DNA from: Tilletia caries
Lineage: Eukaryota; Basidiomycota; Exobasidiomycetes; Tilletiales; Tilletiaceae
Length of the DNA stretch: 64,000 nt
Assembly: GCA_032718865.1 (NCBI GenBank)
Contig: JALUTQ010000045.1
Coordinates: 186,001-250,000 of the forward strand
Direction: 5' to 3'
Each line of letters starts with the position of its first letter. The first letter of the stretch is position 1. Made by a program: the position numbers and the translations under genes. The notes under the pieces were generated by a model. That model had not been told where the DNA came from. It ran no database searches and worked only from the letters and a program-made list of their open reading frames with translations. Shown piece after piece: positions 1-64,000 of this stretch.

Positions 1-663
1 GGGGTGAGTCTTCCCGCGTACTGACTATGTGGCCTGCTTTATGAGCGCTCATCCTTTCTGCTGCTCCCGCACAGGCGAGGCAACACATGGACACTACTTC
101 CTTAACCAACGCCGGTTTCCAAATCCCGTCGAGGGTCAGACGCAATGGCTCAAGTACAACGATGAGCAGGTCTGCGAAGCGACCGTGCAAGAAGTGCTCA
201 AAGAGTAAGTTGACCAGCTTGAAGTAGTTGGACGAGAGATTCAGATGGCAGCGCTCATCGTATCTCGCTCTTCTCCTCCAGCTCTACGGGCGCCACGCCT
301 TACTTGCTCATTTACGTGCGTCGGAGGCCGGAACCTACAGCCACGATTGACACGGTCCGACGTCAAATAGCCGGGATGAATCTCGAGCTTCCGCCTTCCA
401 TTAACGGTCCACGAATCTACCCTTCGCCTGATCCCAGCGTTGGCACAGTGGATCCCGCACAGACGCAGGAGTCTTCCACGCAAGCTCCGGAGCCTTCCCC
501 GCCGCTCGTGGTTGACGATACCGCTGATACCGTTATGGCCGACGCTGTGAACAAAGAGATTCCAGTTGCGGAAGGCTCGTCCATGTCAACATCGGTTCCT
601 GATACTGCGGGACCTTCACAGAAAGAGCCGGCGACGCAGGCGAGTGCGATGGAGACGGAATAG
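1..663 (+). CDS. Ubiquitin carboxyl-terminal hydrolase, C-terminal part (5' end outside window)
   Basis: Cysteine protease that removes ubiquitin from proteins; only the end of the USP catalytic domain is in the window. Visible exons are about 75-204 and 282-663, plus a few bases at 1-3 before the first intron. The motif THGHYF carries the catalytic His box. It is followed by WLKYNDEQV and, across an intron, by STGATPYLLIYVRR, the order expected at the end of a USP domain (His box, Y-N-D, then the final Y-x-L-x-Y-V strand). The KYNDE and TPY-LL-YV wording is closest to the Ubp2/USP25-28 branch as I recall it, so that subtype is tentative. The last ~100 residues are Pro/Ser/Thr-rich and probably disordered. 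The stop is at 661-663. Confidence 0.8.
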
Positions 664-828
664 AGCACATATCATCTATTTGTTTGCAGTGCAATCTACT
701 TGTGTCCTGCAAACGGTGTGCAGTGTAGCCGAATTTGACGACACACTACTGCGCCACAGGCGTGCGGGCTTTGGAGGAGGAACCTTGAATAGTCGGTGGC
801 TTGGTGGGAGACGAAGCGTCTGCAACCA

Positions 829-2499
829 TCAGTCTTGGTCGTCCCTTTTCGCAGTGAGCTTATAATCTGGTTCGGCGGGTCGTTCTGCTGATGCTGAGGG
901 CACAATGGACATTGAACTAATCCAGTTCTTTGCCTTGAAGATGTCGACCGTAAGTTCGTAAATGCTGATCTCTTCGCCACCCATCATCCTCGACTCCAAC
1001 AAGTGCTCCGGTGAAATATCCTCGCGAACATGTATGCCTTTGGTGGACTTTTCGCGGGTTGCGTAGTAGACCTCGATCCAGGGTCCATCCTTGCCTGTTA
1101 CAGGTGCTCCACGAACTTCGATCATAAGGCGAAGCGACCAACGCTCATCCCCATGCTCGATGCTGTGCAAGAACGCGATCGCGGATGCCGGGGCGTCCTC
1201 GATAGCTGGCTTGATAGTGAGCTCTCGGAGACGCAGTTTTCCTAGGGGGTACCACCGCTCGGAAGAATGATTGGCGCACCAGACCGTAGAACGCCATGTA
1301 GGGCGAGGAGTGCTGAGCTTGAAAAGCTTCGACAGCCGAGTAGGTTCTCCAACTGCCCGCAGCAGTCCGCGTACGCTCATGAGGATTTTCCCAAGGTGGT
1401 TCTGTCCCTGACCATCTTGATCACTTCCGAAGTATGTCTGCATCATGGACAAGTGTCAACGCAAATCTTGTGAATTTATTATCAGGCCTTCCTTTTTAGC
1501 ATCCGTGTGAACTCACATCGGCGGAAGTGTAGATGAGTTCTGCATCACCAGTCTGCAGAAGACGAGCTCGCAGCTGCTGGTTTTGACTATACTTGAGGAT
1601 TTGAACTTCTTGCATCTTTGGTGAGCGGAGCGACAGAATTAAGTTCCAATTAGCACTGACCTGGGCAGACGGGGCATTAAAAGGACTCACGATCGCTAGG
1701 CGTTGCTCTTCCCAGTCCGCTAAAACATAACGAGCCCAGTACTGAATAGAAGAAGTCAGGCACTTGAGCCTGGTCTAAAAAGTTCTCCTCAGGAAACCAT
1801 GGAGATTCGAGGAGACTTACTTGTACCTTGTCAAGCACATCTTCGGGCCATTGCGTCTGGATGATGGCTTGCTGCAGATTCGGGTGCTCATGGAACTTGG
1901 CCGCTCTACATGATGCAAAAAACAAAATGGGAGGATATGATGACTTGAGGAGCGATGAGCGTTTCTCCAATTGCACCAAATTGGAAGATGTTACTTTTTA
2001 CTTACTGGAAGGCAGCCTCAGCATTGAAAAACTCAAAGTCACCGAGGGAGATTCGGGAAGGGAAGAGGTTCGAGAGGAAAAAGAAGGGCTTCGAACGACT
2101 TCCAAAGCAGATAACAGGCGTATCTGCAGCGCCGGGCTCGACGGCGACCAGCTCGTCCGAGGGGTTCGCGGATCCTTCGGGCATGACTTCCGATTTTATC
2201 ATGCCCCAGTGATTTGGTGTGAGGGAGATCTTGGATGCAGAATGAGCGGCGTCGGAGAAGCGAAGGTACCACACATATACTAGAGGGAGGCTGCAGTGCG
2301 CGGAAAGGTCAACGAGGTCGCGACCAATGGTGATGTGGTTGCGACGCTGGAATGACAGGACTGTGCGAACGCGAAGAACGCGATGCGAAGGCGACGCGGG
2401 GGGGCGGCACGCGGCACGCGTCGTCAGCATAGCAACAAGAAATTTCCCACGCTCCATCCGCACAGTACGAGCTTCTGAAAGCGACCAATCATGGAGCAA
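829..2499 (-). CDS. NADAR-domain protein A (YbiA-like), divergent, with C-terminal extension
   Basis: NADAR proteins hydrolyse ADP-ribose from nucleic-acid bases or cleave related N-glycosidic bonds. Exons in transcript order: start-2006, 1905-1821, 1741-1691, 1615-1517, 1437-829, all GT-AG and phase-consistent. The start is uncertain: ATG at 2202 gives 346 aa, ATG at 2499 gives 445 aa. Family signatures in order: FLSNLFPS, NAEAAFQ joined across the first intron to AAKF, QLRARLLQTGDAELI, and QNHLGKILMSVR. The intron after the E-A-x-F-Q motif sits at the same position and phase as in NADAR C and D, which supports common descent. Oddity: the usual W-G-x-G motif is replaced by FGSD, so activity is doubtful. 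About 170 C-terminal residues match no domain I recognise. Head-to-head with the ADP-ribosyltransferase gene. Confidence 0.8.
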
Positions 2500-2763
2500 A
2501 TATGGTCAGGTCTGGAAGAAAGGTCATCGCTGCAGCTCATCTAGTCTCTCTATTTCAGCCGGCTGCCTTGCTCTGGTTGCTCATTTCGATGCGCAGGAAT
2601 CAGTAAGGGCAGACTGATCTCATGAGGTGCAGGCTGGTCCCACTCGAGGGGCGAAACGTGTACCAAAAAGCGATAAAGCGAGCTTGGCCGGCTCAGAAGC
2701 TGATCATCTCCTCCCTTGCCTTCTTCCCGTGTCTCTTTTTTTCGTTTCAGCCAGGTAGTTATC
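2203..2763. promoter_or_regulatory. Shared intergenic region between NADAR-A and ADP-ribosyltransferase
   Basis: Between the NADAR-A start (2202, or 2499 if the longer form is right) and the transferase ATG at 2764 there are at most 561 bp. The two genes point away from each other, so this stretch must hold both promoters. A pyrimidine-rich run precedes the transferase start. I see no clear TATA box. Co-regulation is inferred from the geometry only. Confidence 0.5.
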
Positions 2764-3981
2764 ATGCGTGCCGCTCGTGTGCGATTCAATTGCGTGTCCT
2801 GCGGCGTAGGACTTAACCTTGGGGCCCACTGCAGCTGCTGCGAAAGGCGGATCGCGACACAAAGCGGTCCAATCTACATCCCTCTACGACGGAGCGACGA
2901 GATGTATGCAGCCGTCGAAAAGGCTTTCCACTCCGGCTGGCATCATCCCGTGTATCACCCGCCGTGGGTGATCGCCATCCACGCGGTGAGTAAGCAGGCG
3001 GTGTGACTCGAGACTGAACGCTCTGACCAACTGCTCCATCCTTTTGATCGAAAACAGATCCTACCGTCTGAGCAAGCCTCTGCTCAATACGAAGCTGTGC
3101 GCTTCTCCAACGTGTCGTCGAAAGAAAGCAGGCTGTACCGTACGTGAGCCTCCTGTCCTCACTACTTTCGCGACACGGACACTTAAAACTGACTTGATGC
3201 GGTGCTACGTCGACAGATGGGACGGTGAGCATAAGTCAGACGTTCGAGAGTAAATGTACAGCTTACCAATTACAATTATATCCTCCAGAAAGTGGAATGT
3301 GATTTTCCTCCCAGCAGGAAACGACTCTGCGCCTCGCCTACGTGCTCCCTGTGCAGAATTGTGGAAGGAGGCTTCCGTCTCCCTCGGCCTGGACACGCCA
3401 AACCCGTGAACCCGAATGGCTGGGATCGCTTCGGACGCGCCATTGTGAGTTTCAAGGCACTCATAAGGTCGATTCAGGCTCAGCTATCGCCGTTGATTGG
3501 CTCCTCCTTTTCTCATGACAAAGTTGCTGACCTCTACAGACCCCTTCCCCCCTCCTCCTCGTCTACCCCCCTCTCCTCTCTAAGTATACCACTCCGGTTA
3601 GCAGCAAGGCAGCAGACTATGAGAGGAAGCGGAATCCCTGCAAAAACATCGCAAAGAGGGATCGCCACGTTCTGGTCGCCCGAGTCGCAACGGGTCGCAT
3701 GCACAACCTCCTTACCGGCGAGCCTGTAAGCATACTGATTCGGAACAGCGAGCAGTTAGGCCTGACTGACATCATCATTGTCCCCGTCTGAAGAACAGGC
3801 GTGGAGCCCGACAAGGCTACGACTCCATTATCGCCCCAGCAGGCTTCAGTGTCAACTGTAAGTTCCATTTTCAATCCGAAGAACTCAGTCCCAGTCGTTG
3901 TTCACTGACGAAACGATCCTTACCATAGACACCGAACATGCGGTGTACAAGGACTACGGAGCGCTGCCCAATTTCGTGTGA
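2764..3981 (+). CDS. PARP-type ADP-ribosyltransferase, basidiomycete small form
   Basis: Transfers ADP-ribose from NAD+ to a target that is not identifiable here. Exons: 2764-2985, 3058-3139, 3217-3224, 3289-3444, 3585-3725, 3794-3857, 3929-3981; 241 aa. Residues 9-25 carry a CVSCG...CSCCERR pair that looks like a zinc ribbon. The PARP triad can be read in order: His in LYHGT (the HGT is encoded by an 8-nt microexon), Tyr in AIYTTPVSSKAADY, and Glu in NYTEHAVY. LCASPTCSLCRIVEGGF follows the His motif; this cysteine-rich block is typical of the fungal PARP-like family. GYDSIIAPAG precedes the Glu motif, as in relatives. All introns are GT-AG and the frame closes on TGA. Divergent from NADAR-A, which suggests a writer/eraser pair. 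Substrate unknown. Confidence 0.85.
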
Positions 3982-5016
3982 GTGGGAGCATCGTTGTCTT
4001 CTACTCCTTGCACTCGCACCATACACGCACTGAAGCACACCTTGATTGCAGCATTACCTTTCGAGGTGGTTTTTGACGGGGCCAGGTCCCCTCCACCGAA
4101 GGCGTTGTTGTCCTTCTCGTTGCAATCACAAAAACCTGCGCAAAATACCTGTCGAATCAGGGACGTATACAATGCGTTTGGCATACTGTAGTGATACTTG
4201 AAACTCACGGTGTGTCGGTGGATGGGTGAGGATCTTTGCATTGGGATGGTGATGCAACGAAACTGAGTCGGGGTCGAGGAACGAAATTATGAAAACAATA
4301 TGTTTCAGATGTATCGCACGACCGCGCTCCCAGCCTGGACAGCAACAAATACTTTTTTCCCACGAATGTCGCTGCGTCGCTGAAACCCCATCAAAAGCCG
4401 TCGCCCGTCAGCGCGTCAGCCTTGCTCCCTGCAGCCATCCTGGGTCCCTCACCTTCTTACGTTTGACGAATTCCACTTCTGGCGCCTCGATTGAGCGTTC
4501 CTGTGGCATCAAGAAGAAAGTTCGACCGAAATGAGATTCGTTGCTAGGAGTTCCATGCGAGGGAGGGACTGAGTTTTTACGCGGAGGAGATTTCAGACTT
4601 ATTTGCTTTTCTACTCGCTTCATAGTATAAGTATCGTTTGGATGCCACAGTTCCGGCGCGGAACCTTCATTCTCGTTCTCATGTCTCCGCTGGCAGGTTC
4701 AGCCCCGAGGAGGGCTGGAAAACAATTTTCCGGATTTATAGATCTGCCCCCCAGGAACGCGGCACGAGACTGTGTATGTACAAAAGGTGCTGACCCGTTC
4801 TCGTTCTAGCTGTCTTCCGCTCTTTACCTCCTCTCCTTCCACACCTCTCTCACTCCCCTTCTGTCCTCACTCCGTGCGGCTGGTCTGCACACGTTATTCC
4901 ACCTTGCCTCCTTGCTTTTACAGATACACGCTTTGAGTGGCCGGTCCGCTCTCCCTCTTCAATCGTCTACCATCCCTTGCCCGACCCCCGGCTGTCCTGG
5001 ACGCTTCGCCGCCGCC
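3982..5016. other. Intergenic region, no gene seen; 5' block shared with the secreted family
   Basis: No convincing exon in either strand. From about 4650 onward the sequence is repeated upstream of the other two secreted-family copies (ending at 39867 and 41894). It includes a CCCCGAGGAGGGCTG-like block and a TTATAG element at about 4737. A probable 3' splice site at about 4920 suggests an intron in the 5' leader. The nearer to the ATG, the higher the identity between copies. Confidence 0.5.
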
Positions 5017-5790
5017 ATGAAGTGCATCAGCGCCCCTGCCATCGTCGCTTTCCTCCTTTCGTCCGCCATCTTGAGCGCGGCCCAACCTGTGCCTGTCTTG
5101 CGCACCCAGGAACGAGCTGCTCGCCCTGTCGAGCGTCCCCACGGCGCTTCACCCGATGGGGCACTTGCCCTCCGCACGTTGGTGAGTTTCATCGATGAAC
5201 TCGGAACACACCTGCAATCCAGGAAAGCCGTATTGACGCCTCTAACTCAATTGCATCGTTGACTGTACAGGTCTCCGACTCGGACGCACTGTCAGCAAGG
5301 GCCAACGGCTACCTGGCGAAGCGAGGACTTTTCGACATTGTGAGCTCTCTCCCAGGCGGCGGCCAAAGATCTATCAGAGTACTGACCGTTGTTGTTCTTA
5401 CATCTTCCGTTCGACAGTTCAAGACATTTGGTTCGAAGTTCATGACATTAGCCGAGAAGAACCCCAAAACAGCAATCGCAGGCACCGCAGCTATCGGCTT
5501 AGCGGAGTCTTTGATGGAGCGTGACAATATGTTGATGTCAGACGCCAATGTTGTGCGACGGTCCATGATGGTTGCCTCGGACCCAAGGTCGATGGTATGT
5601 TTTCGCTTCGCTGTTGGTTCACTCCTGATGCCTGACATCAACACTGACAGATCGACTCCAACTCCCGTCGCCGATGCAGAGCGCCTCAGACCTGACGAAG
5701 AGGGGAGGACTCTGGGACCTTGTAAATGCTGCCACAATCGTCTATGCGTTGGGCACAGTCATGGGCAAAGTTACCAAAAAGATTCTCTGA
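5017..5790 (+). CDS. Small secreted protein family, copy 1
   Basis: Exons 5017-5181, 5271-5339, 5418-5594, 5680-5790; 173 aa. The N-terminus MKCISAPAIVAFLLSSAI is a classic signal peptide with likely cleavage near SAA-QP. A polar stretch follows, then a Lys-Arg site before GLFDI at the end of exon 2, which continues as a Lys-rich amphipathic segment in exon 3. Exon 4, using the AG at 5678-5679, gives a second TKRGG site and a hydrophobic end rich in V, A and G. The upstream AG at 5649-5650 would stop after 14 codons, so the later acceptor is preferred. No known domain. Two related copies lie at 39868 and 41895. The function is not known; secretion and Kex2-type processing are inference. Confidence 0.65.
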
Positions 5791-6049
5791 TTGTTGGACC
5801 CGTCCAGTAGTTGCTGCACTGCACTCATCGAACGAGACCTTTTGAGGCACTGCGCCCTTACGAACATCCTGGCAACAGTGTACGTGTAAAGCTGAGGCGT
5901 CCGAAGGAATCCGCACGAAGCTTGAAAGTGGTGGATGGCCCATGCAGTACGATGGCTAAGCGGTAGCGGGTAGACGGGGTTGGCTACAGAGCTTTTCCTC
6001 TGGTGCCTCAGGCATTACATTCAGACCCTGGTAGTGCACGGGTTCATGG

Positions 6050-6235
6050 CCATCGCGAGCAGCTCGACTCCCTTCTCGTCTTGTCGCTAGAGCTGCTCGG
6101 CTGCCCAGGCGATGAGCGCGTCGCTGCCCCAGATGTGGCGGAGTCTGCGGTTTATTGTCGCATCATTGATTGAGGCCGATGCCGGTGGCGACGGCACTCT
6201 CTCGGAGCAGTTGCAGCTCAACCGCAGGCCAGCGG
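6050..6235 (+). pseudogene. Relic of the secreted-family long last exon
   Basis: This stretch aligns with the last exon of secreted copy 3 (about 42590-42772). Shared blocks include GGCGATGAGCGCGT, TTGTCGCATCATTG and CGGAGCAGTTGCAG, but indels and substitutions break the frame. It lies about 260 bp downstream of the present end of copy 1, which uses a different, shorter last exon. Confidence 0.65.
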
Positions 6236-6780
6236 ATGCTGGTGATGACTGGACTCAGATGAGCTTGGGGGTGGTCCGAGTGCTGTTCCAGTGCTGGGCG
6301 TTGCGCAAAATGCCTTGATGCTCGGATGCCCAACGGCAGCAGGACTTCTTCCGACCGACCTCCATTGATTCCCTTCACGAACATGTGGCGGACTAAGCGG
6401 ACTTCGTGACGGTCGGAAGCAAGGAAAGGACCGAGGTGGACCGCGAGCACGGATTTCCTGACCCTGAGATCGTAGTGAAGGAGGTAGATGAGCTGCTTGA
6501 CGATGAAGTTGACCTTGGGCAGGGAGACGAGCACGGCGTACCATGTCCAGTGCTTGTTCTTAGGTGTAGAATCGTTCAAGAACTTGGTGGTGACGATCGA
6601 TAGACGATACGGTGGTGAGTGCAGTTCAAACCTGAAATACAAGAAGATGAACTGAGAAGCAAGGGCTAGTCAGTGTAGGCGGGTGAAGTAAGGAGAGCTC
6701 TGTACTGCGAACGGCGTCGAGCTTGAAAACATCATTGATCTCTTGTACAAAAGACTGCCAGATCTTAGTGGAAGCACATG
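6163..6780 (-). CDS. Unidentified gene fragment, minus strand
   Basis: From about 6655 down to about 6390 the minus strand reads as strongly fungal-coded protein: codons are mostly GTC, AAG, CTC, ATC and TTC, with segments such as KHWTWYAVLVSLPKVNF and HYDLRVRKSVLAVHL. A second stretch at about 6780-6706 (IWQSFVQEINDVFKLDAV) is also coding-like. I could not join the two with a consistent phase, and the open frame runs on to 6163 into sequence antisense to the relic exon. It is either a gene with more exons than I can place or a decayed copy. Family not recognised. Confidence 0.3.
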
Positions 6781-6927
6781 CTCTCTGCAGTCCAAGTTTC
6801 GAACATTTCGCGACTCGTCTGCACCGCCGAAAGCGAGTTTAGCCGGCTAGAAGCAAGCTTGTGATTTGTCGGTAATCGCTGCGCTGTACACGAAGATGAC
6901 GAAGCTCACAGCGAAGAGGAAGGCCAG

Positions 6928-7711
6928 CTAGGGAATCTTGATCGCAACGAGGTCCTTAGGCGCTGGGCCTTGGTCCTTGAGCAACTTGCGAACCTCTTGC
7001 AATGCTCTTCCGAGATTGTTTTCCCCGCGACCTCCACCTTCTCCCCACCACGCGTCAGAGCATTCCACCAGGCGAGCGTTGCTGGTATGTACCAGCCAGA
7101 GACCAAGATTCTTGTTCTGGCTGAACTTGAGGTACTGGCAGAAGGTCATCTGCGGCAGTGAGAACAGATCAGGACCGGTCACACGGACACACGCATGTTG
7201 GAACTCACCACCTGCATCTTGATGGCCGGCCAATCCGAACGAACCTCCTTTTCAAGGCTCTAGATGGGATAGCTTGAAGTTAGAACCTGCTTGTGAACGC
7301 TATTCGCATCGATAAGCTGCTCACCTTGGCTTTGTTAAAGGCTCGCTCGGCGGATGTCTCCCTCGCGACTTCCATGAAGCGTTGGGGAGTATTGAACTTG
7401 CATGCCTGGAACAAGACTGCGACGTTCCGAAAGAGGAGCTTCTTGTATACCACGGGACTTGGGTAGTACGAGGCTAGCCAGTGGTACGGCTTCATCCTTT
7501 CCCAGAATCGAATCTGGGCCGAGTCCTTCGCCACGCAGGACGGGCAAGTCCAATCCTTCGATTCGCATCGGTAGAAGCCGACATCTCCAAGAGGAGTTGA
7601 GCATAATGCGCATCGCTTGTCTTGCACTTGATGAACAATGGCATATGCGGAAGTTGGGTGAGGCGAATTCTGCAGGAAGGGCAAAGTGGAAGTGTGAACT
7701 GCAGCGCTCAT
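6928..7711 (-). CDS. NADAR-domain protein B with N-terminal zinc-ribbon-like motif
   Basis: Exons in transcript order: 7711-7325, 7259-7209, 7149-6928; phase-consistent, 219 aa. Residues ~33-60 have CALC...CPSC spacing like a small zinc ribbon, as in the nearby transferase. The NADAR domain covers ~70-205: WLASYYPSPVVY, LFQACKF, RSDWPAIKMQ, LKFSQNKNLGLWLVHT, and the intact WWGEGGGRGENNLG followed by EVRKLL. The Glu normally found four residues before the Gln of the EhxFQ-type motif is Ala here (A-V-L-F-Q), so the active site may be altered. A hydrophobic stretch follows the stop in frame (LAFLFAVSFVIFVYSA) and could be a further exon if the CCCTAG at the stop acts as a splice acceptor. Same family as A, C and D but the most compact. 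Confidence 0.85.
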
Positions 7712-8582
7712 GTGAAGCCGACTGGTACCAGCCGCGACTCACCGAACTTGGAGCGGAAACCGTCACCATCGACATGATGGTGAAAGATTCTGGATCGTCT
7801 GGGTAGGGTAAAGAGGAAGGCGGTGAACAACCTGAAGGGAAAGGAGGGGAAGGGAGGGAGAGTCAAGGGAGGATGTGCGAGTGAGCAGTTCAGTGTCCCA
7901 CCCCGGAAGCTGCGGAAGAATGGTCAGCCTGTGACGCTCGAAAGAACCTCATTCACACATATGTGGGACAAGCCACGATCAACCCATCTTCCTGCCCTCC
8001 GTCCTCGAACCTGCACGCCTGCACCCCCTCTCTCATATCTCATACCTGGTTCTGGTCGTGCGGATAAATGCGGGCGATGCCTTCGAAGTTCGAACGAGTC
8101 GAGACTCGAGACCCAGGAAAAGGCTCCGAGCGTGCTCCCCGATGCTTATGTAAGAACTGGGTGCAGGGTGGAGGCTGAAGGCCAGCAGCTAACGCAAGGT
8201 ACAGGGTAAGGGTTAGGGTGAGCAAGTTCCTGTTGGCGGGGAGGTCAGTGATCAATGAGGACGCGAGGACGAGAGGCTGGAAGGTGAGGAATCTGGATCC
8301 ATCACAGCTCACTCGACGACAGGGGCTCCTGCTCGCTGCGAGATGTGAGGTTGAGTGTATGTAGTGCGCCAGATTTTGTCTTGTTCGCGCTCCCTATATT
8401 AATACCGTCCAGCTTCGACCAAGTGGAAGAAATCTTTACCCCCCTCCATCATCCACCGCCCCTCTCCGCCGCCCTCTTCCTCCCGCTGACGATTTTAACG
8501 ACCCCTCTCATCAACTAACGAAGTAACGACCGCTCTGTAACGAATCATACCCCCAGTCTCCATCTCACTTCCAACAATACAT
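7712..8582. other. Intergenic region between NADAR-B and membrane protein
   Basis: Divergent promoter region for NADAR-B (minus) and the membrane protein (plus). It is GA-rich on the plus strand near 7830-7880 and holds a short GGGTAAGGGTTAGGGTGAG stretch at about 8205-8223. No gene seen. Pyrimidine-rich tracts at 8430-8500 precede the plus-strand gene. Confidence 0.4.
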
Positions 8583-9559
8583 ATGTGGTGCGATAATTGT
8601 TTACTTGGTGAGCTCCACACACGTCGCCCCCGCGCTTTTATCCTTACTGACTGTCCCTTTCTCTCTCCCTCCCTCCCTCGTCCGCCCCTACCCAGTCTTC
8701 CCCCTGCGTGAGTCCTTTCTCTCCTCTCCGCTCCGCATCCTCCAATAAGCACCCCCCAGCCTGACTCCCGTCTTTCTCCCCACTTCTTCCATTACCTGCA
8801 GGTCATGGCGCCATCGCATGGACCGCTTTTGTCGCGCTATACTCCCTCATTGGGAGTATCTTCCTCTTCAAAAACGGTCAATTCTTGTTCTTCAACTTCC
8901 CAGAAGCCCAGGTGCGTCCCTCCTCGTTCCTCCTCACTCACAAGCTATTCAGAAACTGATGAACCCTTTTTTCAATTCATAGATCTATGGAGGTATCGGC
9001 ATGGGAGTCATGGCCATCTGCGTCATCTCCATCATTGGTCTCTCAAATAGCGCCTACCTCTGGACACGAGTATGCTTCTACATCTGGCCCATCATCATCT
9101 TCGCAAGCTCAATACGAGCTTCGCTCATGAGTCAGTCCCTCCTCCCTGCCCCTGCTCACCGTTGTCCTTCTCCGTAAAGTTCGCTGACCTCAATTTCTTT
9201 TTCTGATCAACCCACATCCAGTCTTCCAACTGAACAGACAACAAGGCAAAATCATCTGGGAGTGAGTCTTCCTCCTCTCTTTTTCCCTTCCTCTTCCCAT
9301 CTCCTCATGCTCATGAATCCATCTCTCCATCAGATGCAACAACGGCGGCCAACTATGGGGCTCATCCAAAGAAGCAGGCACCTCCTCCGCCCACATGCCC
9401 TCCGGCGTATGTTCAGCAGGCTTCCACAGCCTCTACATCGCCTTTGTCTTCAGCTTGCTGATCGACATCGGATGCCAGCTATACGCCTACTTCATGGTCT
9501 GGCGCTTCATGAAGCGCATCGAACACTACAAAGCGCTCAGCTCCTCATTGTCCTACTGA
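8583..9559 (+). CDS. Four-helix membrane protein, fungal-specific, function unknown
   Basis: Exons 8583-8607, 8696-8707 (12-nt microexon), 8802-8911, 8983-9130, 9222-9261, 9334-9559; 186 aa. The N-terminus MWCDNCLLV is completed by the microexon to FPLRHGA, a short Cys-rich cytosolic cap leading into the first helix (AIAWTAFVALYSLIGSIFLF). Further hydrophobic segments are GGIGMGVMAICVISIIGL, VCFYIWPIIIFASSI and SLYIAFVFSLLIDIGCQLYA, giving four probable helices. A loop with CNNGG and a conserved-looking C lies before helix 4, and the tail RFMKRIEHY is basic. All junctions are GT-AG and in phase. The layout is tetraspan or MARVEL-like, but I do not recognise a named family. Confidence 0.75.
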
Positions 9560-10111
9560 ACTTGGCACCTTTTGCCTACGTCCACGCACTTCCGACCCCA
9601 TACAATACCTCCCGACCTCTTCCTGCGCTTGCCCAAATCCAAAACGCGTTCGCCCAGGTCTACATCTTCCTTTTCTCCCTTTAGCACCTTTGTTTTTGCC
9701 CTACTTCGTAACCCCTTCACCCGCCGCATTTGTCACTCTGTAACGATTTGTACATAGCACCCCCTGCCGTTACCTCTTCTGGATGAGCTGCGCTGTGAAA
9801 TGCGAACTACATACTGCCTGTATTCGAGGTCTCCCCCCTGTGAAGTCGGAAGTGGAATGGAAGAAGGGAGTATGAGGGAAGAAAAGGTGCATGGAGCCCT
9901 TCGTGTGGATGCGGGCGATGCCTTTACGTCCGCTCGGCTCAGATCGTTGCGCAACGTTTGTTCGCATGGGCCCACAACTCATCTTCTTGAGGACACTCGC
10001 TCCGACGCCGACCGCAACATCAACGCATCAACGACGGAGTCCATATCGTCCTCGGCCAGCTGGACTTCAGTCGCGCAGTCCTCCCGCATACCATTCACGG
10101 CTTCAGCAATC

Positions 10112-11527
10112 ATGGACTTCCTGAACTCCTTCACAGCTTCAGCAGACGCGCTCACGGACTGCGCCCGTAAGTAGGCTCATGCACTTCTCACGCCAGCTTC
10201 ACCGATGCTGAACTTTGCATCTTTATCTCTTCCATTCGTGCAGGACGCAACGTCGTCGCTGCTTTCCCGGTCCTGTTCCTTGCGCTCGTTGGAGCTGCTT
10301 GGATTGGCTTCCAGGCGCTGGTCTACGTTCGCGTCCTGGCAGAGTGCTATCTGCTTCCCGGAATCCCCGTGAGTCGTGGAGCGAAAGGATCCAACTGGAA
10401 GCCTTCCTCAGGCTGACCATACTTTTTGTCCTTGATTAGCTGGCCACGTTTGGCGCAAAAAAGAAGACGCCTGGCAACGGGACCTGGGCCGTCGTCACTG
10501 GTGCTACCGACGGCATCGGGCGTGAGTTCGCCCTGCAACTGGCAAAAGCTGGCTTCAACATATTCCTTGCGTCGCGCAGCACAGAGAAGCTTGGAAAAGT
10601 TGCCGCCGAAATCGGTGAGTGTTTGATCACCATAGGTGTCATATGTGGCTCCACGTGCTCACCGTCAATTGCCGGTTCCCTTCGTCTGGGCTAGAACTCG
10701 CGGTGCCTGGTATTAAGACCAAAACCGAGGCCATCGACTTTTCCCGTGGAGACAACCGCCAGTACGATGCGCTGCAGGCCGGCCTTGCGGACCTGACCAT
10801 CGGCGTCCTCGTCAACAATGTGGGCAAATCGCACAACCTCCCCGTCACTTTCAACGAGACCGATCCCGAGGAGATCCGCGAGATCATCGAAATCAACGTC
10901 ACGGCCACTCTCCGTGTGACCAAGATGATTGTCCCAAAAATGGTCGAGCAGTGAGTATCCCATCCTTGAAACAAGCAGCGAGAGTGAGTAAGGAGTCACT
11001 GACCGCTCCGCTATTTTCGACAGGAAACGGGGTCTCATCATCAACATGGGGTCTTTCGCCGGTCAAGCACCCACGCCCCTACTCGCAACGTACAGTGGAT
11101 CCAAGTCCTTCCTCATCGGCTGGTCTCAGGCTCTCGGCGAGGAACTCAAGCGACACCGGGTCACAGTTCAGCTCCTCAACACGTACTTTGTCGTCAGCAA
11201 CATGAGCAAAATACGCAAGAGCAGCGCCATGATCCCTACCCCAAAGCAATACGTCGCCCAAGCACTCAAGACCGTTGGCAACGCAGGTGGCGCCGTTGGT
11301 CGTCCGTACACCAGCACTCCGTGGCCCATGCATGCACTCCTTGACTGGGTCCTTGAGCATGTGGTGCCGAGCAAATCAATGGTTTTGAGCTACAGCCATG
11401 GTACGTGACCTTTGATTGACACTGTCAACCGATGGAACTGACCAAGGGCTCTTCTTCGTTCGATCAAACAGACCAGCAACAAGCTGTTCGCAAGCGCGCT
11501 CTGCGAAAGATCCAAAAGGCCCAGTAA
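10112..11527 (+). CDS. IFA38: Very-long-chain 3-oxoacyl-CoA reductase (ketoreductase, KAR)
   Basis: Second enzyme of the fatty-acid elongation cycle in the ER membrane: NADPH-dependent reduction of 3-oxoacyl-CoA. Exons 10112-10166, 10244-10368, 10440-10614, 10695-10950, 11024-11400, 11472-11527; 347 aa, the same length as yeast Ifa38. An N-terminal helix ([19 protein letters not shown]) is followed by the short-chain dehydrogenase fold: TGATDGIG cofactor loop, LVNNVGKS, and the active-site SerxxTyrxxxLys series ending in [10 protein letters not shown] basic C-terminus, [12 protein letters not shown], fits ER retention. The last intron and exon are duplicated as a dead fragment at about 16744-16960. 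Closest relatives are fungal KARs and human HSD17B12. Confidence 0.93.
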
Positions 11528-12913
11528 TCGATTACTGTGTCTGTCGCCTGCACCATGATTTGAAATGAAATGCGCGCAGGTAATCTTTGCTGGGGTTTGG
11601 ATCCATCGTTCTGCCTGTCCTTTCGTGAAGCACAAGTGAATCTTTCAATGATATCCGTATAACTAATTCTTATAGTGCAACTTCGAGAATTCCCACCGCG
11701 ATCCTTCACATCACTCCCACTCCTCTTTTCACACCTCAACACCTCAAAAAACTCCGCTCATGCAACGCAATCGCTTCATACCTTTCCAGCGCATGTTCTA
11801 TGACTCGATCTGGACACCTGTAGCGGAAGTTATCGTGTTTAAACAGGTTTTGGTGTGTCAAAATGGTCACGCTCGAGGCACTAGAGCTGTCAAAAGTGTC
11901 AAAATCGTGTCACAAACTTTGAGAGCATGCTGCTCCTCAGCATCGCAACGTATCGGCTCGCTGAAAGCTGCTGTCGGTGCGCATGTCCATTGCCATCAGT
12001 CCACTGAAATCTGTACTTCTCTGCGTCAATACTGAGCGAGCAGAGAGCGCATGAAGTAGAGGCTTGAAACAGGTTCTGTCACATGTTGGGACCACGACGG
12101 TGCTACCCATCGGTAATCAAGCGGTTCCACTTGCACGTCAACAATTTAACGTCAACGTCAACTCCAGCGCCTCATCACAACGTCAATGTCCTTTTCGACG
12201 TCGCAATGAACGCAGCCAGCTTCCTAAATCAAGCTCATAAAATCGTCCCTGTACATCTCTCAAGTGGTCGTTGTTCGAAAAGGCTGTGAGGCGTGAGGTT
12301 TGAAAGTAAAAAATAGAGGGAGAGCTGCCACGCTGCCAGTCCGCCAAGATATCTACACCCAGGGAGAAGATTCTCAGCAATGCGCCGACACACTGCCAAC
12401 GCGATGTCCACAGGCTGCTTCGCCTTATTAATTTACGCTGCACGCACTCTTTGTCTGGACGCTGCTGATACGATGCTTCAAGAGGACTTCACATGGACAT
12501 GGTATGTACACATATACGCTCAAAAAGAACTGACTGACCCGCTAAGAAAGTCTGAGACGCTGCTGAGACGCCGAGACCACGACATTCGCACGCTCCTTCA
12601 AAGCAACTGACCTTTTCTCAGCGTTACATACTGAGGTACTTCAGCGAGGGTATACTTGCGCGTCTGGGAAAAGAACGTAGCTGTGCAAGCAATAGCTTCA
12701 TTGTGCGGTTGGTGTGCTGCGCTGACTGCAGTTGAATGACATGTGTTCAGACGCTACTTTGAGCGAGGTGATCACAGCGTCACAAAAGGTCTCATAGGAC
12801 ACATCAAGTCATCAACATGAGCAGTCTCGCGCGGCCGCAGGCAATAACATGATCACTTGTCCTGACCAAGCGTTTAATCTGCTTTTTCTCTCATTTCTCT
12901 CATCATGGCTCTG
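11528..12913. other. Intergenic region downstream of KAR
   Basis: The first ~130 bp match the 3' flank copied to 16840-16960. From about 11660 to 12870 there is no counterpart before the second NADAR tandem copy, so this 1.2 kb was either inserted here or lost there. No gene or transposon ends were recognised. Short runs of direct repeats of the type CGTCAACGTCAACTC occur near 12140. Confidence 0.45.
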
Positions 12914-12921
12914 TATATAAG
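12914..12921 (+). promoter_or_regulatory. TATA box of NADAR-C
   Basis: TATATAAG lies 184 bp upstream of the NADAR-C ATG. A CT-rich (CTCC)n leader follows at 12945-12990. The corresponding place before NADAR-D (about 17020) reads GCATGAAG, so the element is lost there. Confidence 0.5.
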
Positions 12922-13104
12922 AGACTCTGACTTTCCATCCTCCTTCCTACTTCCTCCCTCCCTCCCTCCCTCCCTCCCTCCTCCTACTCCGTTTCATCAC
13001 ACCTGTCGCTTTTTTCGTTTCATCACTTCGCCCTCAGGTATCACCGCCGACCTTCAACCAGACGCTTGTGCCAGCCGCTCCAACTATCCGTTCTCCTCGA
13101 CGAC

Positions 13105-16100
13105 ATGTCACACGGCGGCGTCAAGTCTCCTCGTGAGTGCTTGCTTGCTTTTGTACGAAATCTTGAAGCTGCGCTGATGTTCATTATAACCTTTGGAAGC
13201 TCTCACAAGTCAGCCTGTTGCTTCACACGCCCCCGAAGACGTCGAGGCCAGGACTCGCAAGGTGAATCGTTGGCGGGAACGGATCCCTACGACTTTCGAT
13301 GCGGATGAGCTGACGATGAGGCTTGAGTATTTGCAGCTTGACCAAGACATACGTGATGTCAAACATCGGCTGGAAAAAGCTCGTCGCCATCACTCATCAA
13401 CCTGCGTCTGCACCTAACGCTACGTCCGCACCTGTCGCTGAGAATGAGCGCCCCGTGCCTACGCCCGCACCAGTTGCTCTTTCTACGTCTGCTGGCACCA
13501 TAAAGCGCTCTTCTCAGATTCCCCGTGCACGCAGCGCCGTCGCTCGAAGCGGAAAGAATGGCAAGACGGAAATCCACTCTGGCACAGAGACAACTATCAC
13601 GGGCCAAAAACGATCTGCAACATCAAAAACGAAGGCCGGTCCCACACAACCCGTGGTCGATGGCGTCTTGCTTCCGCCTCAAGAAGTACTTCTCATAGCT
13701 CCGACCAAAAAGGGAGCCACGAAGGCCGATCGCGAGCAGCCTGCAAACCATGACTTGACCCAGCCCAGAGCAGTCCTTCCTGTTGTAGCCGGCCCCCCGG
13801 ACAAAGCTCGGAAGGCGAGGGCGCTTAGGGGCGACAATATACAGCGAACTGGGACCGCCTTGGCCCAGGACGGTGCTCGACCACCTGTACCGGAGCTGAA
13901 ACATGCCGCTGAACCTGTTCTTGGCCCTTCCAGCCCCATGCCTGCGCCAAAATCTTCGCTCGCACCTATTCAGGTCGTTCCCAGTGAGAAGTCACATATC
14001 CACTCAGGCTCCGTTGACGCCGAAGTTCAGCATTCCGCAGCATTGAGCTCGCAGGACAATCGCGCGAAAGCTGGAATCCATCTGGGTTCGTTCAAGCCGA
14101 ATGACCTCTTCGCCAACCCACGCCTCGAGCCGAGCTCCTTTGAGAGGACTCAGGAACGCATCAACAAGACTGAAACCCAATCTCTGCCAGCTCCGACTCA
14201 TTCGCCACCTCACCTCGAGATAGAGGCGTATGGTTCCTCTGCTGCTGCAGCCTGTCGTGCGGCAAATGCGTCTCGGCAAGTCGAGGAATCAGCAGACAGA
14301 CGTATATCCGCCTCAACCAAGACGTCTGTTCTTGCTTCCAACCTGAAGTCGCACCGTGCCTCTGCACCTAGTGACAGCGCCTCAACTGCTCCGCCTGCGC
14401 AGAGGTCTTCCCTCGGATTGTGCCCAAGCTCGTTGAAAGTGAACGATTTCTTCGCCAACGGATCATCGAGGCCCAGCCTTGTCGGGGAAATGGAGGCGCG
14501 GACAGGCAAGATAGCATCCCCAACTCTGCCAGCTCCGTTGAAACTGAACGACTTCTTCACCAACGGATCATCGAGGCCCAGCCTTGTCGGGGAAATGGAG
14601 GCGCGGACAGGCAAGATAGCATCCCCAACTCTGCCAGCTCCGTTGAAACTGAACGACTTCTTCACCAACGGATCATCGAGGCCCAGCCTTGTCGGGGAAA
14701 TGGAGGCGCGGACAGGCAAGATGGCATCCCCAACTCTGCCAGCTCCGATTCAGGAAGCTTCACAACCTCAGCTCGATGATGACATGATCAGTTCTGGTGA
14801 TGATGTGGCCTGTCGTACAACGACTGCGGCCCGGCATGTCGACGAATCAGCTGGCGAACGTAAACCCGCCTCGGCCAAGAATCCTACCCTTGCTCCCAAC
14901 ATGAAGGCGACCCTTGCCTCAGAACCCGTCGGTAGCGCTTCGGCTGCTTCTCCCGCGCCGAGGTCTTCCCTTTCGTGCGCCGACGTCGCTCAAGGCGATG
15001 AGCCTTCCACGGACGTGGGCTCACAGATGGTCAACATCGGCAAGGAGCGAGCATCAAGCCGGCCGCCGAGTCTCTCGTGCGCACAAGTCTCAAAGCAACA
15101 AGGTCCTTTCAAGCCACCAAGCACGTTCAAAGATTCCCATTCCCATCGCTCAGCTAATGAGACAGAGAAGCGCAAGGACGACATTCCATGCCCGTATTCT
15201 GTCCAGGAACCCTTCCCAATTCAACCTGAGCTGGGTACGGTCATTTCACGTCAGGAACAACTTGCTTCCGAAACGGCCCCAGGCCCACACACACCTCAGT
15301 CTTCAAGGTCCACTTTGGTTCAAACACGCGGTCCCCAGGCAGCGATCGATATCGACATCATGAACCCTCGCATCGTGAAGAGCAGCGACAGCGGCGATGC
15401 ATCGGGCCCAGGCACTGTGCGCTTCTACCATCGCGGTGAACCGGGGTACTACATGACGAACTTCTTTCATAGTCCCATGTTCCTCGACGGACAGATGTAC
15501 GCGACCAGCGAGGCCTACTTTCAGTAAGCTCCTTCTACCTCTCAGGTCTGTTCGTGTCTCCTTCTAAGCTGACATTCTTGCACCTCCCTATGCAGTTCAC
15601 GCAAGTTTCCTGACGATCGTTGGCTGTTCCAACGAATCGCCAGCGCCGGCAGCCCTCGTGACGTGCTTGATCTTGCCACTGCAAACAAATACATCGTGAG
15701 GGATGACTGGTTCCAAGTCAACGTAAAAGAGGTACGTTCACAACGCCTTGAGCCCGGACATAGAGGACGCGAGTCTCATGATCCTGACCATTACCACTCG
15801 TGCGATCGTGATTTGCAGATGTTTGACGCCGTCATGCTCAAGTTCATCTGCAACTCGACGCTCGCGACGCAGTTGCTCAACACAGGAGATGCGTACTTGA
15901 TCGAAGCCGCACCTAAAGATGTGAGTGATGCAGGTGCTTTTGGGACCTTCTCAAACGCCTCTCCCTATAGCCGATAAACGTTCGCCAAAGCTCATGCTAC
16001 TTTCTTTGCTTTTTCCTTGTTGGGCTGGCCCCAACCCAGAGATTCTGGGGCGAGGGCGACGACAGAACTGGAAGGAACGAGCTTGGGCACGTCCTGATGA

Positions 16101-16253
16101 AGGTTCGCGCAGCACTGCGAAATATCCACGATCTGCGCAAGCAAGCCGTGGACGAAGCTGATGGACGAACTCGCGAAACGTCTCCGTTACCAGCACCTGC
16201 ACCTCCAATTGCTCGTGCTCCCGCTTCTGCCTCCACTCCTGTGCCTTCTTCTG

Positions 16254-16289
<36 letters not shown>

Positions 16290-16717
16290 TTGGGGCCAGG
16301 CCACGAAACACGTCCAAAGGTTCCCACCTCCACCGCTCAGCCGAAGGGGCAGAGGAGCGCAAGGACGACACTGTATTCCCATATCAACCACATTCGGATC
16401 CAAAAGCCTTGCACAGCCACCCTGAGCAGGCTACGATCATTTCACGTCTGGAACGACTTGCCTCGGAACCAGGCCCAGGCCCAAGTACACCTCCGTCTTC
16501 AAAGTGGACTCCGGCTCAAACATACGGCTCCCGGGCAGAGATCAATATCGATATCATCGATGTCGTTCTTGCGTCCCCAAGTACTGCCACTCCTACTACC
16601 TCGGAACCCAGCACGCCGGAACCTCGCAGTCGCAGCAGCTCACCCAGGTCCTCGACAATCCTTTCGACCCCCAATATGCTCTTGACGACTGTCGGCAGCA
16701 CCAAGCGAGGGTTCTGA
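13105..16717 (+). CDS. NADAR-domain protein C, frameshifted tandem copy
   Basis: Exons 13105-13132, 13200-15523, 15596-15731, 15819-15920, 16040-16717. The large open frame carries a long disordered region, then the NADAR domain: YYMTNFFHSPMFLDG, TSEAYFQ, SRKF, RDDWFQVNV, LATQLLNTGDAYLIEAAPKD, RFWGEGDDRTGRNELG. A Pro/Ala-rich tail follows. Compared with copy D there is one extra A in the run at 13374-13378 (five A against four). This puts the 5' exon and first ~60 codons out of frame with the rest. Translation could still begin at an internal ATG (13356). C also lacks the basic segment present in D, but has three copies of a 35-aa repeat where D has one. Catalytic-domain residues look intact. 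A sequencing error in the A run is the main alternative. Confidence 0.75.
14433..14747 (+). repeat. Three 105-bp tandem repeats in NADAR-C
   Basis: Units at 14433-14537, 14538-14642 and 14643-14747, near identical, each encoding 35 aa that start LK-NDFF-NGSSRPSL and end SPTLPAP. NADAR-D has a single diverged unit. An older relative (FKPNDLFANPRLEPSS...SLPAP) lies upstream in both proteins, at about 14094-14198 in C. Confidence 0.9.
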
Positions 16718-16743
16718 CCGGTTCAGAAACCCGGGATTTCTGA

Positions 16744-16960
16744 ATCTTCTTCGTTCATTCAAACAGAGCAGCAATAAGCTGTTCGCAAGGGTGCTCTGCG
16801 AAAGATCCAAAAGGCCCAGTAATCGATTACTGGCTGTCTGTCGCCTGCACCACCATTTGAAATGAACCACGCGCAGGTAATCTGACGAGACGTATTGCTG
16901 GGGTTCGGATGCATCGTTTTGCCAGTCCTTTCGTGAAAGCACAAATGAATTATTTTATTC
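16744..16960 (+). pseudogene. Relic of the KAR last exon and 3' flank
   Basis: Matches 11450-11660 (end of the last KAR intron, last exon, 3' flank). The blocks AAGCTGTTCGCAAG, CTCTGCGAAAGATCC and AAAAGGCCCAGTAATCGATT are shared. A CAA to TAA change puts a stop inside the copied exon. It sits between the two tandem NADAR genes and marks the join of the duplication. Confidence 0.9.
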
Positions 16961-17039
16961 CATTTGACTTCATTTCATTTGATGATATCCTGACCACCTG
17001 CTCCTTCTCTCATCATGGCCCTGCATGAAGAGACTCTGA

Positions 17040-17146
17040 CTCCTCCTTCCTCCTTCCTCCTTCCTCCTTCCTCCTTCCTCCTTCCTCCTTCCTCCTTCCA
17101 TTCCCTCCCTCTCTCCCTCCCCCTCTCTCTCTCCCTCCCTCCCTCC
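17040..17146 (+). repeat. Pyrimidine-rich leader of NADAR-D
   Basis: Seven to eight copies of TTCCTCC followed by (CCCT)n runs, in the 5' leader upstream of the NADAR-D ATG. The C copy has a (CTCC)n tract at the same place. Such tracts often mark fungal core promoters and transcription starts. Confidence 0.6.
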
Positions 17147-17269
17147 TCCTCCCACGTCTCATCACACCTACAGCATTTTTCGTTGCATCACTTTGCCCTC
17201 AGGTATCACCGCCGACCTTCAACCAGACGCTTGTGCCAGCCACTCCAACTATCCGTTCTTCTCGACGAC

Positions 17270-20200
17270 ATGTCACACGGCGGCGTCAAGAATCGATGTG
17301 AGTGCTTGCTTTTGTCTGAACCTCGAAGCTGCGCTGATGTTCATTACAACTTTCGAAGCCCTTGTAAATCAGCCTCTTGCTGCACACACCGAAGCATCGT
17401 CGAAGAAGAATAAGCGGAAACGAAAGCAGAAAACAGAAGGTCGATATCGGGATGCTTCTTCTCATGAGGACCTGATGGACCTAGATTCACAGCCATGCGA
17501 ATCCGCGAAGGCCAGTTCAGACTCAGCCTGTACGGACTCCGGAAAACACAAGAAGTCCCGTTCTACACACGCCACCGAAGACGTCGAGGCCAGGACTCGC
17601 AAGGTGAATCGTTGGCGGGAACGGATCCCTACGACTTTCGATGCGGATGAGCTGACGATGAGGCTTGAGTATTTGCAGCTTGACCAAGACATACGTGATG
17701 TCAAACATCGGCTGGAAAAGCTCGTCGCCATCACTCATCAACCTGCGTCTGCACCTAACGCTACGTCCGCACCTGTCGCTGAGAATGAGCGCCCCGTGCC
17801 TACGCCCGCACCAGTTGCTCTTTCTACGTCTGCTGGCACCATAAAGCGCTCTTCTCAGATTCCCCGTGCACGCAGCGCCGTCGCTCGAAGCGGAAAGAAT
17901 GGCAAGACGGAAATCCACTCTGGCACAGAGACAACTATCACGGGCCAAAAACGATCTGCAACATCAAAAACGAAGGCCGGTCCCACACAACCCGTGGTCG
18001 ATGGCGTCTTGCTTCCGCCTCAAGAAGTACTTCTCATAGCTCCGACCAAAAAGGGAGCCACGAAGGCCGATCGCGAGCAGCCTGCAAACCATGACTTGAC
18101 CCAGCCCAGAGCAGTCCTTCCTGTTGTAGCCGGCCCCCCGGACAAAGCTCGGAAGGCGAGGGCGCTTAGGGGCGACAATATACAGCGAACTGGGACCGCC
18201 TTGGCCCAGGACGGTGCTCGACCACCTGTACCGGAGCTGAAACATGCCGCTGAACCTGTTCTTGGCCCTTCCAGCCCCATGCCTGCGCCAAAATCTTCGC
18301 TCGCACCTATTCAGGTCGTTCCCAGTGAGAAGTCACATATCCACTCAGGCTCCGTTGACGCCGAAGTTCAGCATTCCGCAGCATTGAGCTCGCAGGACAA
18401 TCGCGCGAAAGCTGGAATCCATCTGGGTTCGTTCAAGCCGAATGACCTCTTCGCCAACCCACGCCTCGAGCCGAGCTCCTTTGAGAGGACTCAGGAACGC
18501 ATCAACAAGACTGAAACCCAATCTCTGCCAGCTCCGACTCATTCGCCACCTCACCTCGAGATAGAGGCGTATGGTTCCTCTGCTGCTGCAGCCTGTCGTG
18601 CGGCAAATGCGTCTCGGCAAGTCGAGGAATCAGCAGACAGACGTATATCCGCCTCAACCAAGACGTCTGTTCTTGCTTCCAACCTGAAGTCGCACCGTGC
18701 CTCTGCACCTAGTGACAGCGCCTCAACTGCTCCGCCTGCGCAGAGGTCTTCCCTCGGATTGTGCCCAAGCTCGTTGAAAGTGAACGATTTCTTCGCCAAC
18801 GGATCATCGAGGCCCAGCCTCATAACTGTGGCGCGGACGGGCAAGATGGCATCCCAACGTCTGCCAGCTCCGATTCAGGAAGCTTCACAACCTCAGCTCG
18901 ATAATGATATGGTCAGCTCCGCTGATGATGTACCGTGTCGTATACCGACTGTGGCTCGGCAGGTCGACAAATCAACTGGCGAACGTAAACCCGCCTCGGC
19001 CAAGAATCCTCCCTTTGCTCCCAACCTGGGGTCGACATTTGCCTCAGCTTACGGTGGCAGCGCTTTGGCTGCTTCTTCTGCGCCGAGGTCTTCTCTTCCG
19101 TACGCCACCGTCGCTCAGGACGACAAGCCTTCCACAGACGTGGGCTTCCAGATGGTCAACATCGGCAAGGAGCGAGCATCAAGCCCAGAGCCCAGTCTCT
19201 CGTACGCGCAAGTCGCAAACCATCCGGTTTCCTGTGTCCACCGCCCAGCTGAAGGGACAGGGGAGCGCAAGGACAACACCGCATCTCCATATCAACCATA
19301 TTCAGATCAAAAAGCCTTGCACAGCCAGCCTGAGCAGGTCACGGTCGTTTCACGTCGGGAACAACCTGCTTCCGAAACGGGCCCGGGCCCACGTACCACT
19401 CGGTCTTCAGAGTGGACCTCAGTTCAAACATACGGTTTCCAGGCGGAGATCGATATCGACACCATGAACCCTCGCATCGTGAGGAGCAGCGACAGCGGCG
19501 ATGTATCGGGACCAGGCACTATGCGCTTCTACCATCGCGGTGAACCTGGCTATTATATGACGAACTTCTTTCATAGTCCCATGTTCCTCGACGGACAGAT
19601 GTACGCGACCAGCGAGGCCTACTTTCAGTGAGCTCCTTCTGCCTCTCATGTCTGTTCGTATCTCCTTTTGGCTGACATTCTTACACTTCTCCCCGCAGGT
19701 CACGCAAGTTTCCTCACGATCGTTGGCTATGCCAACGAATCGCCAGCGCTCGAAGCCCTCGCGTCGCTCTCGATCTCGCGACTGAAAACAAACGCATCTT
19801 GAGGGATGACTGGTTCCAAGTCAACGTACAAGCGGTACGTTTACAACGCCTTGAACCCGGACGTAGAGGACGCGCGGCTCATGAACCTGACCATTGCCAC
19901 TCATGCGATCGTAATTTGTAGATGTTTGACGCCGTCATGCTCAAGTTCATCTGCAACTCGACGCTCGCGACGCAGTTGCTCAACACAGGAGATGCGTACT
20001 TGATCGAAGCCGCACCTAAAGATGTGAGTAGTGCAAGCGTTCCTTGAGTCCCTCTCAAAAGCCTCTCCTGGGCCGATAAACGTTCGCCAAAGCTCACGCT
20101 ACTGACTACAATCCCCTTTTCTTTCCAATTTCCTTGTCGGGACGCCTCCAACGCAGAGATTCTGGGGCGAGGGCGACGATAGAACTGGCAGGAACGAGCT

Positions 20201-20882
20201 TGGGCACGTCCTGATGAAGGTTCGCGCAGCACTGCGAAATATCCACGATCTGCGCAAGCAAGCCGTGGACGAAGCTGATGGACGAACTCGCGAAACGTCT
20301 CCGTTACCTGCACCTGCACCTCCAATTGCTCGTGCTCCCGCTTCTGCCTCCACTCCTGTGCCTTCTTCTGCTGCTCCTGCTCCTGCTCCTGCTCCTGCTC
20401 TTGGGGCCAGGCCACGAAACACGTCCAAAGATTCCCACCTCCACCGCTCAGCCGAAGGGGCAGAGGAGCGCAAGGACGACACTGTATCCCCACATCAACC
20501 AGATTCAGATCCAAAAGCCTTGCACAGCCAGCCTGAGCAGGTTCCGGTCAATCCACGGCAGGAACGACTTGCTTCCGAGCTGGGCTCACGTCCACATCCA
20601 CCTCGGTCTTCAAGGTGGCCTCCGGCTCAAACACACGGTTCCTGGGCAGGGATCGATGTCGATGTCAACCTTGCGTCCTCAATTCCTGCCACTCCTACCA
20701 CCCCTCCTACTCCTGCTACCCCTGTTACTCCCGCTACCCCGAAGCCTAGCACGCCCGAACCTCGCAGCGGCAGTTCAAACAGGTCCTCGACGATCCGTTC
20801 GAGCCCCAGTATATTCTCGGCGACAGTCGGCAGCCTCAAGAGAGCCGTCTTCCACCGCTTCAGGACACGGAAAGATTCGTGA
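17270..20882 (+). CDS. NADAR-domain protein D, intact tandem copy
   Basis: Exons 17270-17297, 17359-19627, 19699-19834, 19922-20023, 20157-20882; 1086 aa. Layout: basic patch SSKKNKRKRKQK near residues 23-34 (likely nuclear signal); possible helical segment ELTMRLEYLQLDQDIRDVKH; about 550 disordered residues with NDxFAN repeats; NADAR domain at ~733-878; Pro/Thr/Ala-rich tail. The NADAR signatures are all present: YYMTNFFHSPMFLDG, TSEAYFQ, RDDWFQVNV, LNTGDAYLIEAAPKD, RFWGEGDDRTGRNELG, LMKVRAALR. The tail repeats the ~70 residues that precede the domain (ERKDxT...ALHSQPEQ...). Of the four NADAR genes this is the only one with no visible lesion in frame or motif. The expected reaction is removal of ADP-ribose from guanine in DNA or RNA; the in vivo target is not known. 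Confidence 0.85.
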
Positions 20883-21265
20883 AATGTGTAAATTACAGCC
20901 CGCCACGGGTTGTTCTGGGTCTTGTTCGAGAGGGAGCGTAACGCTGGCGTCGTTCGTCAAGGAGAAAATATAAACACAACAAGATGAACGTGACGTGCGG
21001 TGACGCCCGCATATGTAGAGGAACCTGAGATGCTGGGGGAATGATAAGTTCAAGAGACAAGGGGGAACGTTAGAACAGGGAAGAGGAGACGCGAGTGAAA
21101 AGTCTTCGTGCCGAATTCATCGTTCATCGTTGAGGCGACGCAAGTAGGATCCGAGCCGGTGAGAGCAGAGACTGCATGAAGATACGAAGTGATCGACCCG
21201 CTTCGGTCCCCCACTGGAACGTTTGAAGAACAGACGTCAGCTCACAGAAAAGGAAGTGGTGCTCA
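20883..21265. other. Intergenic region, convergent 3' ends
   Basis: Lies between the 3' ends of NADAR-D (plus) and the MATH-BTB gene (minus). No gene seen. It presumably holds both polyadenylation regions. Confidence 0.4.
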
Positions 21266-22921
21266 TCAGGCGCGAAAAAAAGAAAGACAATTCCTGCACA
21301 AACTCACCTCTCCAGCGCCGACCTCGTCACAGCATCGCTCAAACTCCTCCGTGTGCGAAACCTCCTCCCAGTGCTCATCTGCAAAATGCAACATCCCCAA
21401 CGACGAAAACAAAGATTGCGATCCCCCGTGCATTAGCAAACAAAATTCCGGAAGCCAATGCAAGGCGCTCCATAAGGGGAGAAGCAAGTCAAACCTACTC
21501 ACAAACATACCGCTTAATAGCCTCATGCAGCCCCGAATACACCGCCGTAGCAAGCAAGACCGGAAACGCAGACTGCGGCGACAACGTCTCCACAATATGC
21601 GCCTTCGCAAGCTCAGCAAGCCCGTGCTGGCCGTACCGGTGCGCAAGCTTGTAGGTCGCCAGCGCGGACGCGGGTGGCGCCCGCGCTGCTGGGTGTTCGT
21701 GCGGGTCGTTGTAGGGCGAGAAGCAGGAAGGGCGGATGCCGGAGGGGGGGAGGTGGGAGTTGGGGTGTTGGTGCGTGCTGGGACGGTGGAGGCCGTGGCC
21801 GTGGTCGTGGTCGTGGTTGTGGCGCTGGACCGGCGTCGTACTCGCCGTCGACGTACCCTGTCCAACATCAGCGTTCCCCCTCCCATCCGCGAACGTCTCG
21901 AGCACACGGAGCGAAGACACCGAGCCGGACCCGGACCCGGAGCTCAGCCGATGTCGTTGTTCCTGCTGCTGTTGCTGATGCTCAGAACGACTCGACGACA
22001 AAGCCGACCCACCAGAAGACGAGGACGAGGACGAAGAGGTAGACGAAGCGCCCTGCACCTGCACCTGCGCCTGCGCCTGCGCCTCATCCGTCATCTTCGG
22101 CGGGGGGTGCGAGCTCGAATAGACCGTGCCCGGATGACCGCGCCAGGAGCTCGTCGGACTCGAGGGCACGGTAGGCCTCGACGATGATGCTACAGCAGCA
22201 GCAGCAGCAGCAGGGGCAGACGCTTCCGAGGTAAAAGCTCGATCGACAGACGTAGCGTTCGAATCGGCCCTCCCATCATCCGCATGATGCCCTCGCAACC
22301 CCGCCCCCGGGCCCGAATCATGCACACCACCACCACCACCGCCAACTTCCTCCCCCAACAGCTCCGAAATCGTGCGCCACTCCCAATTCGGCATCGGCCT
22401 ATTCGAGCCCCTACCCCCCGCCGCTCTTGCCCTCCCCTCCTCCCCCTCTCCTCCACCACAAGAAAACGCCCTGTGCTCCTGCGCCTCCTCCTCCTCCTCA
22501 GCATTCCACACACTCCCCTGCTCAGCAGGGTCAGGGTACAGCCCCTCCGCACAGATCATCCACTCGTTATCCAACGCAGCACTCCGCACGTCCTCCCGCT
22601 CCGCAAACTCGATCTCTTCGAGGTAGAGGTACCGGATCAGCCAGTAGACCGTCGCCCATTCGGAGTCCGGGATGCGGAACGTCTTGAGCGCGCGGCAGGA
22701 TGCGTCCGCACCGTTGCCGCTGTTGAGATCATCGAGCTCGTCTTGCGCTTCCGCAAAGCCTCCGTCGATCATGTCAGCAAAGTACTGGCTCCGCGCGCGC
22801 AACACAGACGAATGCGCCCAGATAATCCGGTCCCGAACGACGACGGTAGCAGAAGACGTCGGACCCTGTTGCTGTTGCTGTTGCTGTGGGTCACCAGGGG
22901 GTAGGATCCCCGAGTCCTCCA

Positions 22922-22970
<49 letters not shown>

Positions 22971-25728
22971 TTCCGCCTCAGCCTGCAGGTCCAGCGGGAA
23001 GAAACTCCCAACAGGGAACGGAAGGACATAAGCCACCGACCTCGCCTCCACCTCATCCTCATCCCAAGGCCCAAAACCTCCTTCCCCATCATCACTCCCG
23101 CTCCCCTCCATCATCGCACCCGACCCCGTTCGACGAGGAGGAGGAGGAGGAGGAGCGACAGAAGGCCTCACAAGCAACCCGCGCTCCCGAACAATAATCC
23201 GCACATCCCCCGTCCGCGCACAATCCACAAGCCCCTCCAACGCGTCCAAAATCGTCTGCGACACGTAGTGCGCCGCGGGCACCTGGAACGGTGCCAGTCT
23301 CGGGAACGGCGCCAGCATCAGTCCCTGCTGTCCCTGAGCATCCGCCCCTCGGCCACTCCTCCTACCATCCCCACCAAAGGCAGTAAAGCCGGCCACTTCC
23401 CCATGAGTAGAACCAACCTCGGTCTCCGGCCCCACAATCCCCGGCCCACACCCAATCTGCACAGTAAGCTTAACAGCGTCCTGCGCCCTCACCTCCTCAT
23501 GCCCCTCCAGCAGCTCACTAAGCGTGGGCAAAGTGTGGCACTCGAAGAACTCGTGCTCGCGCCGGAAGACGAAGGAGTGGTGCGACTGCCAGAGCCAGGC
23601 TCCCGAGCGGCTTTGGAGGCGGGAGAGCGTTGTGCGCGCGGGTTGGAGGCCGAGCATGATCGTTGCTGGGATCAGGGCGTCGGAGGGGAGGTATTCGAGG
23701 GCGAGCGAGGCTGCGAAACGACCAGTGCCAGGGAAAAAGGGAGAGGATGCAATGTTCAGCAGAGGTTTCTTTGGGTGGGGGGACGTATTGAAGGAAGGGT
23801 CACTTATCCACCTTCGTCGACTCACTGAGGTAGACAGAGAGCACGGTGGTCACATCACGAGGAACGGTATCCTCAGCATTCCCATCCTCGCTGCGTACAT
23901 CCTGAGCATTCTGCGCCTCAGAGGGAGGAGAAGAAGCAGACGCGACGTTCTCCTCCAACGGCCGGTACTCCTCATCGGTGCTGGATCGGCTCCTCTGGGT
24001 GCGCACTGTTGAAGTGTGTGATTGGGGGAAAAAGGTAGTTAGCGAGTCTCATTCCAGGAGGGGTTTGGGCCCAACCTCTACGTACCAAGTTCCAGCTTCC
24101 ATTTGGGCAGCTGTTCACAGGAAAGGAAATGTTAAGGAAGAGGAACACAACTTTGATCAGCTCCCTTCCCGCGAGCCCCATTAAAAAAAAAAAAAATGAA
24201 AGAGACCCACCTTCGGATCCCCAAAGCAAGGCTGGGTAGTCCAAACGGGATTCCTACCGGCGCCCGCACTGACACTCCGCCCCTCATCTCCCGGCGGCAT
24301 CGTGCGCTCGACCTCATCGCGCAAGAGGGCAAGTTCGCCGATGACCCAGGAGAAACTGACAAGGGTGTCCTCGGCCATGGCTCCCCCCGCGATCGGACCT
24401 GCGTGGAGTGGATTCGGTGTTGCTGCTGAGGGAGGAGTTGGAGTTCCTCCTCCTCCTCCTCCTCCTCCTCCTCCGTTCGTCGGTGTGGTTGATGAGTTTG
24501 GGCCTGCTGAGGATGGCCGACGCCCACCGCCGACGCCGACGCCGAGGGAGAGCGCGGCTGAGCTCCTGAGCAACGCACTAGTCGAGCCCGTGCGGCCATG
24601 ATGAGCCGAGGGCCGCGCCGAGGAACCCGCTGACCCGCCCGAAGAGAGGAACGCGGCAGGCACTTCCAGGAGCGGCAAGAGTCCCGAAGTAGGATGGCGA
24701 TACCACGCCGGAAAGCCACTGGGAGGACTGGTTGTGCTGCCCGGCAGACCGCCAACCATAGCAGGGTTAAGCGCGGACCCCCCAATATTCAACGTGCGCG
24801 GAGTAGGCGAGCCTCGTGAGCCTGCTTGATGATGATGATGTTGTCCATTGGCAGCTGCCGCAGCGACAGCGGCTGCGGAGGGGAAGGACTGCTGGGGCGC
24901 GGTGTAGATCCCCGTGTGGTGCTGTGCGGAGGAGTGCATGCGTGGAGAGCCGGTGACGGAGTTGAAGCTGAGGGGTACGGGTACGCCCTGCATGAGACTG
25001 AGGGAACCATGTCCGATGCGGGAGGGCGTGTTGGTCCCGCCGTTGCCGTTGTTGTTGTTGTTATTATTATTATTATTCGCGGCAAGTTGCTGGAGTGCCT
25101 GACGATTATTATAGACAGCCCATGGGTTGAAAGCGGGTGCAGCTGAGGAGGTGTAGCGAGGGGTGATTGCGGCTGCGGCTGCGGCTGTTTGGGTGGTGCT
25201 TGGACCAGGCTGCGATCGACCGGTGAGGAAGGTGGCGGAGGAAGAGGCGGAGGAGGGTACGGGTGTGCTGATGTTTGCGCTGCTGAGTATGCGCGTTGAT
25301 GGGTTGTTGGTCGTGACCGGGGATGTAAGAGATGGGAAGCCGTAGAGGGAGGGAGTTGCGTTGGATGAGGATGAGGCTGGCTGCTGTGCGAGAGCCTGTG
25401 CTGCTGTGAGGAGTGCTGATGTAGAAGCTGGTATGGACTGTGCTGGCTGTGCTGTTGTTGTTGCGATGCGAGATCTTGCTGGGTATGGGGATGCTGATGC
25501 TGATGCTGATGTGGAGGAGGAGGTGCGCCTGTTGTTAGGGATTGCTGGGTAGCGTGTGGCTGGGAATGCGGTTGCTGCAGGAGGAGCACTGGCCAAGACA
25601 GCGACGGGGATCTGGGAGGGAGAGGCGACGGGAGTAGCAGGAGCAGGAGCAGGAGCAGGAGGCGGAGGTGTCCATGGTGCTGCTGTTCCTTCCCCCTCTG
25701 TCTGCTGGCTGTGCTGTGGTGCTGCCAT
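21266..25728 (-). CDS. MATH-BTB domain protein with long low-complexity regions
   Basis: Likely Cullin-3 substrate adaptor. Exons in transcript order: 25728-24211, 24110-24086, 24005-23826, 23710-21503, 21378-21266; 1347 aa. The first ~450 residues are Pro/Ser/Ala-, Asn- and Gly-rich. A MATH-like domain starts at SFSWVIGELALL and runs through PCFGDPKLPKWKLELV, VLSVYLTSLALEYLP and LWQSHHSFVFRREHEFF to VKLTVQIGCG. The BTB core follows: VVVRDRIIWAHSSVLRARS and YFADMIDGGF. A polyGln run (CAG repeats, 22921-22970) separates them. The C-terminus ATYKLAHRYGQHGLAELA is BACK-like. Using the GTGAGT donor at 21502 joins KRYV to YEHWEEV in phase. The final exon may have another intron near 21305. An upstream in-frame ATG at 25868 is possible but breaks on a stop. 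Confidence 0.8.
22921..22970 (-). repeat. CAG/CTG trinucleotide repeat coding polyGln
   Basis: About 16 consecutive Gln codons in the MATH-BTB gene, between the two domains. A shorter (CAG)7-like run lies 60 bp away at about 22865-22886. Length polymorphism between strains is likely. Confidence 0.9.
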
Positions 25729-25919
25729 GTCTTCACTCTACTCGCACTCGTCCTCGCACTTGTACCGAGTGCCGAGCTCATCGTCGCTGTCGTCGAGCTC
25801 ATCAAGGGAGCTGAAGGCGATAGGAGATCGGGGGTGGTCAATTCGTTGCGCAACGATTCATCACTCACTCACTCACTTTCTTCTTGACACCGACAACGAC
25901 AGCGACAGCGACGAGCTCG

Positions 25920-26954
25920 ATGGTATCGACGATGATGATGCGGGCAGTCATTCCACGCGCAAGCTGCGTCTCTACCCACTCCCTCCTCAACCCGCACCCG
26001 CACCGCTCCATCTCACACGTCGGCCTCGGTCTCCAGCTCACACCACACACACATCAGCAGATCACCACATCCACATCCTTCTCAGCACGCAGCCTTCGCT
26101 CCCAGATCCCACACCGCACTCTCTCCCTCCCACATCGCCGAGCCCTCTCCACAACAACACCACCACCACCCAGCCCAACAGCCAACAGCCAACACCACCA
26201 ACACCACCACGAAGACGGCCACATCCTCGCAACCTACAAAGGCCCCCTCTACAACACCTTCCGCCGTCTCAAACTCTTCTCCCTCAGCTCCCTCGTCTTC
26301 GCAGCCGCACTCACACCCTACCTCCTCCTCGGGCCCGCCGCGCTCGAAACCTTCGGACGCATCGCACTCGTCGTCACCGCCCTCAGCGCATCCTCCGCTT
26401 CTACCGCCTTGATTTCCTGGATTGGGAAACCGTATGTGGGCACCCTACACCTCGTCCGTGTTGATGGGAAGCACGCACGCACGCACGACCCACTCCCGCC
26501 TTCCGACACTCGCCTCGTAGCACATACCACCTCCTGGCGTCTCCAGCCACTCAAGACGACCATCTACCAACCATCGTACATCCGAGGCACCTCCCGTCCC
26601 TTTGCCCAATGGCAGCTCGCAGCAGCACCCTCACCACTCCTCATCTCCGATCCGTCTGAGTACTCTACCTCCAACAAGTCCAAACTGCGCTCCCTCATCG
26701 CAGAAACTCGCAAGACCAGCTCGGGCGACCTCGTAGGGCAGTACTGGGTCGAGTGGAGACCAGACGCTCTCTCCAGAGTGCCCACCGCCGTCAACACGGC
26801 AGCGGAAGAGCCGTCAGTTACACAACAAGAACCCACTGCCGACGCGCTCGGAGGCTGGCGCATGGAAGGCGTCTGCAAGATCGAAGGCAAGCCAGTCAGG
26901 CACTTCAACGTCCACGAAGAATTGCTCGACGACGACTGGAGAGTACTCGAATAG
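25920..26954 (+). CDS. Mitochondrial membrane protein, TMEM70/TMEM186-like
   Basis: Single-exon gene; ATG at 25920, or the ATG triplet run at 25932-25940. The N-terminus is Arg/Ser/His-rich without acidic residues for ~70 aa, as in a mitochondrial presequence. The core is a membrane hairpin: YKGPLYNTFRRLKLFSLSS leads into a first helix (LVFAAALTPYLLLGPAA), then a second (IALVVTALSASSASTALISWI) and GKPYVGTLHL. This basic-FS then two-helix pattern is that of the TMEM70/TMEM186/TMEM223 group, involved in respiratory-complex assembly. The C-terminal ~190 residues are soluble. It starts about 190 bp from the MATH-BTB start, so the two share a promoter region. The exact orthologue is not fixed. Confidence 0.65.
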   Translation: MVSTMMMRAVIPRASCVSTHSLLNPHPHRSISHVGLGLQLTPHTHQQITTSTSFSARSLRSQIPHRTLSLPHRRALSTTTPPPPSPTANSQHHQHHHEDGHILATYKGPLYNTFRRLKLFSLSSLVFAAALTPYLLLGPAALETFGRIALVVTALSASSASTALISWIGKPYVGTLHLVRVDGKHARTHDPLPPSDTRLVAHTTSWRLQPLKTTIYQPSYIRGTSRPFAQWQLAAAPSPLLISDPSEYSTSNKSKLRSLIAETRKTSSGDLVGQYWVEWRPDALSRVPTAVNTAAEEPSVTQQEPTADALGGWRMEGVCKIEGKPVRHFNVHEELLDDDWRVLE

Positions 26955-27178
26955 AACAACCTGCCCGCAATCCACAGTAATACAAAGCCAAGAGCCTCGA
27001 AAGAGATTCACACAGCTTGCAGGAAGGAGAAAGGAGAAAGGTCGATTGACTAACTGTTTTTGAATTGGGATTTAGAGATGCGAAAGAGAACGTCCAGGAC
27101 ATCGCATAGGAGAGGAGAGGGAGGAGTGGGAAGGTAGGCAGGAAGAGTCCTCTCAAGAAGGGGGGGGAGGGGTTGTGC

Positions 27179-28847
27179 TCACTCATACACATTGTACAAG
27201 TGCTCGACCACCTTCCAATCCACACACTCCCAATACTGCCTCAAATACTCCTCCTTCCCCCAAAGCCCATAATCGCCCAACCAAGCATGCTCATGCACAG
27301 AAACACACAAAAGCGGGAACAGCATCGCACCAGCATCGCTCTCGTACTCGTCCAAGCTCCTCCGCGTGATCGTCGAGCGCCGGAAGCCCTGCCCGTTCGG
27401 AGACGCAGCGCCGTAGCCGCCCTGGTTGGTCGAGGCTGCGGAGAAGGAACTGCTCTGGCTGACAAATTTGCCGAGCGTGCCCGCGAGGTCGTCTACGAGC
27501 CCTCCCCCTCCTCCTCCTCCTCGTCCCGAGTTGGATCCAGCTAGGGCACCACTCGAAGTCGAGAACGAACGCACGCCAACCCCACCTCCGACCGTGCCGC
27601 CCGGGTTACCCTTGGCAGCGGGGGACACCGACGATCCCGCCGCGGGCGGGACCACCTTGTTCGCGCTGTCCTTCGAGGAGCCGCCGCCGGCGGATGTCTT
27701 CTCTCCGATCGCGGCAGCGGGAGCAGTCGAGGACGCATTGACACCGCCTCCCATCGTCGCACCGACATTATCCCGCTGGACCGCAGAAACGCTCTGCCCG
27801 GCCGCAGGCGACACACCACCACCATTCACCTCCCCTGCTCCGCCAGTCTGCAGAACGACCTCCGCACTAGGATCCACAACCCAACTCGCATTCGCGCCCC
27901 CGCCACCCCTCTGCTCCCTACTCTGCAACAACAAGGTCCCCGCGCCATACGTACCCACCACCCCCAGTTTCCCATGCCCATCCCGGACGAGCCAGACCCA
28001 GCCGGAGGAGGCCATGCCCATCGCGGCGGCCGAGAACGCGGATTTGAGCGCGGGGAGCGATTGGTACGATGCGTAGAGCGCTTGTTGGAACGTCCGTTGG
28101 CCCGGGTAGACGGAGTGTTCGAGTTCCGGCTTGGGGGAGGGGCCGTCTGTGTTCTTGGGCATCTGCAACCATGAGACCTGAGGGCTGTTAGCCGTGATAT
28201 ACCCTTGGATGGGGAGGGAGGGAGGGAGAAGGGAGGAAACACGCACCAATCCGTTGATGAAGAAGCTGTTGTTCATCGCCTGCGACGCATAGTTAAACGC
28301 AAGCACCTGGGACCGCTTCTGAGCCAAAGCCATGACAGTCTCCGCAATAGAGGACATCTCCCACTCCGTCCCTACACCCAACACCAAAAAAAAAATATAA
28401 GAAAAAATCAGCGGGGGGGGGGGGGGTCCTGCAACAACAAGTCGCAGGGGTGTATTGTCAGAACTCACCCCGAACTTCATCATTTAATCGATCAAGTAAA
28501 CCAGCCTGGTACTCCCTTGCGACAGTCTGGAACGCCTTCGAACTCAGGAACGGCGCACACGCTTCCTCCTCCCCGAACCGCGCGGGGATGGGCGGGAGCG
28601 TATGCAGCGTGCGCTCACCCCTTCTTGTGCCTGTGCTTGTGCTTGTGCTTGAGGGTGCTGGTCTCCGGAGGGCGGCGGTGTGCAGGGGTTGTTGGTGCTG
28701 CTGACGCAGCGCACTGGCGGTGAGACTGCGTGCGTGGGTGGTTGAGCCCTCTGCTGCGAACGAGGATGCTGCGGCTGCAGAAGAACCAGCGACGGCGCGT
28801 GCGGCGCTCGTGCGCAGGCTCGATGCTGTCCGTGTCAAGCTGCTCAT
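27179..28847 (-). CDS. Mitochondrial small-subunit ribosomal protein, SOD-fold (mS42/mS43 type)
   Basis: Structural protein of the mitoribosome small subunit derived from Fe/Mn superoxide dismutase. Exons in transcript order: 28847-28469, 28371-28247, 28177-27179; 500 aa. After an Ala/Ser/Arg-rich presequence comes RTLHTLPPIPARFGEEE and LLDRLNDEVRG (N-terminal SOD helices). The C-terminal half reads SAFSAAAMGMASSGWVWLVRDG and ends HEHAWLGDYGLWGKEEYL...YWECVDWKVVEHLYNVYE, matching the SOD pattern but without the full metal-ligand set. Between these lies a ~200-residue Gly/Ser/Ala-rich insert (about residues 257-455), so the protein is much longer than usual for the family. Which of the two SOD-like subunits it is cannot be settled by eye. 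Confidence 0.8.
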
Positions 28848-28879
28848 CTTTCCTTTTGGTTCCTCCGGTGCTGGATGAT

Positions 28880-28901
28880 GGCTGGCTGGCTGGCTGGCTG
28901 A
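28880..28901. repeat. GGCT tetranucleotide repeat in 5' leader of the SOD-fold gene
   Basis: Five to six GGCT units about 35 bp upstream of the ATG at 28847. The same tetranucleotide sits directly before the NMD3 start (57091-57122). Confidence 0.8.
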
Positions 28902-29203
28902 TTCTGCTTTCTTCCAAGTTGCGAAGGCTTTCCCTTTCCATTTCTCGGCTCGATCCGGGCCGTGTCTTTGGTTGTGCGTCACGTGAGCAGATAGCGCTTA
29001 TGTCCGAGTGTGTCGGCTGTAAAATCCGAGTGGCCCACCTTCCCTCTGTCCCAGCATCGGCTGAACACCTCCGTCCTTACTTCCTCCTTGCGCTCTGACC
29101 TTGAAGTTCAGCGAGTTCCAGCGGTGGACAGGGACATCAGCTTGTGAGCTTCTCAGTTGTCTCCGTCTCTGCCTGTGCCACCGCTCATAGGGAAGAGAGT
29201 GTG

Positions 29204-29210
29204 TATAAAA
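29204..29210 (+). promoter_or_regulatory. TATA box of hemerythrin gene
   Basis: TATAAAA at 149 bp upstream of the ATG at 29353, in a GT-rich context. A CACGTGA E-box-like element lies further up at 28980-28986. Suggests an inducible gene. Confidence 0.55.
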
Positions 29211-29352
29211 GCAGCCCGAAGTGTGGTGTGCTGACCTTTCTAATTTTGCCACTCCCATCCTCAGCTTGACCTTCTCCCCAATTCTCCAACCCACCCTCAA
29301 GCTCATAGCTCTCCTCTCACTGTCCCAGATCCCCACGCAGTAGCACAGCAAA

Positions 29353-29961
29353 ATGCCCGTCGACCCATACGCCCGCCTGCTCAACATCATGCTCCCCTAC
29401 CACAACCGCTTCCGCCAAACCTACGCCACAATCCAAGCAACCCTGCACTCCCCGCACCCACAATCCCTCCCCCAACGCAGACTCGAGACCCTCCTACACC
29501 AAACCCTCAACCTGACCCACCACCTCGACGCACACCACCACATCGAGGAGAGCTTCATCTTCCCCGTCCTCGCGGTTCGGATGCCGCAGTTTGGTGCCGG
29601 GGATGCGGGGGATAAGGGCCATGTGGAGGAGCATAGGAGGATGCACGCCTCGCTTGAGACGCTTCGGACGTACGCCAGGTCCGTCGAGCGTCTGCTGAGC
29701 GGGTCCGCGGGCCGGAAAGCGGTGAACGACGGTGCTGGCCAAGTCCTCCCTTCTTCACAACAGGACAGCGACGACGACGAAGTGGAGAAACGAAAAGACT
29801 GGCCGACTGCGATCTTCGACAGCGCTCGATTCAAAGCACTCGTCGGTCAACTGGGCGCGACGCTTTTCCCCCATCTCGAGGCGGAGGAGACTTCGTTGCG
29901 ACCGGCGAATATCAAGGCGGCCGGGTTTACGCTGGCGGAGTTGGCCAGGATCGAAGTTTGA
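29353..29961 (+). CDS. Hemerythrin HHE cation-binding domain protein
   Basis: Single exon, 202 aa, complete. Non-heme di-iron four-helix protein, usually linked to oxygen, nitric oxide or iron handling. The iron ligands appear as His in LPYHNRFRQTY, the HLDAHHHIEESFIFP block on helix 2, HVEEHRRMH on helix 3 and HLEAEETSL on helix 4. Helices 3 and 4 are separated by an acidic linker (QQDSDDDEVEK). No signal peptide or membrane segment, so probably cytosolic. Preceded by a TATA box. The gene has no introns, unlike most neighbours. Confidence 0.88.
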   Translation: MPVDPYARLLNIMLPYHNRFRQTYATIQATLHSPHPQSLPQRRLETLLHQTLNLTHHLDAHHHIEESFIFPVLAVRMPQFGAGDAGDKGHVEEHRRMHASLETLRTYARSVERLLSGSAGRKAVNDGAGQVLPSSQQDSDDDEVEKRKDWPTAIFDSARFKALVGQLGATLFPHLEAEETSLRPANIKAAGFTLAELARIEV

Positions 29962-30515
29962 AAGATTACGAGGGCCTGTTCACCTTTCAGCTTGCCCCGG
30001 GTCGTGCAAAATTGGGGGTGTCTCTCTCGGACCGGTCCCAGAGGATTCCCCCTCATACCTCACGCACCCAGGGACAAGCGTTCCCGGTAAACCACGAAAA
30101 AGGAAAACGGTCTACACCGCAAGTGTCGCCCGAGTGATCTTGACCGGCCGGCAGAAAACAAGAGGCCGCCTTCGTTTCCAGGGCGCGACAAAGTTCGAGG
30201 GTTCTCCCTTGGAGCCTCTGCCCCAAGTTACCAATCGAAGGGAAGGTTTATCTAAACCCACCCTGCTACTCGGGGTCGGCCGTCGAGCGGAGCACAAGAA
30301 TCGAAGCGTCAGGAACGGGCCCAGCTGGAGATTTCATCGGAGAAGCCAGCGAACTACATACACATCATGTCCTTTGGGCGTTCATACAGCGTGCACAGCG
30401 CTTCATCTTTCGAGTTTGAAAGATTGAAGTGTGCGATTGGCGGGTTTGCCGGTAGCGTTATCTAAAGAGCCAAGAGGTGATGAGGCGATGGGGTCGAAGG
30501 TTTGGGGATAAACGT
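29962..30515. other. Intergenic region; 5' part of a segmental duplication
   Basis: No gene. About 30130-30420 resembles 37190-37510 upstream of the second copy of the unknown family. Shared blocks are of the type TCTTGAC-GGCCG, TTTCCAGG and GAAAGCCAGCGAAC, separated by indels. Confidence 0.5.
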
Positions 30516-31447
30516 TACAGTCGTTCCAGAAAGTTTTGACACCCCCAGGAAAAAAAAATTGGAGAACGCGCAACACAATTTTTCCTGGAAAATACGGCCC
30601 ATAGGTTCCATATGTGTAGCGGGCTTCCAGTTCCAGCACATCGAATCATCAATCGACACCACTACCATTTGTACAGCCTCGACCTTCCTCATACTTGAAT
30701 TGACCCTCTCCCCTCTTCCTTCTTATTCAGATCTGATAGGTAACGTCTCATAGGCAGATCTCCTGGACGTGCGCACTTGTACGCCCGAGTACAGTTCATG
30801 CTCCGATGCGCGTTCCTGCTGCTGTTCGTCGCTCACCTCTCTTGTACTGACCCATGCTTATATCTTCTCTTAGCTGACTCATCCTCTTCCTTAATCTCCA
30901 TTCTCTGACACATCCCCTGTTCTTTCTGTGTCTCTTTCCCTGACTACCGCAGTAACCCTTCTTCTGACCAACCAAACGCAGCTGTCGCCTATCTCACCTC
31001 TGCCTCGACGTCTCGTCCTCTAGCACGTCAGGTCCTTCTCCGTTCCGCTCACCCCTCTCCCTCCAAACTCTCGACTCTCTCAGCACCGTCCCCTGTCACT
31101 CTCTCCCCGCCCCTCGACGGTGTCTCTATCTATAATCATTTTTGGCACCCCGTCTTTTTCCCTCTCCCTTCTTCACAGTTTCACACGCCGTTCCGCCCGC
31201 TCTCTCTTCTTTCTTGCTTTCCTCTCTTTGGGTCTGGGAATCAATGTCGGCAGTTATTCCCATACATCATTCCTGTCTCTGAAGATTCGCCGCGCCATAA
31301 AGCAGCTCCTGCCTGCTGGCCAGTAATCCTTGCTCTTACACAGATCGCAATGAGATGTTTTTGTCCCGAAATTCCTCCACATATTTTTCTCTCCAGCGCT
31401 CCCACATTTTAATTTTGGCCGCGTCAAAACTTACTGGAACGACTGTA
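30516..31447. mobile_element. Non-autonomous Tc1/mariner-like element (MITE)
   Basis: The ends are inverted repeats of 25 bp with one mismatch: 30516-30540 starts TACAGTCGTTCCAGAAAG, and 31423-31447 is its reverse complement. TA at both outer ends fits the TA target site of Tc1/mariner elements. The 930 bp in between have no transposase frame. It lies inside the segmental duplication that precedes the gene at 31822 and is absent from the matching place near 37500. Confidence 0.65.
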
Positions 31448-31740
31448 GAGGCTCATTGATTCGTTCAGCCCCCGAAGCGTTGCTGGCAGCCGTCCTTCGA
31501 ATTCTCATTTACGCCCGCTGGCAGGCCCAGCTCAGCCATGGCTGTTTCTGTGCTGTCCACATCCACATCCAGATACATAAAAGGAGCCGCCTCGCTGTCC
31601 ATTTCTAATCTTGCCCTCTTCGCGCTACTCCACTTGACTGCTTTCTCCTCCTCGCCTTCTTCTCCAACAGCGGCTGGTCCCGCTACGTTCAATCACTTCC
31701 TCCTTTTTCACTCTCAGCAACCATCAACAGATAGCTGGCC
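31448..31740. other. Upstream region of unknown-family copy A
   Basis: Closely similar to 37540-37830. Shared blocks include CTGTGCTGTCCACAT, GGAGCCGCCTCGCTGTCCAT and CAGCGGCTGGTCCCGCTACG. It acts as promoter and leader of the gene at 31822. Confidence 0.6.
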
Positions 31741-31747
31741 TATATAC
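31741..31747 (+). promoter_or_regulatory. TATA box of unknown-family copy A
   Basis: TATATAC, 81 bp upstream of the ATG at 31822; conserved at 37831 in copy B. Confidence 0.55.
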
Positions 31748-31821
31748 GCACCCACCTTTCCCACTTTACGTTCCCCACAACCACTGCCCCCATCCGCTCA
31801 GGCAACCCAGCTCCCCCAGCC

Positions 31822-32446
31822 ATGCCCGCCATCTCGCACCTTGTCCACGACCTTCCCACGTTCACCTCTGCCCCGCACATCCCTCTCGTACTCGACGCTC
31901 GCCACCTCGTCGATTTAACAACCGTCGACAAGGCTGATGCGCGAACGATCCACCCGAAGTCGATCAGTGACCTCGTCTTCGTTCCATACCACGCGCGATC
32001 GGACGGTATCCACCCCGCTCCGCACACAGAGACAAGTCGGTCACTGACGAGTCAAGATGGAGATGGAGATGGAGATGGAGACACCGACCCTCTTTCCCGG
32101 CGAAGCATCTGGGACAAGTTCGTCAAGTTCTACGACAAAGTCTGGGACTCCGTTACGAACGACATCACTGAAAAAGTAAGTTTATTCAGGACCCTTTTCC
32201 CCGCCCCCCTTTGCTCCTCTCTCCATTTTAGGGAATGCCAAAAATGATCTGACCCCGCCCACCAACTTTCTTGTACCTCGAAACAAGATCGGTTATGCGG
32301 AGAGACGGCGGCGGTCTCTGCAGCCTCAACCTCCCCTCCTGATTCCACCCAACCCAGAGCATCATCCCGGTTGACTACACACGCGCTCTCCAACCTCCGT
32401 CTCTGGGCTCCTGGTCGCGAGGATCTTGTTCACAGTCTTCGTGCTA
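31822..32446 (+). CDS. Unknown duplicated family, copy A (truncated relative to copy B)
   Basis: Exon 1 (31822-32175) is nearly identical to exon 1 of the gene at 37911 for ~85 codons (MPAISHLVHDLPTFTS, HIPLVLDARHLVDLTTVDKA). It then diverges into a (GD)n run and IWDKFVKFYDKVWDSVTNDITEK before a GTAAGT donor. The copy-B exons 2 and 3 are not found. Joining in phase to the AG at about 32357 gives a short tail ending at the TAG at 32444-32446; another possible end exon is 32631-32822. No signal peptide, no known domain. Probably a diverged or decayed paralogue; the 3' structure is uncertain. Confidence 0.45.
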
Positions 32447-33062
32447 GGACACTTCCGTCCTGATCATTTGGTACTGGCTTTTCTCTCTATCGCTCCACAA
32501 CCACCCTTTCGTCCTTCCTCTCCTTGGCGTCGGGCCCCCATACAGCGGGAGGCAGCCGCTTGGTGCCTGTGCAGCTTGGCTGCTCGACCCCACCTCTACA
32601 TCTGCGGCTCAAGGTTCAGCCGACACCACTATGTATACCCCTGCCTCGAGTCCTCAACCTCATACCGCATCGTCGAACAACCCACTCTCCGCAACTCGCC
32701 GTCAGCAATGGCAAGGCCGGGCGCAGGAGCACCAACCCAAGGTTCATATCAACTTCATCGATTTCGCTCTGGGTCAGGAGGAGGAACTCTGGAGCAGCAT
32801 CGCCACGGACTTCTTGCACTAAGTGGGCCTCGTCTCTCTCTCTCTCGCGTCGACATATCCCTGATGAAGCGGAATCCAAAGTCGCGTTGAATGCTGGTGA
32901 TCAGCGCCCTTGATGCACCTCTCTTCCCTGTCTTATGTATGGGCCAGCACAAGGCCAGTTTGAATGTCGATTTTCTTCACATGTGTGTAAAGCGACCAGC
33001 AGCCTCGCCAAAGTGGTCAAAGTACATATACATGTATAAGAGCCCCAAAGGTTTCCAACTCA
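32447..33062. other. Intergenic region
   Basis: An open frame at 32631-32822 (+), containing VHINFIDFALGQEEELW, looks coding-like and may be a last exon of the gene to its left. Otherwise nothing is recognised before the 3' end of MTC5. Confidence 0.3.
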
Positions 33063-36000
33063 TCAGCGAGTAACCTTTCGAAAGCCTCCCAACTTCGTCC
33101 TCCCCCTCGCAAACCCTTCTCCATCGCTCGCATGAAGTCGATACGATTCCTCCGTGTCGGTATCACCACCACTGCCATCACCATCACCATCGCCGTCTCC
33201 AGCCTCATCATCAGCCTCGTCCTCGTCCGCGGCACTACTGCTCGTCGCACCGCCACCAGGCTGCCCTGCCGCCGCCGCTTTAGCAGCAGCCCGCTTCGCA
33301 GGATTCGGAGACGCAGGCATCGACGACGTTCTCCGCCGACCTCCGAGCGGCGGACGGGCGCTGTTCTTGGAGACGATCTTGGACGCGCTGTAGATTCGCA
33401 CACTGGATCGGTTCAAGGTCTGTCGAGAGCCGCCGCCGCCGCCACCACCACCACCACCACCACCACCGCCTCCGATCGATCCGGTCCGAGAGAAAGGGTT
33501 CACCCTTCTCAAGCTCGAGTCACGACTGACCCCTGCGGCCGTTGTTGCCGTCGCTTCGTTGCGCTCGCTGTGTATCTGTATCACGCACAGAGAGTCAATC
33601 AATGTCTGGCGACCAATCACGGCAAAGGCAAAGGACAGAGCCAGCGGTATTGTCAAACTCACCCTCCTCTGGACGAAATCGGTCGTCATCAATCTGAGAA
33701 AGGCAAAGTGAGAAAGAGTACGTCAGCACATACACAGGGATGTCGGACGATTCCCGAAAAGGCAGCACATACTGTAACAGATCCGAATCCTGCTCTCCAT
33801 CATCTTCTCCACCGAATTCCCGCGCCCTGTGAGCAAGACTCGACATGGCCGCTGACAGCGCATTATACGACTGCAAGAAACGACCTTCGACACCGCCCCG
33901 CTCCCAGTCTCGTCTTCGCTCGTGGGGATATTGAGAGCGCGATCGGGACGAGGCTCGCGACAGATTGGAAAGGCCGGCCAGGTTTCGGGGCTGTTGGCGA
34001 CTGGATGCTGGAGCGAAGACTACTAGTTCACCTGTCGTGGGAAATGTAATAACAAGACATCAGGTCAGATCTAGTGCAATCAGAAGCAGACAGGGCAACG
34101 TTACCATCGTCAGCCTCATGGAAATCACACCACTCACCGTTAGGACCAAAGCTTGCACCACATCTCCGCGGAGGCATAATGATCATCGCCTTACTAGTCA
34201 ACGACTGCTCATCCTGCTGCCCATCCTCTCCATCGTCCTCATCAATGTTCGGAAAGCCAGGATGAGGAATCGACCGGCTGATCCAGTCCATCTCTTCATC
34301 CTCCACCTCGCCACTCTGACCATCCGCACCGTCGGGGCTAGGAACCTGGCCGACCAGGAAGAAGACGACAGGCGCGAGACATCCTCGCTGATGCTCGGCA
34401 TACTTCGTAGTCAGCCGGGACAAATGGGCTTTGAGCTTGGCGCGCCATTTGGGGATGATCGCATTGTTGCGTTCGAGATCGAATTCGACCGGTTCGCGCG
34501 GATATCTTCGCGGGAAGGTGAAGTGGATGCGCATGTAGACTGGCATCCGACGGTGCGCCCATGGTCCATATAGGCAAATCGTACACGATCGATGGGCGAG
34601 ATCAATCTGGACCAAAAAAAGCGAAGACAGAAAAACGTAAGTCGGCACCGTAGACAGGGATGTCAAGTTCTGTCCGAAAGGCAGCCACATACTCACCTTC
34701 TCGATACCCGCAGCCAACGGCAGCTTGTGAGACAGCTGCGCGATTTCCTGGACAAAGTAATCAACAGCTTCCTCCTCTTCCGCCGCCTTAATGGACTCCT
34801 CATCATTCTCATCCAGTGCTTCCCGGTCGGTCGACATTCTCCGACCCGTCGCCCCACCGGTGACATCCACCTGCGCAAGCCACGCCACATTGTTCTGCGC
34901 CGCATCTCGCTCCGCACCCACCCCACCAAAGCCGCGCATGTTCGTCCGCGTCCCATATCCATACCCCTGCCCTGGCCCGCCCAGCGTCATGTACCCGCTC
35001 ACTTTATCCTGGGCCGCCCGGGCTTGTTCACGTTCTCGCTCCCGTTTGCGTCGAGATGCCTTCTCCTGGGACGAAAGCTGAGTTGATGGCCATGGCCGTG
35101 CATCTCGCGTCCGCGGATCTCGAGGACCGGACATTGTCGAACTGTGCTTGAGCCTGCCGCCGCCGAGGAGCGGGTCGATCTGCAACGCCGACGAGCGAGG
35201 CGTGTTTCCGCTCCCGTATTCGAAGGGCCGCGCGCTGTTTCGTGGGAAGGATCGGGAGGGGAACGAGGTGCCCGCCTGCGCGGCACCGACTTGGCGATGG
35301 TACTCAGAGAACGACGTAGGTTGACGCGGACTTGTACCTGGGCCGTAGCCTTGATTCGGACTTCTGCCTGGGTTGGTAAGGGGTGAGCCATATGGAGATG
35401 GCCCGCTGCCCCTGCTCATCAGCGACCTTGGTAGTGTAGGGGCCTGTATGCCCGATGCCGAAGCAATCGTGGCTGTGCCAGAGAGCAGATGAGGGCTCGG
35501 GATTGGTGGGTCGCGATACGACTTATTCTCGGCATGTATACGAGTATGCAGAACTTGAATGGGAGCACCAGGATTATGTCCCACTGCCTCTGTCTCCTTC
35601 TTGGTGATCGGCCAGAGTCTCAAGGTCTGATCTTTGCTCCATGTGATAAGCTGGAAGGTGCGATCATCGCTGGCCTTGTTTTCGCCTCCGTGGGTGCGGA
35701 TGAGATACTCCTTCACAACGTCGGTGTGGCCTTCGAACTGGGTCACGGGGGCTTCAGGTTTGTCCTTGGCCCACATGGAGAGAGTGTTGCTACCGCGCTG
35801 CGGAAGCGTCATGACGCCTTGACCAAAGGGTAGATGACGGGCTCTCCAAACTGGGTGGCCGGTCTCGATGATTGACTCCGGCTCGGTCACCAGTTCCCTC
35901 TCCGCTATAGCCTTCTGTGCTTCGGGCAAGGCCAAGTTCCAAAATTTGACTGTTCTGTCGAGCGAGCATGTCAGCAGGCGGTCGTGACCGAGGACTTCGT

Positions 36001-37081
36001 GACGATCCCAGTCGAGGCCATAGATACGGGACTCGTGAGCTTCGATGGTACAGAGGGGAATCGCTCCCTTCCGTTCGTCCCATATCAGTACCTTGTTGTC
36101 ACATGCAGTTGCCAAGCGGTGAGGTGTCGCTCGATTCCATTTGATCTGTGTGCATGGTGCATTCCATGCCGAATAGCCCTGGACGGGTTTCGTAGGCGGG
36201 CTGCGCAGATCCCAGACCCAAGTCCAGGCGTCGATGCCGCAGGAAGCAAGGACGTCGGGGAATCTGCTGTGCCAATTGATATCGGTAATGGCGCGGGTGT
36301 GGGCATGGAGAATGTGTTCGACTGCCGAACCGCGAGACACGGAAGGGTTGGGTGCCAGTTCGTGGAGAGTGGAAGCGCCTGAGGTGGCCGTTTGCGGGCT
36401 GAAGAAGGTGTCCGGTCGGGACAGCCGAGCGGAAGGAGTTGTGCTATATATTGTACGTCCGCTTTCCTGTGATCGTGGGTTCGCTGGTCGGTCAAGGTTC
36501 CACACCAGCAGCTTTTGGTTTGACTGCAGGGTTTAGGGACGGCTTATCAGTTCTCAGCTTCAAGCAAGACAAGACTGAGCAGCCGGGGCCAACTCACTGT
36601 GCTGGCTACCCAGTTGCTTCGTTTTGGATGTGGGTTGAACTGGATATCAGCTACCTGGAAGGTCGTGAGATGGGCGAGGAAGCGCGGCGTCTCAAAGAGA
36701 TTCTCCAAATCGACAACGAACAGGCCCTTGCGAGCGCCGAGCACTACATCACGATTGGCTGGCAATAGACAGATATTAACAGCGTCAGCTGCGTTCCGAT
36801 AACTCTTATGTATGATCGACATCGAACGCACCGGCACTCAAACTCATGCTGTTCACAGGCTCATTGATCGTAATCGTGGCTGCCTGGCGGAAGGAAGCGA
36901 TGTTGCTGTTGTTCTTGACCATGGGCTGGGTAGAGAGCGAAGGCGCAGCTGCGGACGACCCTGTTGAGAAATTAGCTGCTGCAGCTGCCGCGGCGGCCGC
37001 GAGCCGTTCCTGTTCGCGGCCTTCATTGATGGCTTGCGTGAGCAGGGAGCGCGGCTCGAAGGTCGTGCCTGCTGTGGTCAT
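33063..37081 (-). CDS. MTC5: SEA/GATOR2 complex subunit Mtc5 (WDR59 homologue)
   Basis: WD40 plus RWD protein of the vacuolar-membrane SEA complex that regulates TORC1. Exons in transcript order: 37081-36832, 36758-36598, 36523-34697, 34606-34138, 34031-33773, 33693-33663, 33575-33063; 1169 aa, all in phase. WD repeats are evident: VLGARKGLFVVDLENL, QKLLVWNLDRP, HTRAITDINWH, ASCGIDAWTWVWDLR, VLIWDER, HESRIYGLDWD, LDRTVKFWNL and FEGHTDVVKEYL. A disordered Ser/Pro region follows. An RWD domain covers the YFVQEIAQLSHKLP to IHFTFPRRYPREPVEF stretch. The C-terminus is a Gly run and a basic, acidic-patched tail. I see no Cys/His-rich RING at the end, although family members usually have one. Four genes with duplicates surround it on both sides. 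Confidence 0.88.
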
Positions 37082-37830
37082 CGTCGGCTCGTTCTGGGCG
37101 GGAGTCCATCGACAGCTGTAAGTAAGTCAAAGCAGCAGGAGCGGTACTGGGCAGACACGAAGGCGCGCAGGCAGGCAAGCAGGCTGCCCCCGAGGGTCTT
37201 GACAGGCCGAAGAACAAGAAACGCTTCCTTTCCAGGCGAGGCAGCTCGAGGTTTTCTTGTTCAGGCGTTCAGGCTTCAGGTCCTGCCCAAGCGCAAACGA
37301 CGAACAAGGTGAGGCTCGGTGCTCGGTGCTCGCTCCTCGGGCCGGCCATGATAGTTTATCCGGGCCAGCATGCAGCCAGGAACGACCCGGCGAGATTTGG
37401 AGAAAGCCAGCGAACCGCCAGAGATCCTTCCTTCTCAACGCTTCATGCTTCATCGCTTCATCCATGGAACCCTCGAATCGAGAACGCCGATGAGGCGAAG
37501 AGGTAAGGCGGTAAGGATGTTGCCGCCGGAATCCAGTATGCGTCAGCACCGAGGCGCCCTTTCTCGTGCTGGGCGCTGGCAGCTCCAATTCTCATCATGC
37601 GCGCTGGCAGCCAGATCAGCTAATGGTTTATGGTTGCTTCTGTGCTGTCCACATACAGATACATAAGGAGCCGCCTCGCTGTCCATTTCCAATCTTGCCC
37701 TCTTCCTCCGTGACCCGCTTACCTCTTTTCCTCTCCTCCTGCTCCCTTCTTCTCCAACAGCGGCTGGTCCCGCTACGTTCAATCACTTCCTCTTTTTTCA
37801 CTCTCAGCAACCATCAACAGATAGCTGGCC
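37082..37830. other. Upstream region, segmental duplication second copy
   Basis: Divergent region between MTC5 and unknown-family copy B. 37190-37510 and 37540-37830 resemble 30130-30420 and 31448-31740. No MITE here. No gene seen. Confidence 0.5.
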
Positions 37831-37837
37831 TATATAC
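37831..37837 (+). promoter_or_regulatory. TATA box of unknown-family copy B
   Basis: TATATAC, 80 bp upstream of the ATG at 37911, same spacing as in copy A. Confidence 0.55.
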
Positions 37838-37910
37838 GCACCCACCTTTCCACTTTACGTTCCCCACAACCACTGCCCCCATCCGCTCAGGCAACCCAGC
37901 TCCCCCAGCC

Positions 37911-38918
37911 ATGCCCGCCATCTCGCACCTTGTCCACGACCTTCCCACGTTCACCTCTACCCCGCACATCCCTCTCGTACTCGACACTCGCCACCTCGTC
38001 GATCTAACAACCGTCGACAAGGCTGATGCGCGAACGATCCACCCGAAGTCGATCAGTGACCTCGTCTTCATTCCATACCACGCGCGATCCAACGGCGCCT
38101 ACCCTGCTCCGCTCACGAAGATGTCAAGAATACAAACAAGCCGGTCACTGTCGAGAGAAAGTGGTGGAGATGACACGCCTTTTGCCAAGCGCGTAAGTGT
38201 CTGCTGTCCCTGCTCCTCTCCATTGATCATGCAGGATCTGACAGTTACCTATACTTCGCAGTTCGATTCTTTACATGGGGCCGACGGTTCTCATGGGTCA
38301 CAATCTTTCGACGACAGTTACCCACGCATCGTCTCCTGGAGCCGTAACGATCCCAAGGCAGCTCACTCCGTCCAGGAGTCTCACCCCGGTCTCATCACGG
38401 TTAAAACTGCCGATCTCCGTACAGTCGCCATGAAGAAAACCTTTCCCAACTTCATCCTGGCCGAACGTATTGGCACTCCAAGCACTCGTTCGATTGACGA
38501 CTCTGAGAGTACTCACACGCTCGAAGAGTCTCATCCTGCCCTCATCCTGCTCAATCGCCCCGAGGCCCGGCAACTTCGTCCACTTCCAGATGAACATCCC
38601 GTTCTGATCGTGCTCAGCCTTAAGGACTTTTCTGCGCTCCGGCAAGTTCATGTTCGTGAGATCAGCAGCAGACCCGAGTACCAGCAGCTTGCTCAGCGCG
38701 GCTTTCTCGGCTTTTGGAAGGTGCGTTCCTGCTTACCCTGCTGCCCTCCCCCAACTACTTGCCTCGTACTGATGTCTCCGTCTCACACGCTCACATCCGC
38801 CCACCAGGATTTCGCCAAGGGGTGCAAAGAACTTGTTCCCGACTTCAAAAACATGCCCCACCTGTTGACAAAGGTTGCCCCCTTGGTGATGGACTATGCG
38901 CCATTGTTCCTTCGTTAA
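37911..38918 (+). CDS. Unknown duplicated family, copy B (complete)
   Basis: Exons 37911-38192, 38262-38720, 38808-38918; 283 aa, phase-consistent with a TAA stop. No signal peptide or membrane helix. Exon 2 contains short internal repeats of the type HxxxESHPxLIxLxRP and HPVLIVLSLKD: ESHPGLITVK, ESHPALILLN and DEHPVLIVL each alternate with a turn. The end, CKELVPDFKNMPHLLTKVAPLVMDYAPLF, is amphipathic. No family recognised. Copy A at 31822 keeps only exon 1 with high identity. Confidence 0.6.
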   Translation: MPAISHLVHDLPTFTSTPHIPLVLDTRHLVDLTTVDKADARTIHPKSISDLVFIPYHARSNGAYPAPLTKMSRIQTSRSLSRESGGDDTPFAKRVSVCCPCSSPLIMQDLTVTYTSQFDSLHGADGSHGSQSFDDSYPRIVSWSRNDPKAAHSVQESHPGLITVKTADLRTVAMKKTFPNFILAERIGTPSTRSIDDSESTHTLEESHPALILLNRPEARQLRPLPDEHPVLIVLSLKDFSALRQVHVREISSRPEYQQLAQRGFLGFWKVRSCLPCCPPPTTCLVLMSPSHTLTSAHQDFAKGCKELVPDFKNMPHLLTKVAPLVMDYAPLFLR

Positions 38919-39048
38919 AAGCAAGGAACGTAGATCAACTCCTCGCCCGTCGCCAATCTGACGTCTGCTTGGCGACGCAAGTTGATCGGGAACATCATCG
39001 GATCTCGTGAGTTCAGCAGGGTTCAGAACACATTCTCCCGAGTTGTGT

Positions 39049-39397
39049 TCATCTTTCTGACTCCTTAACGACGCTCTTCTTTCTACACGCACGATCGAAC
39101 TTGTACTTGTTGAGCGCATCAAAGTCTTCAGGACGGGCAAAGTCAATGGCATCACTTTTCTGCATCGCCACATCGTTTGAAAGGTTACCCTTGGAAGTTG
39201 AAGCGCCTGTACTACTATGTCAGGACGAAAGAAACATGTGTGCTGAGCTATCAGTATATCATTGCATGAGCTGTCGATACGAATACGTACCAAAGATGAT
39301 GGTGCAGAACGACTCTACGATCCCAATTCCCGACGTGCAGACGACAACGTTGCTCACTGCGGATTTTGCGTCTCATTACTCCCTCACCGTGCGACAT
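39049..39397 (-). CDS. Possible small orphan protein (77 aa)
   Basis: Minus-strand exons in transcript order: 39397-39388, 39356-39291, 39206-39049. The phases close to a 77-aa product with a hydrophobic N-terminal segment (VVVCTSGIGIVESFCTIIFG) and a charged end (FARPEDFDALNKYKFDRACRKKS). The coding feel of the last exon is good. The first intron would be only 31 nt, so the start is doubtful. No family recognised. Confidence 0.35.
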
Positions 39398-39867
39398 CCG
39401 TGAGTCATTCATCTCATCTCATCTCATATGCACATATCGCCATTCGCTAATTCGCTGTCCATATAAGAAGGATGAATTGCCGGTTGAACGTTTCCAACTT
39501 CCAGCGATGCGCGATGCGCATTGGGCCTTCACTTCGGTGTTCGCTGGCGACGCCCCGAGGAAGAACAATTCCGTATCTGGAGAACAGCCCCAAAAATCGA
39601 CCTCAGGCACGACACGTAGCCAGAGTACAAAAAGTGCTGGCTGACCCGTTCTCATTCTAGCTGACTTCTGCTCTTTCCTCCTCTTCTTCCACATCTCTTT
39701 CAGTCCCCCTTCTGTCCTCACTCCGTGCGGCTGGTCTGCACACGTTATTCCACCTTGCCTCCTTGCTTTTACAGATACACGCTTTGAGTGGCCGGTCCGC
39801 TCTCCCTCTTCAATCGTCTACCATCCCTTGCCCGACCCCCGGCTGTCCTGGACGCTTCGCCGCCGCC

Positions 39868-40624
39868 ATGAAGTGCATCAGCGCCCCTGCCATCGTCGCT
39901 TTCCTCCTTTCGTCCGCCATCTTGAGCGCGGCCCAACCTGTGCCTGTCTTGCGCACCCAGGAACGAACTGCTCACCCTGTCGAGCGTCCCCACGGCGCTT
40001 CACCCGATGGAGCACTTGCCCTTCGCACGTTGGTGAGTTTCATCGATGAACTCGGAACACACCTGCAATCCAGGAAAGCCGTATTGACTACTTCAATTGC
40101 ATCGTTGACTGTACAGACCTCCGACTCGAACGCGCTGTCGGCAAGGGGCATTAGCTTCGCAGCCGCTATGGCCGTCATGAAAGAGTCGGCTACGGCTGTG
40201 AGTTGTCTCCTAGGCGGCGGCCAAATATCTAAAGTACTGACCATCATTGTCGTTTGTACATCTTCCGTTCCATAGCTTGGGGAAGTAACCGATAAGCACT
40301 TCGGCCTACTTTTGTCAGGCACCGCAGCTGCTTCGTTCTGGAAAGGTCTACGTTCGCGTGACGTGCTGCAGCCAGACCACAACGATGCGCGACGGTCCAT
40401 GATGGATGCCTCGGGCCCAAGGTCGACGGTATGTTTTCGCTTCGCTGTTGGTTCACTCCTGATGCCTGACATCAACACTGACAGATCGACTCCAACTCCC
40501 GTCGCCGATGCAGAGCGCCTCAGACCTGACGAAGAGGGGAGGACTCTGGGACCTTGTAAATGCTGCCACAATCGTCTATGCGTTGGGCACAGTCATGGGC
40601 AAAGTTACCAAAAAGATTCTCTGA
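39868..40624 (+). CDS. Small secreted protein family, copy 2 (mosaic)
   Basis: Exons 39868-40032, 40117-40197, 40276-40428, 40514-40624; 169 aa. Exon 1 encodes the same signal peptide and polar stretch as copies 1 and 3, sharing ERTAHPVER with copy 3. Exon 2 starts alike but then encodes a different Ala/Met-rich end (GISFAAAMAVMKESATA) without the KRGLFDI site. Exon 3 is also largely its own. Exon 4 and ~250 bp of 3' flank are almost identical to copy 1, including TKRGGLWDL. The gene thus combines a copy-3-like 5' part, a private middle and a copy-1-like 3' part. Secreted, function unknown. Confidence 0.65.
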
Positions 40625-41894
40625 TTGTTGGACCCGTCCAGTAGTTGCTGCACTGCACTCATCGAACGAGACCTTTTGAGGCACTGCGCCCTTACGAGCA
40701 TCCTGGCAACAATGTACGTGTTAAGCTGAGGCGTCCGAAGGAATCCGCACGAAGCTTGCAAGTGGTGGATGGCCCATGCAGTACGATGGCTAAGCGGTAG
40801 CGGGTAGACGGAGTTCGCCGCAGAGCTTTCCTCAGGCACCTCAGGCCTCAGGCCTCAGGCACTGATTTCAGACTCTGGAAAGCGACGACGTCGTGGCCGT
40901 TGATTTATGCTGCACACGGTGGATGCTTCGCGCAGAGAGACAGAGAGAGAAGGGAAAGAGGGATGAGAAGACGGATGGACCTCCGGTCCTCCGCCGCGCT
41001 TCACGCAGGGCACCTGTGTCAGAACGACGATTTCTCCAACTCCTTCGACCTCAGTAAGCAACGCTCATGGATGTAGTCCTTATCAGCTGACCAGGTACAA
41101 TTGAGAGTAACGTTCGCTGGAAGGAGAGGACAGCTGGCTGGAATGCGTAATATGAACATTATGAACGCAACAACCAGTAATCTCGGTAATATCAGAGCGG
41201 GGTGCGATGCATGAAGCATGAAGAGCGAATCAACATGATGAGTACATCAAGCTCACTGCTCAGCTGCGCAACGCAATGAAGAGCGGAAGTAATGGGTCGC
41301 GACCAATGAATAATGTGGTATGTGGCCACGATGGTAAGTGCTGCGACGTGCATCGCGATGCGTTCGCAACTCTCAACCAGACAGCAAAAATCAATCATTC
41401 TCACGCTTTCGTCCCGTCGTCCCCACGGCCTCAAGACCAAACAAAAGCCGGCAGCCTACATACAGCCACGCAGCCACCCTGTTTTCCTGATCTCGCTAAA
41501 GTAGACCTTCCAGCGAAGCACCTTCATTCTCATTTCAATATCTTCGCTGGCAAGTTCAGCCCCGAGGAGGGCTGATAACCAGATCTTCCGGACTTATAGT
41601 ACAGCACTGCCCCTCACGTCAGCCTCAGGCACGATACGCAGCCACAGTAAAAAGTGTGCTGGCCCGTTCTCATTCTGCGTTATGTAGTTGACTTCTGCTC
41701 TTCACCTCCTCTTCTTCCACACCTCTTTCACTTCCCTTCTGTCCTCACTCCGTGCGGCTGGTCTGCACACGTTATTCCACCTTGCCTCCTTGCTTTTACA
41801 GATACACGCTTTGAGTGGCCGGTCCGCTCTCCCTCTTCAATCGTCTACCATCCCTTGCCCGACCCCCGGCTGTCCTGGACGCTTCGCCGCCGCC
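40625..41894. other. Intergenic region between secreted copies 2 and 3
   Basis: The first ~250 bp match 5791-6040 downstream of copy 1. (CCTCAGG)n-type short repeats occur at about 40832-40862. From about 41500 the sequence matches the upstream blocks of copies 1 and 2. No gene seen. Confidence 0.5.
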
Positions 41895-42775
41895 ATGAAG
41901 TGCATCAGCGCCCCTGCCATCGTCGCTTTCCTCCTTTCGTCCGCCATCTTGAGCGCGGCCCAACCTGTGCCTGTCTTGCGCACCCAGGAACGAACTGCTC
42001 ACCCTGTCGAGCGTCCCCACGGCGCTTCACCCGATGGAGCACTTGCCCTTCGCACGTTGGTGAGTTTCATCGATGAACTCGGAACACACCTGCAATCCAG
42101 GAAAGCCGTATTGACTACTTCAATTGCATCGTTGACTGTACAGACCTCCGACTCGAACGCGCTGTCGGCAAGGGCCAACGGCTACCTGGCGAAGCGAGGA
42201 CTTTTCGACATTGTGAGCTCTCTCCCAGGCGGCGGCCAAAGATCTATCAGAGTACTGACCGTTGTTGTTCTTACATCTTCCGTTCGACAGTTCGAGAAAT
42301 TTGGTTCGAAGTTCATGGCATTAGCCGAGAAGAACCCCAAAACAGCAATCGCAGGCACCACAATCATCGGCTTAACGGAGTCTTTGTTGCGGCGTGACAA
42401 CATATTGATGTCAGACGCCAATGATGTGCGACGGTTCATGATGGTTGCCTCGGACCGAAGCCCGACGGTATGTGTTCGCTTCGCTGTTGGGTCTGTCTTG
42501 ATGCTTGACCTCAACGCTGACAGAACATGAGTCTCTGCCACTCTACTCTAGCATCAACTTTCGACGAGATCTCTTTCGAGGACGTGGCTGCCGCGAGCAG
42601 TCCAACTCCCTCCTCCTCTTATCGCTGGAGCTACTCGGCTGCCCTGGCGATGAGCGCGTTGCTGTTCCTGTTGTGGGAAAGTCTGTGGATTGTTGTCGCA
42701 TCATTGTATGATGCCGATGCCACTTCCGACGCCGATGGCGACGGCGCTCTGTCGGAGCAGTTGCAGTTCAGGTAG
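41895..42775 (+). CDS. Small secreted protein family, copy 3 (long C-terminal exon)
   Basis: Exons 41895-42059, 42144-42212, 42291-42467, 42524-42775; 220 aa. Same signal peptide as the other copies. Exon 2 ends with the Lys-Arg then GLFDI site of copy 1, and exon 3 continues with a Lys-rich amphipathic stretch (FGSKFMALAEKNPK). The last exon is different and longer: Ser/Thr-rich, then a hydrophobic helix (YSAALAMSALLFLLWESLWIVVASL) and an Asp-rich tail. A membrane-anchored product is possible. This last exon survives as a relic downstream of copy 1. No known domain. Confidence 0.65.
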
Positions 42776-43987
42776 AAGGTTGTGTAAAGTGTATTGATCG
42801 AAATTTAAGGCGTTGGCGCGACAGGGAGATAGCGAGCAACGATATCACTGATGCAAGGGGCAGTCTGCACGGGAATCGGGGCGGGCGCACCTGTGTCGAG
42901 ACGTCAATGCTTGGTGCCAGCGTCCGGGATGAGGAGCCAAGGATGTGGCGCTGTATGGAATTGGTCGGGGAGGAAGCCACGCCGACAAAGAGAGTGCTTG
43001 AGTAGATAGATGTCATGGGTAGGATCCGACCGCAGAGATGTGGGCGAAAGGCAGGGCTTAATAGGACGAACGGTGGAGAGGGCGGTGTAAGCAGTAGGCA
43101 GGATGAAGGGCGTGATTGGAGTGGGATATGATTGAGGATCTGAGCTTGGCGTAAAAAGATGAAGACTGCGGATACCGACGAGGCGAAGCGTGAAGCGTGA
43201 AGAGCCTTACGAGGAAAGAGCGCGAGCGTCAGCAGAAAATAGCAAAATGCGAAGGTGAGGAGAATGGGGGATTAAGCTCACGGGGCAAGGGGTGCGTGCT
43301 GTTGGAAGTGATAGAGGAGAAAGGGATGAAGTATGTTGAGAAAGGTAAGACACTGCTTGGGGCATGAGGAATAAGGATCGCATCAGTGAAAGAAGCAGTA
43401 GTTGGCAGCAGCGTTCGAGGAAGGTTCAAAAGGAGAAGCAGCCACGGACTGATGCGCCCTTTGTCGAGATGTTGATGCAGCGTTCAGGCGTTCAGGGCCT
43501 GAGATCTGAGACGGGGCTCTCGAATGATGTTGACCTGAAGAGTGAAGGGTGCATAGATAAGTAAGTGTGCAGGTGCACAGGCAGGGTAAGATGTTGATAG
43601 CAGGAAGTCTGTCTGTAAGGGTAAGAACTAAAGATACCTCGAGCGGCCACGCACCTTGTTATGTTTTCGGACTTCGGATATCGGATCCTGGGGTTTTTTA
43701 CGGCCGAGTAATCTTGTCAACCCCAGATGCACGAGAAATATGTATGCTGCCCCAGGGGCCAGGTAGGGTCCCTTTGTCCAATCAAGTGGGGTTGAGCTTC
43801 CTTTTACTTCGAGCGGAAGTGGATCGCCGAGCTCCCTGCACCCCTCATCAACGCATCAACGCCTCAACGCATCAACGATCAACTGCGAGAACGATCGCCA
43901 CTACTACTCGCCCAGCCACTCACTCTCACTGCCGGCATGCTGGAGTACTTAAGTACCCGGCGTTATCTTTGGCAGGCTTCATGAATC
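42776..43987. other. Intergenic region, no convincing gene
   Basis: Open frames here are short and lack coding-like codon use. A TTAAGTA-type AT element lies at about 43950 just upstream of the small ORF at 43988. Confidence 0.35.
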
Positions 43988-44223
43988 ATGAGCTCGGATA
44001 CCTCGAAAGTCGATACCGACGTTGAAGAACTTCGTCGTCTCGTAAGTACTCGTATGGTTGTGGACGTCGCCAGACGTACGAGATCTTCGAGAGTCGGCGA
44101 CGACGATGTTCAGACGGTCCATGCTGCCTATGTTTGATTGGAACTATATACTGACGGAAGGAGGAGAATCTTCTGAAGGCTATGGAACGCTCGTGCGAGC
44201 GTGCGAGTATTAGTTCGGCCTAA
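43988..44223 (+). CDS. Possible micro-protein or gene remnant, 38 aa coiled-coil
   Basis: Exons 43988-44041 and 44161-44223. The phases match and the product is MSSDTSKVDTDVEELRRL joined to EENLLKAMERSCERASISSA, a charged helix with heptad-like spacing. A good GTAAGT donor and an AAG acceptor are present. It may be a remnant of a longer gene whose 3' part is lost. Confidence 0.3.
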
Positions 44224-45596
44224 AGAGGCCGGCCTCACGAGTCACGACTCACCGCATCAGCACCCACGACAGTCAAAAACGTTCTAACGCACACTTTGAA
44301 GTTGAACGGAGCGCTGGGCCCGCTTCACGATTCATACGATTCATTCGGTCTCCTTGTCGCGGATCACCTTGACACTTGACAGGCTTGTGCTCCCAAAGGC
44401 CCAAGCCCCAACAGGGAACCGTGCGCTCTGGTTTTTCCGACTCTGGAGATCGGAGATCGGAGCGTCAGAATCGGCGAACGGACGCGGGCCATGACGGAGA
44501 GCAACGACCGCGACAGATTGAAGACCCTTCTTTCTCACGAGCTCACCGCTCACCGGCTGCAGAGCTCCCGCGGCTCTGTTTCTCCAACCACTCACTCACC
44601 TTCGACATTCTTTCAGGCCCTTCAGCACCGACCGCTGGTTGCTCATGACCGGTGCAATTTCACAGTTCACTAACTTCGTCCTCCGGCAATGGACTTTCCT
44701 GATTCCTTTGTGATGGCAGAGGAGAGAACCATACACACATGATAAGAAGCTGGGGCTGATGCTGATCACCTCACTCATCCCCATTCCCCGTCCCCTCTGA
44801 ACCCACAGTGTACAGCCCCGTCGGTCGCGACAACTCATCTTCCTCCTCCTCCTGCTTTCCGACATATCCGCTCCTCCGCGCATCGTGGTAACCGGCGGTG
44901 ATAAATCCATCAGGCACTTCCTTCCGTCCAGAGATCCAGACTTACGAGGTCCGGGCGGCAACAGGTCAGGGCATTCCTGGGGGCGCTACCTCCGAAGCGC
45001 TCATCTCATTCCGCATTGGCACCGCCCGACTCCCGAGGAATCCAGTGATAGTGGCCTCGATAATTTCTAGTGAGTTGACCATGACCTTGCTACCCCTCAT
45101 CGGACTTTGCTGCCCAGCCTTCCCCTCATCGGTCCATGCTGCCCAGCCTTCCCCTCATCGGTCCATGCTGCCCAGCCTTCCTCTCATCCCCTCATTGCTC
45201 AGCCAAGGTATTGGCGTTATGACCTTGCGCCCTGACTACGTGCGATACATGCTGGGGTATGTTATGCTGCCTGGAGGCGCAGTCTTCACGCTGCGATAAC
45301 CTTCCGCACGGTAGGGGTACAAATGCCCCAGAGCTTGTCGCTGACCCTCCCTCGATTTTCCCCATCTTCGTATCTTTTCGTCCTCTGTCCCACCCTTGCC
45401 TCCCCTCCCATCCTCGATCTTCTCCTTTGCCTTGCCACCCTTTCCCATTCCTAAACCTGTTCAAGTCTGACCCTTTCAGACAAAGCTCTCAAACTAACGC
45501 TTTCAGCTCCGGTCCTCACAGTCAAACTCCTCACTCTTCAAGGCATTTTCTTTGCTCGTCGGCAAGCGATCCCACTGCCAAAATTCCAGCATAAGC
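44224..45596. other. Intergenic region with tandem repeat
   Basis: A ~29-bp unit (CATCGGTCCATGCTGCCCAG plus CCTTCCCCT) is repeated about three times at 45098-45186. A plus-strand frame at 44898-45070, containing EIQTYEVRAATGQGIPGG, is coding-like but isolated. Upstream of 45597 the sequence is the pyrimidine-rich leader of the Zn2Cys6 gene. Confidence 0.4.
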
Positions 45597-48030
45597 ATGT
45601 CCGGCCTCAGCAAACGTCGCAACATTCGGGCCTCCCAGCATCGGTCTGAAGAGGCAGACCATCAACTGAACGAACACGGCAAGCGACCCTACCCGGCCGC
45701 GAAGACTTCCCGCTCGAGCAACACGTCCTCGACTTCCGTGCAGGAATCTTGTGTGCCAGACATCTTCAAAGGCGCCAACGTTGCCTTCGCCAAGCTTCCA
45801 CATGTCAAGACAGAGCTCGTAGAGACCATGTGGTCCACCTCATCGGAACTTCCAAACTCGGATTCCGCCGCCTCGAGCTCAACAGTACCTCATTCCGCGC
45901 CCAGCGGCCCACATCGAAAGGGCAAGCATCCTCGGCGCCCACCGGAAGCTCAGATGCACCACTTCCCCCGGCAGAGCTGCAACGAGTGCCATGACCACAA
46001 GGTAAGTGAACACAAGTCTAAGCAATCACACGAATATGGGTTACTTATCACTTTTCTTCTTGAACCAGGTCAAATGCATCAAAATCCCAGGAGGGTCTTG
46101 TGAAAGATGCTCTCTGCTTGGGTCAGACTGCAAGTAAGTCGAACTCCGGCATTGTTTGCGTCCGTACTTGGTCAGATCAAGGCTCTGATCACATATGATG
46201 TCCTCCAGATTTTCTCTGCCGAAGAAGTACGGGCGACCCAGCAAATCCGCGTCGTCGACACACCAGACATCGTCGTTGCGGAGTCTTCCGCCACGCCGCC
46301 AAGTTAAGCAAGAGGCCGATGACACCCAAGGTCACTCGACTACCACTGCGACCTTCTTTCCTGTGACATCGATGGACCATTCAATTTGGCGAGACTCGCC
46401 CTGGCCTCTGGCGTCCTCACAGCCGGGATCACTCGTTGCTCTTCCATCTTCTGTCTCTGACGTCTCGGGCCCGAACCCACTACACTTCTGCGCGCCGGCG
46501 TCTACGACGGAGCTCTCTAAACTATCTCAATCTGAGGTGCCCAGCAGGCCCACTTCGGAGTACGCCTCGATCGAGAGTGCGGCATCTGCCGTGGATCAGC
46601 GTCAGTTGTCAACTGGCGTGTCTTCTTCCGGAGAAGACTTGTTCGGCGCGCCATCACCTCCCATCATCGGCCAACAGTCCTTCAGGAACCTTCGCGAGCG
46701 GGCCGCGTCGATCGGGAGCGACAGTCACGGCTGGTCCGGAAGCTCTTCCTCCGGTTTCTCTCATGGTCATTCCCGGGCCGGTAGCTTGGACAGCTACCAG
46801 ACCACTCAGGCGGGAATGAGTCGCATCCCTACCTCATCTTCGCCTTTCAACAACACCTACGTTGCCTTGATGGGAGACGTTGGGTCCCAGGATAGCTCCG
46901 ACTCTCCGCCGGGGAGCTTGTTCACTTCGTTACTTTGGCAGCAGAGTGCGCTTGGTGACAGCGCGTGGGATGGCGGTAACATCAGGTCCAACATGCCCAT
47001 GGAGTCGACTTTCAACATGACCGGTCCTTCCGACAACGGCAGCGTCGACTTCGAAGGGCTGATGAACACGTTCGACGCCGGCCTGTTCACCTCACCCTTG
47101 AATCAGCCATTGGCCATCAGCGAAGTGGTGGGCACGCCCGAGCTCGGCCTTGGGCTGGCGCTGGAGCTAGCCTCTTCCAGTCCGACTTCCATGCCCTCTT
47201 TGCTGCGGTCTGACCTGGAAACGACGACCGGTGATGACACTGAAGTACAGCAACAGCAACAGCGCTCGTTCAGCGGCATCGATCAGCAACGCTACAGCCC
47301 GAAGACACCCGCAGCTTCGGGATCGCACCTGTCGAACGTGCCCATCGCTCAAGCACCGTTGACAGCTTGCAACTGGTCATACGACGCCCCATTGCAGCTC
47401 GTCTCCTCACCATTTGCGCTCTCGGATGCCAATTCCTCGCCACAGCTCAGCCAGAGTGCCTTGAGCTCGGACGGAGGGAATTCGTACGTGGCGTCGCAGG
47501 ACTCGTTGAGGTCGTATGCTACCGCTATGCAGCAGAGGTCGTTAGCGGCTTTGTTGGCGCCATACGCACAACAAAGCAATTCGGTCGCACCAGATTCATT
47601 CGGGCTACAGCAGGGTGCTGGACTGCCCAGTGGACTTGGCCTCGTCGCCGCGGACTCACGACCTCTCGGAATCGGATCGGCGTCGATTCCTGCTCAGCCT
47701 TCGGTCCCGACTCAACAATCACACACCATGTGGTCACAAGAGGACGCCGTCCGTCAAGCTCAGGGGTGGACTGTTCCACAACAACAACCACTACCGCAGC
47801 TACATGCAGCCTTGTTCGCCCGCTCCTTGTCGCACCCAATCGTAGGCGGCGCTTCCTCGACTTTTTCCGTTATTGACCAACATCCACAACAACAACAGCA
47901 GCAGCAGCAGTACCCACCAGGACTCGTATCGTCCTTATCGGTCCCTACGATGGCCCTGCAGGCCCAGCGTGAGCGCGAGCTCTGCCAAGGATGGCCTCAA
48001 TTGATGTCGACGGTGGCCGTAGGACGATAG
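45597..48030 (+). CDS. Zn2Cys6 fungal transcription factor
   Basis: Exons 45597-46001, 46069-46133, 46209-48030; 763 aa. The binuclear cluster spans the introns near residues 127-157: CNECHDHKVKC, then GGSCERC and C in GSDCK, giving the six cysteines in the usual order. A basic linker follows (FSLPKKYGRPSKS), with a GRP core like an AT-hook. The remaining 600 residues are Ser-, Gln- and Pro-rich with acidic hydrophobic patches and several short polyGln runs, typical of activation regions. I see no fungal-specific TF middle homology domain. Targets cannot be told from the sequence. Confidence 0.85.
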
Positions 48031-48353
48031 GGGCCGGCATCAATCGGTTCCAATCTACTGCGCTTCAGCATCTCTAATGATTCGACTCGCCCATGTTCCT
48101 TCATCTATCTATGTGCTCCTCCAGCCTCCGAGTCGTCTAATGAGCTTAATCAATGTATTCGAACACTGAGCTACGTCTCCCTATGTACATATGTATGTTG
48201 ACCATTTCCTTGAAGTCACCGATGTCCCTATGCAAGTCTGACATCCAACACGAGAGCCGCGAGCAGGCAAACGATCGTCGACTTTGCGAGATACACAATC
48301 CGCTGAGTTAGAGTCTCTGAAAGAAAAAAGTGCGATTACTGGCTTCGATGCCT
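48031..48353. other. Convergent 3' region between Zn2Cys6 gene and bS18m
   Basis: No gene. AT-richer than its surroundings, with TGTACATATGTATG near 48184, consistent with two converging 3' UTRs. Confidence 0.4.
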
Positions 48354-49402
48354 CTACCTCCATAAGTATCCACTCTTTCGGCCCGTACCGCGATTGAAGA
48401 TCGCCACCAATCCCATCGCCCTCGCCCTCCGAATGGCTTTGCCGACCTGCCTCTGACCCTTCCTGGTCAACCCAGTCCGATTCCTGGGCAAAATCCTGCC
48501 CAAGTCGGATACGAAGGGGGTGAGCAACGAGGGGTTCTTGTAGGAGTCGTCCTGGAGGCTCGGTTTCGATGGGTTCAGGCCGAGCTTGTAGAAGGGGTCG
48601 AGACGCTTGGCGAGGCTTGCTGAGGGACCTAGGAGAGGTCTGGCGCGGAACCGGGAGCGAGCTTGCTCGGTGCTCTCACCGGCTTGGGAGAGTGGTGTGA
48701 ATGCAGTGGGGGCGATGAGCTGATCGATACCGCAAAAGAAACACGAATTTAATAGAAATGGGAGAGACGAAGTCAGACACGTCAAATCAACTTCGGTTGA
48801 ATGCTACCGTCGTTGCTCACCTGACCGTGGAGATAATTCCGATTGGGCTTTTGTGCGGCCAACGGGGACGGACTGCCGCCGGCCGGGGAGGCTGAACCGG
48901 GCGTGCTGCCTGGCTCCTCCGACTCCGGTTCGCCCTGCTCTGCTGCGCCCTCTTCCGCGCCTTCCGATGAAGATGCGGAGCTGTCCTTTGGCGCTCCGCC
49001 CGTAGCAATCCGTTCTGCTACCAGTTGTGCGCGTGCGGAAGGGTTGAATACAGAGAAGAGCTCCTTCCGTGCTGGTGCTGGTGCTTTTGCCGGGGTCTTT
49101 CGTGCGGGGAAAGAAGATGCACCAGACGCAGAAGAAGAGGAAGATCGTGCGGGAAGAGAAGATCTACCAGACGCAGAAGAAGAGGGTGATCCGGATCCAG
49201 ACGGCCGCCCTGTGTTCTTGTCTTCGCTCAAGAGGGCAGAGGTTGTGAAGGACCGGTTGGCGAACAGGCGGGGGTGCTGCCGGGAGGAAGTGACTGCGAG
49301 ACTGAGAGCTGAGAGCGGCGCGGACGCAACACGGGAGCAGGACGCAGTCGCAGCCGCTACCGCGCTCCGGCGCAGAGCGAGAGCTGGAAGAGAGAATGCC
49401 AT
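48354..49402 (-). CDS. RSM18: Mitochondrial small-subunit ribosomal protein bS18m
   Basis: Exons in transcript order: 49402-48821 and 48719-48354; 315 aa. The N-terminus MAFSLPALALRRSAV with Ser/Ala/Arg is a mitochondrial presequence. A long Ser/Ala/Glu-rich stretch follows. The S18 core is at the C-terminus: NPSLLTPFVSDLGRILPRN, then RTGLTRKGQRQVGKAIRRA and RAMGLVAIF, the conserved R-x-x-T-G-L-x-x-K-x-Q-R motif that binds 16S-type rRNA. The donor GTGAGC after LHGQ and the acceptor GATCAG before LIAPTAF keep the frame. The N-terminal extension is longer than in yeast Rsm18. Confidence 0.9.
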
Positions 49403-49642
49403 GGCGACTGCTGGGAGTGCAGAGTGCAGAGTGAGCGGCGATGTCGTCCAGGAAGAAGTCGACGAAAGGTGATGGCAATGAATTGGCAAACCCAAAACCA
49501 CGTGGTCGGTGTCCAGATATTCTCGGGACGGCGGGCCGGGACTTCCGACCTTGTCCCCCCACTCACTCACTCACTTCCACCGCATCGTCCGCCGCTCGCT
49601 CCTTCTCAGCCAGCTCCAGCTCCATCCGATACATACTGTCCA

Positions 49643-49678
49643 CAGAAGTCAGAAGTCAGAAGTCAGAAGTCAGAAGTC
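49643..49678 (+). repeat. 7-bp tandem repeat directly before the p24 start codon
   Basis: Five AGAAGTC units end at the base before ATG at 49679, so they are in the 5' leader and set the start context (AGTC-ATG-GC). Confidence 0.9.
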
Positions 49679-50620
49679 ATGGCGCTCCCTTCCTTACACA
49701 GCAACAGCCAGACACGGCGGCGGAGGAGCGCCTCGCTCGCCGCCCTCTGCCTCTATGCGGCCACGCTCGTCGTCCTGCTCGCCAGCTGGGTCCAGCCAGC
49801 CAGCGCACACATGATCGAGCTCGGTCCCTCAGCACGAGAATGCTTCTTCGAAGACTTGCACGTCAATGACCAGATGACATTGACATTCCAGGTGAGTCCT
49901 TTGCGAGTGCGCACTGTGTGTTCGAGCTGGGACTGACTGCTTCCACTTTCATGCACGGCCGAAAACAGGTGTCTGGAGGCGGACATCTCGACATTGACGC
50001 ATGGCTTGTCGACCCGCATGCAACGACGCTATACAACGTCAAGCGCAAGGACACGGGAACCTACTCCTTCACCGCCTCCAAGGATGGCCGCTACATGTAC
50101 TGCTTCAGCAACGAATTCTCGAGCGTCGCCGACAAGACCGTCTCTTGGAATGTACACGGAATCATCTACGTGCCGGACGAGGGCACGATGCTACCGATCG
50201 AGCGCGAGATTCGGGATCTCAGTGCGCATTTGCAGGCGGTCAAGGACGAGCAGGCCTACCTTGTCATTCGCGAGCGCGTGCACCGGAACAGTGAGTTTTT
50301 TGATAGTGCTATCCTTCTGCACACACCGTTACGAGTGCCCCCGACATGCAACATTGACTGGAGACTGAACGCGTCAAATAATTCTACCTCTGTGTGTGTA
50401 GCTGCGGATTCAACAAATGCGCGAGTCAAGTGGTGGTCTATTCTGCAAGGACTCATGCTCATCGGCGTGTGCTCCTGCCAAGTCTATTTCGTGAAGAGGT
50501 GAGTTCCTTTCTTCTCCACAGCACCCGCCTAACCGTGGGACGCTTTTCTGCTCAGACACACAGATTGAGGCTCATCACGATTCTGCTCACAGACAATTCG
50601 AGGTGCGGAGAGTCGTCTGA
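49679..50620 (+). CDS. EMP24: p24 family cargo receptor, beta type (Emp24/TMED2)
   Basis: COPII/COPI vesicle membrane protein cycling between ER and Golgi. Exons 49679-49891, 49969-50290, 50402-50498, 50593-50620; 219 aa. Signal peptide with a hydrophobic core ending ASAHMIEL, then a GOLD domain with the paired cysteines (ECFFEDL and MYCFSNEFSS). A coiled-coil EIRDLSAHLQAVKDEQAYLVIRE (split by the domain end) leads to the helix WWSILQGLMLIGVCSCQVYF. The tail KRQFEVRRVV matches the beta-subfamily cytosolic end, with the FE and VV sorting signals. The tail is split by an intron between AG and A. Divergent from bS18m across 276 bp. Confidence 0.92.
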
Positions 50621-51088
50621 ACGAACAAGCAGGGACCAGGCCCGCAGGGTCTGTCTCTCCGGGGAACGAACCTGCAGGATCGGGTACGAGCAGGCTTGTT
50701 CCTTGCTTGCATGTGCAATGTGGACGGTGCCGTCGGCTTCCCCCCGCTGTGTAGCTAGCAAAGCAGTCGGGTCGAAGGCCAAGGTAGGAGGGAGGGCCCC
50801 TCTCTCACACAACTTGTATCACCTCATCATACCAATCAAAAAGCTTCACGAACACAGCGATGTCTTCGATGCTCTCCTCCCCGAGACTCGCACTGACTGA
50901 TCCATAACTTGGAGTTGAGAGGAGCTTCGAGCTTCGAGCGGGAGGGGCCATTCTGTCATTCGTGATTGACATCATCGCTGCGCTCCTACATGCGCTCGAG
51001 CCAGTAACCACCATCATCACAACGCCCAGGTATCCACAGATCCTGCAAACCTCCTTCTGCGCAAGATCAGCCTGCTTACTGTACTACC
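50621..51088. other. Intergenic region
   Basis: No gene seen between the p24 gene and the SNARE gene. Confidence 0.4.
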
Positions 51089-52122
51089 ATGGCAGCCGCT
51101 TCTCCCATGGCAGCCGTCTCGCGGCTCTCCTCCCTCTCCAACAGCACGCTCTCCCAGCTGCACGAACGAACCCGCTCGCTCAGCCTCTCCGCAACCGGCA
51201 CGGCACCACCATCCTCAAATCGGACGATTCAACGGAACCTGAACACGCTTGCCAAGGGCATCACTGAGCTTGAGACACAGCTGCCTTCGTTGGGGCCCGC
51301 GGCGCGGAAGGAGGTCGCTGGTTTGAGGAGGATGTGGGAGCGCTTGGCGGGAATGATGGAGGCGGATGAGGAAGGGAGACGGATGTTGGCCTCCGTCAAG
51401 GAGAGGTGAGCTTTGTCACTTCCATCTTTCACGCTCACACAGGCTTGCGCCGCTTGATTGCTGACAGCGTGAATGCGACCTTCTCTCCCCCCCCCCCCTC
51501 TTTGCTGACTCCCCCGTGTCCCACCTTCCGTTTCGTGCGCAGTCATCCGGCCATTGCATCGCAGCCTGCCAGCATTCAGCCACCAAGCGACTCGCGGTTC
51601 CCTTCAACAGGACTCTCAAGAACATCACAGAAAAAGGCCGACGCATCCGCGCCCTACAGGGATAACCCATCCGAAGCCTACCGGGACGAGCTGGAACCCT
51701 CCTCCCCACCAGCGCCGATCCAAACCGAGTCCCAAATCCACAGTCAACAGCAACAGGCCATACGCGAGCAGGATGGTCAGCTGGATCAACTCAGCGCCTC
51801 GGTGACTCGGCAGCGCGATTTGGGCCTGCAGATGAACGAGGAGCTCGAGCTTCATCATGATCTCTTGACGGATCTGGAGACGGGGACGGATGGGACGGAG
51901 TTAAGGCTTGGCAGGGCGAGTCGTCGGTTGGACCAGGTCAGCAAGAGTCTGAAGGAACATGGTGAGTACTGTCAACTTCTTGGCTCGCATAGCGTGCCAC
52001 CGGAAAGGTCCAAGGCGATCATCTGCTCACGTCAGTGATTCTTCTCATCGTGTCCAGGCTCCACGTGGACCATTCTCGGGCTCATTGTCATCCTCGTTTT
52101 TCTCATCGCCGTCCTGCGGTAA
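51089..52122 (+). CDS. Qc-SNARE, Syn8/syntaxin-8 type
   Basis: Membrane fusion protein of the late endosome/vacuole route or Golgi. Exons 51089-51405, 51543-51961, 52058-52122; 266 aa. N-terminal helical region with RTIQRNLNTLAKGITELE and EVAGLRRMWERLAGMM. The SNARE motif starts at REQDGQLDQLSASVTRQRDLG, with the central zero-layer Gln in NEELELH/LLTDLE register, and ends RLDQVSKSLKEHG. The C-terminal anchor is WTILGLIVILVFLIAVL, with only Arg after it. The motif wording (EQD-LD-LS-S--RQ) is that of Syn8/Tlg1-like Qc-SNAREs. Which of them is not certain. Confidence 0.8.
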
Positions 52123-52988
52123 CGATGGGTGATAAGCTCTCCCTGGTGACCATCCCGGACGCAACAAGGAGAAGCGGACTCTTCGCCCAGTCACGCTCTC
52201 CTTCGAGCTTGGAAACGAAGGATCACCAACTTTGCCTCCAAACTCGATGTTCGCCGGTTGGGTTCGCCCTATACCTCGTCTGAGCTGCCTCTCCCTTCAG
52301 CCCTCGACTGGCTGCAGATCTTCTGTTGTATGACTAGTTTACCTATCCCTTCACTCATGAAATCTTCCCTGCGCGTTCGGGTCACTTGACCCGAGTCAAG
52401 CTGGGTGCATGGCTGCATCGCCCTGAACCAACCGGTAGAGCACATCCACAGGATGGTACAACGGCACACTATCGCTGCAGGTCCGGCCGGCACCTGGAGC
52501 CATGAAGATAGGAGGGAGATGAAGGAGATGACATTGCAAAGTCAACTGTCAAGCTACACTAATATGTTACATGGAAGACGGTACCCCTTCCCCTACCCAC
52601 TTGGGGGCTTGGCCGGGTTCGAATGACAGACCCATAGCGAACCCGACCAGCTGCAGTGGGGTTAGGCGGAGAAGGGGTGGTGAGTAGAGCGCAGGAGAAG
52701 CCCCCCAGCCACTGCGCTCTGAGAACAGGAGATCCGCACCAAAGCCAAAGGTCGCAAGAGGCCAGAAGAAAGAAGGTCAAGTATCCGAAGGCAGGGTCAG
52801 GGCAACTCACTCACTGACACCGGTCACCCCAAGGCCTCCCGTCCACGTTGGAGATGCTGATGGATCTTGTGTGTCGTTGAGGAGGCTGGGGTACGGTGCA
52901 GTGGTGAGACTTCCTCCCGTTCGTGGACCCGGGTCCGACCTCGATGGCTTGCTGACTCCGTTGGCCTTGATGGGTTCCCTGCGTGATG

Positions 52989-53043
52989 TATGTGTGTGTG
53001 TGTGGGTGTGTGTGTGGGTGTGTGTGTAGTGTGTGTGTGTAGT
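52989..53043. repeat. TG-rich microsatellite
   Basis: Runs of (TG)n interrupted by GGTG and TAG. Produces artificial Thr-His frames on the minus strand. Confidence 0.9.
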
Positions 53044-53844
53044 GTGTGTGGGTCGGTGTGCCGTGTGCGTGGATGAGTGTGTGTGCCCGAGTGCGGATGC
53101 AGACGTGACGATGGTGCTGCATGATCGAGGCGAGCCTTGGTCCTATCGTTGGAGTGCGAGCATGCTAGGACGACGAGGCCACCGATCTGCAAGTGTGTAA
53201 GAGGATGGAGGAAGTATGATAAGCGTCAGTACCGATGGGCAGAAGCAGATGAGAGGGAAAGGGCAGGAGCAGACTGAAGACTCATACTCACCTTGTAGGT
53301 AGTGGAAGGTACCGAGTCGAAGGAGGAGTGCAAGGACAAGTTGCTTGAGGTTCCGACGAAGCCCAAAACAAGCTTGCACCAGGTCCGACGTCACGAACAT
53401 GTATGAGTCCCCTTCAACATGCAAGCAGCGGTCTTCAGTTGAGACAACGCAATCGCTCCATCGGACGTGATGTCGAAGTCATGCCGGTGCCCAATCGAAG
53501 GATCGTCCCGACCGCCCCGAAGCATGGAACCGAACGAGCGCTAGAACAATGTTGTACGGCCACCAATGAAGGGATGCGTACGGTATGATTGACTAATACG
53601 GTTCGCCGCGGCCCATGCTTCGAAACGTCCGAGAGTAGCCGACGACGGGTTGGGTCTCCGTTCGTAGTGGTCGAAGTGACTTGTCCGAGCACTCCGGTGC
53701 ATCTTGATTCTTGAGGGTCGCCGAAGAGGGGTTGAGGGATGTCTTGCTGGATGGCGAGTCCTACGTCTTGACCCTTGACTGCCTGAGCGATGGCGACCGG
53801 TGGTGAGGAAGGCGCCATGCCGGTGACCCAGTGTATGATGGAGT

Positions 53845-53925
53845 GTGTGTAAAGGTGTAGGTGTAGGTGTAGGTGTGTATGTGTGTGTATGTGTGTGTAT
53901 GTGTGTGTATGTGTGTGAGGGTGTG
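53845..53925. repeat. TG/TA-rich microsatellite
   Basis: (TGTGTGTA)n and (GTGTAGGTGTAG)n units. Similar in type to the array 0.8 kb upstream. Confidence 0.9.
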
Positions 53926-55234
53926 AGGGTGTGAGGATGTGAAGGAGGGTGAAGACGAAGTGTGGTGTGGGTGTAGAAGAGTGCAGGGTAGTTGGTGTGG
54001 ATGACTGATGACAAGGAGAGAGGAGTTCCTTGGATCTGAGAGGATGGGGAAAGAAAGGGATGGGGGAAGAAGGAAATCAGCCTTGTTATATAGCTTCGTC
54101 CTCCCAGAAATCCCACTCACCCACTCTTCAATTCTCCGTAGCACAGTCCGAAGCAGAACATTAGGAGACCATCTGAGGTACACTGGCCTGCTGCTGGCGA
54201 TCGGTCGTCGAAACCAGCTGGATGCTTCGCTGGCGCCTGGCGGGACGAGGGGAGGCAGAAGACGAGTTCCCAGGGCAGGACGGGCATGCCAGCCAGTGCG
54301 ACGCCTTGGCACATTGCCCTTAGCCCACGAGTTCCTGTGATGAGGGCGCCGTGTTACCGGCAGGCGCGAGGCACCAGGACCAGAGGCAGGGTGTTGACAG
54401 GGCAACAGGCCCTTCGAAACGAGCGGATAGCGCAATGGTTTCGCTGTCAATTGAAGATCCAGGAGTTGTTACTGCAAACAGAAGAAGAATCAAGACGGAG
54501 GAGAATCGATATAAGCAGTCAGCGCCGTATATATGCAGACGCGAGACGTGCATTCGAGACTCGGCACCCGGGCAGTGCGGAATGAATGCAATCAGAATGG
54601 AGCGCACAGGCTCGAGGTGTGCTGGGAGGAATGAGTGAGTGCTGTGATCATGGGGCAGAAGGGCAAAGAAGACAGCCAGGCAGGGAGAAAGAGAAGCCGA
54701 AAGCAGGAGGGGATGATCAGCGATCAGCATCAGCTGCCGATTGTCGTGCCACTCACCTGCCACACAACATTCCTTCCTGTCGCATGCCGTCCTGCGGCGC
54801 GCAAGGGACCCCCCCATGTTACCCAGTCGCAGGTGGTTGCAGCCAAGGGGTTACAGCGGCAAGGAACTGCTGCGCAGACGAAGAAGCAGATACCATTTCA
54901 CGATAAACGGTCGCCTCCGCTGTCGACAAGATCAGTCGGAGCGATGGAGCTGGGCGTAAGCATTCGTGTTCCCACATCTGGAACCTCTGTCGAATGGAGC
55001 TCTATACTTCGGGTGCAAGCGTCGAAGTCCTCCGGCTCGCGTCCATCGGCAGTGACCTCGATTTCTCCCTCGTAGGTGCAGTAGCGGCCTACCTTGCCAA
55101 CTCACGAGACCAAAGCGTCGACTGAGCAGAGGAAAGAAGGGGAGAGGATGGAAAGAATTGCAAAAAGGGAAAGTAACACGAGAGCGAAGAACACAGCCGT
55201 GCTGTTCGGGACGGCTGCTGATGTCCACCTTCCC

Positions 55235-57089
55235 TCAAACCTCCTCCGCAATGTCCATCTCATCCATCTCATCAATCAGCTCATCAATCGGCACCCTCGG
55301 CACGTCCTCCCCAAACTCACTCTCCCCATCGGTGGTGAAGCCATCGTCAATCTCGACAGCAGCATCCCCATCCGCACCGTCGCCGGCTTGAGCGTCGTCG
55401 GTCTCCATCCGGTCCGCTGAGGCGGGCGTGGGGCCTTCGCCCGATTGGGCTTTTTCGGCCATACGACGGGCGCGGGCTTCGCGTCGCTTGCGGCGGTCTT
55501 CCTCGACGCGTGGGTCGCGGTACTGAATGATAGTACAGAGAAAAACGTCGTTCAGCACCTTCTGGGAAACAAGTGAGAAAGAGATAGAAAAGAGAGAAAA
55601 CTCACCAAGTTAACACCAGCCCGCAACTCCTCGTCCTCCTCCAACTCGCGCAAGAAGAGCTCGTAATCCTTCTGAACGCGGGCAGCATCCAACCCGCCCC
55701 GTCTGCCCAACGCACCTTTCCCACCTTTAGCACCCTCATCCGCATTATCCTCCACCTCCTTCGCAATACTCTTCAGCTTCCAATTCCTGTTCTTCCTCCG
55801 CTTCTTCGAGTCCGGGTAACTCTTCTTCACCAGGATCACGTCCGGGATCCGGGACTGGGGCAGGGCGTCAAAGTCGGGCGAGTTGAAGTTCGCGACGCGG
55901 AGGTGGTAGCCAAGCACGCTATCGCCCGGCTGGAGGAGGGAGCCGAGATGGGTGCGGGCGTGGTAGACCGCGTCGGCCTCGCCGAAGCTGCCGGCGTTCA
56001 TGGGTGAGACTTGAGCGTCGGCCTCTTCGAACTTGCCATTGGCCGAACGTGAGCCATTGGGCTCAATGTCGAGCACGAGGAACTCGATCAGTTCCGGGAT
56101 GGCACAGAGGGAAGGGAAGACGTCGCGGAAGTACTTCTCCGCGGGCAAGTCTGCAAATTGGAGCGTGATGGGGTCCAAAAAGCGGAGCGAGTTTGTGACG
56201 CGTTGGCAGATGACCATCCGACCAATGTTACCCAACGACTTGGCGACCTTGGCCGGCAGACAGACGAGGTCGTCCTTGCAGATGGGCGCAATCTCGGTGG
56301 AGTACGTGAACTTGTAGTTCGTCGTCGAGGTGTGGACGTCCATGCTGATCACCTGGGACGAGGCTGTGGTGCGAACGGGTGCAACGCTGGCGAGGAACTC
56401 GGTCATCTTGATGGCGTGTGCGCGCTGGGCGAAGAAGAAGTCGAGACCGTCTCGTCGCTCGGAGATAGAGATGGTGTCCCGGTGGGCGTTGTGCTTGAGG
56501 ATGAGCTGTTCGAGGTAGAGGAAGGTGCGCTTGTGCGGTACCTTCTGGCGGACCTGTACGAGGGCGCGCCAGGTATTCTTCGCGGCCAAGCGGGTGCAGT
56601 CCGGGCACTGTCCATAGTGGACGATGTACTCGATCTCAAAGGTCTGCTGCAAGATGGTGGCGGTTAGGACCTCCTTCTGTACAGTGAGCTTGACCCTGAG
56701 CCGCTTTGAATGGGGCTCGGTCCAGACGAAGGAGGCGTTGATGAGGCGGACCTTGCTGAGGCCCTTGAGCTTCTTGAGACAGATGGCGAGGAGCTCACGC
56801 GACTCGAGACGTGCGGGGACCCATGTGATGGGCGGGTTGAGGAAGCGCTCGCAGTTTCTGCAGAAGTTGACGGTGGCCTGTTTGGGAATGTCCTCGGTGA
56901 TGTCTACGGTGTTGCGCAGGCAGGACAGACACAGGTTGGCGCTGTTGGGCTGGATCGGTGTACCACAGTCTGCCTATGGGGGTGGAAGAGCATTCAATGG
57001 GCGAGCGAGCGAGAGAGTGAATGAGATCTGTTGCGTACTCACACAGAGAATGTGGGTCTGGGTCGGGGCGGAAGGGGCGATGTACTCCA

Positions 57090-57090
<1 letters not shown>
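55235..57090 (-). CDS. NMD3: 60S ribosomal export protein Nmd3
   Basis: Adaptor that carries the pre-60S subunit out of the nucleus via Crm1. Exons in transcript order: 57090-57043, 56973-55606, 55561-55235; 580 aa. The N-terminal zinc-binding region reads CADCGTPI, CLSCLRNTVDI, FCRNCERF and, later, GQCPDCTR. EYIVHYGQCPDC and HRDTISISERRDGLDFFF, then STTNYKFTYSTEIAPICKDDLV, are characteristic Nmd3 blocks. The end is acidic, with VPIDELIDEMDEMDI, a leucine-rich-type export signal pattern. The second intron is short and its acceptor is the CAG at 55564-55562; the codons just after it (VLNDVFLCTIIQY) are atypical and may hide another intron. The start is preceded by a GGCT repeat. Confidence 0.92.

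Positions 57091-57122
<32 letters not shown>
57091..57122. repeat. GGCT tetranucleotide repeat abutting the NMD3 start
   Basis: About eight GGCT units directly upstream of the NMD3 ATG on the minus strand. The rest of the 490-bp divergent region to DPH6 (57123-57580) has no gene. A shorter repeat of the same unit precedes the SOD-fold mitoribosomal gene. Confidence 0.9.
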
Positions 57123-57123
<1 letters not shown>

Positions 57124-57580
57124 CGGAGTGGGTGTCGTGCGAGATACTCAGGAGCGAGGCAAAGAACAAGCGAGAACGAGTGAAGTATATCGCCACTTGC
57201 CACTTGCTTCGTGCTTCTCTGCTTATGGATCTTCAAATCGTCTCGCTGCTCGCTGTCGAGTTCGAAGTCGTCGATCTCATTCACAAGCGCAGCGCAGAGA
57301 AGAAAGTTCCAAGCGGGACCTCAACCAAATTTTTTGGAATCCTCAATGATCACGCCAACTGTGATCATCAACACCGGACGTAAGATTAGATCTTGCTTCC
57401 TTATCTCCGACATCCGAGCCACTCTTGCCTCTTGCCTCTTCCCGTTCCTGCTGAACGGCTCGCGAGTGTCGCACGCTTCTCAAATCTCAGCTCGACGATG
57501 GTCCTTTGAGAAGATCGAGTTCCAAGCATACAAAGGTCCAGCGTCCAGCGTCCAGCGTCTAGGCGAGGAGCGACGGGGAG

Positions 57581-60500
57581 ATGAAGGTCGTCGGTCTGCT
57601 GTCCGGCGGTAAAGACAGCTGCTACAATCTCTGTCATTGTGTGCGTCAAGGTCACGAAATCGTCGCCCTTGCCACTCTCGCTCCCCCTGCTGGCAAAGGT
57701 GAGCACAATAAAAGTCGACCCAGCACAAAGCATGGCAAACGATCAGAGTCTCATGCTTTTCGATGTCTGCAGATGAGATTGACTCGTACATGTATCAGAC
57801 CGTCGGACATGATGCTGTCCACCTCGTTGCCCAGGCTCTCGGCGTGCCGCTATACCGACGGAGCATCACCGGTCAACCTGTGAATCAAGAGATGCAATAT
57901 CGAAGGAAGGATTCACCAGGAGACGCGGACCATTCAGCTGCCCAGGACGAGACCGAAGATCTGCTCGATCTCCTCCTCGAGGTGAAGAATAACCACCCCG
58001 ATGTCGAGGGTGTCAGCGTCGGAGCGATCTTGTCAAACTACCAGAGGATACGAGTCGAGCATGTGTGAGTTATCTCTCCCAAATAAACGACGAACCATCC
58101 CTCTCGCGCCTCTTGTCGCGCTGATCTGTTTTGCATCGTTTCTTGATTTCAGATCTCTACGGCCGGAGCTCCAGCTCACTCCGCTCACCTATCTCTGGCA
58201 GCGATCTCAAGACGACTTGCTCGCTGAGATGGTCGATGCAGGGGTAAATGCAGTCCTCATCAAAGTCGCAGGCATCGGCCTCGACGAACGAGATCTCGGA
58301 AAGTCATTGGCTCAGATGCAGCCGAAGCTTAGAAAGCTTGTGAGTCGTCTCGTTTTCTACTTCTCGTCTTTGCCTTGCCAGAGTCGAATCAAGACGGAGC
58401 GAGCTGAATTGCCAGCTTGGCTTGAGCTCTCACCCAGAATGCGAATTATGGCGCACACATTTGCGGAGAGGGAGGGGAATACGAGACTCTGACGCTCGAC
58501 TGTCCTCTCTTCAAGAATCGTATCGAGCTGTAAGTATGAGGGTATCTCTACGCCTCCCTCATGCCCTGCACTTGACTTACCTCTCCCAGCCGTCACGCCC
58601 AGGGTCGAGACAGAAGTTGTCACTCACGCCGAGGCGGCTTTCGCAAGTGTCGCCTATCTCAGAGTGATCAAGGCCAACTTGGTCGCAAAGTCGAACGATG
58701 CCCCCTCTATGGACTCGATCCACATCCCTGCTGGTCTAGATGCGCTGGGACTACGCACGCTGGAGGCTGTTGCAGCGGGTGAGTGATCAGCAACCATCTA
58801 ACCGCGAGACTCGCCTTCCAATACTTGACAAATTATCTTTTGGCCAATCGCTCCATAGCGAGTGAGGCGGATTGCTCTCCTAACGCGACACTGGCGTCAA
58901 TAGCGCAGACCACGTACTCCGGGGCATCCGCAAGCTCACGACCGCATCTACATCATTCGGGCAACTGGTATCACGTTTCGAACGTCAATGGGGCGACGTC
59001 CGAAGGGATGGTGCCCGAGACCATCGAAGAAGAGACTGCGGCCATGTTCAAGAAGCTCAAAGGTGGGTGCTGTTTTCCAGATCCAATTACCCCATCAGTC
59101 GTCTTCTCTGCTTAACTCACGTCCGCAATAATCACTTCCTGCAGCAACTCTTGAGGAGGCCCAACTTACGTTGCAACATGTCACCCATGTCAACCTGTAC
59201 CTTGTATCCCAGGCCGACTTTGCCCGGGTCAACGCGGTCTACAAGACCATATTCCAGGAAGCCCCTCCTTCCCGCGCTTGTGTCGGCACGCGCGTGCGGA
59301 AAGGCGACTTGGTGCGCGTAGCGTTGGACGCGGTCGCTGTGGATGACTGGAACGAGCGGCGGTGTCTCCACGTGCAGGGGCGTGGCTATTGGGCTCCCGC
59401 GAATATCGGACCTTATTCGCAGGCCATGCTGGTATGTTGTCCTCCAAGTGGAGTGTAATCAAGCCATGTCAAGGGTAACAGGTATCTGACCCGACCCTTT
59501 ATCTCCGCCAGGCACGCGAACGGATCAGTATCGCGGGACAGATCGGCCTTCGACCCGCAGACCTAAGCCTACCCATTGAGGACTTCGATCTTCAATGCGC
59601 CCTGTCACTCCAACACGCTCGACGCATCCATGTCGCCGTATTGGAAGGCGCAGGGCTGCAGCCTGCCGATGCCGACGCTGCTGTGGAAGGTGGAGTGTGC
59701 TGGATCGAGAACGTGGACGTGGACGATGCCTCATCTGCAAAGCTGGCGTGCAGGATCGCGAAAGCTCGTGCGGCGTGGTCGACTCAACCGAGCTCATCCG
59801 ATCCGGAACACAACAGCGACGGTGGGAACAGTGACGACGAACAGTTTAGCGACGACGAAGATCCGAGGACGCGGACGCAGCAGAATGAGATTACACCTTG
59901 GTTGGCAGGCGATGGACGGCAAGCAAAGGCGACCGATCTGCCGATGCTGTATGTCGTCGTACCCTTCCAGGGTCTGCCTCGCGGTGCTGGCATTGAGTGG
60001 CAGTTAACGGCATGTACTGGTCGGTCGGCTGCTGTGGCGTCTTCGACGCTTGAGGATGAGGACGACGATGAGGACTCTCCATCCTGGGGATTATCGAAAT
60101 CGTCCCCCATACAACGAGGTCAGTTCCCACAAAAGCTACGGGAAATACGTAGTACCCGCGCTCATCTGTTGACACTTCCATATCCGCCTCCGGGTTCTGT
60201 TCCCTTTTGCAGGCGAGATCAACATCACAGTCGAAGGTACCCGACGGCTTCGACTGGTTTGGCACACGTTCACCTCTGTCAAGAGCCAGTCGAGTGTAGG
60301 GATTATGACTGTTCAGCAGTATCGATCAGGGCTGCCTTCCTCAGCACAAGATTCGAAGACAGAGGACGGTGATCTGAGTGCACTTCGGAAGCAAGTCGGC
60401 GCAGCCCTTTCGATCCGAGTGTTCGTGACAGCGAGGGGTGCAGAAGCGGAGAGTGGGGAATCGTCGGTTTTTGATCTAGGTGCGTCGCATCTCAAGCCTG

Positions 60501-60779
60501 CATCCTTGCGATGCTGTTTCTTACTTACCGACCCCCATATGGACTGACCCACTCTCCCTCATCACAGCAATGAAGCTCCTTCAGGAAGGCACGACAACGC
60601 TGGAGCCCCGAGCGATGCCGGTGTGGGTGGATGCTCTTTTCGCTCAACACGACTCCAGTGGTAGTGGTGATCTTGAACGCATCGAGCACACGACTCAGGA
60701 CGATCCCAGCAACCTTTCCGACATCACGGCTCCGATTGAGGCCGCCTTTGTTTGGAATTCGGTAACGAACATCATGTGA
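57581..60779 (+). CDS. DPH6: Diphthine-ammonia ligase Dph6 with C-terminal RidA-like domains
   Basis: Last step of diphthamide synthesis on EF2: ATP-dependent amidation of diphthine. Exons 57581-57698, 57773-58064, 58153-58339, 58438-58529, 58603-58778, 58859-59062, 59145-59431, 59512-60118, 60213-60479, 60568-60779; 813 aa, all in phase. The N-terminal ATP pyrophosphatase has the PP-loop LLSGGKDSCYNL, then YMYQTVGHDAV, GVSVGAILSNYQRIRVE, LTPLTYLWQRSQDDLL and CGEGGEYETLTLDCPLF. Two YjgF/RidA-like domains follow (from NWYHVSNVNG, and from RISIAGQIGLRPADL), as in yeast. Between and after them are acidic disordered stretches. Three alternative acceptors near 58415-58437 were tested; the last gives the family sequence KLNANYGAHICGEGG. 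Confidence 0.95.
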
Positions 60780-60890
60780 GAAGGTGTCCTGTCCGCGGGG
60801 GGGGGGGAGTCTTCCACGGAGCATAACACAATCCGATGCAGCATGGTCGAGTGGGTGTGCCTTTCATGACAGTCCCGCGTCCCGCGTCCC

Positions 60891-60892
<2 letters not shown>

Positions 60893-60962
<70 letters not shown>
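60893..60962. repeat. (GA)n microsatellite
   Basis: About 35 GA units, flanked on both sides by GTCCCGCGTCCCGCG copies (60871-60892 and about 60993-61007). Confidence 0.95.
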
Positions 60963-60965
<3 letters not shown>

Positions 60966-62201
60966 TCGATTGGCCCGGGCTGCGCAAATGGAGTCCCGCG
61001 TCCCGCGTTTGGCGTGGGCGCGGCCGAAGCTGGAAGTGGCTCGCTCGAGCGTCGCAAACTCGCAATACATAGCCTTGAATCAATTGATTGCTGGATATGA
61101 AGTAGAGTTGCCGGGCCTCCTCTACATACGACTCACCACTATCTTTCGATCGCCGTGATAACCAACATCCGCCCTCCTGCCAAAGCTGGGCGGGGCCGTC
61201 AGGAGCGAAGCAGCGGTAGTGCTGAATTCGAACTTTTGAAGCTTTGAAGCTTTGAAGTCCAGCATGTTCGGAACAGCAAACAGAACATGCCGCACCTCCA
61301 CAACCACGAAACAGTCGCAACTGTTTGCTGTCGATCAAGCTGACTGCAAGAAGAAGCGAAGGAAGAAAATAATGATGAGACCAGGTGGGCAAAACTCAAA
61401 GCTCAACAATAACGAGGAGGAGAGCGGAGAGTACATTATACCGAGAATAAGAAGGCGGTCGGCGGACGATGGAACGGACAACTGTTTGCTCCATGGAAGC
61501 GGGACCGAGCAGCCAACGGTCCCGTGCGCGCGAACGCCGAACACTGCCTCACATTTATCCGGGGTTGGATTGGAGGTGAGCGATGGCGACGAGCGACGAG
61601 CGACGAGCGACGAGCTCCAGGTGGAAGTCCCAGATCCCAGAAGCGAACGCGGACGTTGGTCATTGGACCTTATAACCATCCGACTGCCTTATTCACGCAA
61701 GCTCATCTCGTCCACTTGCGGTGTCGTCCTCGCGCCTCGCGTCCCAGGTTTTGCTCATGTATAGGTCAGGGCGTGGTCGGCGAATGCGCCTTTATTGTGG
61801 TGGTGAAGCGGCGGGCGGAGATGGACGTTGGACCCCTTCCCAGGGTCGCTGGCGGGTGATTAAGGTTTCTACGTCAACAGCACGTGAGACTCATCTAAAC
61901 CTTATTTCACAATGAAATCACAAAAATCAATCAGGAACGGGACTCGCCCTGGGAACGGCGCACCGCTTAACCCTCCCTTCGTCTCCTCACCGCTCACCGC
62001 CTCCAGCTCGCGGATCGTCTGTGCATAACTCGTCTTGCCACCCTTCCGCATCGTCTCTGCTGTCCAAATCCTCTATTGGGACATGCTGGGATTCAGTATC
62101 GATCCGGCTTTTGCAGTTGCTCTCTTTCTCCCCCTGCTGTTGACCCTCGGAATCCCGCTGCCAGGAACATCATTCTTGAGAAGTTAGATCCCGTACGCAT
62201 A
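60963..62201. other. Gene-poor region downstream of DPH6
   Basis: No convincing exon. (GACGAGC)n short repeats occur at about 61590-61615. On the minus strand 62160-62010 reads as a hydrophilic, coding-like stretch (SQHVPIEDLDSRDDAEGW), probably a fragment. Confidence 0.35.
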
Positions 62202-63084
62202 TACAGTGGCGAGCGGAAATGGCCGCATAAATTGTGGCATCGCACTAAGGTTCGATTTTCAGCACCAATCTTGTACATAACACCACCTCAAAGTTAGGGA
62301 GACGAAAGCTTAGGATACACCAAATCCAGCGCATGTTGCAGCTTCTGTGTAGCTATAAAATTGAGCCGTCAGTGGTGCTGCAAAGTCGAAGGAACATGCG
62401 GCCATATTGCACCCACCCCACTTTTTCATTACAGATTGAGTAGAAAATCTCACTATGAATCCTCAACCCCGCCTAGTGTCGTGACAGGAATCCGCTGGAG
62501 TTGTAACGGGAAACTGGGCGAGCGCCGCAGAGAACGTCGAGGGAACTTCAAGAGGTCCAGCTGGATGTGCCCCGTCAGTTTGGTTGGCTCGGCGATGAGG
62601 ATGTGAGCCGTTAGGACGCTTTTGAAGGACTCAATTAGGAAAAAAGCAGGGCTTTACTAAGTGACTTGGAAATCAAGACCGCAAACACTTCACAGAGACC
62701 ATCCCGACCCGCGCGAATGCCGGGGTTACACGCTCAGGCATCTATCAGACCGTACCCTTGCATCGTCAAGTAACCTAAGTCACGATCTGGTGAATTGGCT
62801 GAAGAAATAGGTGGTTCTGCATAGGAAAGCCGTATTCGAAAATCGGGGTTTTACAGTGGAGGCCCGGGGGTGGGTGCAATATGGCCGCATGTTCCTTCGA
62901 CTTTGCAGCACCACTGACGGCTCAATTTTATAGCTACACAGAAGCTGCAACATGCGCTGGATTTGGTGTATCCTAAGCTTTCGTCTCCCTAACTTTGAGG
63001 TGGTGTTATGTACAAGATTGGTGCTGAAAATCGAACCTTAGTGCGATGCCACAATTTATGCGGCCATTTCCGCTCGCCACTGTA
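62202..63084. mobile_element. Foldback MITE with 218-bp terminal inverted repeats
   Basis: 62202-62419 and 62867-63084 are inverted copies with no indel and essentially no mismatch that I can find. The outer ends read TACAGTGGCGAGCGGAAATG, with TA on each side, fitting a Tc1/mariner-type target duplication. The 447-bp centre has no transposase frame. Identity of the arms implies recent movement or conversion. Confidence 0.85.
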
Positions 63085-64000
63085 CGTGATGCGTCGTTGC
63101 CGCCCCGGGGACGATAACATGTTACAGTATCGAGACTGGATCGCTCTCTTCCTTGGTGCCTCGTCCCGGGATATATCGAGCGCGAAGTGCCTGAGGCGGG
63201 AGTGGTCACAGGATCTCACCAGTTGACTGACCAGCAATAATTATTCTCAGCGGATAATATTATCTGGGGAAAGCAGGGGGGGTTGGGTACTTGTCTGAAA
63301 AAGGAGCAGGCACGCAGCCGCCTGCAGAGGATACAAAGCTTCTCATTATTTCCACTAGTCTTGCTCCCTGGACGCGGCTCGTGCCTGCTCGGCGCTGGGC
63401 GCCTCAACGTCTCACTGTGACGTCTGTCCGATGACATCGTCGAGGTTCGAGGTGTGGATCGTGGATATGGTTCTGGTTCGCAAGGAGAGGGAAGAAAAAA
63501 GCCGGCACAGTGTTCATCACCGCCATTCCATCATGATCCATTTCCATCGCTTGTGGCAGAAGCGCGAACGCTTTCGGGTGCGACACTGTGGAAGAGGAAG
63601 CCAAACTGCGAGTATTTGAACGCCGAATCATCGCAGAAGACTGAAGATCTATCGAAAAGCCTCAGCGCCCAATAGCTCTCAGGTTCTCAAAGGTACCCTG
63701 CTGATGGCTTGCTGGGCACGGAGGTGCGAATACGAACGTCCGGTAAGGATGCAGCGAGAAGCAACGAGCACACTGCACAGGAGGCTGTGATATGTGGGAG
63801 GTCGTGGAATTGAGGTGCACCATACGTGAGCGAGCTCTTGGCTCGCAGCAGCACAATGCGGCGCCTTCAGCGAGATTCCAGCACGCCACATCTGTCAGAA
63901 AGGGTCACGAGAGAGTCATGGATAAATACAAGCAGGAGAGGGACAGAAGACAACGTCTATGTTATGCGTGGGGCAAAAGGTCGTGCGTTGGACCTTGGCA
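63085..64000. other. Region beyond the MITE, no gene recognised
   Basis: Open frames on both strands are short and not coding-like. The window ends here. Confidence 0.35.

What the first reader, a model, noticed from the sequence alone, without database searches (positions are those of the whole stretch)
829..3981. Divergent ADP-ribosyltransferase / NADAR hydrolase pair in a fungal chromosome
Seen: a PARP-type transferase with a readable His-Tyr-Glu triad lies head-to-head with a NADAR gene, sharing at most 561 bp. Known: NADAR proteins reverse guanine ADP-ribosylation, and in bacteria NADAR or macrodomain hydrolases pair with DarT-type transferases. Inference: this could be a eukaryotic writer/eraser (or toxin/antidote-like) module acting on nucleic acid, in defence or self-versus-non-self control.
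Basis: partly seen in the sequence, partly recalled or inferred. Interest (0 to 1): 0.88.

Follow-up and report, generated by a model that had tools for sequence, protein, structure and literature searches.

The report
Fungal PARP and NADAR gene pairs
In the genome of a wheat-bunt fungus, all three detected genes for one kind of enzyme that attaches ADP-ribose lie beside a gene from a family known to remove it, so this may be a eukaryotic write-and-erase system of a sort so far described in bacteria.

Summary
Window 829-4076 carries a divergent pair: NADAR-A (minus, ATG at 2202) and a PARP (plus, ATG at 2764), 561 bp apart. Both are open across canonical introns, and Tilletia database proteins match them. 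The PARP has an H-Y-E triad; an 8-nt microexon completes its HGT motif.

New here: the same genome (38.1 Mb, unnamed) has a second head-to-head pair 409 kb away (PARP-L/NADAR-L), with a third PARP tail-to-tail to it. So 3 of 3 PARPs found by two protein queries lie under about 1 kb from a NADAR. The copies are old (PARPs 45-51% identical).

Against a simple eraser reading: NADAR-A has Tyr where YbiA-class NADARs have a catalytic Glu, as have its six A-type sisters here (Tyr or Phe) and 15 of 15 listed database A-type proteins. NADAR-L keeps the Glu. 11 of 13 non-degenerate NADARs here have no such PARP next door. Linkage in other species and any nucleic-acid target are untested or nearly so.

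Verdict: a real, probably functional writer/eraser-type pair, a eukaryotic variant of bacterial ART-NADAR modules; the NADAR in the window itself may have changed or lost hydrolysis.

The parts
2764..4076 (+). PARP-A gene (248 aa): exons 2764-2985, 3058-3139, 3217-3224, 3289-3444, 3585-3725, 3794-3857, 3929-3977, 4052-4076
   Evidence: Spliced model with GT..AG introns; Pfam PF00644 36.3 bits, cut-off 26.7; 195 of 195 aa to T. caries P0001; last exon by analogy with P0003 and P0004
3217..3224 (+). 8-nt microexon that completes the catalytic His codon and encodes Gly-Thr of LYHGT
   Evidence: an 8-nt exon at the same place in PARP-L and PARP-R
2791..2841 (+). CX2CX9CX2C motif (CVSCGVGLNLGAHCSCC), zinc-finger-like, at the PARP N-terminus
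   Evidence: Place; CX2C..CX2C in the three PARPs of the genome; metal binding is inference
829..2202 (-). NADAR-A gene (346 aa): exons 2006-2202, 1821-1905, 1691-1741, 1517-1615, 829-1437; NADAR domain then a C-terminal all-beta domain
   Evidence: Pfam PF08719 86.6 bits, cut-off 35.1; 339 of 346 aa to P0011; model of P0011
2203..2763 (.). 561-bp shared 5' region between the two start codons
6955..7534 (-). NADAR-B core hits; first catalytic Glu replaced, third Glu kept; Cys-rich stretch before it; paralogue at C39:559.7-560.3 kb
15396..16162 (+). NADAR-C core hits, residues Glu-Lys-Glu kept; no PARP of this family found beside it
19518..20279 (+). NADAR-D core hits, near-tandem copy of C (82% over 2.1 kb); no PARP of this family found beside it

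Best explanation
A PARP-type ADP-ribosyltransferase and a NADAR protein form an old, co-inherited head-to-head gene pair in Tilletia, present twice in this genome, and act in one ADP-ribosylation cycle. Shown: two pairs in the same divergent layout with open frames, a third PARP tail-to-tail to the second NADAR, H, Y and E in all three PARPs, and old divergence of the copies (on the NADAR side apparently before the T. caries/T. indica split). Inferred: the PARP transfers ADP-ribose from NAD+ to a target whose bond a NADAR can cleave, most plausibly guanine in nucleic acid, because NADARs tested so far act on guanine-ADPr while tested bacterial ones do not act on uracil-ADPr or RNA phosphate ends. 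NADAR-L is the likely eraser. NADAR-A, with Tyr in place of the catalytic Glu, is either a hydrolase with altered chemistry or an ADP-ribose-binding partner; its beta-sandwich domain would aim it. The shared 5' region would co-regulate the two.
Against: NADAR-A lacks the Glu that YbiA-class NADARs have in the last strand. PARP-L has LFHRT instead of LYHGT. 11 of 13 non-degenerate NADARs have no PARP of this family found next to them. Duplication of one ancestral pair would make the two loci non-independent. The two NADAR searches list no T. horrida protein although T. horrida has two such PARPs (the list was scored from a capped set of candidates). T. indica PARP P0004 and its NADAR-L relative P0040 report different contigs (31186 and 28709 bp), too short to settle linkage. 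No expression or biochemical data.
Confidence: 0.45

Rival explanations
1. The adjacency is a historical accident: a PARP and a NADAR happened to be neighbours, the block was copied once, and fungal gene order kept it; the two proteins do unrelated jobs.
For: 12 of 14 NADAR places are in the first 600 kb of C39, which raises the chance of neighbours to about 0.005 for two loci, and one duplication would make this a single event. Most NADARs here have no such PARP neighbour.
Against: The pairs diverged to about 45-51% (PARP) and 42% (NADAR, 101 of 239) identity and show no matching flanking DNA, yet kept the same head-to-head layout; a third PARP also sits beside NADAR-L.
Confidence: 0.27
2. 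The PARP marks proteins, and A-type NADARs are non-hydrolysing ADP-ribose binders (readers) or have taken up another nucleotide-sugar chemistry; the pair is a write/read rather than write/erase device.
Against: Phage NADARs as a class carry His there and the T4 phage NADAR reverses guanosine-ADPr, so the position tolerates some change; NADAR-L keeps the Glu beside two PARPs.
Confidence: 0.18
3. NADAR-A and kin are riboflavin-pathway N-glycosidases of the kind named for plants and fungi, unrelated to ADP-ribosylation.
For: YbiA-related NADARs of plants and fungi have been tied to riboflavin synthesis (passages of PMC11543638).
Against: 13 diverged copies with changing active-site residues do not look like one housekeeping step; linkage to PARP is unexplained.
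Confidence: 0.05
4. A toxin/antidote or self/non-self module: PARP harms cells lacking the matching NADAR.
For: Works like YarT-YbiA and DarT1-NADAR. NADAR-L is single-copy here but only 286 of 314 identical to the T. caries protein P0039, with changes crowded in the C-terminal domain (20 of 159 against 4 of 142 in the NADAR domain; p 0.0022), in a species group with 98.7-99.6% nucleotide identity (PMC9172201). A-type NADARs expanded separately in the T. caries and T. indica groups.
Against: No toxicity data. The writers vary less: PARP-A 195 of 195 to T. caries P0001 and 164 of 171 to T. controversa P0002, PARP-R 255 of 255 to P0003. Only one other NADAR-L sequence of the group was seen.
Confidence: 0.1

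Closest known systems
YarT-YbiA (myxobacterial ART/NADAR toxin-antitoxin pair, PMC11125620)
   Same: An H-Y-E ADP-ribosyltransferase next to a YbiA-class NADAR; NADAR-L keeps the YbiA glutamate.
   Different: There a small Rhs/Tre23-like ART in a bacterial operon; here a PARP-domain enzyme (PF00644) with N-terminal CX2C motifs, divergent genes with introns, NADAR with an extra beta-sandwich domain; toxicity untested.
DarT1-NADAR (DarTG1, PMC11543638)
   Same: Writer and NADAR eraser as gene neighbours.
   Different: The writer matches PARP, not a DarT family, in Pfam; eukaryotic, head-to-head, not an operon; NADAR-A lacks an acid at the place of the YbiA glutamate.
Stand-alone eukaryotic NADAR (P. 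nicotianae, PDB 8bau)
   Different: E125 is Tyr in NADAR-A; WG is FG; C-terminal beta-sandwich added; PARP neighbour.
Fungal PARPs of clades 1 and 6 (PMC2964712, PMC4245714)
   Same: PARP catalytic domain; cysteine-rich stretch before it recalls clade 6.
   Different: Short protein with no other Pfam domain; Cys-rich insert (CX4CX2C) inside the catalytic domain; clade not assigned.

Membership tests
PARP (ARTD) family | PARP catalytic domain PF00644 over the curated cut-off | tested here: met
   36.3 bits against 26.7
PARP (ARTD) family | H-Y-E catalytic triad | tested here: met
   His, Tyr and Glu present in PARP-A, PARP-L and PARP-R; which residues form the triad is read from alignment and recalled PARP motifs
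PARP (ARTD) family | PARP fold | tested here: met
PARP (ARTD) family | Transferase activity and target | not testable with these tools
   No assay
NADAR superfamily | PF08719 domain over cut-off and NADAR fold | tested here: met
NADAR superfamily | Conserved Glu and Lys (E43/K50 of P. nicotianae) | tested here: met
   E62 and K69 of P0011, spacing 7 as in E43/K50
Known catalytic NADAR classes (YbiA, BC4488, phage) | Third residue Glu, Asp or His in the last strand | tested here: not met
   Tyr140 of P0011 / NADAR-A; Glu in NADAR-L. Classes as told in PMC11543638 section 12 and PMC11125620 section 7
YbiA subfamily | Glu in the last strand | tested here: not met
   NADAR-A: Tyr; NADAR-L, C and D: Glu
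DarT1-NADAR system | DarT-type transferase as the writer | tested here: inconclusive
   The writer matches PF00644 and no other Pfam family up to E 1; no direct comparison with DarT was made
DarT1-NADAR system | NADAR neutralises the writer's toxicity | not testable with these tools
   Needs cells
YarT-YbiA system | Neighbouring H-Y-E ART and YbiA-class NADAR | tested here: met
   Met for PARP-L/PARP-R and NADAR-L; for the window pair the NADAR is not YbiA-class
YarT-YbiA system | Writer of the YarT/Tre23-like ART family | not tested
   No YarT sequence was compared

The most novel reading that the evidence does not exclude
A eukaryotic toxin/antidote-like or self/non-self system in which a PARP marks guanine in nucleic acid and an allele-matched NADAR removes the mark, with catalytically altered NADAR paralogues and a fast-changing C-terminal domain as recognition or decoy parts.
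Probability: 0.1. Interest if true: 0.92.

Novelty: new variant of a known kind. Interest (0 to 1): 0.63.

Why it matters
The role of NADARs across eukaryotes is stated to be unclear (PMC11125620 discussion). A genome in which each detected PARP of one family sits beside a NADAR points to a concrete writer for a eukaryotic NADAR, so reversible base ADP-ribosylation outside bacteria becomes directly testable, with three writers and two partner NADARs, one with and one without the catalytic Glu as a built-in contrast.

Full report
What is there. The window is G000:C39:186001-250000 of a 38.1-Mb genome in 40 contigs. NADAR-A (minus, 829-2202) and PARP-A (plus, 2764-4076) are head to head, 561 bp between start codons. 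The PARP has eight exons; an 8-nt exon (3217-3224) completes the catalytic His codon and encodes the Gly-Thr of LYHGT. Database models P0002 and P0004 lack HGT at this place, which fits a missed microexon.

A second and third copy. Searching the genome with PARP-A gave ten exon matches that belong to three genes: the window's, PARP-L (C39:596316-597518, minus) and PARP-R (C39:599410-600697, minus). NADAR-L (597884-599099, plus) lies between them: head to head with PARP-L (365 bp) and tail to tail with PARP-R (310 bp). PARP-R is identical to database protein P0003 over 255 of 255 residues. All three PARPs keep the microexon, His, Tyr and Glu, an N-terminal CX2C..CX2C motif and a CX4CX2C insert; PARP-L reads LFHRT where the others read LYHGT. 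A T. horrida query finds the same three genes; a metagenomic relative finds none. The family search PF00644 found nothing, not even the window's gene, and rang in no control, so PARPs of other types may exist.

How unlikely is the linkage. I count 14 NADAR places: 12 on C39, all in its first 600 kb, one on C1 and a weak, degenerate-looking one on C3 (query P0039 added only one stray match, E 0.9, on C7). Two PARP loci placed at random would both fall within 1 kb of a NADAR with p about 1.7e-6, or about 0.005 if restricted to the first 600 kb of C39. One duplication of an ancestral pair could explain both loci, but the copies are old: PARPs 45-51% identical, NADAR-A against NADAR-L 42% over 239 residues, and no DNA match between the window and the second locus. 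The NADAR tree puts T. indica proteins on both the A-type and the L-type side, so the split appears older than the T. caries/T. indica split; the tree tool warned of long branches, P0040 (T. indica) among them. The PARP tree is unresolved among A, L, R, T. indica and T. horrida. In T. controversa P0002 (PARP) and P0011 (NADAR) report the same longest contig, 278146 bp, which suggests, but does not prove, the same linkage there. For T. indica and T. horrida no genomic context could be read.

Mechanism. Known biochemistry: NADARs remove ADP-ribose from guanine in DNA and RNA (PMC11543638, PMC11833690); tested bacterial ones do not act on uracil-ADPr (PMC13036486 passages) or RNA phosphate ends (PMC11833690). 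PARP-domain enzymes modify protein and in some cases nucleic acid; human PARP10 modifies uracil in RNA. A PARP kept beside a NADAR is therefore best read as a writer whose product a NADAR can handle, guanine in nucleic acid being the first candidate. Steps shown: linkage, open frames, residues. Steps inferred: activity, target, co-regulation, biological role. The genome also has a macrodomain gene (C40), so other erasers may exist.

Variation. NADAR-L is single-copy in this genome yet differs from T. caries P0039 in 28 of 314 aligned residues; changes crowd in the C-terminal domain (20 of 159) rather than the NADAR domain (4 of 142), p 0.0022, with 4 of 13 in the N-terminal tail. The three wheat-bunt species share 98.7-99.6% nucleotide identity in aligned regions (PMC9172201 passages). 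PARP-A and PARP-R vary less (195 of 195, 164 of 171 and 255 of 255). With one comparison this is a lead for fast evolution or balanced alleles, no more.

Literature. Seven searches of an open-licence library listed no report that I could see of PARP-NADAR linkage in fungi. Read in part: PMC11543638 (passages, section 12) and PMC11125620 (abstract, sections 6 and 7, passages); passages only of PMC11833690, PMC13036486, PMC9503650, PMC9172201, PMC10684912, PMC2964712 and PMC4245714.

Verdict. That T. indica is on a control list for crop pathogens is recalled, not from a call.

Noticed in passing
L054 3884-5099 (C39:597884-599099): NADAR-L, single-copy, is only 91% identical to the T. caries protein P0039, with changes crowded in its C-terminal domain.
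   Followed up: partly
C39:32.3-43.3 kb (L057, L058): Array of four A-type NADAR genes; A-type genes expanded separately in the T. caries group and in T. indica.
   Followed up: partly
L058 4516-5767 (C39:44.5-45.8 kb): A NUDIX-like ORF (20.7 bits, just under the cut-off of 21.1) lies about 1.2 kb after the four-NADAR array; by eye it looks like an ADP-ribose pyrophosphatase, which would degrade free ADP-ribose.
   Followed up: partly
window 4651-6013, 39601-40846, 41508-42524: Three copies (83-90% identical) of a gene for a small protein with a signal-peptide-like start by eye; two ORFs of it tested have no Pfam match; the first copy lies just after PARP-A.
   Followed up: no
window 13221-14537 and 17563-18872: A 1.3-kb stretch 98.6% identical in front of NADAR-C and NADAR-D, with internal repeats: a recent near-tandem duplication.
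   Followed up: no
database proteins P0002, P0004, P0007: Annotated Tilletia PARPs lack the HGT microexon (P0002, P0004) or the cysteine-insert exon (P0007), so database models can look inactive by a gene-model fault.
   Followed up: partly
L054 1325-2158 (C39:595325-596158): Copia-type gag ORF (PF14223, 88.4 bits) about 160 bp downstream of PARP-L.
   Followed up: no
window 6928-7738: NADAR-B has a Cys-rich stretch before its NADAR domain and lacks the first catalytic Glu, as does its paralogue at C39:560 kb.
   Followed up: partly
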